Positions 1-40,271 of a stretch of 40,271 bases of DNA are shown here, one piece after another. A model generated the notes under the pieces. The model did no database searches. It worked only from the letters and a program-made list of their open reading frames with translations, and was not told the origin of the DNA. The position numbers were made by a program, and so were the translations under genes. Source of the DNA: a virus; the IMG/VR virus record IMGVR_UViG_3300024308_000040, positions 1 to 40,271 of that record. The stretch is one strand, 5' to 3'. Numbering within the stretch: position 1 is the first letter of the stretch; each line of letters begins with the position of its first letter.

Positions 1-127
1 CCAAGTTTCTCTATCTGCTCGATGGCGTATTCAGCCCGGGCAAGTGATGAAGCAGCCAAGCTCTTCTGATTGCGCTTGCGCATCTTGAATGCGCTCCAGG
101 CCATTTCTTTCGTTTGATGGCACTTGC
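1..127. repeat. Terminal direct repeat (left copy)
   Basis: These 127 bases are identical to the last 127 bases of the window (40145-40271). The repeat lies inside an ordinary gene that reads straight through the join, so the window is a circular map cut open. The unique length is about 40,144 bp. A length of 127 matches a common assembler k-mer, so a packaged terminal redundancy is less likely than an assembly overlap. Confidence 0.95.
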
Positions 128-305
128 GTCGGCCACTTCCATCAAGGACGAAGCGAGGTTTTTCACAGGGAATAATCTTCCCTTCGTAGAATCGATTTAC
201 CCATGCTCCGCAGGGTGTCTTCTTGACCTCTGCATACTCCTCAAGGAACAGTTCAACGCCTTCCTCTGTCACCAGGTCGATATAGCGGTAACGTAATGTG
301 GTCAT
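1..305 (-). CDS. Hypothetical early protein, N-terminal part (gene crosses the map join)
   Basis: This is the front of a 123-residue protein starting MTTLRYRYIDLVTEEG. The ATG at 305-303 overlaps the stop of the upstream gene as ATGA. The frame runs off position 1 and resumes at 40144, ending at 40078. The protein is soluble and charged, with a basic stretch around residues 58-80 (SGRRKC, KMRKRNQK). I do not recognise a family. It is part of the left early operon of small coupled genes. The partial state is only an effect of where the circle was opened. Confidence 0.75.
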   Translation of the reverse strand, partial: MTTLRYRYIDLVTEEGVELFLEEYAEVKKTPCGAWVNRFYEGKIIPCEKPRFVLDGSGRRKCHQTKEMAWSAFKMRKRNQKSLAASSLARAEYAIEQIEKL

Positions 306-559
306 GATCCTGCTCCTTGGTATGTCTCTGCGAAGTTCCGGATGGCTGTTGTCACATCGAGCATGTCTTGCTCGGGCCGGTCGATGAATCCGTGCTCCCA
401 TGCCTCTTGGAAGTGGTCGGCGCAGGCAAGAATGGCCGCCTTACCTGCGGAGTGAGATGGTTGCTCTGCTTGAGTGTCCGGCACATCGATTTCGATGGTC
501 TCTGCATGCATCAACCGGATGCGCATTTCTGGGGTGATCTGAATCTTCATAGTGGTCAT
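302..559 (-). CDS. Hypothetical 85-residue early protein
   Basis: This is a small acidic protein starting MTTMKIQITPEMRIR, with no membrane segment or known motif. The start at 559 overlaps the stop of the preceding gene (ATGA), and its own stop overlaps the next start. It is therefore translationally coupled on both sides. A second in-frame ATG three codons on (MKIQI) is possible. Residues 44-58 (ACADHFQEAWEHGFI) look like one amphipathic helix. It sits two genes downstream of the DGQHR protein and may be a partner or an unrelated anti-host gene. No function is assigned. Confidence 0.7.
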   Translation of the reverse strand: MTTMKIQITPEMRIRLMHAETIEIDVPDTQAEQPSHSAGKAAILACADHFQEAWEHGFIDRPEQDMLDVTTAIRNFAETYQGAGS

Positions 560-813
560 GAGGCACCGCCTATACTTTCTAGCTGATTAAGTAATTGAGT
601 GACTTCTCCATATTTAGGGATGGAATCGGCAGTGCTGACTTTGGCGTACGCCTTTTGCAACCCAGCAATAAATGCCTCGGTGTCGCCATTAATGAAGGAA
701 TGCTTGAGCATTATCACTGCGTATTGATCGGCAATTTTCGCTCTTGCGCATGCATCCAGAAATGAACAGGAATCAACCACCTGATCATGGGAAAGCACAA
801 TTATTCTGCTCAT
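556..813 (-). CDS. Hypothetical 85-residue protein next to the DGQHR gene
   Basis: This protein starts MSRIIVLSHDQVVDS at 813, overlapping the stop of the DGQHR gene as ATGA. It ends at 556, overlapping the following start. It is predicted soluble, with an alternating helix pattern and two Cys near residues 16-22 (CSFLDACA). I do not recognise a family. Tight coupling to the DGQHR gene makes a shared role plausible, but that is inference from position only. Confidence 0.7.
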   Translation of the reverse strand: MSRIIVLSHDQVVDSCSFLDACARAKIADQYAVIMLKHSFINGDTEAFIAGLQKAYAKVSTADSIPKYGEVTQLLNQLESIGGAS

Positions 814-2225
814 GCCTCAACCCCTTCCAATACTGCTTTAACGGCGGACTTGGCTGAACGGGGTGATATTTCTCTTTGTTGTCCGATGGCGCGAAGACAG
901 GACAGCAGCTGGACTCCGCTCTTCGCTTCTACTTTTGCGTCGTACATTGCTGCTCTGACGAGCCTGAAAACGCGTTGGTCATTGCTGGCCTCATCCAGTT
1001 CTGCATCCATGTCTTCCAAATAAGCGTTTGCCGCAGCAACATCATCAGCACTCAGTTCGGATTCATGTCCACCTGTCGTGAGATATGCAGCGATGGCAAA
1101 ATCCATGTCTCCGTTGAACAGGTGATCGGATATTGTTGATAGCGCTTTGTTTTCGCTATTTGATGGCTGCTCACTGATTCTCTCAGCGGGGTATTCTTGG
1201 TTGATGTGTTCAAACATCGCTTCTGCTAGCGCCTTCTGAGCAGACACGTTTGATAGCATTGTTAAATCGTCGTTTACACACACACCTTGCCACCGAGGAT
1301 CCGTTCGCTTAAATGACAGGCTAGATAGGTGCCCTAATGCCAGGCGCAAATTGTCATCGCTCGAATAGCCGGCATTGAACAGCATTCTTCCAAGCCGCCC
1401 CATGGCCAAGAGCGCAACCGAATGGAAAGTGATCAACTCTTCACGACCGATGTCTCCAGTGAACGAAGGGTTGCGTTGGCGAGTAGTCCATCCCGCGGGG
1501 AACTGTATGTAGTTCCAAAACACTTTAGCGAGCTCGATCTGTTCTTCATTGATGTCGTCACGAGCACTAACACTCAACAGAAGGCGTGAAGCTTCGATCA
1601 ACGTCTTAAGTGAAAATATCTTTGGGCTTTTCCCTGATACAGCGTTGCGTTGATATTCAATGATGCCGTGGAACATTGGCTCTCTGGCTAGAGCGGCCAG
1701 CGCCTGTGTTCCAGATGCTCGTAGGTTATATGCATGGTTCAGCGATGCGCTGACAGATTTTGCATGGCTGTTAATATCAGAGAATGCCTGCTGGCGGTCA
1801 GCCAGTGTCATGTCGGTAAATAGCTGCACAGGCACAGTAGAGCTACGTACGGCGGCGCATTCCTTTATGGCCTCCATGATCCCAACCGCGCGGTGCTGTC
1901 CGTCGAACAGCTTAATCTCAGCATCCATCGGCACTTGCATGGTTCCAACAAATGACCCGTCACAATGCTCGATAAATCCTATGTTTTCGGCATTGATAAC
2001 TCCGGTCAGTCCCGGGATGACAAATGACGTACTGTTTTCGATTATATATTTGGATACAGCCTTGGCCCGTTTGGCGTCTACATCACGTTGAGATCGGTCA
2101 AGTGTGTTTCCTGCATCGATGGCCAGTAACCTGGATAGGATGCTGAAGGGGATGCTCGCGAGGTAATATCCGCGGCCACCTTGGATGCCTTTAACCGCTG
2201 CGAATTCAAATGTTGGGATGCTCAT
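810..2225 (-). CDS. DGQHR-domain (DndB-like) protein
   Basis: This 471-residue protein carries the signature DGQHR at residues 108-112 (context KLFDGQHRAVG). A preceding basic helix at 46-61 (QRDVDAKRAKAVSKYI) is typical of the DndB/DGQHR family. DndB regulates the phosphorothioate DNA-modification genes; related DGQHR proteins (DpdB type) belong to 7-deazaguanine DNA-modification systems. No dndA, C, D, E or dpdA-like gene is visible here, so this is an orphan copy. I chose the start at 2225 because AAGGAG lies 8 bases upstream; a longer frame from 2246 lacks such a site. The ATG overlaps the stop of a 54-residue gene (ATGA), and the stop overlaps the next gene. Residues beyond about 200 match no motif I know. 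Confidence 0.85.
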   Translation of the reverse strand: MSIPTFEFAAVKGIQGGRGYYLASIPFSILSRLLAIDAGNTLDRSQRDVDAKRAKAVSKYIIENSTSFVIPGLTGVINAENIGFIEHCDGSFVGTMQVPMDAEIKLFDGQHRAVGIMEAIKECAAVRSSTVPVQLFTDMTLADRQQAFSDINSHAKSVSASLNHAYNLRASGTQALAALAREPMFHGIIEYQRNAVSGKSPKIFSLKTLIEASRLLLSVSARDDINEEQIELAKVFWNYIQFPAGWTTRQRNPSFTGDIGREELITFHSVALLAMGRLGRMLFNAGYSSDDNLRLALGHLSSLSFKRTDPRWQGVCVNDDLTMLSNVSAQKALAEAMFEHINQEYPAERISEQPSNSENKALSTISDHLFNGDMDFAIAAYLTTGGHESELSADDVAAANAYLEDMDAELDEASNDQRVFRLVRAAMYDAKVEAKSGVQLLSCLRAIGQQREISPRSAKSAVKAVLEGVEA

Positions 2226-2386
2226 TGAGCTGACTCCTTCTTGCAATTCCGTCTGCTGGTGGCCCGTCCATAGACACTGGCTGACCAGTTGAATGTTTTT
2301 TCACTCGGTTGGATGAATGACTGGTCGCGCCCGCGAACCGCCATCCTCAGGTTCATGGCATTCACTGATGCCTCTGCTTTGCTCAT
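2222..2386 (-). CDS. Small 54-residue coupled protein between Dam and DGQHR genes
   Basis: This short frame starts MSKAEASVNAMNLRM and ends CKKESAQ. It begins with an ATGA overlap on the methyltransferase stop at 2383 and ends with an ATGA overlap on the DGQHR start at 2225, filling the gap exactly. GAGGTGGC lies a few bases before the start. It is basic, with no membrane segment. The double coupling is the main evidence that it is real. No family is recognised. Confidence 0.7.
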   Translation of the reverse strand: MSKAEASVNAMNLRMAVRGRDQSFIQPSEKTFNWSASVYGRATSRRNCKKESAQ

Positions 2387-3642
2387 GCCGCCACCTCTTC
2401 AACCAGCACAGCGCTGCGCGCAATCAGCTCTGCCTCTTTGAGACTTAGTTTCTGGTCATCAACATTCGCCAGCAGCGCTGTGACTGCGGTTTGCCGCTGC
2501 TCATCAGACATTGGGGTATCGGTCTCCGCTTGGGCTATAACCATGCTGCAGCGCCGGATCCGCTCTTTGGTTTCATCGGACATGGTTGTGAACTCATCCA
2601 TCAGCTGCTCATCGCAAATGGAGCAGGCAACAGCGACTTGGCGTGAGGTGTACTGGTCCCGAACACCGTAGAGGATGGTCAGCACGACAACGAAATGAGG
2701 CCATTGACCGTCATCAAGGCTGAGTGGGCCATCGTTCTGGTACTGCCAGTACCAATCGGCAAGAGGCATCACCGAGGCCGGTTCTGTGTCATTGCCGGCT
2801 GCATGACTGGCATCCAGCATGTCGAGCTGGACGGAAGAACCGTTGGTTGGCGTGTCATCCTGAGGTTCCGGCTCTTGGTCAACATTCAGTGACAGATCCA
2901 GAACTGGCGAGTCTTCAAGGCGGTTATCCACTGATTCGGTGGGTGTGGTTGTGTCTTGGGTGTGGACAGCGCCCCGCAGCTTGCTTACCAGCTGGGCTGC
3001 GCGGTCATCAATCATGGCCAGGATAATCTCGCCGGTGGTGATGAGGTCATCCCGGTTCAGCCGCTCAATAGGGCGGCGCTCCCACTTCCAGTCGCGGTCA
3101 AAGATGACGACAGCAGAGGCGAACCCGCTGGTTGACGGCTTGTCTTTCACCGGATCCGCAGGCGTGTACCAGTCGGGGGCTTCAAACCCGATGCGGCCTG
3201 AGATGAATTGAATGCAGTCGGCATCTTCTGGCCACCAGCCGTCAGAAGTAGCGGCTTTAATCAGCAGCATGATCTTGGCGCCCTGGTCTCGTTGTATCCG
3301 GCAGTAGTCAAGGATCGACTCCATGCCGGTGATGGCGTTGCCATCTTCATCGGATTCCGGTCGAGAGTAGGGCGGGTTAGCAAAACAGGCACCGCCTTGG
3401 CGGCGAGAGTCACCAGCCCAGTCTTGGAGCAGAGCGTTATCTGCAGCGGTGTAGAAGCAGCCCACCAGCGCATTGCTCATGTCGGCGAACAGGTCGAGTA
3501 CCACAGGCCCGATCTTCGGTGCGAAGTGATGGAACAGGCCCCAGGCCAGAGGCTTCGGTGTTTGCCACTGATCGCCGATTTCCTTCAACTTGTGACTGGG
3601 TCTGCCCTGCAGTTCGAGCAGGCGCTGTGCGTATTGGTTCAT
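2383..3642 (-). CDS. dam: Phage DNA N6-adenine methyltransferase (Dam family)
   Basis: This 419-residue protein has an N-terminal phage Dam-type methyltransferase domain: DQWQTP at residues 24-29, the AdoMet-site DLFAD..NA at 50-58 and the catalytic FANPPYS at 87-93 (NPPY class). It would methylate adenine in phage DNA, probably protecting it from host restriction or tuning replication. The C-terminal half (about 230-419) is an extension not needed for catalysis. It has an acidic, Pro/Thr-rich linker and then a helical domain with CSICDE near residue 343, so this protein is about twice the usual domain length. Start and stop both overlap neighbours as ATGA. Confidence 0.92.
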   Translation of the reverse strand: MNQYAQRLLELQGRPSHKLKEIGDQWQTPKPLAWGLFHHFAPKIGPVVLDLFADMSNALVGCFYTAADNALLQDWAGDSRRQGGACFANPPYSRPESDEDGNAITGMESILDYCRIQRDQGAKIMLLIKAATSDGWWPEDADCIQFISGRIGFEAPDWYTPADPVKDKPSTSGFASAVVIFDRDWKWERRPIERLNRDDLITTGEIILAMIDDRAAQLVSKLRGAVHTQDTTTPTESVDNRLEDSPVLDLSLNVDQEPEPQDDTPTNGSSVQLDMLDASHAAGNDTEPASVMPLADWYWQYQNDGPLSLDDGQWPHFVVVLTILYGVRDQYTSRQVAVACSICDEQLMDEFTTMSDETKERIRRCSMVIAQAETDTPMSDEQRQTAVTALLANVDDQKLSLKEAELIARSAVLVEEVAA

Positions 3643-3944
3643 GCTGCCTTCCGTCCTTTCTTAATGCCTTCACATGCGGTGCTTACGAACTTGATCCCGC
3701 ACTCAAACTTTTCGGCTATCTCCGCCAGGGTCATGCCTTCGGCGCGCAATAGCCGCATCAGGCCTTTCTCGTGCTCGGAGACCTTGGGAGGCATCGCCAT
3801 GCTGATGCCGTATGACTGCGCGGTGCAGCGGAGGTAGCCAATCGACAAGCCCAGCTCTTTAGCAAGCTCGGGCACTGACTTCTTGCCCGCGTTGTCCTCG
3901 AGGATCTTGGCTATCTGCTTGCGGCTCGATGAATGGGTTCTCAT
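3639..3944 (-). CDS. Small helix-turn-helix DNA-binding protein
   Basis: This 101-residue basic protein shows two helix-turn-helix-like segments. One is at residues 24-42 (VPELAKELGLSIGYLRCTA) and one at about 62-89, containing GMTLAEIAEKF. It is likely a phage-encoded DNA-binding regulator of the left operon or of host genes, in the nucleoid or cytosol. It overlaps the neighbours on both sides by four bases. The last residues (GRKAA) are encoded by the ribosome-binding site of the next gene. Family is not resolved beyond HTH. Confidence 0.75.
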   Translation of the reverse strand: MRTHSSSRKQIAKILEDNAGKKSVPELAKELGLSIGYLRCTAQSYGISMAMPPKVSEHEKGLMRLLRAEGMTLAEIAEKFECGIKFVSTACEGIKKGRKAA

Positions 3945-4264
3945 GCCCGAGCCCCTATGGATGCTGATGGGCGGCGAGTTCTTGGGGTCTTTGGCTTCGG
4001 CTTTGTTTTTGCGGCCGCCTTGGCTGATGCCTTGGCTTCGCGTTCGGCAGCCTTTGCTGCCTTGTCGATGTCACGCTGATACAACCGAGCGGTCTTTTTG
4101 GCCGCGGTAAAGCAAGTGTCGAAACATTTACCGGGCGGGAACGATGGGGTTCGGTCGTAAACCGAGAGCGCTATATTGACGCCAGCCGTTACTGCCCCCC
4201 CCGTGAACTCGAGCTTTATCAGCTCACGCTGGGTGTTGATCTGAATAAACTCTCGTGGGTGCAT
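3941..4264 (-). CDS. Hypothetical 107-residue protein with Lys/Ala-rich tail
   Basis: The start at 4264 has GGAGCGGG just upstream. Residues 1-65 form an ordinary soluble domain. From about residue 66 the sequence turns into a strongly basic Ala/Lys/Pro-rich tail (AAEREAKASAKAAAKTK and on), like the histone-tail-like ends of DNA- or RNA-binding proteins. It may bind nucleic acid, which is an inference from composition. It is the first gene of the tightly coupled block 302-4264; a gap of about 100 bases separates it from the gene before. Confidence 0.7.
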   Translation of the reverse strand: MHPREFIQINTQRELIKLEFTGGAVTAGVNIALSVYDRTPSFPPGKCFDTCFTAAKKTARLYQRDIDKAAKAAEREAKASAKAAAKTKPKPKTPRTRRPSASIGARA

Positions 4265-4363
4265 GTTCCCGCTCCGTGTAAGGCCTACGCCTCGTGACGG
4301 CTACACGTCTGTCGGGCAGAGCCCGGCGAGGTGGAGGGGATATCAGTGGTATGGGCTTGAGCT

Positions 4364-4501
4364 TCACAGCCCGTAGCTGTGTGCCGTGTCGGGAACTGCA
4401 TAATCCCGGGGAGGGCAACCGGCGTTTGTGCCGGTCTGTGTGTCGGTTTGAATGGCTCCAAGCCCGAAGAGCCAGGCGATCACAATGAGGAATATCGACA
4501 T
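4364..4501 (-). CDS. Small single-span membrane protein (45 residues)
   Basis: The start at 4501 is set by a clear AAGGAG eight bases upstream. The product has one hydrophobic segment at residues 2-17 (SIFLIVIAWLFGLGAI) and a polar tail with a Cys-Pro-Pro motif. It would sit in the inner membrane with a short tail. The frame is open further upstream (GTG at 4648), but no ribosome site supports the longer form. The 100 bases between its stop and the next gene hold no gene I can support. Function unknown. Confidence 0.6.
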   Translation of the reverse strand: MSIFLIVIAWLFGLGAIQTDTQTGTNAGCPPRDYAVPDTAHSYGL

Positions 4502-4796
4502 TGCATCTCCTTGGTGCCGGTTCCGCTGCCCGGCGTCTGCGTTACCCCCGTAAACGAGATCAGTAACAGACCTGTGTTGTGGTGGACTCATTGCTGAGGC
4601 CGTCCCGGTTACGTTGTCCGGGCGCTTGCTCGCGTCATCCTGTCGCACGATGGCCGCCTATACCGGTGCCTGAGTCGCAAGCCTTCAGACTGCCTTACCG
4701 GGTCGCTGTTTATGTTGAATTAACACGGCCGACTTACCGCGCTCACCAAGCTGGTGACTCATGGCTATTTGGTTATCAGGTTGCCGCCCCGACTAC

Positions 4797-4949
4797 TTAG
4801 ATGTCGGTTGCTACATGATGCTTCACCTCTTCGTGGTTTCCGGTTCTGGCCAGCCGGCAGGCTTCACAACTGAGATTGCACTGCGGGGTGATACGCCCCA
4901 TTGGCTCTGCCCTGAAGCTTGCTGTTGTGTGCGCGCCAGCAAGCCGCAT
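4797..4949 (-). CDS. Tentative 50-residue peptide inside the palindromic region
   Basis: This frame starts MRLAGAHTTASF and ends HHVATDI. GGGGTGA lies five bases before the ATG and could act as a weak ribosome site, but that same sequence is one arm of the long palindrome. The peptide contains CNLSCEACRLA, a CxxxCxxC-like spacing. The overlap with a perfect inverted repeat makes coding doubtful. Confidence 0.25.
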   Translation of the reverse strand: MRLAGAHTTASFRAEPMGRITPQCNLSCEACRLARTGNHEEVKHHVATDI

Positions 4950-4997
4950 TTTAATCACCCCGCACAGGGCGACACGCGCAATGCAATCTCAGTTGTG
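4865..4997. repeat. Nested inverted repeat (133 nt, three stacked stems)
   Basis: Three perfect stems nest in one another. A 16-bp outer stem pairs 4865-4880 with 4982-4997, an 11-bp middle stem pairs 4882-4892 with 4954-4964, and an 8-bp inner stem pairs 4917-4924 with 4937-4944 around a 12-base loop. The right side carries a 17-base bulge (4965-4981). As RNA from the left operon it would fold into a long branched hairpin. It could be a structured leader, an antitermination or stability element, or a DNA site. Confidence 0.8.
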
Positions 4998-5207
4998 GGC
5001 GGTGCGGGGCGCTGTTCCCGTTGCGACTCATCACCCAGCGCTAAGGCCAGCAGAGTGTCACCGCCAATCTATTCATCACGCCTGGCTGCTTCGCATCAGC
5101 GGCCGTGCTGGTCTAACTTCTGCCGGTCGGCGCGCTGTGTTGTTCACCTGCGTATCCGGGCGTGATGATGAAACCTGATTGTTAAAGAGCGTTTGGCGCA
5201 AGGCCGG

Positions 5208-5360
5208 TTAAAGCTTGATCATGTTGGTCCGCACGGCATCGACATCACCGGTTGCAGCGATATGGGCCTGCACCTGGTACCCAAACCGGCAGATGAACTC
5301 CCCAATCTCCCAGCCGAGGTGTTTGCACAGGCGGTAATGGATAATCAGTTCTTCTGCCAT
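5208..5360 (-). CDS. Small 50-residue early protein
   Basis: The product starts MAEELIIHYRLCKHLGWEIG and ends TNMIKL. GGAG sits eight bases before the ATG at 5360. It is the first convincing gene after the leftward promoter near 5670-5700, the place lambdoid phages put anti-host or antitermination genes. It has two Cys (residues 12, 24) and a mixed helix/strand pattern, with no known motif. Clean ribosome site and position support it being real. Confidence 0.6.
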   Translation of the reverse strand: MAEELIIHYRLCKHLGWEIGEFICRFGYQVQAHIAATGDVDAVRTNMIKL

Positions 5361-5670
5361 GTCCGTTTCTCCGTGGTCCGTATTGGGTTGGCTAGGGTGT
5401 TACGCCTAACCAGTCCAATCAGGCCTGGCCTCTCACCAGGTGGGGTTAACCCTCTTCTGTCTTTCCAGCGTCAGCCGGTCACCAGTCATTTTTCGGATTG
5501 CACCCTGGTCGACTGTCGAGAGTCTTTCCAGGGGAGCGCCGCGGAGGCTGCTGGCCCGGTTGCCGGTGTTATGTCCCCAAGAGCTGCTACGCTCTGCCAG
5601 TGTTGTGCTGGCCCTCCGGCTGGGGCTGTTATGTTCTGTCGCTGTCGCATTGATGCAACTTACAGTAGCT
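5361..5670 (-). other. Leader of the left operon, with a tentative 54-codon frame
   Basis: This is about 300 bases between the leftward promoter and the first well-supported gene. It includes a minus frame at 5486-5650 (54 residues, starting MRQRQNITAP), in the position of lambda N, but without a good ribosome site. A short hairpin (CCTGG/CCAGG near 5424-5440) lies further down. An untranslated leader carrying antitermination signals is possible; the sequence does not prove it. Confidence 0.35.
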
Positions 5671-5701
5671 ATAATACACTACTTAAAGTAGTAATGGTCA
5701 A
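5671..5701 (-). promoter_or_regulatory. Leftward early promoter (PL-like) with operator in the spacer
   Basis: On the minus strand TTGACC (5701-5696) and TATTAT (5676-5671) flank a 19-base spacer. The spacer holds the operator CTACTTTAAGTAG (5679-5691). A repressor dimer bound there would cover both hexamers. The right promoter has the same order of parts. The spacer is longer than the usual 17. Confidence 0.6.
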
Positions 5702-5714
5702 CTACTTTTAGTTG
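5678..5714. promoter_or_regulatory. Left operators (OL-like, two sites)
   Basis: Site 1 is ACTACTT-A-AAGTAGT at 5678-5692, with seven-base arms. Site 2 is AACTA-CTTT-TAGTT at 5700-5713. Both contain the half-site AAAGTAG or its complement CTACTTT. The same half-site recurs at 6880-6886 and 6900-6906 beside the repressor gene, which ties them to one regulator. Confidence 0.6.
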
Positions 5715-5724
5715 GTTTTGTTGA

Positions 5725-5765
5725 GGCAAAAAAAATGCCCACGCAGTTGTGGGCATTACTTTTTG
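5725..5765 (-). terminator. Rho-independent terminator of the repressor operon
   Basis: A 9-bp stem AATGCCCAC/GTGGGCATT (5734-5742 with 5749-5757) has a six-base loop. On the minus strand it is followed by a run of T (plus-strand A run 5728-5735). It lies just past the lipoprotein stop and would end the repressor-lipoprotein transcript before the leftward promoter. T residues on the plus side may make it work both ways. Confidence 0.85.
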
Positions 5766-5779
5766 ATGTGATGGAGTTA

Positions 5780-6109
5780 TTAGCGGTGGTTTGCCTTGTC
5801 ATAGGCGAGTATCTCATCGCCAGTCATTCCACAGAGTGGGGCAAGTGTTGTGGTTATATCTGATGAGGTAGCCTGGTATTCCCCGGACATGGCTGCGGGC
5901 ATTGATTTGGCGATGTGATGTAAGATTTGCTTTGATGCGGTTCGTTGGATGGCATCTGATATCTGCTTCCATTGACTCTCAGACATCGATTTTTTAATTT
6001 GATCTACAGATTTGAATGCGGCTAGTTCAGAGCTGCAATCCAGCGTTACTTGGTCTGAACATCCTGCAGCAAAAAACAGGACTGATATCACCAGAGCTTT
6101 GATGACCAC
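5780..6109 (-). CDS. Small lipoprotein co-transcribed with the repressor
   Basis: This 109-residue protein has a lipoprotein signal peptide (MVIKALVISVLFFAAGC), with Cys17 the lipid-modified residue and Ser18 next to it, which favours outer-membrane sorting. The mature part carries SSELAAFKSVDQIKKSMSES, reminiscent of small DUF6694-type lipoproteins; that match is from memory and uncertain. The start lies inside the end of the repressor gene (22-base overlap) and a terminator follows. It would therefore be made in the lysogen, the pattern of lysogenic-conversion or superinfection-exclusion genes. The target is unknown. Confidence 0.75.
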   Translation of the reverse strand: MVIKALVISVLFFAAGCSDQVTLDCSSELAAFKSVDQIKKSMSESQWKQISDAIQRTASKQILHHIAKSMPAAMSGEYQATSSDITTTLAPLCGMTGDEILAYDKANHR

Positions 6110-6852
6110 CAGACTCGCCCTATAATTATAATTCTTTCTGCTCGTTCGTTCTTAGACAAAACTTCGTCTGGGTAGTCATCCCTATTGAATGATCTAATGA
6201 TGATTCCTCCATCAGGCCGTTCAATCAGGATCTTCACCCGCAACAGATCACCATCACGAATGGCATAAGTGTCACCATCAATAATCTTGGTGCGGTTGGT
6301 ATCAACGCCTACAGCATCCCCATCGCTCAGAACTGGGATCATACTATTCCCTGTGATCCTAACCACTCTGGCCGCAATGGGATCAATACCCTGTTTCTTC
6401 AGGGTATAGCGGCGGAATGGGAGTTTGTACTGTTCAGTTTCAACGATCACCGATGAACCATTTCCGGCGGATAACTCGATATCCAGTAACGGTACAGTAC
6501 AAAACTCATCAGAGTCTTGATCTGATTCATTCCACTCTACAGTAACCAGCTTGCTGTCGATCGCGTTCTGGGCGTGGTCGTTTTGAGTTGGTTGCGACCC
6601 GTAGGCGAGAAATGCCTCGGTACACCCAAGCCACTGCGCAATCCCTCCGATTTTGCTGTCACGTGGTCTGGCCGTGCCCTTGGTATAGCGCCTAGCCATT
6701 TCATAGGTGACATCAGCCACAACCATCAAATCCTTGATGGCTGCCCCTCTTCTGGACATCAGAGCATTCAGCCTAGCGGCGAACTCTGCATGCATAACGT
6801 TGTTTTCTACCATGAGTAGCATTCTATGGTTGCCTGTTTTGTCCGTCATCAC
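6088..6852 (-). CDS. cI: CI-like prophage repressor, self-cleaving (S24 family)
   Basis: This is the repressor that keeps the prophage silent. The N-terminal HTH lies at about residues 26-62 (HAEFAARLNALMSRRG... YEMARRYTKG). The C-terminal S24 peptidase has the Ala-Gly cleavage site at 129-130 (ELSAGNGS), catalytic Ser170 (GNSM) and Lys207 (LLRVKIL). SOS-induced RecA would trigger self-cleavage. The longest frame begins at 6852; starts at 6822 or 6813 (MLLM, MVENN) are as likely because no start has a strong ribosome site and the promoter is very close. A divergent Cro-like gene and shared operators lie just upstream. Confidence 0.93.
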   Translation of the reverse strand: MMTDKTGNHRMLLMVENNVMHAEFAARLNALMSRRGAAIKDLMVVADVTYEMARRYTKGTARPRDSKIGGIAQWLGCTEAFLAYGSQPTQNDHAQNAIDSKLVTVEWNESDQDSDEFCTVPLLDIELSAGNGSSVIVETEQYKLPFRRYTLKKQGIDPIAARVVRITGNSMIPVLSDGDAVGVDTNRTKIIDGDTYAIRDGDLLRVKILIERPDGGIIIRSFNRDDYPDEVLSKNERAERIIIIGRVWWSSKLW

Positions 6853-6854
6853 TA

Positions 6855-6906
6855 TTTGCAGTGTTGCAAAATGCTACCCAAAGTAGGAATATGATTTGCA
6901 AAGTAG
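6855..6906 (+). promoter_or_regulatory. Right operator region and rightward early promoter (PR-like)
   Basis: TTGCAA (6864-6869) and TATGAT (6890-6895) flank a 20-base spacer with operator CTACCCAAAGTAG at 6874-6886. A third half-site, AAAGTAG, ends at 6906. TTTGCA-gtgt-TGCAAA at 6855-6870 is a different palindrome, nearest the repressor start, and could serve Cro or repressor autoregulation. The arrangement -35, four bases, operator, -10 mirrors the left promoter. Confidence 0.55.
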
Positions 6907-6920
6907 ACAAGGGCGGCACT

Positions 6921-7181
6921 ATGGATTCACCTATCGAAACACTTTTTAAACTCGCAGGAGGCCCATCAGGCCTGCAACAGGCATTTGGCCTCCGGACAGC
7001 ATGGGCTGCGACTAAGTGGCTGAAAAACAATCAACTTCCTCCATACCGAATCATCCCTGCCTGCCAATTGGTCGGATACCAGGTCACACCGCATCAGCTG
7101 GATCGTGTTTTGTACCCCAATCCATCAGATGGGCTACCGCAAAAACAACGTAAATGTGAGGCCAAGAATGCCAGTCATTAA
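6921..7181 (+). CDS. Cro-like repressor of the YdaS type
   Basis: This 86-residue HTH protein is divergent from the repressor, with AAGGGC upstream of the ATG at 6921. The sequence from IETLFKLAGGPSGLQQAFGL through AATKWLKNNQLPPYRI and HQLDRVLYP follows the YdaS family plan (AiklaGG, LA.alG, V..W, LRPDiyP). YdaS proteins act as Cro-type repressors in prophages although they were first filed as antitoxins. It would bind the right operators and favour lytic growth. The next gene starts 14 bases before its stop. Starting at 6861 is possible but adds a tail lacking a ribosome site. Confidence 0.8.
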   Translation: MDSPIETLFKLAGGPSGLQQAFGLRTAWAATKWLKNNQLPPYRIIPACQLVGYQVTPHQLDRVLYPNPSDGLPQKQRKCEAKNASH

Positions 7182-7779
7182 CGAACTACGCACGAAGCGC
7201 GGGATTCGCCCGCAGAGCACGGCATTCATTCTGGAAGCCGCGCTGAACGAATGGCAGCGCGTTGATCACCGCTCATTCCAAGTTTGTATCCAGAACGTCA
7301 GAGAGCTTTACCACGCAAACCACTGGGACGCGGTGTTGGATATCGATTGGCCTACGCACGACGACCCAGCCGAGCAGATGAAGCTCGGCGCCCAGAAGGT
7401 ACGCCGATGGTTGCGGATGGAACACAAGATCCCGGGCGATATGTGGTGCGATTTGATCCGCTTAATTGCTGGGGCTATGCCGTCGTCAGTGCGCATGACA
7501 TTTGTAAATGGGTTGTTCGGGCATACCGGCGGCGTGTTCATCGAAGATAACTGCCCATCGGCAGATCTGAGCCATGTTCAGGCTGCGAGCGAGCTAGCCC
7601 GGGAGAGTGGTGAGGCTATCAGCGCCGCGTTGAATCTGACTGCAAATCCGAGCATGGATGAGTTGTTGTCAGTCAAACGCGAATTGCTGGAGTCGCGTCA
7701 AAGCAACGACCAGTTGATCGGGGTGGTTGACTCCATGATTGGCGCCAAAGCACCGCCAGTAAAAACCGCTGACAGATAA
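7168..7779 (+). CDS. YdaT/CII-like early regulator
   Basis: This 203-residue protein starts MPVINELRTKRG, with GAGG seven bases upstream and its start inside the end of the Cro-like gene. The pattern AALNEWQRVDHRSFQV, KVRRWLR, IRLIAGAMPSSVR and EAISAALN resembles the YdaT family in order and spacing. YdaT accompanies YdaS in prophages and behaves like CII (DNA-binding activator, toxic when overmade). The position, second in the right operon, is that of cII. I cannot align it, so the assignment rests on pattern and context. Confidence 0.55.
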   Translation: MPVINELRTKRGIRPQSTAFILEAALNEWQRVDHRSFQVCIQNVRELYHANHWDAVLDIDWPTHDDPAEQMKLGAQKVRRWLRMEHKIPGDMWCDLIRLIAGAMPSSVRMTFVNGLFGHTGGVFIEDNCPSADLSHVQAASELARESGEAISAALNLTANPSMDELLSVKRELLESRQSNDQLIGVVDSMIGAKAPPVKTADR

Positions 7780-7842
7780 AAAGATGCCCTGCACTGGTGG
7801 AACAGTCAGGGCCTGGCTCACGAGAACGTAAGGGACGTGAAC

Positions 7843-8007
7843 ATGGTAAAGAGTACCCAAACCCAATCGAAACGACAAGGCGCTTGTCTTGTGTTGATGA
7901 GTCGCCCAGGCCAAGGCTGGGGCTGGTATTTACGCGGTGAGCGCTTAGATCGTGACGCGGCAGCCCGGGCGTTCATTGCAAAGGTAAGTGAGGTGCGGCA
8001 TGGGTAG
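7843..8007 (+). CDS. Small 54-residue early protein
   Basis: The product starts MVKSTQTQSKRQGAC and contains GQGWGWYLRGERLDRDAAA, a compact pattern that recurs in phage small proteins ahead of replication genes. AAGGGA lies about nine bases upstream. The stop overlaps the start of the replication gene (ATGGGTAG), so the two are coupled. Function unknown. Confidence 0.65.
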   Translation: MVKSTQTQSKRQGACLVLMSRPGQGWGWYLRGERLDRDAAARAFIAKVSEVRHG

Positions 8008-9145
8008 CGTTGTACAGGCGCAGTTTGGGCACCTGCAGGCTATCCCGGAGGCCAAGGGGGATCGCGTGGCAGACAACAAACGCACAGGCTTTGTGCTGAT
8101 GTATCGGAGCCTGTTGAGTGTTCCATTCAAGAACATGCCGGAGCGGTTTGCTCTATGGGTTCACCTGATGCTGGAGGCCTCTTATGACAGCGATGCAGTG
8201 ACCTTCAATCGCAACACTATCCGCCGCCAACGCGGGCAGATTGTTACCTCGGTTGCCAAGCTGGCACAAGAGTGCGGCATCAGCGAAGACAGCGCCCGCC
8301 GTTCGCTCGAGGCGTTCGAGCGCGATGGCATGATCAGCCGCATTACTCAGCGTGGGTCGCGAGGCTACACGGTCATCGAGTTGAGCAACTACGACGACTA
8401 TCAGCGCGGAATTACCCGCGTATTTGATGAAACTAATTCTGCTGATTTGAATGCCAATTTGAAACCCGCGCCACTGCTGGGCTCGGGAGGGTATGGCAAC
8501 GAATTAAGCGCGGATTTACCCGCAGAATTAGGCGCGGAATTAAACGCCGAAGATCTAAACAAGATAAACAATAAAACAAATACAGAGATCAAGAGTAATT
8601 CATGTCCGGTTTCTGACGAAACCGAACGGCGTCGGTCGATCGCTAAAATGGTATTGGACCGTTTCAACGAGCTGGCCGGTAGTCGTTACCAGGACAAACC
8701 GGCTCAGATGAAATTCATCACAGCCCGCCTTGCCGATGGTTACTCCGTTGACGATATGGTGCTGGTAGCTGAGTTCAAAACTGCTCACTGGCTGAACCAC
8801 GTTGAGCAGAGCCAGTACCTCCGCCCGTCCACCGTATACGGAGCCGAAAAGTTTGCCGGTTACTTGATGGCCGCACAGCGGTGGGTAATTGCTGGTCGCC
8901 CTCGCTGTGTGAACGGGCAGTGGGAGGGCTACGAACAGCCATCTCGTCATGCTGCTGCTACCCCGCCGAACACTCAGCATGAAACCCAGGCTCAGGTTTC
9001 GCGTCGCTCACTCGAGATGCAAGCCGATCTGGCGGTGTCCGATGGGCGGATCATGCCGGAGGAACGTGAGTCGCATATCCAAGCGCTGGCTCAAGATGCC
9101 CTGGACAAGGGGATGGCGCTGACCGGCATGGAGATACCTGCATGA
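8000..9145 (+). CDS. Replication initiator with winged-helix N-terminus and Phg_2220_C domain
   Basis: This 381-residue protein is in the lambda O position. Residues about 25-130 carry a winged-helix domain (TIRRQRGQIVTSVAKLAQ, SEDSARRSLEAFERDGMI) of the kind in phage replication proteins. A low-complexity linker (about 135-195) follows, encoded by the candidate origin. The C-terminal part has RFNELAGSRYQ, ITARLADGYSVDDM, WLNHVEQSQYLRPSTVYG and KFAGYLMA, the conserved phage C-terminal domain Phg_2220_C. It should bind its own origin and recruit host helicase loading factors. GAGGTG precedes the ATG at 8000. No lambda P/DnaC-like loader follows. Confidence 0.85.
   Translation: MGSVVQAQFGHLQAIPEAKGDRVADNKRTGFVLMYRSLLSVPFKNMPERFALWVHLMLEASYDSDAVTFNRNTIRRQRGQIVTSVAKLAQECGISEDSARRSLEAFERDGMISRITQRGSRGYTVIELSNYDDYQRGITRVFDETNSADLNANLKPAPLLGSGGYGNELSADLPAELGAELNAEDLNKINNKTNTEIKSNSCPVSDETERRRSIAKMVLDRFNELAGSRYQDKPAQMKFITARLADGYSVDDMVLVAEFKTAHWLNHVEQSQYLRPSTVYGAEKFAGYLMAAQRWVIAGRPRCVNGQWEGYEQPSRHAAATPPNTQHETQAQVSRRSLEMQADLAVSDGRIMPEERESHIQALAQDALDKGMALTGMEIPA
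8404..8600. other. Candidate replication origin: iterons plus A-rich tract inside the initiator gene
   Basis: The motif GCGCGGAATTACCCGC appears three times with small changes, at 8404-8420, 8508-8524 and 8532-8548; the last two are 24 bases apart. A tract of about 55 bases follows (8549-8603) that is very A-rich on the plus strand, as expected of a DNA unwinding element. Lambda and P22-like phages have this same order (iterons, then A-rich, inside gene O). The protein linker coded here is repetitive too (ELSADLPAELGAELNAE), so the repeat could be a protein feature. Confidence 0.5.
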
Positions 9146-9240
9146 ATGACAACCAACTCGGGAAAATGTTGTTCTGGATTTTTAACGTGTTCGTAATGCT
9201 GTTTTTGGCCGCGGCGTTAACTCTACCGATTATGGCGTAG
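9142..9240 (+). CDS. 32-residue membrane peptide
   Basis: The ATG at 9142 overlaps the stop of the replication gene as ATGA. The product MNDNQLGKMLFWIFNVFVML and on is one hydrophobic span ending LTLPIMA. It would lie in the inner membrane. It fits exactly between two good genes, nine bases before the next start. The ribosome site is weak, as expected for a coupled start. Function unknown. Confidence 0.5.
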   Translation: MNDNQLGKMLFWIFNVFVMLFLAAALTLPIMA

Positions 9241-9249
9241 GAGGTGATC

Positions 9250-9951
9250 ATGAATCTGACAGTGAATGACTCAATGACCATGAGCAGTCGGGAAATTGCC
9301 GATCTGACTGGGAAGCGCCACGACAACGTGCGAGCCGACATCCAAAAGATGGGGGAAGAACTTTCCCTGACTTTTCAGGATAAGCCGGAGCACAGCGGTG
9401 GTCGGCCGGTAATGGCTTATCACCTGGGCAAGCGGGAGTGCTTGATCCTGATCTCGGGCTACAGCATGGAACTCCGGGCTCGAATCATCGATCGCTGGCA
9501 GGAGCTGGAACAGGCATCAGCTCGACCGGCATTCGTGATCCCTCAGTCATTGCCCGAGGCTCTACGCCTGGCTGCCGAACTGGCAGAGCAGAAGCAGGTC
9601 TTGGAGCAGAAGGTTGCCCAGGATGCTCCAGCTGTCGAGTTTGCCAAGAAGATTGCCAGCGCTGATAAAGGCGTCCAGATCAGCAATTTTGCCAAGACGC
9701 TGGGCATGGGGCCGATCAAGCTGTTCGACCTGTTGCGCGAGATGCGGATCTTGATGGGCGGCAATGGACACCGCCGGAACATGCCGTTCCAGGAGTATCT
9801 GGACCGGGGCTATTTTGCGGTCCGTGAAAACCCGTATGAGGCGAATGGCGAAACACGCTTGAGCTTTACCCCGTTGATCACCGGCAAGGGGCAGCAGTGG
9901 CTGACGGCCAAGCTGATTGAGGCTGGAGTGTTGAAGGGGGTAGCAGCATGA
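9250..9951 (+). CDS. Rha-family regulatory protein / antirepressor with KilAC domain
   Basis: The ATG at 9250 follows a near-perfect AGGAGGTGAT. The 233-residue product has an N-terminal Rha (pRha) domain, with MSSREIADLTGKRHDNVRAD at about 9-28 and YHLGKRECLILISGYSMELR near 58-77. It has a C-terminal KilAC/antirepressor domain from about 115 (AKKIASADKGVQISNFAKTL... LFDLLREMRILM). Such proteins bind DNA or the repressor and interfere with lysogeny or host growth. It lies mid right operon with an ATGA overlap to the next gene. Confidence 0.88.
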   Translation: MNLTVNDSMTMSSREIADLTGKRHDNVRADIQKMGEELSLTFQDKPEHSGGRPVMAYHLGKRECLILISGYSMELRARIIDRWQELEQASARPAFVIPQSLPEALRLAAELAEQKQVLEQKVAQDAPAVEFAKKIASADKGVQISNFAKTLGMGPIKLFDLLREMRILMGGNGHRRNMPFQEYLDRGYFAVRENPYEANGETRLSFTPLITGKGQQWLTAKLIEAGVLKGVAA

Positions 9952-10115
9952 AAAAGCGCAGCATTGTGTTGGGCTTTGCGATCGCCTCGTTATCTGCTCA
10001 GGCATTCATTGCATCACGAGCAGTTTCCGAACTTATCGCAACAGGTCTATTCACCTCTGAAGAGAAGGAGAGCTGGCGCCGCCGAGGAAAACGCCGCGGC
10101 TCCAGGGTGCGCTGA
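9948..10115 (+). CDS. Small 55-residue protein with hydrophobic N-terminus
   Basis: Coupled to the antirepressor by ATGA at 9948. The product starts MKKRSIVLGFAIASLSAQAF, which looks like a signal or anchor segment. It ends in a very basic tail (WRRRGKRRGSRVR). It could be a secreted or membrane-held basic peptide. The next gene starts two bases after its stop. No family recognised. Confidence 0.5.
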   Translation: MKKRSIVLGFAIASLSAQAFIASRAVSELIATGLFTSEEKESWRRRGKRRGSRVR

Positions 10116-10116
10116 T

Positions 10117-10278
10117 ATGAGCGGGCATTATGAGGATGAGCGAGAGTTTTTGGCGAAGTTGCAGCGGACGAGTCGGGAACTGGCCCAGCTGCAGATACCG
10201 AATCGGATCCGCGTTGTAGCTCCGGATGTGAAACCGAATCGCCCAGGCCGGTACCGCCCGGGTAAGCCGAAGCCATGA
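10117..10278 (+). CDS. Small 53-residue protein
   Basis: The product starts MSGHYEDEREFLAKLQRTSR and ends in a basic, proline-rich tail (NRPGRYRPGKPKP). It begins two bases after the previous stop and overlaps the next start as ATGA at 10275-10278, so position and coupling define it. The N-terminal half is a charged helix. Function unknown. Confidence 0.6.
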   Translation: MSGHYEDEREFLAKLQRTSRELAQLQIPNRIRVVAPDVKPNRPGRYRPGKPKP

Positions 10279-10571
10279 AGCTACAACCGCTGACGCCGGA
10301 GGATGCCGAGAAAACCAAGTGGCATATCGAGGCTTATGGCTGGTGCTGGCGAATGTATGCCGGTTTGGCGACTACTGAGCAGATCCGGGATGTGGTGGAA
10401 AAGTGCCCGGGCGAATACCGGGAGTATTTCAGGGACTGGCTGAACCGGTACCGGCAGGCATTCAAAGAGAGTCGTGAGAGGCGGGCATGGATAAACCAGC
10501 GTGGAGCAGGCATGAGCACCGGCTCGGGGCGATGCGAAACATCTTTACCAACAAGGAGCGGTTGGAGATAG
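10275..10571 (+). CDS. Hypothetical 98-residue early protein
   Basis: The product starts MKLQPLTPEDAEKTKWHIEA and is helical, Trp/Tyr-rich (YGWCWRMYAG, YREYFRDWLNRY). The start is coupled to the previous gene. The last 28 codons overlap the next gene in another frame, and the composition there changes (Gly/Ser/Thr). The conserved part is therefore probably residues 1-75. No function is assigned. Confidence 0.6.
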   Translation: MKLQPLTPEDAEKTKWHIEAYGWCWRMYAGLATTEQIRDVVEKCPGEYREYFRDWLNRYRQAFKESRERRAWINQRGAGMSTGSGRCETSLPTRSGWR

Positions 10572-10735
10572 GCAAGAAAGCGCAGCGGTTGGTGTCCATG
10601 TATCTGCGGTTGTTGATGGAATCAGGCGACAAGGAACGGCAAGAGTATTTCACGGCTCAAGTTAGAGGCCGATTACGAGAGCAGTTAGGGGTTAAAGATG
10701 CAGGCAGTTCTGGCGACAGCGGTACCGGTGAATGA
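10487..10735 (+). CDS. Hypothetical 82-residue protein
   Basis: The start at 10487 has AGAGGCGGG just upstream. It starts MDKPAWSRHEHRLGAM; a later start at 10532 (MRNIFTNKERLEIGKK) would remove most of the 85-base overlap with the gene before. The core (KERLEIGKKAQRLVSMYLRL) is one or two helices. It overlaps the DUF968 gene by 38 bases. Function unknown. Confidence 0.6.
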   Translation: MDKPAWSRHEHRLGAMRNIFTNKERLEIGKKAQRLVSMYLRLLMESGDKERQEYFTAQVRGRLREQLGVKDAGSSGDSGTGE

Positions 10736-11696
10736 GTTGGGGCTTCTAGTCCTGAAGCTGGGCAACCAGCTGGCCCAAGCCCCTCGAGGGAGGGTATTGC
10801 TCTCTTCGGCGCCGTCGGCACTCGATTCGCATCAACCTGGGCTGGTGAATGTTCCTGGTGTTGCAGCAGAGAGCCCGCTATTTGCCGATCGGCGATTGGT
10901 CCCACTGTGGAATGCCCTGGGGGCGGTCAGTAGCCATCATCTGGATTCGCTCCAGGCCTTCATTCGTCGTGGCCACGGTTGCCAGCTGGCCAGCGAAGAG
11001 TGCCACAAGGAAGTGACGCTGCGAAAGGTTGGCGGTAGCTGGGTTCGGTTGTGCTGGATTCACGACCACGAACTAGCTGACGAGGCCGTGATTCAAGAGG
11101 CGGCGCTGCGCAACCAAGCCTCGTTCTGGCTGCAGGTGATCCGCGGCGGATTGCACCTCCCCACTGGTCATGCCGTGTCTCTTCCTGAGCTGTGCTGGTG
11201 GCTGACCTTGAACGGTTGGATTGACCTGTTGCCGGAAAGCATCACACGGGCGGTCCTTGGGCGCCCTGAATCATCATCTCGGCAGACTCCCCTTGGGTTA
11301 ATGGATACCGATGATCAGTACCTCCCTGAGCCAATAGATCAGATCCAGCGGCTGGCTAAGCCTGTGGTTCGATTCATTGCCGATGCTGAGCCTCCGCTGT
11401 CATTCATCCCCAGGCCAAAGCCGATGCGGTGGAAATGCGAAGCCTATACGCGCTTTGTGAAGGTACAGCCCTGCGTGGTCTGTCAGCAGCAGGCCGATGA
11501 TCCGCACCACTTAATCGGGCACGGGCAGGGGAAGATGGGCAGCAAGTCGCACGATTTGTTCACGTTTCCGCTGTGCAGACAGCACCACGATGAGTTGCAT
11601 CGGGATGTGTCCGGATGGGAGCGCAAACACGGCAGCCAGCTGCAGCACCTGGTTGCAACACTGGATCGAGCACTGAAAGTGGGGGCGCTTGAATGA
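10698..11696 (+). CDS. DUF968 protein with HNH-like zinc motif
   Basis: The 332-residue product has a C-terminal DUF968 domain: YTRFVKVQPCVVCQQQADDP, HHLIGHGQGKMGSKSHD and FPLCRQHHDELH. It carries paired Cys and His residues spaced like an HNH/ββα-metal nuclease. Such proteins sit in the nin-like region of lambdoid phages, often just before rusA and Q, and are thought to act on recombination or late regulation. The first 200 residues are a separate, less conserved domain with SEECHKEVTLRKVGGSWVRL. It overlaps rusA by four bases. Confidence 0.85.
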   Translation: MQAVLATAVPVNELGLLVLKLGNQLAQAPRGRVLLSSAPSALDSHQPGLVNVPGVAAESPLFADRRLVPLWNALGAVSSHHLDSLQAFIRRGHGCQLASEECHKEVTLRKVGGSWVRLCWIHDHELADEAVIQEAALRNQASFWLQVIRGGLHLPTGHAVSLPELCWWLTLNGWIDLLPESITRAVLGRPESSSRQTPLGLMDTDDQYLPEPIDQIQRLAKPVVRFIADAEPPLSFIPRPKPMRWKCEAYTRFVKVQPCVVCQQQADDPHHLIGHGQGKMGSKSHDLFTFPLCRQHHDELHRDVSGWERKHGSQLQHLVATLDRALKVGALE

Positions 11697-12067
11697 ACGA
11701 CATCACGATTGAGTTGCCGTGGCCACCCAGCACTAACCGGATCTGGCGGAATGTAGTGGTCAGGGGCCGACCGCAAACGCTGTTGAGCGTTGAAGGACGC
11801 CAGTTCCGCATCTTGGCAGCCCAGCACTGCCTGATTGCGAGAGCTGCAGGCAAGAATCTGGCAGGTCGGCTTGATGTGTCGCTGGTGGCTATGCCGCCCG
11901 ATCGCCGGGCTCGGGATCTGGATAACGTCCTGAAGGCGACGCTGGATGCGTTGACCCATGCAGGCGTCTGGCTGGATGACAGCCAAATCGACCGGCTCAC
12001 CGTAAGCCGGGGAGAGATAACAAAAGGTGGGCGCCTGGTGGTGACCATTAAGGGGAGCGCTGAATGA
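11693..12067 (+). CDS. rusA: RusA-type Holliday junction resolvase
   Basis: The 124-residue product has the RusA layout: ELPWPPSTNRIWR at 7-19, MPPDRRARDLDNVLKATLDA around 67-86 and GVWLDDSQID at 91-100. The acidic residues in RDLDN and WLDD form the metal site that cuts four-way junctions. It would resolve recombination intermediates or branched DNA before packaging. Length is that of the family. Coupled on both sides by ATGA overlaps. Confidence 0.95.
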   Translation: MNDITIELPWPPSTNRIWRNVVVRGRPQTLLSVEGRQFRILAAQHCLIARAAGKNLAGRLDVSLVAMPPDRRARDLDNVLKATLDALTHAGVWLDDSQIDRLTVSRGEITKGGRLVVTIKGSAE

Positions 12068-12642
12068 ATGTAGCTATCGTTCTGGCCGGGCTGACGCCTC
12101 GGGCAAAGCAGATTGACGGGATGGGGTTCGGTGGCAAGCCGGTATGGGACTTTGCCGATCGGGTGGGGTTGCTCAAGGGGCTCAAGGGGCCAGCTCTGGA
12201 TTGGGCTTATTACCGCTACTGTGGCCACGAGGCCAAACTGTTGCCGGTTGTGCGCTACCTGCAAATGAGCATCGACCTGTTTTGTGGTCTCCGGCGATAT
12301 CGCCTTAAGCGTGAAACTCGCGCCGGGCTGGTGGAGGTAGCGCTTCAGGAGTACACGGCCCCGATCTGCAATGTGTGTGATGGTGCAGCCCAGATTCACT
12401 CCGGGCGCTATGAGCTGGCAGTCGGCACTGATGTTTCGATGCAGCCGGTTATGGAGTGCTGCCCTCGATGCCATGGCGCAGGCCGGCGTCGGATGTCACA
12501 GAGGGCAATGTCTGATGTTTGCGGGATTGATCATAAGGGGTGGACATCAAGCCACGATGCCGTGGTAGCAGAGGCGGTACGGCTGATCTCAGCGCTGGAT
12601 TTGGATGTCAACTTCAGCGCTTATAATGAATCGGTCACATAA
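12064..12642 (+). CDS. Q-like late antitermination protein
   Basis: The 192-residue product ends the right operon. A zinc-binding region has CNVCDG at 102-107, then CCPRCHGAGRRRMSQRAMSD from residue 132, and a GIDHKGW element. This Cys pair plus Ser/Arg helix is the mark of lambdoid antiterminators of the Q class. It would load on RNA polymerase at the late promoter downstream and let it pass the double terminator at 13776-13832. Assignment is by motif and position. Confidence 0.75.
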   Translation: MNVAIVLAGLTPRAKQIDGMGFGGKPVWDFADRVGLLKGLKGPALDWAYYRYCGHEAKLLPVVRYLQMSIDLFCGLRRYRLKRETRAGLVEVALQEYTAPICNVCDGAAQIHSGRYELAVGTDVSMQPVMECCPRCHGAGRRRMSQRAMSDVCGIDHKGWTSSHDAVVAEAVRLISALDLDVNFSAYNESVT

Positions 12643-12741
12643 CTGACAAATGCTATAGCTATTAATTGGTCGCTTGGCCTTGAATCTCACCGCGATCCTT
12701 GAGATAAAAGACGTCGGACCTACTATGGTATTTACCATATA

Positions 12742-12770
12742 TTGAATAGCGGTTCGTCATTGTGTATGAT
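12742..12770 (+). promoter_or_regulatory. Promoter after the Q-like gene (late or moron promoter)
   Basis: TTGAAT (12742-12747), 17-base spacer, TATGAT (12765-12770), then a GC-rich start region. A perfect inverted repeat TATGGTA-TT-TACCATA lies just upstream at 12724-12739 and could be an operator or Q-contact site. It would drive the next small gene or be the late promoter. Confidence 0.55.
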
Positions 12771-12857
12771 GCGGCGCCCTTTGAGTGATATGTGAACAGT
12801 TGTTCGCCTTTGTTAACTGTGTACTAAGCTCTAACTACAGGGACTCGGAGAAGAGAT

Positions 12858-13058
12858 ATGAAAAAAGCCACACACAGCATGAGCGATCCCATGATAGCTC
12901 GCGCTCGCCGTTCAAATGAATTTGGCGCCACTTTTAGTGGTCAAATGTCACGTGATGAAGTGATGGCTAAATGTATGGCTATCCAAGCTACAGCACGTAA
13001 GGCTCAAGGCCTTCCCGTTGAAGTTGAGTCGCAATTGAGTCAGCTAGTTACAAGATAA
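12858..13058 (+). CDS. Small 66-residue accessory protein
   Basis: GGAGAAGAG precedes the ATG at 12858. The product starts MKKATHSMSDPMIARARRSN and is a basic, mostly helical soluble protein (SRDEVMAKCMAIQATARKAQ). It sits in the slot between Q and lysis, where lambdoid phages carry morons. It is followed by 128 bases with DnaA-box-like sites and a second promoter. It could be the antitoxin-like partner of the next gene, but no antitoxin family is evident. Confidence 0.65.
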   Translation: MKKATHSMSDPMIARARRSNEFGATFSGQMSRDEVMAKCMAIQATARKAQGLPVEVESQLSQLVTR

Positions 13059-13086
13059 ACACCATTCGAAGCCGCTTTTGGAAGAA

Positions 13087-13115
13087 ATATCCACAATTTA
13101 AGTGTGTTATCCACA
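13087..13115 (+). promoter_or_regulatory. Tandem DnaA-box-like sites
   Basis: ATATCCACA (13087-13095) and TTATCCACA (13107-13115) are spaced 20 bases start to start. The second is a perfect match to the DnaA consensus TTATNCACA. They lie just upstream of a promoter for the next gene, so DnaA could regulate it or assist replication here. Confidence 0.45.
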
Positions 13116-13125
13116 GCTTATTCAT

Positions 13126-13155
13126 TTGTTAAAACACGCACAGCCTAGTTAAAAT
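13126..13155 (+). promoter_or_regulatory. Promoter for the YafO-reminiscent gene
   Basis: TTGTTA (13126-13131), 18-base spacer, TAAAAT (13150-13155) about 30 bases before the start at 13187. GAGG lies eight bases before that start. This gives the gene its own transcription in the prophage, as expected of a moron. Confidence 0.5.
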
Positions 13156-13186
13156 ATGCCTCATGTTCTGAATGTGAGGCTCACGC

Positions 13187-13687
13187 ATGCCTGTAATTGT
13201 TCGTTTACACATCAGCTTTGTCAATGGAAGACTCAATAGCGAGACTTTCAAGGACATGCCGCACCTGGATTTTGATGAAATGGGCTTGCTGGTTGATTTC
13301 ATAACCAAATGCCAGTTAGGAGATGCTCTTCCAGGTCGAAACAAGAGAAGCTGGGTAAACGGATCTGGCATAGGCATACCTGGTGGTGACGGATACAGAG
13401 CGGCTAATGTTTGGCATTATCATGCTGGCCCTCACATCGAGACAGGAAGGCATGGCACAAAAAATATCAGGCATGAAAATTTAGGCCCTATGACATCTCC
13501 AGCTGTGATCCACTACACATGGAGAGGGGTGATGCAAAAAGAGCTTATCGTGCTCGGTTTTTCTCCATGCCATAAGCCTTTCCCTGCATATTCAGACAAG
13601 AAAAATGCGGTCAGAAATAGATCTAGGCTCGGAGGAGTTTATGGTGATGATGTATTGATTGATGCATCTGAATTTTGCGAAGCATAA
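13187..13687 (+). CDS. Accessory protein, YafO-toxin-reminiscent
   Basis: The 166-residue product starts MPVIVRLHISFVNGRL. Its middle carries VWHYHAGPH, then TSPAVIHYTWRG, then ELIVLGFSPCHKPFP. In order and spacing these resemble the HIHL / TSD-LVYC / LLIAIL-P-H elements of YafO-type RNA-cleaving toxins, although the overall match is loose. Local base use is more AT-rich than the flanking phage genes, suggesting recent gain. It has its own promoter and is followed by two terminators, so it is an insulated moron. A toxin, an anti-phage factor or another host-altering protein are all possible. Confidence 0.45.
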   Translation: MPVIVRLHISFVNGRLNSETFKDMPHLDFDEMGLLVDFITKCQLGDALPGRNKRSWVNGSGIGIPGGDGYRAANVWHYHAGPHIETGRHGTKNIRHENLGPMTSPAVIHYTWRGVMQKELIVLGFSPCHKPFPAYSDKKNAVRNRSRLGGVYGDDVLIDASEFCEA

Positions 13688-13775
13688 TTGTGATTGGCAC
13701 AATATATTGATGTGAAACGCTTGAACCTCCCCAGATTTAGTGCTTAAATTCCCATGCTGCGGTTTTTCCGCTCTG

Positions 13776-13833
13776 AACCCACCTCGAGTGGGTTTTTTCA
13801 TTTCTGGGCCCTGACTTTTGTCGGGGCTTTTTC
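13776..13833 (+). terminator. Double rho-independent terminator before the lysis genes
   Basis: The first hairpin AACCCAC/GTGGGTT (13776-13782 with 13788-13794) runs into six T. The second, GCCCTGAC/GTCGGGGC (13808-13815 with 13820-13827, one G·T pair), runs into five T. Together they insulate the accessory genes from the late operon, and a Q-type antiterminator must pass them to express lysis and head genes. Confidence 0.85.
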
Positions 13834-13849
13834 GTTTCTGGAGATTTGT

Positions 13850-14224
13850 ATGATGGATGGCGGCGGTGACCAGCTCCACCAAGCGGGTAGTTGGCTGTCG
13901 CGTCTAGCTAGCCCTGGTGGTGGGTATGTCTGGCTTGTAATTCTTGCCCTATGGGGCGGCACCGCCAGTTATATTTCGCGCCTCAAACAGAACAGGGGCA
14001 TGGCCTTTAGCTTAGCGGAGTGGGTCGGTGAGCTGACTATCTCCGGGTTTGCCGGGCTTCTCATGGCCTACATGTGTGCCGAGATGCACATGAGCTGGTA
14101 CATGACAGCTGTGTCCACTGGGATCATCGGGCACATGGGTGGTCGCGGGCTATTTATGATCGAGGCATACATCCGCCGCCGCTTCGGTTTTAACCATACT
14201 GCTAATGGAGGCCGCAATGAGTAA
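13850..14224 (+). CDS. Holin, LydA-like (holin superfamily III)
   Basis: The 124-residue membrane protein starts at 13850 after GGAGATTTGT; ATG 13853 is an alternative. Three hydrophobic segments lie at about 28-45 (YVWLVILALWGGTASYI), 60-80 (LTISGFAGLLMAYM) and 85-105 (WYMTAVSTGIIGHMGG). The GGTxSY and GIIGHMGGRG elements match LydA-type phage holins. It would form inner-membrane lesions that release the lysin. The next gene, a likely lysin, starts eight bases before its stop. Confidence 0.85.
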   Translation: MMDGGGDQLHQAGSWLSRLASPGGGYVWLVILALWGGTASYISRLKQNRGMAFSLAEWVGELTISGFAGLLMAYMCAEMHMSWYMTAVSTGIIGHMGGRGLFMIEAYIRRRFGFNHTANGGRNE

Positions 14225-14657
14225 GATTGCTCCCCGGGGCATCCGGAATAACAACCCCGGCAATATTGACTACAACGAGCGCAATCCATGGCAGGGCCTG
14301 GATCAACAAAAACCGTCCGATGGGCGGTTTTGTCGTTTCATTGGGCCGGAGTGGGGCATTCGCGCTATCGCCAGGGTCATCCGGAACTATGCCAAACGCG
14401 ATGGGACTCAAGGTGTCGGAGGCAAGGGGATTGATACGGTGCAGGAGATTATCCATCGCTGGGCCCCGCCAACCGAGAACGACACCGGCGCTTATGTGGC
14501 TCAGGTGGCCAAAGCTGTTGGGGTTTCTCCGACAGCGCCACTCAACCTGGAGGATGACAACACCATGGCCAAACTGGTCACCGCCATCATCCGGCACGAA
14601 AACGGGGTCCAGCCATACAGCGACGACCTCATTCTGGCTGGCGTTAAGCTGGCATAA
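14217..14657 (+). CDS. Endolysin candidate (RNNNPGNI-type peptidoglycan hydrolase)
   Basis: GGAGG precedes the ATG at 14217. The 146-residue product opens with PRGIRNNNPGNIDY, then F.GPEWGIRAIARVIRNY, and a KGIDTVQEIIHRWAPPTEND element with ENDTGAYVAQVAKA. This set is found in a family of small phage proteins annotated as lytic enzymes or structural protein P5. The place directly behind a holin strongly favours endolysin. No signal peptide, so export depends on the holin. Confidence 0.75.
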   Translation: MSKIAPRGIRNNNPGNIDYNERNPWQGLDQQKPSDGRFCRFIGPEWGIRAIARVIRNYAKRDGTQGVGGKGIDTVQEIIHRWAPPTENDTGAYVAQVAKAVGVSPTAPLNLEDDNTMAKLVTAIIRHENGVQPYSDDLILAGVKLA

Positions 14658-14671
14658 CCAAGGATAACCCT

Positions 14672-14845
14672 ATGAAATACCTACTCGACCGTCTCAAAGA
14701 AGCATCCACCTGGCGCGGCCTGGTTCTCGTCGCTACAGCGTTCGGTGCTCACTGGTCGCCAGAAAGTCAGGCTGCCATTATCAGTGTTGGCGTTGGTGCT
14801 GCTGGCGTTATCGGCACCGTGATTCCAGACCGCTGGAAGTCGTAG
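14672..14845 (+). CDS. Small two-segment membrane protein of the lysis cassette
   Basis: The 57-residue product starts MKYLLDRLKEASTWRGLVLV. Two short hydrophobic segments (GLVLVATAFGAHW and AAIISVGVGAAGVIGTVI) suggest a hairpin in the inner membrane. Proteins of this kind are common as second holins or antiholins next to lysins. I see no clear spanin pair nearby. The stop TAG shares its G with the GTG start of the next gene. Confidence 0.6.
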   Translation: MKYLLDRLKEASTWRGLVLVATAFGAHWSPESQAAIISVGVGAAGVIGTVIPDRWKS

Positions 14846-15195
14846 TGCCACCACGAACGCCGCGACCGTGTCGTAACCGAGGGTGTCCTGCGCTTGTCAC
14901 CTCTGCTGATGGGCTGTGTGATGACCATAAGAATGCGGGTTGGGAGCGGCACCAGGCTGGTCGGTCGCGGCATGAACGCGGATATGGCAGCAAGTGGGAC
15001 AAGATCCGCCTGCAGATCTTGGTGCGAGATAATCACCTGTGCCAGAGCTGCAGACGAATAGGTTTAATCACTCCGGCATCTATCGTTGACCACATAGTTC
15101 CAAAGGCGAAGGGTGGGACGGATGACAGTGGAAACCTCGAAGCGATCTGCCGAGGCTGCCACGCCAGCAAGACAGCTGTCGATCGGCTGCGATAG
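14845..15195 (+). CDS. HNH endonuclease of the packaging module
   Basis: The 116-residue product starts with GTG at 14845. HNH motifs are CQSCRRIG, then ASIVDHIVPKAKGGTDD, then NLEAICRGCHASKT; paired Cys bind zinc and His of DHI is catalytic. An N-terminal zinc finger-like element (CRNRGCPALV... LCDDH) precedes. In HK97-type phages an HNH protein next to TerS/TerL works with terminase in cleaving DNA at cos. Location supports that role. Confidence 0.92.
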   Translation: MPPRTPRPCRNRGCPALVTSADGLCDDHKNAGWERHQAGRSRHERGYGSKWDKIRLQILVRDNHLCQSCRRIGLITPASIVDHIVPKAKGGTDDSGNLEAICRGCHASKTAVDRLR

Positions 15196-15296
15196 GGGGA
15201 GGGGCGGGTCAAATCCCTACAACCCTACCCCCTAAGTACCGCCGCCTCGTGAGATTTTTACACCCGCGAAATTAAAAAATTAAAACCGGAGGGCTA
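15193..15296. other. Probable cos region between HNH and terS
   Basis: This is a gene-free stretch of about 100 bases with a G-run/C-run inverted repeat (TAGGGGG at 15193-15199, CCCCCTA at 15228-15234), then an AT-rich stretch before the terS ribosome site. HK97-like cos phages place cos here with GC-rich 3' overhangs. The exact cut cannot be read from sequence alone. Confidence 0.45.
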
Positions 15297-15782
15297 ATGG
15301 CTGGAAAAGCAGCCGTTCCTGGCCGGGGGCGCCGACCAAAGCCGACCGCGAAAAAGATGCTTGCCGGCAACCCGGGCAAGCGGGCACTGAATCATGACTC
15401 CCCCAACTTCACCCCGTTGACTGGCGTCAGCTGCCCTGACTGGCTAGCAGATGACGAGTTGGCCTCAACGATGTGGGGCATGCTGATCGGCGAGTTGTGT
15501 GGTGCCCAGGTATTGTGCCTGACAGATCTGCACAATCTGGAGGCCTTCTGTGCAGCATATTCTCGCTGGCGCAGGGCGGAACGAGAAATCGCGCAGCATG
15601 GTTTGGTGGTGGAAGGGGCGACCGGTGGGCCGATAAAGAACCCGGCCTGTACTGTGGCGAATGAATCACTGCGGCAGATCACCAGTTATGGCTCTCTGCT
15701 GGGATTGGATCCATCAAGCCGGTCACGTTTGGTCGGCGGCGGAAAGAAGAAAGGAGAGGCCAACCCCTTCGCAGACTTTTAG
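15297..15782 (+). CDS. terS: Terminase small subunit, P27 family
   Basis: The 161-residue product begins with a basic segment (GRGRRPKPTAKKMLAGNPGK) typical of the P27 family, which binds DNA at the packaging start. Helical core elements follow (LTDLHNLEAFCAAYSRWRRA). CGGAGG precedes the ATG. The N-to-C pattern with NPACTVANESLRQI and LGLDPSSRSRL near the end is standard. It works with the large subunit encoded nine bases downstream. Confidence 0.93.
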   Translation: MAGKAAVPGRGRRPKPTAKKMLAGNPGKRALNHDSPNFTPLTGVSCPDWLADDELASTMWGMLIGELCGAQVLCLTDLHNLEAFCAAYSRWRRAEREIAQHGLVVEGATGGPIKNPACTVANESLRQITSYGSLLGLDPSSRSRLVGGGKKKGEANPFADF

Positions 15783-15791
15783 GGGTAACCC

Positions 15792-17519
15792 ATGGCAGCA
15801 CGCAAAAGTTACCCATTCGTCAATGCGGCGAATCAGTATGCGCGTGATGTCGTTCGTGGAAAGGTCGTAGCTTGTCGATACGTCATCCAGGCCTGCCAGC
15901 GGCACATCGATGATCTTGCTAAGGAAAAATCGGCAAAGTTCCGCTTCCGGTTCGATAAGGACAAGGCAGAACGAGCCGCAAAGTTTATTCAGCTCTTACC
16001 GCATACAAAGGGTGAGTGGGCATTCAAGCGCGAGCTAATCACCCTGGAGCCGTGGCAGCTGTTTATCGTTTGCTGTGCCTTTGGCTGGGTGCGCAAAGGG
16101 ACGGGATTGCGGAGGTTCCGCGAGGTCTACACCGAGATCCCGCGAAAAAACGGCAAGTCAGCTATCTCTGCGGGTGTAGCGCTGTACTGCTTTGCGGCCG
16201 ATAACGAGTTCGGGGCCGAGGTTTATTCTGGCGCCACAACAGAGAAACAGGCGTGGGAGGTGTTCCGCCCAGCCCGGCTAATGGCCCAACGAACTCCGCA
16301 ATTACTGGCGAGATGGGGAATTGAGGTCAACGCCTCGAATCTCAACATTCCGGCGGATGGCGCACGGTTTGAGCCGCTGATCGGTAACCCGGGTGATGGT
16401 CAGTCGCCAAGCTGTGCGGTGGTGGATGAATACCACGAGCACGATGTGGATGATCTCTACACCACCATGATTACCGGCATGGGTGCGCGCAAGCAGCCGC
16501 TGATGTGGATCATCACCACTGCCGGTTACAACATCGATGGGCCTTGTTACGACAAGCGCCGGGAAGTCATCGAGATGTTGGCCGGCACAGTGCCTGATGA
16601 TGAGCTGTTCGGGATCATCTACACCATTGATGAGAGTGATGACTGGACGGATCCGAAGGTTCTTGCCAAGGCCAATCCTAACATGGGTATCTCCGTATAC
16701 GGGGATTACCTGCAGGCGCAGCAGATCAAGGCTATCAAATCGGCTCGCTTCGCCAACAAGTTCAAAACCAAGCACCTCAATATCTGGGTCTCAGCCAAGA
16801 CAGCCTTCTTCAACCTAGAAAGTTGGAAGGCATGCGAAGACAAGAGTTTGACGCTGGAGCAATTTGCAGGTGACGACTGTGTGCTGGCTTTTGACTTGGC
16901 GCGCAAGCTGGATATGAACTCCATGGCTCGACTGTTCTGGCGTGACATAGATGGCAAGCGACATTACTACAGCGTGGCCCCTAAATTCTGGGTCCCGGAA
17001 GACACGGTTAACAATACCGACAACCGCCGCCTGGCAGAACGTTATCAGAAGTGGCAAAACCTGGGAGAGCTGACAGGCACGGACGGTGCGGAAGTTGACT
17101 ACCGGGAGATCCTGGAGGAAGCCAAGGAGGCCGCCAGCCAGGCCAACGTCACTGCATGTCCTCTCGATCCGTTCGGCGCAACGGCACTGGCGCACCAACT
17201 GCAGGATGAGGGCCTGGACGCCATCGCCATTCCACAGAACTACACCCACATGAGCGACCCCATGAAGGAGCTTGAGGCTGCCATCGAATCCGGGCGTTTC
17301 CACCACGACGGCAACAGCCTCATGACCTGGTGTATTGGCAACGTGCTAGGCAAACACCTGCCCGGTAATGACGACATAGTGCGCCCGGTCAAGGAGTCCG
17401 TCGATCAGAAGATCGACGGTGCCGTGGCGCTCATCATGGCCCTTGGTCGCGTCATGCTGGGCATCCAGACCGACAGCTTGTCGGATCACATTGAACAACA
17501 CGGCATCAGGACACTGTAA
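15792..17519 (+). CDS. terL: Terminase large subunit, HK97 type
   Basis: The 575-residue packaging motor has Walker A PRKNGKS at 117-123 and Walker [12 protein letters not shown] at 207-217. The C-terminal nuclease has metal-site segments [13 protein letters not shown] near 365-377 and [14 protein letters not shown] near the end. It pumps DNA into the prohead and cuts it. Length is usual for the Terminase_1 family. It lies between terS and portal in the standard order. Confidence 0.97.
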
Positions 17520-17521
17520 CC

Positions 17522-18733
17522 ATGGGTCTACTATCACGTCTGTTCGGGCGTAAATCAGACGCGCAAGTGCTGGATACGCCGGAAAAGATCATGGCGTCAC
17601 TCGGTGTTAACTATGCCGACTATCTGGGAACGGCCATTACCGCACAGCGGGCCATGCAGATGACCACTGTATTTGGCTGTGTGCGCGTGCTGGCCGAGTC
17701 AGTTGGCATGTTGCCATGCAAGCTGTATCAGCAGAATGGCCGAAATCTGGATCCTGCTACCAAGCATTCTTTGCATCGCCTGCTGTCTGTTGCGCCAAAT
17801 GACTACATGACCGCACAGGAGTTCTGGGAGTTGCTGGTGGCCTGCCTGGCCCTGCGCGGCAACTTTTATGCCTACAAAGTAAAGGCTCTCGGTCAGGTTG
17901 TGGAGTTGCTACCCATCGATCCTGGCTGCGTTTCGGCCAAGCTGGATGACAACTATCAGCCGCAATATAGGGTCAGCTGGCGCAATGGCACCAGCACAAC
18001 CCTGGGGCAAGATGACATCTGGCATGTGCGCCTACTGACGCTTGACGGCTTGACTGGTCTCAACCCGGTAGCGTATGCCCGTAACGCCATCGCTCTTGGG
18101 CTAGCTACCGAGGAACATGGATCACGCCTGTTTAGCAACGGCGCCGTTACATCCGGAGTACTGCGCACGGAACAGACACTGACAGATGCCGCCTTCAATC
18201 GCCTGAAAAAGCAGTTTAATGAAGAGCACTCAGGGCTGATTAACGCCCATAAGCCGATGATCTTGGAGATGGGACTGGACTGGAAACCCATTGCCCTCAA
18301 CGCCGAGGATGCTCAGTTCTTGGAAACTCGCAAGCTGCAGCGCGATGAGATCTGCGCCATCTTCCGGGTGCCGCCTCACATGGTGGCCAACCTCGACAAG
18401 GCCACATTCTCGAACATCGAGCACCAGTCGCTAAGCTTCGTCAATTACTCATTGATCCCGTATCTAACCCGCATCGAACAACGGATCCGGGTCGGCCTTC
18501 TGCGCCCTGCCGATCAAGCGGCGTTCTTTGCCAAGTTCAATGCCGGTGCCCTGCTGCGCGGCGATATGAAGTCACGGTTTGAATCCTACGCCAGCGGCAT
18601 CAACTGGGGGATATTGAGCCCCAACGACTGCCGGGAGTTGGAAGACCGCAATCCACGCGATGGCGGTGATGTCTACCTGACGCCACTTAACATGACCACT
18701 CAACCAGGAGCTGGCAATGACCCTGCGAACTAA
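17522..18733 (+). CDS. Portal protein, HK97 family
   Basis: The 403-residue product has the HK97 portal layout: QRAMQMTTVFGCVRVLAESV near 40-60, the LLPIDPG strand, a helix with NPVAYARNAIALGLA, and IFRVPPHMVANLDKATFSNI toward the C-terminus. Twelve copies would form the ring at the capsid vertex through which DNA passes. It starts two bases after terL and overlaps the protease gene by 17 bases. Confidence 0.96.
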   Translation: MGLLSRLFGRKSDAQVLDTPEKIMASLGVNYADYLGTAITAQRAMQMTTVFGCVRVLAESVGMLPCKLYQQNGRNLDPATKHSLHRLLSVAPNDYMTAQEFWELLVACLALRGNFYAYKVKALGQVVELLPIDPGCVSAKLDDNYQPQYRVSWRNGTSTTLGQDDIWHVRLLTLDGLTGLNPVAYARNAIALGLATEEHGSRLFSNGAVTSGVLRTEQTLTDAAFNRLKKQFNEEHSGLINAHKPMILEMGLDWKPIALNAEDAQFLETRKLQRDEICAIFRVPPHMVANLDKATFSNIEHQSLSFVNYSLIPYLTRIEQRIRVGLLRPADQAAFFAKFNAGALLRGDMKSRFESYASGINWGILSPNDCRELEDRNPRDGGDVYLTPLNMTTQPGAGNDPAN

Positions 18734-19373
18734 ACAGCGCCTCGATGTTCCGCTGACCATCAAATCCGTCACCGATACCGGCGAGTTCGAGGGCTATGGA
18801 TCCGTATTCGGCGTCAAAGACAGCTATTCCGATATCGTCATGGCGGGGGCATTCGCCAAAACCCTGGCTGATTGGAAGGCGAAGGGCAGCATGCCTGCCA
18901 TGCTGTGGCAGCACGACCCGCACGAGCCGATCGGTATCTATACCGACATCAAGGAAGACGATGTTGGTCTATACGTCAAGGGCCGGTTGCTCATCGAAGA
19001 TGACCCGCTGGCCAAAAGGGCTCATGCCCATATGAAGGCGGGCAGCCTGTCCGGACTTTCTATCGGATACTGGCTGAACGATTACGACTACGACGGTAGC
19101 AAGGATGCATTCTTGCTGCGAGAAATAGACCTTCTTGAGATTTCTCTTGTCACTTTCCCGGCTAACGATGCTGCCCGGGTAAGTAATGTTAAATCCGCGT
19201 TGGCTGACGGTGTACTGCCACGGCCAAGCGATATGGAGCGGCTCCTGCGTGATGCAGGCTTGTCCCGCACCCAGGCAAAGGCATTTATGGCCTGCGGCTA
19301 CAGAGCCCTAGATCAGCGTGATGCTGAGATCAAGGGTGCTCTCGACAACCTCGTCAACACCATTAAGTTCTAA
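18717..19373 (+). CDS. Prohead maturation protease, HK97 family
   Basis: The 218-residue serine protease has a catalytic His66 in MLWQHDP and Ser in SLSGLSIGYW (residues 110-119), followed by EISLVTFPANDAARV. It is packed in the prohead with the portal and trims the capsid N-terminal scaffold domain. It starts inside the end of the portal gene in another frame. Length and order are typical. Confidence 0.95.
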   Translation: MTLRTKQRLDVPLTIKSVTDTGEFEGYGSVFGVKDSYSDIVMAGAFAKTLADWKAKGSMPAMLWQHDPHEPIGIYTDIKEDDVGLYVKGRLLIEDDPLAKRAHAHMKAGSLSGLSIGYWLNDYDYDGSKDAFLLREIDLLEISLVTFPANDAARVSNVKSALADGVLPRPSDMERLLRDAGLSRTQAKAFMACGYRALDQRDAEIKGALDNLVNTIKF

Positions 19374-19387
19374 AAAAAGGAGCCACC

Positions 19388-20587
19388 ATGGCTATCGAAA
19401 AGAAAGATATTGAAGACGTAGCCGAGGCCCTCGGCGCGAAGTTCGAAGAGTTCAAGGCTAAAAACGATCAGCGACTGGATGCCATGGCCGCTGAAAAATC
19501 CGCGCTTGTCTCTCAGGTTGATTCTCTGAATGCCAAGCTGTCAGAGTTGGATGCGCTCAAATCCGGGTTAGAGGCTGAGTTGAAATCAGCCAAGCGTCCC
19601 GGGGTGGCTGGTGGAAAGGAAACCAGCGAGCACAAGGCAGCTTTCATGCGCTTCATTCGCAAGGGTGATGAGCAGGGTCTAGCTGAGCTGCAGCAAAAGG
19701 CGCTGTCTGTTGGTAGTGATGCTGATGGTGGCTATGCGGTGCCGGAAGAGCTGGATCGCACCTTGCTTGAGATAGCGCGCAAGGAAGTGGTGATGCGTCA
19801 AGAAGCCACCGTGATCAGTGTGTCGACCGCGGATTACAAGAAGCTGGTCAACCTGGGTGGCTCTGGTTCTGGATGGGTCGGGGAATCCGATGGACGCCCT
19901 GCCACCGGCACGCCGAAGCTAGCTCAAATTGCTCCCTTCATGGGCGAGATTTACGGCAACCCACAGGCCACGCAGACCATGCTGGATGATGGTATGTTTG
20001 ATGTGGAGGCTTGGCTGGCCGCCGAACTGCAACAAGAGTTCAGCGAGAAGGAAGAACTGGCCTTCACGTCCGGTGATGGTGTTCTCAAGCCCAAGGGGTT
20101 CCTGGCCTACGCCTCCGCTATTGATGCTGATTCTGCTCGCGCCTTTGGCACACTGCAGCATATCAAAAGTGGTTCCGCTGCGGCTCTCACTGCAGATAGC
20201 ATCATTAAGCTGATCTACACCCTCCGCAAGGCATACCGCAGTGGTGCCAAGTTCATGATGAACAACAACACCCTGTTCCAGGTTCGCCTGTTGAAAAACA
20301 GCGAAGGTGACTACCTCTGGCGTCCTGGTTTGGAGCTGGATCAACCATCTATGCTGGCCGGTTATGGTATCGCTGAGAACGAAGTAATGCCGGATATCGC
20401 GGCTGACGCCAAGGCGCTGGCCTTCGGTAACTTCAAGCGCGGTTACACCATCGTTGACCGCTTCGGTACCCGGGTACTCCGTGATCCGTTCACCAACAAG
20501 CCCTATGTCGGTTTCTACACCACCAAGCGTGTTGGCGGAATGGTGACTGACTCCAATGCCATTAAGCTGATGACCATCGCCGCATAA
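19388..20587 (+). CDS. Major capsid protein, HK97 fold
   Basis: The 399-residue product has an N-terminal coiled-coil scaffold domain (about 1-80: KFEEFKAKNDQRLDAMAAEK, DSLNAKLSELDALK). A capsid fold follows with SVGSDADGGYAVPEELDRTL, VGESDGRP, GEIYGNPQATQTMLDD and LFQVRLLKNSEGDYLWRPG. The delta domain would be removed by the protease. No separate scaffold gene is present, as expected. AAGGAGCC precedes the ATG. Whether the HK97-style crosslink residues exist cannot be told without alignment. Confidence 0.96.
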   Translation: MAIEKKDIEDVAEALGAKFEEFKAKNDQRLDAMAAEKSALVSQVDSLNAKLSELDALKSGLEAELKSAKRPGVAGGKETSEHKAAFMRFIRKGDEQGLAELQQKALSVGSDADGGYAVPEELDRTLLEIARKEVVMRQEATVISVSTADYKKLVNLGGSGSGWVGESDGRPATGTPKLAQIAPFMGEIYGNPQATQTMLDDGMFDVEAWLAAELQQEFSEKEELAFTSGDGVLKPKGFLAYASAIDADSARAFGTLQHIKSGSAAALTADSIIKLIYTLRKAYRSGAKFMMNNNTLFQVRLLKNSEGDYLWRPGLELDQPSMLAGYGIAENEVMPDIAADAKALAFGNFKRGYTIVDRFGTRVLRDPFTNKPYVGFYTTKRVGGMVTDSNAIKLMTIAA

Positions 20588-20594
20588 CCACAAT

Positions 20595-20612
20595 GGCCGC
20601 CTCCGGGCGGCC
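20595..20612. repeat. Hairpin after the capsid gene
   Basis: A 7-bp stem GGCCGCC/GGCGGCC with loop TCCG has no T-run. It may stabilise the 3' end of the capsid mRNA or act as a weak pause. The same stem and loop occur inside the gene at 27605-28015. Confidence 0.7.
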
Positions 20613-20635
20613 GATTCATTAAGGAGTGGCTCACC

Positions 20636-20947
20636 ATGGCCAAAAAGCCTCAACAATCAGTGATTGACAAGCAACCACTGGAAGGGACTACTGCGGAACA
20701 GCCAGAACAGCCAGAACAGCCAGAACAGCCAGAACAGCCAGAACAGCCAGAACAGCCAGAACAGCCAGAACAGCCAGAACAGCCGGAACAGCCGGAACAG
20801 CTGGAGCGCCTGGTTATGCTGACAGCTCTATTGGAGTGGTCTCCTGATGGGATCCAGATCATCCAGTACGCCCCGGGCGAGCAGCTCCTGGCACCCCGAG
20901 CGTTGGAAGTGGCTGCGCAACTCGGCATCATTAAGGCTGACGAATGA
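20636..20947 (+). CDS. Head-module protein with (PEQ)11 repeat
   Basis: The 103-residue product starts MAKKPQQSVIDKQPLEG. Eleven PEQ triplets (residues 23-55) form a stiff, acidic linker. A compact domain follows (MLTALLEWSPDGIQIIQYAP and ALEVAAQLGIIKADE) like small proteins coded after capsid genes in related phages. It may decorate the capsid or help the connector, which is inference from place. Its stop overlaps the connector start by four bases. Confidence 0.7.
   Translation: MAKKPQQSVIDKQPLEGTTAEQPEQPEQPEQPEQPEQPEQPEQPEQPEQPEQPEQLERLVMLTALLEWSPDGIQIIQYAPGEQLLAPRALEVAAQLGIIKADE
20702..20800 (+). repeat. Tandem 9-bp repeat (11 units)
   Basis: The unit CCAGAACAG is repeated eleven times without breaks; the last two units have CCG for CCA. 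Unit length is a multiple of three, so copy-number change alters linker length but keeps frame. Near-identity of units suggests recent expansion by slippage. Confidence 0.95.
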
Positions 20948-21282
20948 TCACCATATCCGAACTCAAGGCCCAGCTTCGCATCAATGCGGATGATGACAGC
21001 GAAGACGGTCTGTTGCAGATCTATATCGAAGCAGCCGCAAGCCAGTTGCAGGTAGACATCAACCGCACCGTGCTTGCTAGTCAAGCTGAATACGATGCAG
21101 TCAACCCGGATCCACTTGTCGATACCACGGATATGGTGTTGACACCTAACATGAAGCTGGCTCTTCTACTGCTGGCTGGCCACTTCTACGCTAATCGGGA
21201 GGCGATCAGCGAGGTAGCCTTAAGTGAAGTTCCATTAGCCTATGAGGCGTTGATCACGCCATATCGCATCATCAACTTGTGA
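20944..21282 (+). CDS. Head-tail connector, gp6-like
   Basis: The 112-residue helical product has the connector pattern ISELKAQLRINADDDSEDGL, IYIEAAASQLQVDINRT and MKLALLLLAGHFYANREA. These are typical of HK97 gp6/SPP1 gp15-type adaptor rings under the portal. Length fits. It is coupled to the gene before by ATGA. Confidence 0.9.
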   Translation: MITISELKAQLRINADDDSEDGLLQIYIEAAASQLQVDINRTVLASQAEYDAVNPDPLVDTTDMVLTPNMKLALLLLAGHFYANREAISEVALSEVPLAYEALITPYRIINL

Positions 21283-21330
21283 TCGATTGGTGAAGAGTGG
21301 TTAGAATGACTCCTTTAGCAAGGAGGATTT

Positions 21331-21672
21331 ATGGCATTGATCGCCTGCCGTGAATGCGGTTCCCAGATATCAGACCAAGCTGCCAGCTGTCCGCACTGTG
21401 GTTGTCCAGTAAAGGAAGGCCAAGCAGTAGCCGCGGTTGGAGATAGACTGACAACGGTCCAACAAACCAGCAAAGCCCTCAAGATTGATATTTTGTGGGC
21501 CTACGGCCTGATGGCGCTTGGTCTGCTGATGGCCGTCCTTACTCCGCTTTGGCTCGGAATTCATGGGCAGACTTGGTCAGGGAGTGATCTTATCTATGGT
21601 GCTGCTGTGCTGCTGCTTGGAGTCGGCTGGATGATAGTAACCCGCATCAGGATCTGGTGGCATCACCAGTAA
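21331..21672 (+). CDS. Zinc-ribbon membrane protein (moron in head module)
   Basis: The 113-residue product opens with a zinc ribbon CRECGSQISDQAASCPHCGC (residues 6-25). Two membrane segments follow at about 52-72 (ILWAYGLMALGLLMAVL) and 85-104 (LIYGAAVLLLGVGWMIV). AAGGAGGATTT precedes the ATG. It is not a virion gene type. A possible promoter with -10 TAGAAT lies at about 21279-21305, and a strong terminator follows. It is likely an extra gene expressed from the prophage. Role unknown; membrane-signalling or exclusion functions are possible. Confidence 0.75.
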   Translation: MALIACRECGSQISDQAASCPHCGCPVKEGQAVAAVGDRLTTVQQTSKALKIDILWAYGLMALGLLMAVLTPLWLGIHGQTWSGSDLIYGAAVLLLGVGWMIVTRIRIWWHHQ

Positions 21673-21692
21673 CCACTAAAACCGCAGAAAAG

Positions 21693-21714
21693 AACCCGCT
21701 TCGGCGGGTTTTTT
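21693..21714 (+). terminator. Rho-independent terminator after the zinc-ribbon gene
   Basis: A 7-bp stem AACCCGC/GCGGGTT with a TTCG loop (21693-21699, 21704-21710) runs into T. It would stop the moron transcript in the lysogen, while antiterminated late transcription passes through. Confidence 0.9.
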
Positions 21715-21731
21715 ATTGCCTGGAGGTCGCC

Positions 21732-22064
21732 ATGCTGCGAGCTGGAAAACTCAAAGACCGGGTCCAGTTGTTGGTCAATCAGCCAACAAAAAGCCCATCT
21801 GGGCAGGTGTTGGACGATTGGCAGCCGTTCGGCGGTCCGACATGGGCCGATGTGCAGCAAATTGGTGGGCGTGAGCAGCTGAGAGCAGGTCGTGAGCTGA
21901 ACCCGGGAGAGTATTCAATCCGGCTGCGCTACCGTGGTGGACTGACAGCTTCGCATCGAATTCAGTTGCTGGACACTGGTGCAGTGCTTGATATCGGGGT
22001 TCCCCAGGTAGACCGCCGTGCCGGTTGGATCACGCTGACTGCGATTGAGGTTTCTACGCAATGA
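21732..22064 (+). CDS. Head closure (head-tail joining) protein
   Basis: The 110-residue product starts MLRAGKLKDRVQLLVNQPTK, the classical opening of the Phage_H_T_join/SPP1 gp16-like family. WADVQQIGGREQLRAGRELN, YSIRLRYRGGL and QLLDTGAVLDIGVPQVDR follow. GGAGG precedes the ATG. It forms the stopper ring below the connector. Coupled to the next gene by ATGA. Confidence 0.92.
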   Translation: MLRAGKLKDRVQLLVNQPTKSPSGQVLDDWQPFGGPTWADVQQIGGREQLRAGRELNPGEYSIRLRYRGGLTASHRIQLLDTGAVLDIGVPQVDRRAGWITLTAIEVSTQ

Positions 22065-22636
22065 GTCAGGTAGTAAACATCGATCTTGATGGCTTCGCTG
22101 AATTTGAGCAACAGCTGGCCCAGCTTGAACTGGCGACTCAGAAACGGATCTTGCGACAAGCAGTTAGAGCCTCAGCTAAGCCAATAGAAGATCGGATGGT
22201 ATCCAGTTTTCACAGTCAGTGGGATGACGATAGCGGCCAGCTGGCAGCCTCTATATCGACCCGTGTCTCTATCCCGAAGAACCCTACATTTGCGGATGTG
22301 GTTGCCTCGGTTGGCGTGTTCAAAAATCGCAGTATCCAGGTAGCGTCAGGCAAGGCCATCGATGCCCCTGTTTATGCATGGTGGCTGGAGCACGGGACCC
22401 GTAGCCACTCTCTGTCCGCCGATGCCAGTTTGCGGCAATACAGCACCGGCAAGAAAAAGCGAATAAAAAAACGCATATCACGTCCAGACCAGGGATCGGG
22501 CGCTCAACACCCAGGTATTCCGGCCAAGCCGTTTATCCGCCCCGCCTTCGACGGTAGTGTGGATAACGCCCTAGAGATCCAGAAAAACACCTTGAGCGCG
22601 GCTATTGACCGAGCCTTACGGCGACAACTCAGATGA
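22061..22636 (+). CDS. Tail completion protein, HK97 gp10 family
   Basis: The 191-residue product has ATQKRILRQAVRASAKPIED near 28-47 and APVYAWWLEHGTR near 99-111, followed by IPAKPFIRPAFD. These are the HK97 gp10-like signature elements. It acts at the neck in joining tail to head. Coupled to neighbours by four-base overlaps. Confidence 0.9.
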   Translation: MSQVVNIDLDGFAEFEQQLAQLELATQKRILRQAVRASAKPIEDRMVSSFHSQWDDDSGQLAASISTRVSIPKNPTFADVVASVGVFKNRSIQVASGKAIDAPVYAWWLEHGTRSHSLSADASLRQYSTGKKKRIKKRISRPDQGSGAQHPGIPAKPFIRPAFDGSVDNALEIQKNTLSAAIDRALRRQLR

Positions 22637-23004
22637 TTAAAAGAACCGAATTTTATCAGCTGCTTACCGACACGATGGGGGTTGTCCCTGTCCATCCGGA
22701 TTATGTGCCGGCAGATGCTGCACTGCCTGCAGTTAGTTACCTGCACCTGGCCGAACAGGATGGAGAGCGACCACTGGAAGGCGGTCGCGATCTGCGCGGT
22801 GATACTTGGCAAGTGGAGGTGCTGGCCGCTACCCGGGACGAGGTCGATCAACTGATCGCCACATTGGGTGCCATTGACAACACGACTACCGCCGTTTTCC
22901 AACGGATCATGGTGCTGAATCAGCGCGATGATCCAGCCACCCCTGACACCTCATATCGTCGGGGATTCATTGATATTGCAACCACAAATAGGAGCGTCAA
23001 CTAA
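22633..23004 (+). CDS. Tail terminator / DUF3168-type protein
   Basis: The 123-residue product starts MIKRTEFYQLLTDTMGVVPV and has LPAVSYLHLAEQDGERPLEG and TWQVEVLAATRDEVDQL. These match the DUF3168-like tail terminator family, which caps the tail tube and sets the head-side end. Length and position before the tube gene support this. Confidence 0.82.
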   Translation: MIKRTEFYQLLTDTMGVVPVHPDYVPADAALPAVSYLHLAEQDGERPLEGGRDLRGDTWQVEVLAATRDEVDQLIATLGAIDNTTTAVFQRIMVLNQRDDPATPDTSYRRGFIDIATTNRSVN

Positions 23005-23462
23005 TGACCACGCCTACCCCCGCTAAATTTGCCTACACCCCCAAGGATGCCGTGCTGGCAGCCGGAACTCAGACCCAGTTTTGCCTCAAAGGCGCAACGG
23101 CATGGACGCCAGTTCAGGGTGTTCTTGCCATTGGTCAGGTCGGTGAGAAAGGTAGCACCGTCGAACAGACCACTCTGGAAGATGGATCCAAGCGTTACAT
23201 GGCTGGCATGTTCGATGGTCCGGACAAGGAGCTGAAGGGCAAATTCTATAATGATGATGCAGGTCAGACGGCCTTCTTTGACGCCGCCAAGACGGGTGCA
23301 AACGTCATGATCATGCATGTATGGCCTGACAACGTGACGGCTACCTACGAGCTGACACTACTTGGATACTTCCGCGATGAAACCCAGGGTGAACAGGGTA
23401 TCGGTTGGGTCGTTCCTGGTAAGCAGTCCGGCAAAACCGCCTGGGGCAAGCTTTCTGCATAA
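23004..23462 (+). CDS. Major tail tube protein
   Basis: The 152-residue product with ILAIGQVGEKGSTVEQTTLE-like core (LAIGQVGEKGSTVEQTTLED), KGKFYNDDAGQTAFFDAA and ATYELTLLGYFRDET follows the tail-tube beta-sandwich plan. Many copies stack to form the tube around the tape measure. It shares one base with the previous stop, and the chaperone gene follows. Confidence 0.85.
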   Translation: MTTPTPAKFAYTPKDAVLAAGTQTQFCLKGATAWTPVQGVLAIGQVGEKGSTVEQTTLEDGSKRYMAGMFDGPDKELKGKFYNDDAGQTAFFDAAKTGANVMIMHVWPDNVTATYELTLLGYFRDETQGEQGIGWVVPGKQSGKTAWGKLSA

Positions 23463-23475
23463 GGTCAGTTGAACG

Positions 23476-23868
23476 ATGAAAAAAAATGTAATTTCCAGCC
23501 TTGTGGCTGGCGTAAACTATCGGCGTGAACTGGTTGATGTCCCCGAGCTGGGGGATGACGCTCAGATCTATGTGCGTGAAATGTCCGTGCAGGGTCTGCT
23601 GGACTACCAGGCAAGCAACTTCAACGCGACTGGCAAGCCGCTGGCTGACAATCCCTATCAATGGATGATCAGCCTGATTGTGGCTTGTACCTGTGACGAG
23701 GCGGGGAACCCTCTTGCAGTCCAGGCTGATGTTCCAGAGCTGATGGCTAAACTGCCAAAGTCAGTGATGGAGAAGCTACTGCCAGTCTGTCAGCGTCTCA
23801 ACGACCTAGGTCCGAAGTCTCTTGTTGACGCAAAAAACGTATCCGCGCCAGCTCAAGAGAGCAGTTGA
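23476..23868 (+). CDS. Tail assembly chaperone, G-like (short form)
   Basis: The 130-residue product is the zero-frame G-type chaperone that coats the tape measure during tail assembly. It lies between tube and tape measure genes as in lambda. A slippery heptamer A AAA AAC at 23832-23838, in the right phase, lets a share of ribosomes slip back one base into the downstream frame and make a longer GT-type protein. Without slipping, translation ends at 23868. Confidence 0.9.
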   Translation: MKKNVISSLVAGVNYRRELVDVPELGDDAQIYVREMSVQGLLDYQASNFNATGKPLADNPYQWMISLIVACTCDEAGNPLAVQADVPELMAKLPKSVMEKLLPVCQRLNDLGPKSLVDAKNVSAPAQESS

Positions 23869-24059
23869 TCATCAGGCTGGCGCGCGACCTTCACAAGTCT
23901 CTTACTGAGATCCGTTCCCTTCCGGCCACAGAACTCACTGCATGGGCCGCTGTGTACGAAATCGAATATGAACTCAAGACAGGTGTTCTGTTGGATGCCG
24001 ATCCTGACGACATATCTCCCGAGGCCTCTCAGGCCGCTGTTCGATCCATTTTGGGGTAA
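23476..24059 (+). CDS. Tail assembly chaperone GT fusion (−1 programmed frameshift)
   Basis: Zero frame from 23476 through the AAC ending at 23838 gives 121 residues. Slipping back one base resumes with CGT at 23838-23840 and adds 73 residues, ending at 24059, for 194 in all. The second frame alone (from TTG 23865) has no ribosome site. A perfect 9-bp stem, CGCGCCAGC (23844-23852) with GCTGGCGCG (23876-23884), begins five bases past the heptamer and is the expected stimulator. The T part would contact the tube protein and tape measure. Confidence 0.9.
23832..23884 (+). promoter_or_regulatory. −1 frameshift signal: slippery site plus stem-loop
   Basis: A AAA AAC at 23832-23838, a five-base spacer, and a 9-bp GC-rich stem with a 23-base loop. 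The heptamer is in zero-frame register. Spacing and order match known phage G/GT sites. Confidence 0.92.
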
Positions 24060-24062
24060 CCT

Positions 24063-26378
24063 ATGGCTGTATTACGCTCTCTAGTGACGACCCTAGGGCT
24101 CAATGCTGCGCAGTTCCGGCAAGAGCTGCAGCGATCCCGCCAAGACTTTGGCAACTTCACCACCAACGTTGTGGCTGGTGGACGGGTTGTGGCGGGTGGC
24201 GTTAAGACGGTGATTGATCAGGTGTTCAGCCTGCGATCAGCCTTGATTGCCCTGGGGACCGGCGCGGCCCTGGCCGGTGTCAAGTCAGCCTATGAGTCAC
24301 TCGATCAGACCGCCCAACTTGGACGGAATATAGGCATTGCTGCTGGACAATGGCATGCCTATGCTCAGGCTGCGGAGTGGGCTGGGTCCAACGGTGAAAA
24401 GCTTGCTGACGTTATCAAGGATCTTAACGTCAAGGTGGCAGAAACCGCCAAAGCTGGTGGCAGTTCCGGTCCTCTTGCCGATTTTTTCAAGCAGATTGGT
24501 GAAAGTGCCGAAACATGGTCTCGACTCAGCCCGGATCAACAGCTGCGCAAGTTCACCGCCGAACTGCAAACTATGAGCGCCACCGATGCTCGGTTTTATC
24601 TGGATGAACTGAACGACTCAGCCGCTGAGCTGTTCGATACCCTCTATACGAACCACGGCGAGCTGTTCAGTTTTGTTGACGAGATCAACCGCTCTGGCAT
24701 GGCGCTGACCGATGGGCAGTTTGCTGCGGTGCGTGAAGCCCGTTTGGAAATAGAGCGACTAACATCCGTGATGGGGGCGCTGTGGGAGCAGGTCAAAGCC
24801 AGCTTGGCCCCGGCAGTAGCGGAAGGTTCAATGCTAATCCGTACCTGGATCACTGACTCGGCCGAGGCCAAGGGCGGGTTTGCCGAACTAGGGCAGGGCA
24901 TTGCCATTTACATCATCGAAGGGGTAGAGAAGGCATCCCGCGCTATCAAGGCCATGATGGACCTTGCCGAGGATAGCTTTCGCAAAGCACAGATGTTTAC
25001 CGGCACTGGCATTGACGATGCCACCCGCACCGCCTACTGGCAGGCGCAGCAAGATGTTTCAAATGCACGTCAGGAATACTACGCGCTCCAGAAAGAGTTA
25101 AACGACCTGCAAGCCGACGGGCTGGATGCAACTCCAGTTCTGACGCAACTGGGTGAGATTGGCATGAAGTGGGAGGCTGCTGAGCTCAGAGTTCAGCAGT
25201 TCTTGGGGCAGTCTGACTCGTCCGGCTGGGACGCCTACTTTGCCAATCTGGACAAACTCAAGGATAAAATCGCTACCGCAACGGCTGGTGGTAACGGCGC
25301 ACCGTCTGCCGCCGATCTTCCGGTGCCATCAGCCAGTGTTGGGGCTCGCGTGTTATCTGACGGCAGTCAGGACAAAGCAAAAGCCCCCAACTATGGCGCA
25401 GTCGACTCCTTCCGTGCCGAGACTGCAGCCATAGGTCAGGAGTTGGCAAAGCGCCAAGCTCTGCTCGAAAACTCCCGGGCGGCTAGTTTAGAGTCTGATC
25501 GCCAGTTCCAGGATCAACAGGCTGCTGCCATCCAAGCCGCTTACGGCGCATCGGTGATCGAGGAACAGAGCCGCTACGCCGAGGCGCAGCAGCGCCTGCA
25601 GGAACGATATGCCGCCGCCTATGATGCAGCCGCAGCAAACCATGACCTGACATTTAGCCTGCAGCAGGAGCGGCATGCAGCACTTGAGCAGCTGGAGCAG
25701 GATCACCAGACACGCCTGTTGCAGCTAGAACAAGACAGGGTAGATAAGCAGCGCCAGGAACAGGAGCTGGCTGCCCAGCAGATACTGAGTTTTACCCAGC
25801 AAACCCTATCCATCACAACGGATGCCATCCAGCAATCTGGCCACGAAAACAATACCATCATGAAAATGATGCTGGCTGCCCAAAAGGCGTTGGCTATCCC
25901 GTCAATTCTCGTCGCGGGGCAGCAAACCGAGAATTCCGCTGCAGCGTTCGCCGCCATGACCGGTGGTCTGATTGGTGCCGAGACGGCGCGTAATCTGGTC
26001 CGGGCGCAAACTTATCTCTCTGTGGGCATCGTCGCTGGCCAGGCTATTGCCGGTATGGCTCACGATGGCATTGACGCAATTCCGCGTGAAGGAACCTGGC
26101 TACTGAATACCGGTGAGCGGGTTTTAACGAACCGATCAGCAAAACAAACGGATGAGATGTATGACGCGGTAATGGGTAACCAGGTGAACGAGCAGTCATC
26201 CGCATCTGCCCCGGCGACAGGAACCGTCATCCAACATTTCTACTTCGAAGGAGTTGGTGGTGAAGACATTGCCGGCCAGGTTGCTGCAGCTGCTCGTGAC
26301 GGTGCTCAGCAGGGATATGAAATGGTCATGCAGGATTTTGCCACTCGAGGCCAGCTGCGGAGGATGTTGAATGTCTGA
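24063..26378 (+). CDS. Tape measure protein
   Basis: The 771-residue protein sets tail length and passes into the host envelope. The N-terminal region opens LVTTLGLNAAQFRQELQRSR, followed by hydrophobic segment SALIALGTGAALAGV. A long Gln/Glu/Ala coiled coil lies at about 450-595 and a Gly/Ala-rich membrane-active segment at about 600-665. The C-terminal part has DAIPREGTWLLNTGERVLTN. At roughly 1.5 Å per residue the tail would be about 115 nm. Confidence 0.95.
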   Translation: MAVLRSLVTTLGLNAAQFRQELQRSRQDFGNFTTNVVAGGRVVAGGVKTVIDQVFSLRSALIALGTGAALAGVKSAYESLDQTAQLGRNIGIAAGQWHAYAQAAEWAGSNGEKLADVIKDLNVKVAETAKAGGSSGPLADFFKQIGESAETWSRLSPDQQLRKFTAELQTMSATDARFYLDELNDSAAELFDTLYTNHGELFSFVDEINRSGMALTDGQFAAVREARLEIERLTSVMGALWEQVKASLAPAVAEGSMLIRTWITDSAEAKGGFAELGQGIAIYIIEGVEKASRAIKAMMDLAEDSFRKAQMFTGTGIDDATRTAYWQAQQDVSNARQEYYALQKELNDLQADGLDATPVLTQLGEIGMKWEAAELRVQQFLGQSDSSGWDAYFANLDKLKDKIATATAGGNGAPSAADLPVPSASVGARVLSDGSQDKAKAPNYGAVDSFRAETAAIGQELAKRQALLENSRAASLESDRQFQDQQAAAIQAAYGASVIEEQSRYAEAQQRLQERYAAAYDAAAANHDLTFSLQQERHAALEQLEQDHQTRLLQLEQDRVDKQRQEQELAAQQILSFTQQTLSITTDAIQQSGHENNTIMKMMLAAQKALAIPSILVAGQQTENSAAAFAAMTGGLIGAETARNLVRAQTYLSVGIVAGQAIAGMAHDGIDAIPREGTWLLNTGERVLTNRSAKQTDEMYDAVMGNQVNEQSSASAPATGTVIQHFYFEGVGGEDIAGQVAAAARDGAQQGYEMVMQDFATRGQLRRMLNV

Positions 26379-26991
26379 TGTGATCGATTGGCCGATTGAC
26401 CTTATTCCTACGGATATGACGTGGGCATTAGAGGCTAATAACGTCTCCTATGAGTCACCGTTTACCAAGGATGTGCAAGTTGTCAGCATGCCTGGATCCC
26501 GGTGGGTTACAACGCTGACTTTTACTGACGTTGTTGGGGCAAAGCGTCAATTGCTGGAAACCACTGTGATGGCGCTGAATGGCATGGCTGGGCGAGTAAG
26601 GCTATGGGACTTTGGTGCTCGTCTTGTTGGGTCTCCGCAGCCAGTGCTTGGCGCACCAGTTGTCTCCGCCGCCGGTCAAGTGGGGGTTTTCTTAGCAACG
26701 CGAGGCTGGTCGCCAGATAGCCTTGTTCTGCGCCTGGGTGATTGGATCTCGGTAAATGGGGAGCTCAAGCGAATTCGGGCTGATGTTGTATCTGACGGTG
26801 TAGGACAGGCGACCCTGCCTATTTTCCCTATGCTGCGATCCAGCCCTCCTGCGGGTACGCCGCTTCAGGTGGATAGGCCCTGCGGTATTTTCCGGTTATC
26901 CGGCGACAACCAAGGCAAGTTTTCTCGCAAGCCCGGCCTCTTCGTGCAGTCGTCCGTGAATATCGAATTCAACGAAACCTGGAGCACATGA
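26371..26991 (+). CDS. Distal tail protein (tail tip)
   Basis: The 206-residue product starts MSDVIDWPIDLIPTDMTWAL, a motif common in tail-tip proteins coded right after the tape measure in related siphophages. RLWDFGARLVGSP and FRLSGDNQGKFSRKPGLFVQ follow. It probably forms the ring at the tube end. It overlaps the tape measure stop by eight bases and the next start by four. Confidence 0.75.
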   Translation: MSDVIDWPIDLIPTDMTWALEANNVSYESPFTKDVQVVSMPGSRWVTTLTFTDVVGAKRQLLETTVMALNGMAGRVRLWDFGARLVGSPQPVLGAPVVSAAGQVGVFLATRGWSPDSLVLRLGDWISVNGELKRIRADVVSDGVGQATLPIFPMLRSSPPAGTPLQVDRPCGIFRLSGDNQGKFSRKPGLFVQSSVNIEFNETWST

Positions 26992-27599
26992 TGGAGCTGC
27001 TGTATTCCCCGCTCGATGATGCCGTTCTCACCGCGATGCGGCAGCCGAATGTGATGCCTGCGCAGGCTGTGCGCATTGACTTCCCGTCTGGGGTATCCCG
27101 GACGCACTCGGCAACGGGAGAGTTGATTATCGGCGGTGAGGTCTATTACGGGGTTGGGAATCTGGGTGAGATTGGGACGGTGACGGAGGAGCACACAACG
27201 TCACCAGGGCAACTCTCGCTGACCATGGGGGGCTTGGATACTTCCCTCGTGGCCACCACGCTGAATGAAAAGGTGATCGGTTGTCCGGTCCAGATTTTTT
27301 TCGTGGTTTTTGACCCTGTGACCTGCGCACCGATCGCGGCCAATCTGCTCTATCGCGGCAAAATCAGCGCCACGGCGCTGACGGCCGGTGCCAATTCTGC
27401 GCTGGCCTATACCGTCAGCAACATTTTTGAGGACTGGAGCAGAGGCGCGACCTGGCGTTTTACTGACGAGTCTCAGCGCAAGCGGGCCAAGGGATTAACT
27501 GGGGTTGATGATCGGATCATGCGCTATGTCGCGCAGATGGCAGAACGGTCGTTGTACTGGGGCAACAAGAAGGATGCCCCGGCGTTTGTCTATGAGTGA
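26988..27599 (+). CDS. Tail tip protein, DUF2163-like
   Basis: The 203-residue product has AVRIDFPSGVSRTHSATGEL, YYGVGNLGEIGTVTEEHTTS and LLYRGKISATALTAGANSAL, elements of a beta-rich baseplate hub-type protein (DUF2163/minor tail L-like). It would sit between the distal tail ring and the J-like protein. Start is coupled to the previous stop. Confidence 0.75.
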   Translation: MMELLYSPLDDAVLTAMRQPNVMPAQAVRIDFPSGVSRTHSATGELIIGGEVYYGVGNLGEIGTVTEEHTTSPGQLSLTMGGLDTSLVATTLNEKVIGCPVQIFFVVFDPVTCAPIAANLLYRGKISATALTAGANSALAYTVSNIFEDWSRGATWRFTDESQRKRAKGLTGVDDRIMRYVAQMAERSLYWGNKKDAPAFVYE

Positions 27600-27604
27600 T
27601 GCCC

Positions 27605-28015
27605 ATGAAAAGAATTGATTGGCAGCAGCGTCTGCTAGAAGAGTTTAAGGCCGCCTCCGGGCGGCCTTTTGTTTGGGGTGAATCTGACTGTTGCTTGTTC
27701 GCTGCTGATTGCGTCCGTGCGCAATCAGACATCGATCCGGCGGCTAGTTATCGCGGGAGCTACGACAGTGCCCTCGGGGCTCGCAAGGCGCTGTTACGCC
27801 AGCACGGCGATATAGAGGCGGCCTTTGCTGCTGTGTTGCAGGAGGTCACCCCGGCGATGGTCCAGCGGGGTGATGTGGTGACGTTCGATGGCCCCCTGGG
27901 GGTGACGGCTGGGATTTACTGGGCAGGGTCGATCTGGGCCATGTCTGAAAGCGGTCTTGTCCAACTCACTGCGCCGATCCGGCGCGCATGGAGGGCAGTA
28001 TGCCGCCAGTCATAA
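27605..28015 (+). CDS. DUF6950/NlpC-like tail assembly protein (lambda K analogue)
   Basis: The 136-residue product starts MKRIDWQQRLLEEFKAAS. A Cys-containing motif WGESDCCLFAADCV near 23-36 is followed by RGDVVTFDGPLGVTAGIYWA, where His is replaced, so peptidase activity is uncertain. In lambda the matching gene K is an NlpC/P60 tail protein, located just before J. I chose 27605 because GAGTGATG lies before it; 27596 (GTG) and 27599 are alternatives. A terminator-like hairpin lies inside the gene (27647-27670). Confidence 0.7.
   Translation: MKRIDWQQRLLEEFKAASGRPFVWGESDCCLFAADCVRAQSDIDPAASYRGSYDSALGARKALLRQHGDIEAAFAAVLQEVTPAMVQRGDVVTFDGPLGVTAGIYWAGSIWAMSESGLVQLTAPIRRAWRAVCRQS
27647..27670 (+). 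repeat. Terminator-like hairpin inside a tail gene
   Basis: A perfect 9-bp stem AAGGCCGCC/GGCGGCCTT with TCCG loop (27647-27655, 27660-27668) runs into TTTTGTTT. It codes for KAASGRPF, so it is inside a reading frame. It could reduce expression of J and fibre genes when antitermination is absent. Confidence 0.7.
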
Positions 28016-31000
28016 TCGGTGCCGTGATTGCAATGGGCGCAGCGTATGCGGCCACGATTGGATTTATCTCGATGACGGCGGCCCTGGTGATCGGAGCGCT
28101 GGCCACAGCGGCGGGGAGCTTGCTGACAAAAGTCCCCAGCTTTTCGGATTACGCTTCCCAGGCTGAACAGAAGCAGGTGCTGCGATCAAGCAAGGCATCC
28201 ATGACCCGGATCTATGGTCGAACGCAAACATCCGGAGTTCTGTTTTTTGCCGAGGAACAGGCGGGCGAACAGGAAAATGGGGAGTGGGTTCACCTGGCGA
28301 TTGCCGTTGCCGCCCATGAGCTGGATGCCGTTGAGTCGGTGCTCCTGGGTGATGCCGAGATCGGCACTTATGGCGAGTATGCCAGTTGGGAGCTGCACAA
28401 CAATCGCGCCACTTGTGATCCCTTCTTGCTGGAGAATTGCGCCAGCTGGAAGGATGACATGGTCGGCGTGGGTATTGCCTGGCTGCGTGTATCCCTGAAA
28501 TTTGACGCAACAAAATTTCCGAGTGGGATACCGAACATCAAGGCCACCGTGCGCGGAGCCAAGATCTATGACCCCCGCGATCAGCTGATGAAATGGAGCA
28601 GCAACGCCGCCCTGGTGATCCTCGATTACTACCGCACGGCGTTGGGGGTTCCAGATTCCGATCTGGACTGGGATCAGTTCAAGGCGGCGGCCAACATTTG
28701 CGATGAGCAGGTGCTGACAGCCGCTGGCACTTATGAAGCCCGGTATTCCGTGTCCGGCAAGTTCGAGTTGACCGAAGCCCCGGCCAAAATCCTGGAGGCA
28801 TTACACGATGCCTGTGCCGGTGCGCCGACCTTTACCGGTGGTAAGCATGGCATTCTCGTCGGGGCTTACTACGGCCCAGCGCTGGATGAGATCCACGATC
28901 ATCAGCTAGCTGGTGACGTTAAAATCGTGCCAGAAACCGCAATGCGGGATCGCACTAATACCATCACCGGTACTTTCGTCGATGCGGAACAAAACTATTC
29001 TGAAACCGACTATCCATCTGTATCGGTCGCGGAATGGGTTGAGGAAGACGGCGGGGAGGTCGCGAGTGATCTGAATCAGCGCTTTGTTACATCATCCTAT
29101 CAAGCGCAGCGCCTGGCCAATATCAAACTCCGGCGCTTGCGGATCGGCAGAACCTTGACCCTGCCAATGAATTACTCGGGGTTTGCGTATCGTCCAGGGG
29201 CTTATATCCGGCTCTATATCCCCGCCCTGGGGATCTCGGGGCATGAATTTCGGGTCAATAAGTTCGAGTTCTCGCCCAAAAATGGTATCACGCTGACGGT
29301 CCGCGAAGAGCCTGCCGAGGTGTGGGCGGATGCCGTTGGCCAGGTAATGGTTGTTCCGCCTCTGACTAATCTGCCGACCGGTGGCCCCGCTGCTCCGGAT
29401 GCGCTCAGTTATGCCACTGAGGTGATCGGTGATGCGGTGCAGGGTGTTTTGTCCTGGCGTAATGCTGGCAGCCAAATCGCCTATAACCAGGTGGTGGTGA
29501 GCCGTGACGGCGAACCGGTGCTGACCATTCAGGTACCTGGGGAGTCATGCCGTCTGACGGGCCTGGCTAGCGGTCTCTATCTGGCCCAGGTGACGGCGGT
29601 TGCAGTTAACGGCGGGCACTCGGCATCAGCCGGGATCTCGTTCACCATCGCCGTTCCCGCGCTGCCGCAGAGTGTCACCGTGACGCCCAGCAACTGGTCG
29701 CTGGAGTTGCGCCCTGTCTATGCCGGTGGTCAGTCGTTCGGGACGCTCTGCGAATGGTGGTGGTCTACCGTCGATGTGCCGCTGGCTGAGGTAGAGGCCA
29801 AGGCCACTCGCCTCGGGCTAGCCGCTTACCTGGTGCATTCAGGACTGCAGCCTGATACCCAGTATCACTATTGGCTGCGCAGCGTGAATGCCTACGGCAA
29901 ATCGGCGCTGATGGCCGTCACCGGTAAGACCAGTTTTGATGCTGCCAGTGTGATTGCAGTCCTGGACAATCAGATCGGCGGTGCGCAGCTGCGCGAGGAG
30001 TTGCGTACCGAGATTGCCAAGATTGCCGACCTGACCACGGGCTCTGAGTCTCTGCAGGCATCGCTGAACCAAGTTCAGATCAGCTTGTCCGCATTGGACG
30101 CCCGGGAGCAGCAGGTCAACAATCTGCTGGAACATGCCCAGACTCAGCTCGGTGATAACTATCTCAATGTTTCGCTGATGACCGAGAACCTTCGGCAACA
30201 GGTCAACAAGTTCAATCTGGATTTTCAGGACTTCCGTGATGCAGTGTTCTCGGTTGACCCGCAGACCGGTCAGATCACCATGGATGCGGTCAACGCGGTA
30301 CGGTCTGAGTTGGGCGCGTCGATCTCAACCGTTTCGCAGCATCTGGATGCCGTTGAAGCGGTCGTGAAAACCTGTGTGACACGAGCTGAACTGTCCGCGG
30401 ATTTTGAGCGCTTAACACTGGTTGAGCAGAAGATCGATGGCATCCAGGGCACACTGACGCAAACTGCAAGCAAGTCCGAAGTCACGGAGGTATCGGATAC
30501 AGTATCCCAGGTACAGCAGACACTGGATGCAACAAACTCTGCCCTGACCCAAAAAGCGGCTCAATCTCAAGTCGATTCCCAGGGGCAACGCCTGACGAGT
30601 GCTGAGGAGCAAATCAGAGCTAATACCTCCGCAACGATCGCGACGGCCGAGCACATCGAGCAGGTGAAAGCCCAGCTGGAACATGCTGACGCCACAATCT
30701 CCAGCAGCATCGTGACGCTCCAGCAGTCCATCGCAACAGAAAGCCAGGCTTCCGCACTCCGGTTTTCACAGATGGAGGCTGCGATCACCGGGCAGAACGG
30801 GGCGATCAGTGAGCTGCAGCAAGTGATAACGGGTGATGGTTCGACGCTGGCCAGCAAGTTTGAAAACTTGACCGCCAGTGCCGATCAGGTTGCCGAAGCG
30901 GCGTTGTCAGCGGCGTTGGCCAGCGCGAAGGCGGACATCGAACAACGTAAGGCGGCGGGCTCGATCCGGAGAGAACAGTCAGCGATGGCAGGGGAGCAGG

Positions 31001-32406
31001 AGGCCCAGGCCAAAACTCTGGAACAACTCACGGCCACCCTGCAAACGGTCAATGCGGAACTCTCCGCGCAGATCCTCAATGAGCAAACAACCCGGACAAC
31101 AGCTGTTGAGTCGCTGGCCCAGCAACTGTCCACGCTGGATGCAGCGTACAAGCAAGCCGATCAGCAAATGTCTGCGTCTATCGATTCAGAATCGACGGCT
31201 CGGGCGAACGCTGATGGGGCGCTGTCCTCTCGCATCGATACGGCGCAAGCCAAAGCCGATAGTGCAACGGCAGCGGTTCAATCAGAATCGACGGCTCGGG
31301 CGAATGCCGATGGTGCGTTGTCCTCTCGCATCGATACAGCACAGGCCAAGGCGGATAGTGCGGCGGCAGCTGTGCAGTCAGAGTCCACTGCTCGGGCGAA
31401 TGCTGATGGTGCATTGTCCTCTCGCATCGATACAGCACAGGCCAAGGCGGATAGTGCGGCGGCAGCGGTGCAGTCAGAGTCCACTGCTCGGGCGAATGCT
31501 GATGGTGCGCTGTCTTCTCGCATCGATACGGCACAAGCTAAAGCCGATGGTGCATCAGTTGCAGTGCAGACGGTCAGCCAAGCGCAGGCCTCAACGGCTG
31601 GGGAGTTGGCCGCGCTGTGGGCAACCAAGGCGCAGATCAACGGCCAGGGAGGCGGTTTCGGGTTATCAGTGACCATGGCTACTGATGGCTCTGTGATGAC
31701 GTCATTCCTGATCGACGCTGATGTGTTTGCTGTGTTGTCCCGTGCCACTGGGGGAGCCAGCACCATCCATCCGTTCATCGTCAAAAATGGCATCGTTTAT
31801 ATCAACAAGGCGGTACTGGATAGCGCGGATATCAATAGCCTGGTGGCGAACTATATCACTGTCACCGAGCTGGTCGGTTTGAATATCAAGGGCTCGACAA
31901 TGTCCGGGACCAACATTATCGGGGGTTCTCTAAATATCGGTGCCGGTAAGGCCATCATCAACAGCGCAGGCAAGGCGACGCTGCAGGATGCAGACGTCAC
32001 CGGCAAGATAACGGCAACGTCAGGCTCCATGAAAAATCTGACTATCGAAGAAAGCTGCACTATTTTGGGAACGATCTACGCGAAAAATATTGTTGGGGAC
32101 ATCGTGACGGTTATTCCACTTGAACATGGGGTATCCAATGTCATTGCGGCGGTTGATATTGATCGGACTGCGTATTTTGATGGAACTGTGTTTTCGTCAG
32201 AGGGAACGACAAGTGCCTCTATTTATGTGAATGGGGCGCTAGTGAATACTGTTACTTGTGACATTCCATCAGGATGGAAGCCACGACTTAAATCAATTTC
32301 GTTCTATTACCAAATACCTAAAAACACTCAAGTCACATTTGCTGTGAATAAAGCAATAGAGAGGCAAGGCGACATTTCAGCAAAAGTCACTATTTACAAA
32401 AAGTAA
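28000..32406 (+). CDS. Tail tip attachment / host specificity protein J-like
   Basis: The 1468-residue protein is the central tip protein that contacts the host. GGAGGGCAGT sets the start at 28000. Residues 1-50 are a membrane-active Gly/Ala-rich segment. Then come the J-type core (QTSGVLFFAEEQ... RGAKIYDPRD) and fibronectin-like domains at about 460-640. A long coiled-coil region at about 660-1200 ends in four 32-residue repeats (1063-1190). After that a beta-rich tip begins GFGLSVTMATDGSVMTSFLI, a DUF1983-type segment. The last 120 residues have poorer GC and are probably the receptor-binding part. Confidence 0.93.
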   Translation: MPPVIIGAVIAMGAAYAATIGFISMTAALVIGALATAAGSLLTKVPSFSDYASQAEQKQVLRSSKASMTRIYGRTQTSGVLFFAEEQAGEQENGEWVHLAIAVAAHELDAVESVLLGDAEIGTYGEYASWELHNNRATCDPFLLENCASWKDDMVGVGIAWLRVSLKFDATKFPSGIPNIKATVRGAKIYDPRDQLMKWSSNAALVILDYYRTALGVPDSDLDWDQFKAAANICDEQVLTAAGTYEARYSVSGKFELTEAPAKILEALHDACAGAPTFTGGKHGILVGAYYGPALDEIHDHQLAGDVKIVPETAMRDRTNTITGTFVDAEQNYSETDYPSVSVAEWVEEDGGEVASDLNQRFVTSSYQAQRLANIKLRRLRIGRTLTLPMNYSGFAYRPGAYIRLYIPALGISGHEFRVNKFEFSPKNGITLTVREEPAEVWADAVGQVMVVPPLTNLPTGGPAAPDALSYATEVIGDAVQGVLSWRNAGSQIAYNQVVVSRDGEPVLTIQVPGESCRLTGLASGLYLAQVTAVAVNGGHSASAGISFTIAVPALPQSVTVTPSNWSLELRPVYAGGQSFGTLCEWWWSTVDVPLAEVEAKATRLGLAAYLVHSGLQPDTQYHYWLRSVNAYGKSALMAVTGKTSFDAASVIAVLDNQIGGAQLREELRTEIAKIADLTTGSESLQASLNQVQISLSALDAREQQVNNLLEHAQTQLGDNYLNVSLMTENLRQQVNKFNLDFQDFRDAVFSVDPQTGQITMDAVNAVRSELGASISTVSQHLDAVEAVVKTCVTRAELSADFERLTLVEQKIDGIQGTLTQTASKSEVTEVSDTVSQVQQTLDATNSALTQKAAQSQVDSQGQRLTSAEEQIRANTSATIATAEHIEQVKAQLEHADATISSSIVTLQQSIATESQASALRFSQMEAAITGQNGAISELQQVITGDGSTLASKFENLTASADQVAEAALSAALASAKADIEQRKAAGSIRREQSAMAGEQEAQAKTLEQLTATLQTVNAELSAQILNEQTTRTTAVESLAQQLSTLDAAYKQADQQMSASIDSESTARANADGALSSRIDTAQAKADSATAAVQSESTARANADGALSSRIDTAQAKADSAAAAVQSESTARANADGALSSRIDTAQAKADSAAAAVQSESTARANADGALSSRIDTAQAKADGASVAVQTVSQAQASTAGELAALWATKAQINGQGGGFGLSVTMATDGSVMTSFLIDADVFAVLSRATGGASTIHPFIVKNGIVYINKAVLDSADINSLVANYITVTELVGLNIKGSTMSGTNIIGGSLNIGAGKAIINSAGKATLQDADVTGKITATSGSMKNLTIEESCTILGTIYAKNIVGDIVTVIPLEHGVSNVIAAVDIDRTAYFDGTVFSSEGTTSASIYVNGALVNTVTCDIPSGWKPRLKSISFYYQIPKNTQVTFAVNKAIERQGDISAKVTIYKK
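31186..31569 (+). repeat. Four 96-bp tandem repeats in the J-like gene
   Basis: Units begin at 31186, 31282, 31378 and 31474. Each codes for a 32-residue helix block starting SESTARANADGALSSRIDTA. Units two and three are nearly identical in DNA, so copying was recent. Copy number can change without frame loss and would lengthen the tip fibre. Confidence 0.95.
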
Positions 32407-32420
32407 TTTGATAATGAATT

Positions 32421-32441
32421 AAACCCGCTTCGGCGGGTTTT
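32421..32441 (+). terminator. Terminator-like hairpin between J and fibre genes
   Basis: An 8-bp stem AAACCCGC/GCGGGTTT with TTCG loop (32421-32428, 32433-32440) is followed by only a short T tract. It may be a partial terminator or mRNA end. It resembles the hairpin at 21693. Confidence 0.7.
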
Positions 32442-32461
32442 CCTATTTCAGGAGTATAGCG

Positions 32462-33889
32462 ATGGCTGGATTATGGTATCGCGTTGGCACCATCAGCGTG
32501 ACCAATGGCAGCAAAAAAGTGACCGGGTTTGGGACGCAATTTAAGACTGGTACTTATAAGCCCGACAAAGGCCACACGTTCTGGGGGCCTGACGGCAAGC
32601 ACTACGAGGTGGATTATGTCGAATCAGATACCGTACTTTACCTAGTGCAGGCCTACACCGGCGCAACCGCTGCTGGTCAGTCTTACGAAATCGATATTAC
32701 CCGCACCGGCACAACCCCGGCGCTGTCGCGGGAGGTATCTGCCATGCTGGCTTATGCCCAGGGGCAATACGACAGCTGGCAGCAGATCCTGACCGGTTCT
32801 GGCAATGTGTCGCTGTTCGCCCCTGATGGCCAATCGGTCACAGTGCCGGCACTGTCGAATATGTTGAGCAAGAGCGGCAACCTGGCTGGGCTTGCGGATA
32901 AGCCGACTGCGCGTGGTAATCTGGAGCTCGGTGATGCGGCGACCAAGAATGTCGGGGTTGCTGCGGGATCCGTGGCTGCAGGGGATCATATCCATGAATC
33001 AATAATCACCGTTGGTGGAGATCCAGACAAATACTATCCGGTTGCTTTATCCGGGAACGGTCTTATCAATGGCGCGTCAATAGGGCGAAGCGTTCATCAG
33101 AATGGGACGTGGCTTGGGGCGCTTCGACTCGATATCGGCGGCATCGGCGCGGGTTGGGGCGGCGAAACACCATACATAGACTATGAATTCAGTCAAATGT
33201 GGGGAGGTGGCGTGACCACATCCGGGTGTTTAGCTGATGTTTCGGTTAGTGGTGCTGGTATTGGGGTCTATGTTTGGTTGCGTGGCGGGCGTCAGTATTT
33301 TCTGAATGGCCAAAATGTTTCGGCCACGGTTTATTTATCGGGTGTAACTGAAGCCGATGGATCGTCGTTCACTGTTCGATCAACCGGTACGCTGGTCGGA
33401 CTAGGAAGCGGTGCATCCCTGGACGGCCCTCAACTATATCGAGGCCCAATAGCGAACAATAAGCCGTATTGGAATGGCGAGAACCTGCCAATAACATCGG
33501 GAACATGGGCGCCGTATTTTGATAACGGATCTGTAACGGTAACTCACGCAAGCTGGCGGAAGATTGGCGACATTTGCACGTTTAAGTGCCACGTAAATCT
33601 GACTAACTTCACTGGTTCTGGATATGAGTTGCTGGTCCTGCGAGGTCTACCATTTTCTTCGTCTACCGGATTTTCTGTGACGTCCGTGTATGCGTCTTCA
33701 TTACTGTCAGGATTGCCGGTTGCCACAGAACGCTCGATGGATGTAGTGGGTCTTGTAACTGGCAATACTATTGAGTTCTATCGCATGACATCAAATGGTG
33801 TACGTCAGATCGTCTCTCAGTCGGAGGTGAGACCGCAAGTGAATGGAACTGTGGTTCTGATAATTTCTGGGACATATCAAACGGCATAA
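32462..33889 (+). CDS. Tail fibre protein
   Basis: The 475-residue product opens WYRVGTISVTNGSKKVTGFG, a domain common at the base of siphophage side fibres. A fibre repeat follows around 140-170 (LAGLADKPTARGNLELGDAA). The C-terminal half is Gly/Ser-rich beta structure (GVGVYVWLRGGRQ-like, AYGIGVY) that likely binds surface glycans or protein. CAGGAG precedes the ATG. The following small gene may be its assembly partner. Confidence 0.85.
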   Translation: MAGLWYRVGTISVTNGSKKVTGFGTQFKTGTYKPDKGHTFWGPDGKHYEVDYVESDTVLYLVQAYTGATAAGQSYEIDITRTGTTPALSREVSAMLAYAQGQYDSWQQILTGSGNVSLFAPDGQSVTVPALSNMLSKSGNLAGLADKPTARGNLELGDAATKNVGVAAGSVAAGDHIHESIITVGGDPDKYYPVALSGNGLINGASIGRSVHQNGTWLGALRLDIGGIGAGWGGETPYIDYEFSQMWGGGVTTSGCLADVSVSGAGIGVYVWLRGGRQYFLNGQNVSATVYLSGVTEADGSSFTVRSTGTLVGLGSGASLDGPQLYRGPIANNKPYWNGENLPITSGTWAPYFDNGSVTVTHASWRKIGDICTFKCHVNLTNFTGSGYELLVLRGLPFSSSTGFSVTSVYASSLLSGLPVATERSMDVVGLVTGNTIEFYRMTSNGVRQIVSQSEVRPQVNGTVVLIISGTYQTA

Positions 33890-33902
33890 CAGGAGATAGC
33901 TG

Positions 33903-34178
33903 ATGTCAACTGAAAAACGAGTATTGAAAAGCGTCCGGACTTTACCGGGACTGAAAGGGTGCGAAGTAGAATGGGCAGATCAGGTAATCCGAGACAACGG
34001 TGAGGTAATAGCATCTACGCCATTCAATCGCGCCTATGGACAGTATGACCGCGAGCAGTTCTTGCTGGATATGGCCTCCGAACCAACGGCAGTGACTTAT
34101 GCCGATCTGGCTGGGTTGGAAGTGCGTCCGGTTGTCGTGGAGCAAGCCACCTCCGAACCCGAGCCGATCACCGAATAA
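33903..34178 (+). CDS. Small fibre-associated protein
   Basis: The 91-residue acidic product starts MSTEKRVLKSVRTLPGLKGC and ends in a Glu/Pro-rich tail. Directly behind a fibre gene such small proteins are often fibre chaperones or attachment proteins, but no family motif is evident. AGGAGATAGC precedes the ATG. It is the last gene of the late operon; the next gene faces it. Confidence 0.6.
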   Translation: MSTEKRVLKSVRTLPGLKGCEVEWADQVIRDNGEVIASTPFNRAYGQYDREQFLLDMASEPTAVTYADLAGLEVRPVVVEQATSEPEPITE

Positions 34179-34181
34179 TCA

Positions 34182-34421
34182 TCACACCTGGCGGCCGCAG
34201 TGTTTACAGACTGTGGCCGCTTTCAATATCGCCTCGGCGCAGCTGGGGCACCGCTTCAAAATCCCTTTCTTGATCTCCCGCTCCTGCAGTGCCGTTGGAT
34301 TCGGTTGTGAAAAGCTGATCATCAGCAACGCCACAATCGGTGATAGCACCAGCCCGATCACGATATACAGCGCCTGGCTCCGGCCTTTGTTGTATGCCCG
34401 CTTACGACATGATGAACCCAC
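34182..34421 (-). CDS. Zinc-ribbon membrane protein, probably N-terminally truncated
   Basis: The product has one membrane segment (ALYIVIGLVLSPIVALLMI) and a C-terminal zinc ribbon CPSCAEAILKAATVCKHCGR. Typical relatives begin with another membrane segment before the KGRS motif. Here a TAA lies directly upstream of the only start candidate (GTG 34421), so the first segment is missing. It may be a decayed gene or start at an internal GTG. It faces the late operon and could be a small lysogenic gene. Confidence 0.55.
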   Translation of the reverse strand: MGSSCRKRAYNKGRSQALYIVIGLVLSPIVALLMISFSQPNPTALQEREIKKGILKRCPSCAEAILKAATVCKHCGRQV

Positions 34422-34426
34422 TTATG

Positions 34427-34465
34427 TGTATCGTGTAGCGTGTATCAGTGGCGATACATGATACA
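34427..34465. promoter_or_regulatory. Cluster of TGTATC / GATACA sites
   Basis: TGTATC occurs at 34427-34432 and 34441-34446, and its complement GATACA at 34453-34458 and 34460-34465. The set forms a symmetric array of about 39 bases upstream of the zinc-ribbon gene. It looks like a protein-binding site (operator). No protein can be assigned. Confidence 0.45.
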
Positions 34466-34649
34466 ACTGCGCGTTTTGTGATGTTTTTGTTTTATCATGA
34501 TGATAAGTAAGTATTTATTTATTGCTCATTTAAACTTGTCTATTGCTAATAAGATACTTATAAGCACTTTTTGTTGTTGGTTTATGTGGGTTTCGATGTC
34601 GCAGTAGGACATTGAGGCTGGAATTGCAAAAAATATGTGTTCGCGGGGC
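34466..34649. other. AT-rich stretch with no supported gene
   Basis: About 180 AT-rich bases with no frame that has a ribosome site. The minus-strand frames at 34526-34748 overlap the hairpin and lack start signals. It probably separates the tail genes from an acquired gene. Confidence 0.4.
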
Positions 34650-34679
34650 TTGAGAAGCTCCGGAAAATAAGTGTATATA
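34650..34679 (+). promoter_or_regulatory. Promoter for the 67-residue accessory gene
   Basis: TTGAGA (34650-34655), 18-base spacer, TATATA (34674-34679). The transcript would start near 34686 and include the 12-bp hairpin before the gene. This makes the gene an independent unit in the prophage. Confidence 0.5.
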
Positions 34680-34697
34680 TGAGCAGTAGTAACGAGG

Positions 34698-34739
34698 GGC
34701 ACCGCGCCGAAGATCTTGGCGGACACGCGGCGCGGTGCC
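34698..34739 (+). repeat. 12-bp hairpin in the leader of the accessory gene
   Basis: A perfect stem GGCACCGCGCCG (34698-34709) with CGGCGCGGTGCC (34728-34739) has an 18-base loop. There is no T-run, so it is not a terminator. The loop begins AAGATCTTGG, which recurs near the end of the gene (34938-34947). Confidence 0.85.
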
Positions 34740-34766
34740 GAAACGCAAACTAAGAGGAGCGTCTCA

Positions 34767-34970
34767 ATGTGTAACTGTACACGAAAAATAGAACTGCAGC
34801 AGCATCGCTATCATGCGGACCCTGCCCAGATTAGCGAGATCTACGTCGAGAGCAAAGGAGTGGTTGAAACACTCGCAACATCACTGGAGGCGGGAGGGAA
34901 CGTTACGCATGCGATAACATGCGGTAGGCTGCTGTCTAAGATCTTGGATGGACTCGTGATCCACTGTTGA
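34767..34970 (+). CDS. Small Cys-containing accessory protein (67 residues)
   Basis: GGAG lies eight bases before the ATG at 34767. The product starts MCNCTRKIELQQHRYHADPA and ends LLSKILDGLVIHC, with four Cys in all. It has its own promoter, a structured leader and a terminator. It is typical of morons placed between tail genes and integrase. No family is recognised. A regulator, toxin or exclusion protein are possible guesses only. Confidence 0.6.
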   Translation: MCNCTRKIELQQHRYHADPAQISEIYVESKGVVETLATSLEAGGNVTHAITCGRLLSKILDGLVIHC

Positions 34971-34976
34971 GCAAAC

Positions 34977-35004
34977 AAAAAACCGCCATTCAGGCGGTTT
35001 TTTT
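34977..35004. terminator. Bidirectional terminator between the accessory gene and integrase
   Basis: The stem ACCGCC/GGCGGT (34982-34987, 34993-34998) is flanked by A and T runs on both sides (34977-34982 and 34998-35004). It can stop the accessory gene on the plus strand and the integrase transcript on the minus strand. Confidence 0.9.
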
Positions 35005-35042
35005 GTTCCGAGTGCTCATCAAATCCCCTAGTTGAATGTGAG

Positions 35043-36257
35043 TTACGCCGTTCGCTCGAACGGAACCACATTCCCCCCGGCAGCAAAGGCCGTCAATCTA
35101 ATCAGCCATGCCTCGTAGGCCTGGCGCTGCTCATCCAAATAATCATGTTTATCGTAAACCTCCCACACTCCGCCCAGCTTATGCCCGAGCATTTTTTCAG
35201 CGATGTGAGGTTGTGTCAGTGTGGAGAAGTTGGTTCTTGCCGTTCTTCGCAGGTCATGCATTGACCATGGCTGCATGTCGAATCGCTTGATTAATCGCGG
35301 CGGCAGCCTGGTTGGCGCTTGTTCCGTCATGACACCGCCAGTGGGCGTGTTGAATACGAACTCGCCAGAGCTTAATGCCATGGCCTCCTGCAATAGATCG
35401 ATGGCCAACTGAATTAATGGGCGCCGGATAGGGCGCTTCAGGTTCTTCGTGAGATCAGCTGGAACTGTCCAGATGCCAGCCTCAAAATCAAAATGCTCTG
35501 GTCTGGCCAAGCGCAACTCTACAGTTCTGCAGCCAAACAACATCAGCAGCAGGATCAGTAACTGGTTTTTCCTACTGATTTGGCTTTCGTGCAGTCGCCC
35601 CCAGATGACAGCCAATTCGCTGGTGGATAGCACTCGATCCCCCTGCGAGCGCAGCACCCCGAGGTCGCGCAGGGTGAGTGTGTAGATAGGGTTGTTTGTA
35701 ATAGTCTGCCTGTTCTGCCCGAAAGCCAGCGCCTGTTTTGAGTCGGCCAAGAGCTTGTCTGCAATCCCCATAAGCCCATCATCCACCAAGCTATCGAAGA
35801 TCTTGAGCCAGTGCCGGCGCTCAGTCTGTTCAGCGGGCAGATCACCGATGGCAGGAAACACATGCCGCTCGAACCGTTTGATTATGGGTTCGACGCGCTT
35901 GCGGCGTTTGCTCAGATATCTGTCGAACCATTCCCTGATGACCTGTTCATTCGTCACAGCCCCGAGCTTAGCGCCAAACTCCAGGCGCCGAACTGTAAGC
36001 GGATCATCCCCCCGGGACAGCACGGCCTTCCAGCGTAACATCTCATCCTTTGCCACTTTAATGCTGGTGGCAGGGTATGAACCCAGATCCATCTTGTGCT
36101 GTTTGCCACCCCAGCTATAGCGCATCTGAAAAATAACTTTCCCTGCCGGTGTGATGCGCACCCCAAGCCCGCTCCGGTCGGTAACTTCAGTGCGCGACTC
36201 TCGCGGCTTACCGAGTTGGGCATCGAGCCACTTGGCGGTGACGGTTATGGATGACAT
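35043..36257 (-). CDS. int: Tyrosine integrase (P4/DUF4102 type)
   Basis: The 404-residue recombinase has an N-terminal arm-binding domain (GLGVRITPAGKVIFQMRYSW). The catalytic part has GCRTVELRLA (Arg I), MHDLRRTART (His-x-x-Arg) and WEVYDKHDYLDE with the nucleophile Tyr near residue 372. GAGG lies eight bases before the ATG at 36257; an extended frame from 36332 runs over a repeat that looks like an arm site. It integrates and, with Xis, excises the phage at attP next to it. Confidence 0.95.
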   Translation of the reverse strand: MSSITVTAKWLDAQLGKPRESRTEVTDRSGLGVRITPAGKVIFQMRYSWGGKQHKMDLGSYPATSIKVAKDEMLRWKAVLSRGDDPLTVRRLEFGAKLGAVTNEQVIREWFDRYLSKRRKRVEPIIKRFERHVFPAIGDLPAEQTERRHWLKIFDSLVDDGLMGIADKLLADSKQALAFGQNRQTITNNPIYTLTLRDLGVLRSQGDRVLSTSELAVIWGRLHESQISRKNQLLILLLMLFGCRTVELRLARPEHFDFEAGIWTVPADLTKNLKRPIRRPLIQLAIDLLQEAMALSSGEFVFNTPTGGVMTEQAPTRLPPRLIKRFDMQPWSMHDLRRTARTNFSTLTQPHIAEKMLGHKLGGVWEVYDKHDYLDEQRQAYEAWLIRLTAFAAGGNVVPFERTA

Positions 36258-36273
36258 GGGGAAAACCTCTATC

Positions 36274-36300
36274 TCTGTGGCTAGCCTGTGGCTAATTGGC
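36274..36300. repeat. Arm-type integrase site, P side (27-bp direct repeat copy 1)
   Basis: Identical to 36551-36577. Each copy contains two tandem TGTGGCTA units. The copies flank the tRNA-like core in the same direction at distances of about 140 and 75 bases, the layout of arm sites for tyrosine integrases. Confidence 0.75.
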
Positions 36301-36390
36301 AGCTGCTGGAGCTTTCGCCAGCCTTCGCTCATCTTCTGAACTAACGGTACACGATCAGGAAAAAGATCAGTATTAAAAAGGCGTTAGGGG

Positions 36391-36475
36391 TTGAAGGCTT
36401 CCGCAATCCGCGTTAATCTGCGCCTCGCCAAACAAGCGGGTGTAGTTCAATGGTAGAATCCGCACTTCTGCAAGT
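36391..36475 (+). other. attP: attP core: tRNA-Gly 5' half with tRNA-style promoter
   Basis: Bases 36436-36467 match the 5' half of bacterial tRNA-Gly (acceptor GCGGGTG, D-arm GTTCAATGGTAGAAT, then the start of the anticodon stem). Similarity ends in the anticodon loop, at a short inverted repeat ACTT-CTGC-AAGT (36464-36475). Upstream are TTGAAG (36391-36396), 17 bases, TAATCT (36414-36419) and the discriminator GCGCCTC, as in stringent tRNA promoters. Integration would give the host gene a phage-borne 5' half and promoter. tRNA identity is from memory; the anticodon is not preserved. Confidence 0.65.
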
Positions 36476-36550
36476 CAAATCATCTGCAACACATTGAAAA
36501 TAAACATATAAACCAATCAGCAAAAACCCTAAAAAACTCTAATTTTCGAT

Positions 36551-36577
36551 TCTGTGGCTAGCCTGTGGCTAATTGGC
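36551..36577. repeat. Arm-type integrase site, P' side (27-bp direct repeat copy 2)
   Basis: Exact second copy of 36274-36300, with the same pair of TGTGGCTA units. It lies on the other side of the attP core, about 75 bases from it. Confidence 0.75.
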
Positions 36578-36633
36578 GACTGCTTAAGTATGCGCTCATG
36601 CTCCGCGATCAGCGTAACCGCCAGATCACAGGC

Positions 36634-36660
36634 GAAAAAAAACCGGCTTTCGCCGGTCGG
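36634..36660 (-). terminator. Terminator of the left operon
   Basis: The stem CCGGC/GCCGG with a TTTC/GAAA loop is followed on the minus strand by a run of eight T (plus-strand A run 36635-36642). It lies right after the stop of the Xis-like gene and would end the long leftward transcript before attP. Confidence 0.85.
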
Positions 36661-36662
36661 TT

Positions 36663-36959
36663 TTACTGTCTCTCACTCTGTTGCTTCACCGCACCGATGT
36701 GCTCCATTGGCAATTCAATAGGCGCTCGTTCCAGGCTCTTGAACCATTCGATAATCTGCTCGGCAGAATAGAGGCTGGGTTTTCCGCGCCCGCTGATCAC
36801 AGGTTTCACCGGGAAAATTGCGGGCTTCCCATCCTTACCTGGTTTGGACCACTCGAGCAATGTTCGGTCTGAGACAGCAGCCAAGCGGCAGACTGTCTTT
36901 TTAGGGATCAGACCAACTCTTGGTATTTCCAGTGTGACGATTCGAGTTGTTGTTCCCAT
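36663..36959 (-). CDS. Excisionase-like MerR/AlpA-type DNA-binding protein
   Basis: GAGG lies just before the ATG at 36959. The 98-residue product has KKTVCRLAAVSDRTLLEWSK (winged HTH start) and GKPSLYSAEQIIEWFKSLER, the plan of AlpA/MerR-like excisionases. It sits at the end of the left operon beside attP and int, where Xis is expected. It could bend attP DNA and turn integration into excision. A longer frame upstream overlaps ssb and is not needed. Confidence 0.7.
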   Translation of the reverse strand: MGTTTRIVTLEIPRVGLIPKKTVCRLAAVSDRTLLEWSKPGKDGKPAIFPVKPVISGRGKPSLYSAEQIIEWFKSLERAPIELPMEHIGAVKQQSERQ

Positions 36960-36966
36960 AGGTACC

Positions 36967-37467
36967 TCACATTGAAAGCAGTAGTGCTCGACCGCTGATG
37001 CCGATCCAGCCGAATGGAATGTCGTCGTCGTAAAAATCCCCGGGCGGCGGTTCGCTGGTGGTCTTGCCGTTCGCCACCGGGGGTGGTGCTGCAGGGGCGC
37101 TTGCCTGGGCTGGTGGGCGCACGCCGGCTGGCCGTCCATCAAGCATCTGCATTTCACCGACGATGATTTCTGTGGTGTAGCGTTTGATGCCTTGCTGATC
37201 CTGCCATTCGCGAGTCTGCAAACGACCTTCCAGATAGACCTTGGATCCCTTCTTCAGGTATTCACCCGCAATTTCCGCCAGACGGGCATACATGGTGCAA
37301 CGGTGCCATTCAGTACGCTCTTGCAGCTGGCCTTGCTGGTCTTTCCATGTTTCGGAGGTAGCCACGGTGATATTGGCCACCGCTTTGCCGCCTGGCGTGT
37401 ATCGCACTTCTGGGTCCTGGCCCAGGTTGCCGATCAGGATTACTTTGTTAACGCCGCGTGATGCCAT
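36967..37467 (-). CDS. ssb: Single-stranded DNA-binding protein
   Basis: The 166-residue product is a typical [23 protein letters not shown] and [20 protein letters not shown] at the start, [35 protein letters not shown] Pro/Ala-rich linker follows. The acidic tip DDDIPF at residues 147-152 is followed by 14 more residues ([14 protein letters not shown]). In host SSB that tip is the very end and binds partner proteins. Start at 37467 follows AAGGTGA. It protects phage ssDNA in replication and recombination. Confidence 0.95.
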
Positions 37468-37531
37468 TTTTATCACCTTGGTCTTTATCGCGGCGCTCCA
37501 TCTCGCGCCACTGTTCATCGAAGTTAAACAT
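37448..37531 (-). CDS. Tentative 27-residue peptide overlapping ssb start
   Basis: The frame starts [20 protein letters not shown] and ends GITRR. GAGG lies 11 bases before the ATG, rather far. It overlaps the first 20 bases of ssb and could couple ssb translation. Evidence is weak. Confidence 0.3.
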
Positions 37532-37564
37532 CGGTTTGAATTCCTCTGTGCTGTCCTGTCAGGT

Positions 37565-37696
37565 TTACTGACAATCGACGGCAATCGCCGATTGGCTATC
37601 ATGTGATGGTCGCGCTTCGAACACGCGACAGCGAGTGGTGCGCCCCCACTGCTGGGGAGTAGTGGGGGCATTTTCAATCTCAGGTTTATTACGCAT
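37565..37696 (-). CDS. Tentative 43-residue protein upstream of ssb
   Basis: The frame starts [20 protein letters not shown] and ends AIAVDCQ. It includes a perfect hairpin (37642-37669). The ribosome site is weak (GGA five bases before). The gap 37468-37836 otherwise has no supported gene, so a small gene here is possible. Confidence 0.35.
37642..37674 (+). terminator. Hairpin with plus-strand T-run in the ssb upstream gap
   Basis: A 9-bp stem GCCCCCACT/AGTGGGGGC (37642-37650, 37661-37669) with a 10-base loop is followed by ATTTT on the plus strand. All nearby genes run on the minus strand, so it would act on an antisense transcript or stabilise mRNA. Confidence 0.55.
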
Positions 37697-37805
37697 TTGA
37701 TTCCATCCCAGATAGCCAAGTGGGATTTTTGCTATTTCTGACAGTTATCAGTGCTTCAAATGGGCATCTAATCTTTGTTTTGTAATGCCCGAAATCTTCG
37801 CTTTT

Positions 37806-37838
37806 GCCCCTGAGTACAGCCAAATCAGGGGCTTTTTT
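37806..37838 (+). terminator. Rightward terminator in the gap before ssb
   Basis: An 8-bp stem GCCCCTGA/TCAGGGGC (37806-37813, 37825-37832) runs into TTTTTT on the plus strand; on the minus strand only a weak T-run follows. It lies at the 3' end of a minus-strand gene, so it would stop rightward transcription. Confidence 0.75.
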
Positions 37839-38052
37839 ATTTCGGGGCTACTACACCATTGAGTACAGCGACTTGGTATTTCAGTGCCGTGATGCTGGAT
37901 CCGATATTGCGGGCCTGGGGTGCGTAGCGAGTGAAAACGGGGAGGGTCAGGGTTGTGTAGTCTTTGGGCTTTGCCCCGTCTATAGCTTTATGGCAATCGG
38001 CATTGCACTGCTTCGCCAGCTGCAGCAGGGCGTTGTCGAGGTCGTACTCCAT
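37837..38052 (-). CDS. Hypothetical 71-residue early protein
   Basis: GGAG lies seven bases before the ATG at 38052. The product starts MEYDLDNALLQLAKQCNADC and is soluble, with two Cys (16, 20). It lies in the left operon, 39 bases after the previous gene. About 370 bases without a sure gene then precede ssb. Function unknown. Confidence 0.65.
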   Translation of the reverse strand: MEYDLDNALLQLAKQCNADCHKAIDGAKPKDYTTLTLPVFTRYAPQARNIGSSITALKYQVAVLNGVVAPK

Positions 38053-38091
38053 CGCGATTCTCCAGCCAATACCAAAGCCTTAGGCGTCGCT

Positions 38092-38391
38092 TCATGCTTC
38101 CACCCTGTGCTTAAAAGGGATGACGGGTGGATGGCGGTAGTTGGCGAACGGGTCAGGTACATACTTCCCGTCACTTCCGTGCAACTGCACTGAATATCTG
38201 TCCTGTATTTTGTCGGTGTCCAGCTTATCCCGGGCCTCATCAAGCAGTGCGATCATGCTGTTCTGCCAATCCAGCGGCATGGCCTCCAAGATAGATCGCG
38301 GAATCACAAGGTAGTTGGAATAGGTCAGGCCAAACCAGGCGTGAAACGGAGGCTCAACATAATGTCCGTGCTCGTCCTTTATCATTGGCAT
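38092..38391 (-). CDS. Hypothetical 99-residue early protein
   Basis: GGAGGTGCAGC precedes the ATG at 38391. The product starts MPMIKDEHGHYVEPPFHAWF and is soluble, His/Tyr/Pro-rich, with WFGLTYSNYLVIPRSILEAM. This form, a short acidic protein with LVIPR and PLDWQNSMI, recurs in phage early operons without known function. It overlaps the preceding 29-residue gene. Confidence 0.7.
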   Translation of the reverse strand: MPMIKDEHGHYVEPPFHAWFGLTYSNYLVIPRSILEAMPLDWQNSMIALLDEARDKLDTDKIQDRYSVQLHGSDGKYVPDPFANYRHPPVIPFKHRVEA

Positions 38392-38471
38392 GCTGCACCT
38401 CCCGTCAGAGCCATAACCACAAACAGTCCAAACGCGATGGCGGCCAGCGCCTCAATGTGTCGGATCGTCAT
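38382..38471 (-). CDS. 29-residue membrane peptide
   Basis: AAGGAGGCAGC gives a perfect ribosome site for the ATG at 38471, which also overlaps the previous stop as ATGA. The product MTIRHIEALAAIAFGLFVVM and on has one hydrophobic span. It would sit in the inner membrane. The signal strength makes it likely real although tiny. Confidence 0.6.
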   Translation of the reverse strand: MTIRHIEALAAIAFGLFVVMALTGGAACQ

Positions 38472-38854
38472 GCTGCCTCCTTACTGAATCGCTCACGGAC
38501 CTTAGCAATGGCATCCTCAAGGCTGGGATGCATCGAGCTGGCATCACCTTCTCTTGTGGATCGCTTCTGGAAAGTGAGCTGCAGTTTCCCGCCGGATGAT
38601 GGCTCTATGCCAAACCGGATCATCCGGTCATGGGCTAGGACTGTTGCCACGGTTAGCCATGAATAATCGAACGTCGCAAAGTGGTTGCGGCAGTTCTCTG
38701 CATTGATGGTTATGGCGTCTGGCCGGGGTCCAGTAATCTTGCCGTAGACGTGATGCAAGCCTCCGAACAGATCACTGAGAAGCCCCAGACACTCAAACTG
38801 CTCTGGGGTCATCCAGCTGTAATGGTCTTGGTAGAACTGGGATGCTCCGCTCAT
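38468..38854 (-). CDS. Hypothetical 128-residue early protein
   Basis: The product starts MSGASQFYQDHYSWMTPEQF and has a basic C-terminal third (LQLTFQKRSTREGD). No motif is recognised. It starts in an ATGA overlap with the gene before and ends in one with the next. The C-terminal KEAA is coded by the next gene's ribosome site. Confidence 0.7.
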   Translation of the reverse strand: MSGASQFYQDHYSWMTPEQFECLGLLSDLFGGLHHVYGKITGPRPDAITINAENCRNHFATFDYSWLTVATVLAHDRMIRFGIEPSSGGKLQLTFQKRSTREGDASSMHPSLEDAIAKVRERFSKEAA

Positions 38855-39138
38855 GCAGCACCGCCTTGTTGTGGATGCAGGGCATCGCGTACTTGCTGCT
38901 TGTAGTAGTGATGGAAAGCAAACGTAAGGCCCAGCTGAGTAGCCTTGCTCTCCTTGCCTTTCAGCAAGCCAAGATCAGTACATAGAGTGGTGGCGGTATA
39001 CCCTGCGTGATAACCAGCCGCCCGTTTCAATACCGTTTCAGCGAGGATGGTTCGAAAATCGGTGCGACCAAAGTTGGTTCCATAAAACGCCTTGCTAATC
39101 ACCTCATCGGTGAGGTGGGAGTCATCAATAACTTTCAT
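38851..39138 (-). CDS. Hypothetical 95-residue early protein
   Basis: The product starts MKVIDDSHLTDEVISKAFYG and has HAGYTATTLCTDLGLLKGKE, then FAFHHYYKQQVRDAL. The pattern is common in phage early regions and looks like a small helical fold, with unknown role. AAGGAGGCGGC precedes the ATG. Coupled on both sides. Confidence 0.7.
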   Translation of the reverse strand: MKVIDDSHLTDEVISKAFYGTNFGRTDFRTILAETVLKRAAGYHAGYTATTLCTDLGLLKGKESKATQLGLTFAFHHYYKQQVRDALHPQQGGAA

Positions 39139-39683
39139 GCCGCCTCCTTGCGTGCGGCCTGTTTTTCAGACCAGGCTGCTTCATATTCAGAGCCCAGGAT
39201 CTCTGAGCATCCTTCCAGCTTGAGGCCTGTCTTGATGAACAGGGCGCCGGCATATTCAAACGCCGATATTCCGGCAAACAACAGCTCACCCCAAGAAGTG
39301 CCGATGGCATTCCAAAAAGGTTCTCGATCAATTCGGGATGGCCACTGCGCTGCCTTATAGCGCTGTTCGAGTTGCTCGAGCTGACGCTTGAATTCAACGA
39401 ACTGCTCTTTCGTCCACTCGGGGCGTTTCTTGAGCGAGCTGCGCGGCCGGCTAACTCCGGAACCTCGGTCTGGAGAGGTCCACAGAATGTTGTCGGGCCG
39501 GGAGTGGTAGTCGTTGAGCTTTACCCCGCAGAAGGAGTGGCTATCAGCAGAGGATGAGAGAATTGCTTTCCCATCGAATTCCGCGGCGAATCTGTCGCTC
39601 TCATCTCGCAGCTTTGCCTTGCCTTGTTCCTGAGCTTCCCAGGCGGCCAGCGCTTCCGGATTGGTGTTCTTGAAGTAGCTCAT
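39135..39683 (-). CDS. Hypothetical 182-residue early protein
   Basis: The product starts MSYFKNTNPEALAAWEAQEQ and is helical, with charged segments (FVEFKRQLEQLEQRYKAAQW). Start 39683 overlaps the stop of the gene before; the in-frame extension to 39704 is unlikely. The C-terminal KQAARKEAA matches the common coupled-end pattern. Function unknown. Confidence 0.7.
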   Translation of the reverse strand: MSYFKNTNPEALAAWEAQEQGKAKLRDESDRFAAEFDGKAILSSSADSHSFCGVKLNDYHSRPDNILWTSPDRGSGVSRPRSSLKKRPEWTKEQFVEFKRQLEQLEQRYKAAQWPSRIDREPFWNAIGTSWGELLFAGISAFEYAGALFIKTGLKLEGCSEILGSEYEAAWSEKQAARKEAA

Positions 39684-40066
39684 GCCGCACCGCCTTTGTT
39701 CCATGAGTGCTCAGGGTCTGCATCCCAACGACAGAACTCGATAAACGAGTTAAAGCTGTCTCCGAAATCAAGGAAGCGCTGGTAGCGCTGTTTCGCTCGG
39801 GACACTTTAGGAGGGGTCGGACTATTCTGGATAACCGCGGCTCGTCCGGAGTCTGTAACCGAGAACCAGGTATCGGTGACGGCATTGGGTGAACGCTTGA
39901 TCATCAGCCCGGCATCAACCAGTGACATCAAGTCTTCCCATGCATAGTGCCCAGGACTCGCCACATAATGATTGCGGTAGCCCTCTGTGCCACCCTTGGA
40001 ATCAAGCCCGTGTTGGTTCAGACCAAGGGAGTGCTGCATGATGTGGAGCTGTTGTTGTGTCAGCAT
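39680..40066 (-). CDS. Hypothetical protein with winged-helix-like pattern
   Basis: The 128-residue product starts MLTQQQLHIMQHSLGLNQHG. It has YRNHYVASPGHYAWEDLMSL, then a strand pattern (WFSVTDSGRAAV) as in small winged-helix phage proteins. A C-terminal segment FLDFGDSFNSFIEFCRWDAD follows. Related proteins of unknown role are frequent in siphophage early operons. GGAGGATCAGC precedes the ATG. Confidence 0.7.
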   Translation of the reverse strand: MLTQQQLHIMQHSLGLNQHGLDSKGGTEGYRNHYVASPGHYAWEDLMSLVDAGLMIKRSPNAVTDTWFSVTDSGRAAVIQNSPTPPKVSRAKQRYQRFLDFGDSFNSFIEFCRWDADPEHSWNKGGAA

Positions 40067-40077
40067 GCTGATCCTCC

Positions 40078-40271
40078 TCAGTCAAAAACGTAGCTGTGCC
40101 AGAAGTCAGGCTTGCCCAGTACGAGGCTTGAGTCAGGAGCTGATCCAAGTTTCTCTATCTGCTCGATGGCGTATTCAGCCCGGGCAAGTGATGAAGCAGC
40201 CAAGCTCTTCTGATTGCGCTTGCGCATCTTGAATGCGCTCCAGGCCATTTCTTTCGTTTGATGGCACTTGC
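40078..40271 (-). CDS. Hypothetical early protein, C-terminal part (continues at 1-305)
   Basis: This end codes for the last residues (…SAPDSSLVLGKPDFWHSYVFD) of the 123-residue protein begun at 305. The stop is at 40080-40078. Bases 40145-40271 repeat positions 1-127, so part of the gene is present twice in this linear map. Confidence 0.75.
   Translation of the reverse strand, partial: KCHQTKEMAWSAFKMRKRNQKSLAASSLARAEYAIEQIEKLGSAPDSSLVLGKPDFWHSYVFD
40145..40271. repeat. Terminal direct repeat (right copy)
   Basis: Exact copy of bases 1-127, closing the circle. It should be removed once when making a circular map. Confidence 0.95.

Follow-up and report, generated by a model that had tools for sequence, protein, structure and literature searches.

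Elements that use the 5' part of a tRNA gene for integration are known but rare (PMC4383910, PMC8371274). In the Islander collection, 5' tDNA fragments are counted in 159 islands and 3' fragments in 3760 (PMC4383910), and according to a review the use of the 5' half is seldom met in bacteria (PMC8371274). The same review describes the pTN3-like integrases of archaea, which use the 5' half of a tRNA gene and where the rebuilt tRNA is expressed from the integrase promoter. The 5' ends of protein-coding genes can serve as target as well: SXT/R391 elements use that of prfC (PMC4344509), and in dusA islands the incoming element substitutes for the 5' end of dusA and provides putative promoters (PMC4482086). 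In tRNA-dependent lysogeny, finally, the phage brings a whole tRNA (PMC10865867).

Here we analyze positions 36274-36577 of a virus record of 40,271 bp (the whole stretch is referred to as the window). With a probability of roughly 0.8 we consider this region to be the attP of a temperate phage whose insertion target is the 5' part of a tRNA-Gly gene of the host, probably the gene of the CCC isoacceptor. The locus is of value as a clean sequence example of the rare 5' mode of tRNA use, since a complete phage is available in which attP, arm sites, the front end of a tRNA gene and a promoter-like sequence are found together.

Genome context and integrase

The first 127 bases of the record are repeated exactly at its end (positions 1-127 = 40145-40271), so the record represents a complete, unintegrated circular genome of approximately 40,144 bp with its attP intact. 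A reading of the region as attL or attR instead of attP is ruled out by this complete free genome. The terminase is related to the SfV/ST64B group, and the phage also encodes a J-like tail protein, a CI-type repressor and a CII-like activator. No host was pointed to by the closest phages according to terminase. Tail protein J contains a tandem repeat of about 28 aa (ESTARANADGALSSRIDTAQAKADSA...) within its coiled-coil part (31100-31560), and the N-terminal 230 aa of the protein at 2383-3642 (minus strand) match PHROGs of both phosphoadenosine phosphosulfate reductase and DNA methyltransferase, possibly reflecting a fusion or a mislabelled family.

The integrase gene (404 aa; 35043-36257, minus strand) starts with an ATG at 36257, with an AGAGG Shine-Dalgarno-like sequence just upstream. 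Pfam assigns the domains Arm-DNA-bind_3, Phage_int_M and Phage_integrase to its arm-binding, central and catalytic parts, and the comparison with a PHROG integrase yields an E-value of 6e-52. Residues R244, H334, R337, H359 and Y368 are invariant among the relatives; together with the domains, this R-H-R-H-Y set places the protein among the arm-binding (lambda-type) tyrosine integrases.

Upstream of the integrase gene, positions 36258-36662 form a gap without a convincing gene, which holds the arm sites, the promoter-like sequence and the tRNA fragment. At its far end a terminator-like hairpin with a T run (36641-36658, minus strand) would close the neighbouring leftward operon, the number of such hairpins being no higher than in shuffled sequences. 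Adjoining attP is a gene for a small protein of 98 aa (36663-36959, minus strand). It gives a weak match to a PHROG of DNA-binding proteins (E-value 6e-4) and none in a Pfam search; its place and size make it a candidate excisionase.

The tRNA-Gly fragment and the core

The certain part of the attP core is GCGGGTGTAGTTCAATGGTAGAA (36436-36458, plus strand), which equals exactly nt 1-23 (acceptor strand and D-arm) of tRNA-Gly(CCC/TCC) genes from many Pseudomonadota genomes. An exact tRNA match of 23 nt adjoining an integrase is not a matter of chance. The phage stretch has a match in 328 of 398 Pseudomonadota genomes, and in the 30 loci read from these (tRNA-Gly genes) the match usually ends at nt 23. 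Matches in other phages are largely annotated tRNA-Gly genes, and those in plasmids are, where read, ordinary tRNA-Gly genes (Paracoccus, Burkholderia). A search of the phage for tRNA genes returned neither a tRNA gene nor a tRNA-Gly 3' half. The attP thus contains tRNA 5' sequence and no 3' part, the arrangement expected for rebuilding from the 5' side, and the statement of an earlier note on this DNA that the phage has a 5' portion of a tRNA instead of the 3' end is confirmed.

According to that note the 5' half extends up to the anticodon loop. This is exact for nt 1-23, while the following bases, TCCGCACTTC (36459-36468, plus strand), fit only a tRNA with a CGCAC anticodon stem. For a tRNA-Gly(CCC) with such a stem TCCGCACTTC is the sequence expected, with TTC of the loop up to anticodon base 34 and CTTC standing at its tRNA-Gly(CCC) position. 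Ordinary hosts read CGGCAGCTTC here, and all six bases at 36459-36464 differ. The phage version, allowing for up to 3 mismatches, was absent from approximately 1,180 genome draws (some genomes were drawn more than once). Comparison with host-type tRNA-Gly genes therefore gives a divided outcome, identity over nt 1-23 but anticodon-stem bases that match none of those seen, and the ten bases are a probable continuation of the tRNA 5' half or else a phage-specific half of the core. This leaves two options, a host from a lineage that was not sampled, or a match that goes no further than about nt 23, with the crossover in the D-arm. For a typical host we infer a crossover no later than nt 23; given a CGCAC stem in the host, it could lie as far along as the anticodon loop.

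Joined in silico, phage nt 1-23 and the 3' part of a typical host gene form tRNA-Gly(ccc), whereas no tRNA gene results from the other junction or from the phage alone. ARAGORN calls a tRNA even if the phage sequence up to CTTC is joined to a typical host, though with a shifted anticodon (tcc), and its calls cannot decide on the crossover. Exact 33-, 27- and 20-mers had no match in IMG/VR, and searches with the integrase in IMG/VR and GTDB genomes returned distant relatives or none (one search ran without a positive control). Across these IMG/VR, GTDB and genome-draw searches no lysogen, attB or host genome was found, which leaves no junction to read.

Arm-type sites

The core lies between two direct repeats of TCTGTGGCTAGCCTGTGGCTAATTGGC, one on the int side within the int leader (36274-36300, plus strand) and one on the far side (36551-36577, plus strand), with a start-to-start distance of 277 bp. 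These repeats, noted earlier as 27-bp direct repeats, are identical at 27 of 27 positions; the symmetrical flanking reported along with them is approximate, as the core lies about 20-25 bp to the right of their midpoint (36425/36426). Each arm consists of two TGTGGCTA units with a spacing of 11 bp, and in the whole window the octamer is confined to these four places. Repeated arm sites are thus found on both sides of the core, as in a lambda-type attP.

The same layout is seen in an unrelated phage (L297, 3037-3264), where two TGTGGCTA-N3-TGTGGCTA pairs 209 bp apart flank an apparent tRNA 3'-end core beside an integrase-like ORF. Judged from sequence, this supports the reading of the 27-bp repeats as arm-type integrase sites. 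Apparently, similar arm words can occur with unrelated integrases, as the comparison of L297 with the analysed phage illustrates. A search of IMG/VR with the arm motif gave 68 matches, none of them with a related integrase. The position of one arm pair in the int leader is such that Int could affect its own expression, by analogy to KplE1 (PMC2951348).

Predicted promoter

Promoter elements ahead of the tRNA, another claim made earlier, can be read on the plus strand: a predicted -35 hexamer TTGAAG (36391-36396; 4/6 of the consensus), a spacer of 17 nt, a predicted -10 hexamer TAATCT (36414-36419; 3/6) that ends 16 nt before tRNA nt 1 and, directly after it, a GCGCCTC discriminator of the stringent/growth-rate type (36420-36426). 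We scored every -35/-10 combination with the -10 ending 9-25 nt before nt 1, and TTGAAG-N17-TAATCT is the best at a position appropriate for a tRNA. In E. coli glyU and three other CCC-type genes the distance from -10 to nt 1 is 16-17 nt, against 16 in the phage.

Of 32 upstream regions of real tRNA-Gly genes, some of which lack a promoter of their own, 23 score lower. Random phage positions attain the score in 2.1% of cases, local shuffles in 3.9%. Sequence and spacing would fit a working promoter, with P at about 0.02-0.04 for the hexamers, and as hexamers the site is moderate. A generic promoter scan with a threshold of 9/12 does not list the site. The pattern TTGA-N19-TA-N3-TGCGCC, which was chosen after looking, has one exact occurrence in the window. 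Overall, the predicted promoter looks like an ordinary growth-rate-controlled tRNA promoter that would replace the severed one.

Proposed fate of the host tRNA gene

Recombination between the core and the host tRNA gene would move the host promoter and the 5' fragment to the far end of the prophage, and at the int end the phage promoter and phage 5' part would become joined to the host 3' part. As the phage has no 3' half, a tRNA can arise only at this int-end junction, so that the working tRNA would be read from phage DNA without the host promoter. This agrees with the earlier proposal of a rebuilt tRNA cut off from its host promoter, and it also fits the habit of the nearest integrases to act on 5' ends. 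The rebuilt tRNA would be read from the phage promoter, beside int and divergent from it. The phage promoter would then stand in for the severed host promoter, and tRNA expression in the lysogen would stay normal.

The conclusion drawn earlier, that tRNA-Gly supply in the lysogen comes under phage control, is overstated: the predicted promoter looks like one of an ordinary growth-rate type, and hosts have other tRNA-Gly genes. With a stringent-type promoter the replacement would behave like the original. An active promoter would mean that the phage has made a copy of the growth-rate control to which a host tRNA is subject. The locus makes a direct test possible, i.e. of a lysogen tRNA gene that runs on a phage promoter and of a change in its output by Int or stress.

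Alternative explanations

One alternative concerns the place of the crossover and is a sub-case of the attP explanation: strand exchange could occur in the anticodon stem-loop of a host with the CGCAC stem, in which case the phage carries a true 5' half up to base 34. We put this slightly below even odds. CTTC is found at the CCC-type position, and the core contains a weak dyad with a 7-bp spacer; the Islander paper describes anticodon-loop crossovers as common for tRNA integrases (PMC4383910). The absence of such a stem from the genome draws argues against it, and the best core dyad, AATGGTAGAA-TCCGCAC-TTCTGCAAGT, is no better than the number of placements tried predicts. A different view leaves attP as proposed but takes the promoter to be weak or inert, in which case the lysogen would lose or lower this tRNA and survive because the same codon is read by another one, tRNA-Gly(UCC), which can read GGG by wobble. 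This seems unlikely to us. The hexamers are only moderately above chance (2-4%) and the generic scan omits the site, but position and spacing copy those of real tRNA genes and GCGCCTC follows exactly after the -10. In addition, putative promoters are found in the dusA islands, another case of 5'-end replacement (PMC4482086).

A more far-reaching proposal starts from the location of the predicted tRNA promoter within the recombination complex, with an arm site on one side of it and the core on the other. In a lysogen, Int binding might silence tRNA-Gly(CCC) when excision is being prepared, and in the free phage the promoter might produce an RNA of the tRNA-Gly 5' half, which would amount to a phage switch on a host tRNA. 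We regard such a switch as improbable. Least credible is a tRNA fragment left over from an earlier recombination event, with the real attachment site elsewhere: the fragment is intact, and its place in the non-coding gap immediately upstream of int, between identical arm pairs, is just where attP is expected. An attP that rebuilds a tRNA-Gly gene from its 5' side is our preferred explanation.

Relatives of the integrase

The nearest integrases are 39-42% identical to that of the phage. In these relatives the 5' end of prfC (Ayreon, cdtI, L131, L203) or of lepA (Gifsy-1, Klebsiella phage 5, L210 and others) adjoins int, as confirmed with blastn and tblastn against E. coli prfC and lepA. Some of the relative contigs are integrated copies, in which the fragment may be the displaced 5' end of the host. 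Ayreon, available as a complete phage record, and cdtI, available as a circular one, have the prfC fragment in their own DNA. In Ayreon the fragment opens with a different start, MTSLLAAEVAKRRTFAIISHP, which indicates that the new N-terminus is supplied by the phage. The attP analysed here lacks a prfC or lepA 5' end and has the tRNA-Gly 5' part instead. The fragment has the same direction as int in the prfC/lepA relatives, whereas it is opposite to int in the analysed phage.

In a tree the phage integrase is placed beside the prfC group, on a long branch and with weak support (82/64). Most simply read, these integrases form a group that replaces 5' ends, one member of which uses a tRNA. What looks new is this link of the tRNA 5' mode to integrases that habitually replace the 5' ends of host genes.

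The prfC and lepA fragments, from genes of translation-factor GTPases, are seen in relatives L195, L198, L131, L203, L210, L234, L256, L260, L270 and others, and upstream of int they end just before the P-loop. Moraxella phage Mcat19 (L200, ~1790-1850) has a similar-looking stretch, TTISIIGHTN. Together with the prfC/lepA relatives this suggests an integrase group aimed at the 5' ends of P-loop GTPase genes.

Comparison with known systems

In tRNA-dependent lysogeny (PMC10865867) integration into a tRNA gene is compensated by phage DNA, as proposed here. This system was nevertheless rejected as an explanation, because the phage has no complete tRNA of the same isotype. The Islander islands with a 5' fragment (PMC4383910) resemble our proposal in that the element supplies the tRNA 5' part and displaces a 5' fragment; whereas these islands are known here from their counts, the analysed phage shows the intact attP of a complete phage and a promoter-like sequence as well. 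For the pTN3-like integrases (PMC8371274, PMC5495485) attB is the 5' half of a tRNA gene and the rebuilt tRNA is severed from its original promoter, again as proposed here. These archaeal integrases are suicidal, however, as their own gene contains att and is disrupted, whereas int of the analysed phage is whole and lies outside the core, with separate arm sites.

The dusA-specific integrases (PMC4482086) share the replacement of the target 5' end and the putative promoter supplied by the element. Their target is protein-coding rather than a tRNA, and the likeness is one of integration mode. Closest of all (39-42%) are the integrases of Ayreon, cdtI and Gifsy-1, where, like in the analysed phage, the 5' end of the target is carried by the phage. 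The prfC/lepA integrases differ in their protein-gene target, in a fragment directed towards int and in another arm motif, whereas the analysed phage carries the front end of a tRNA that points away from int.
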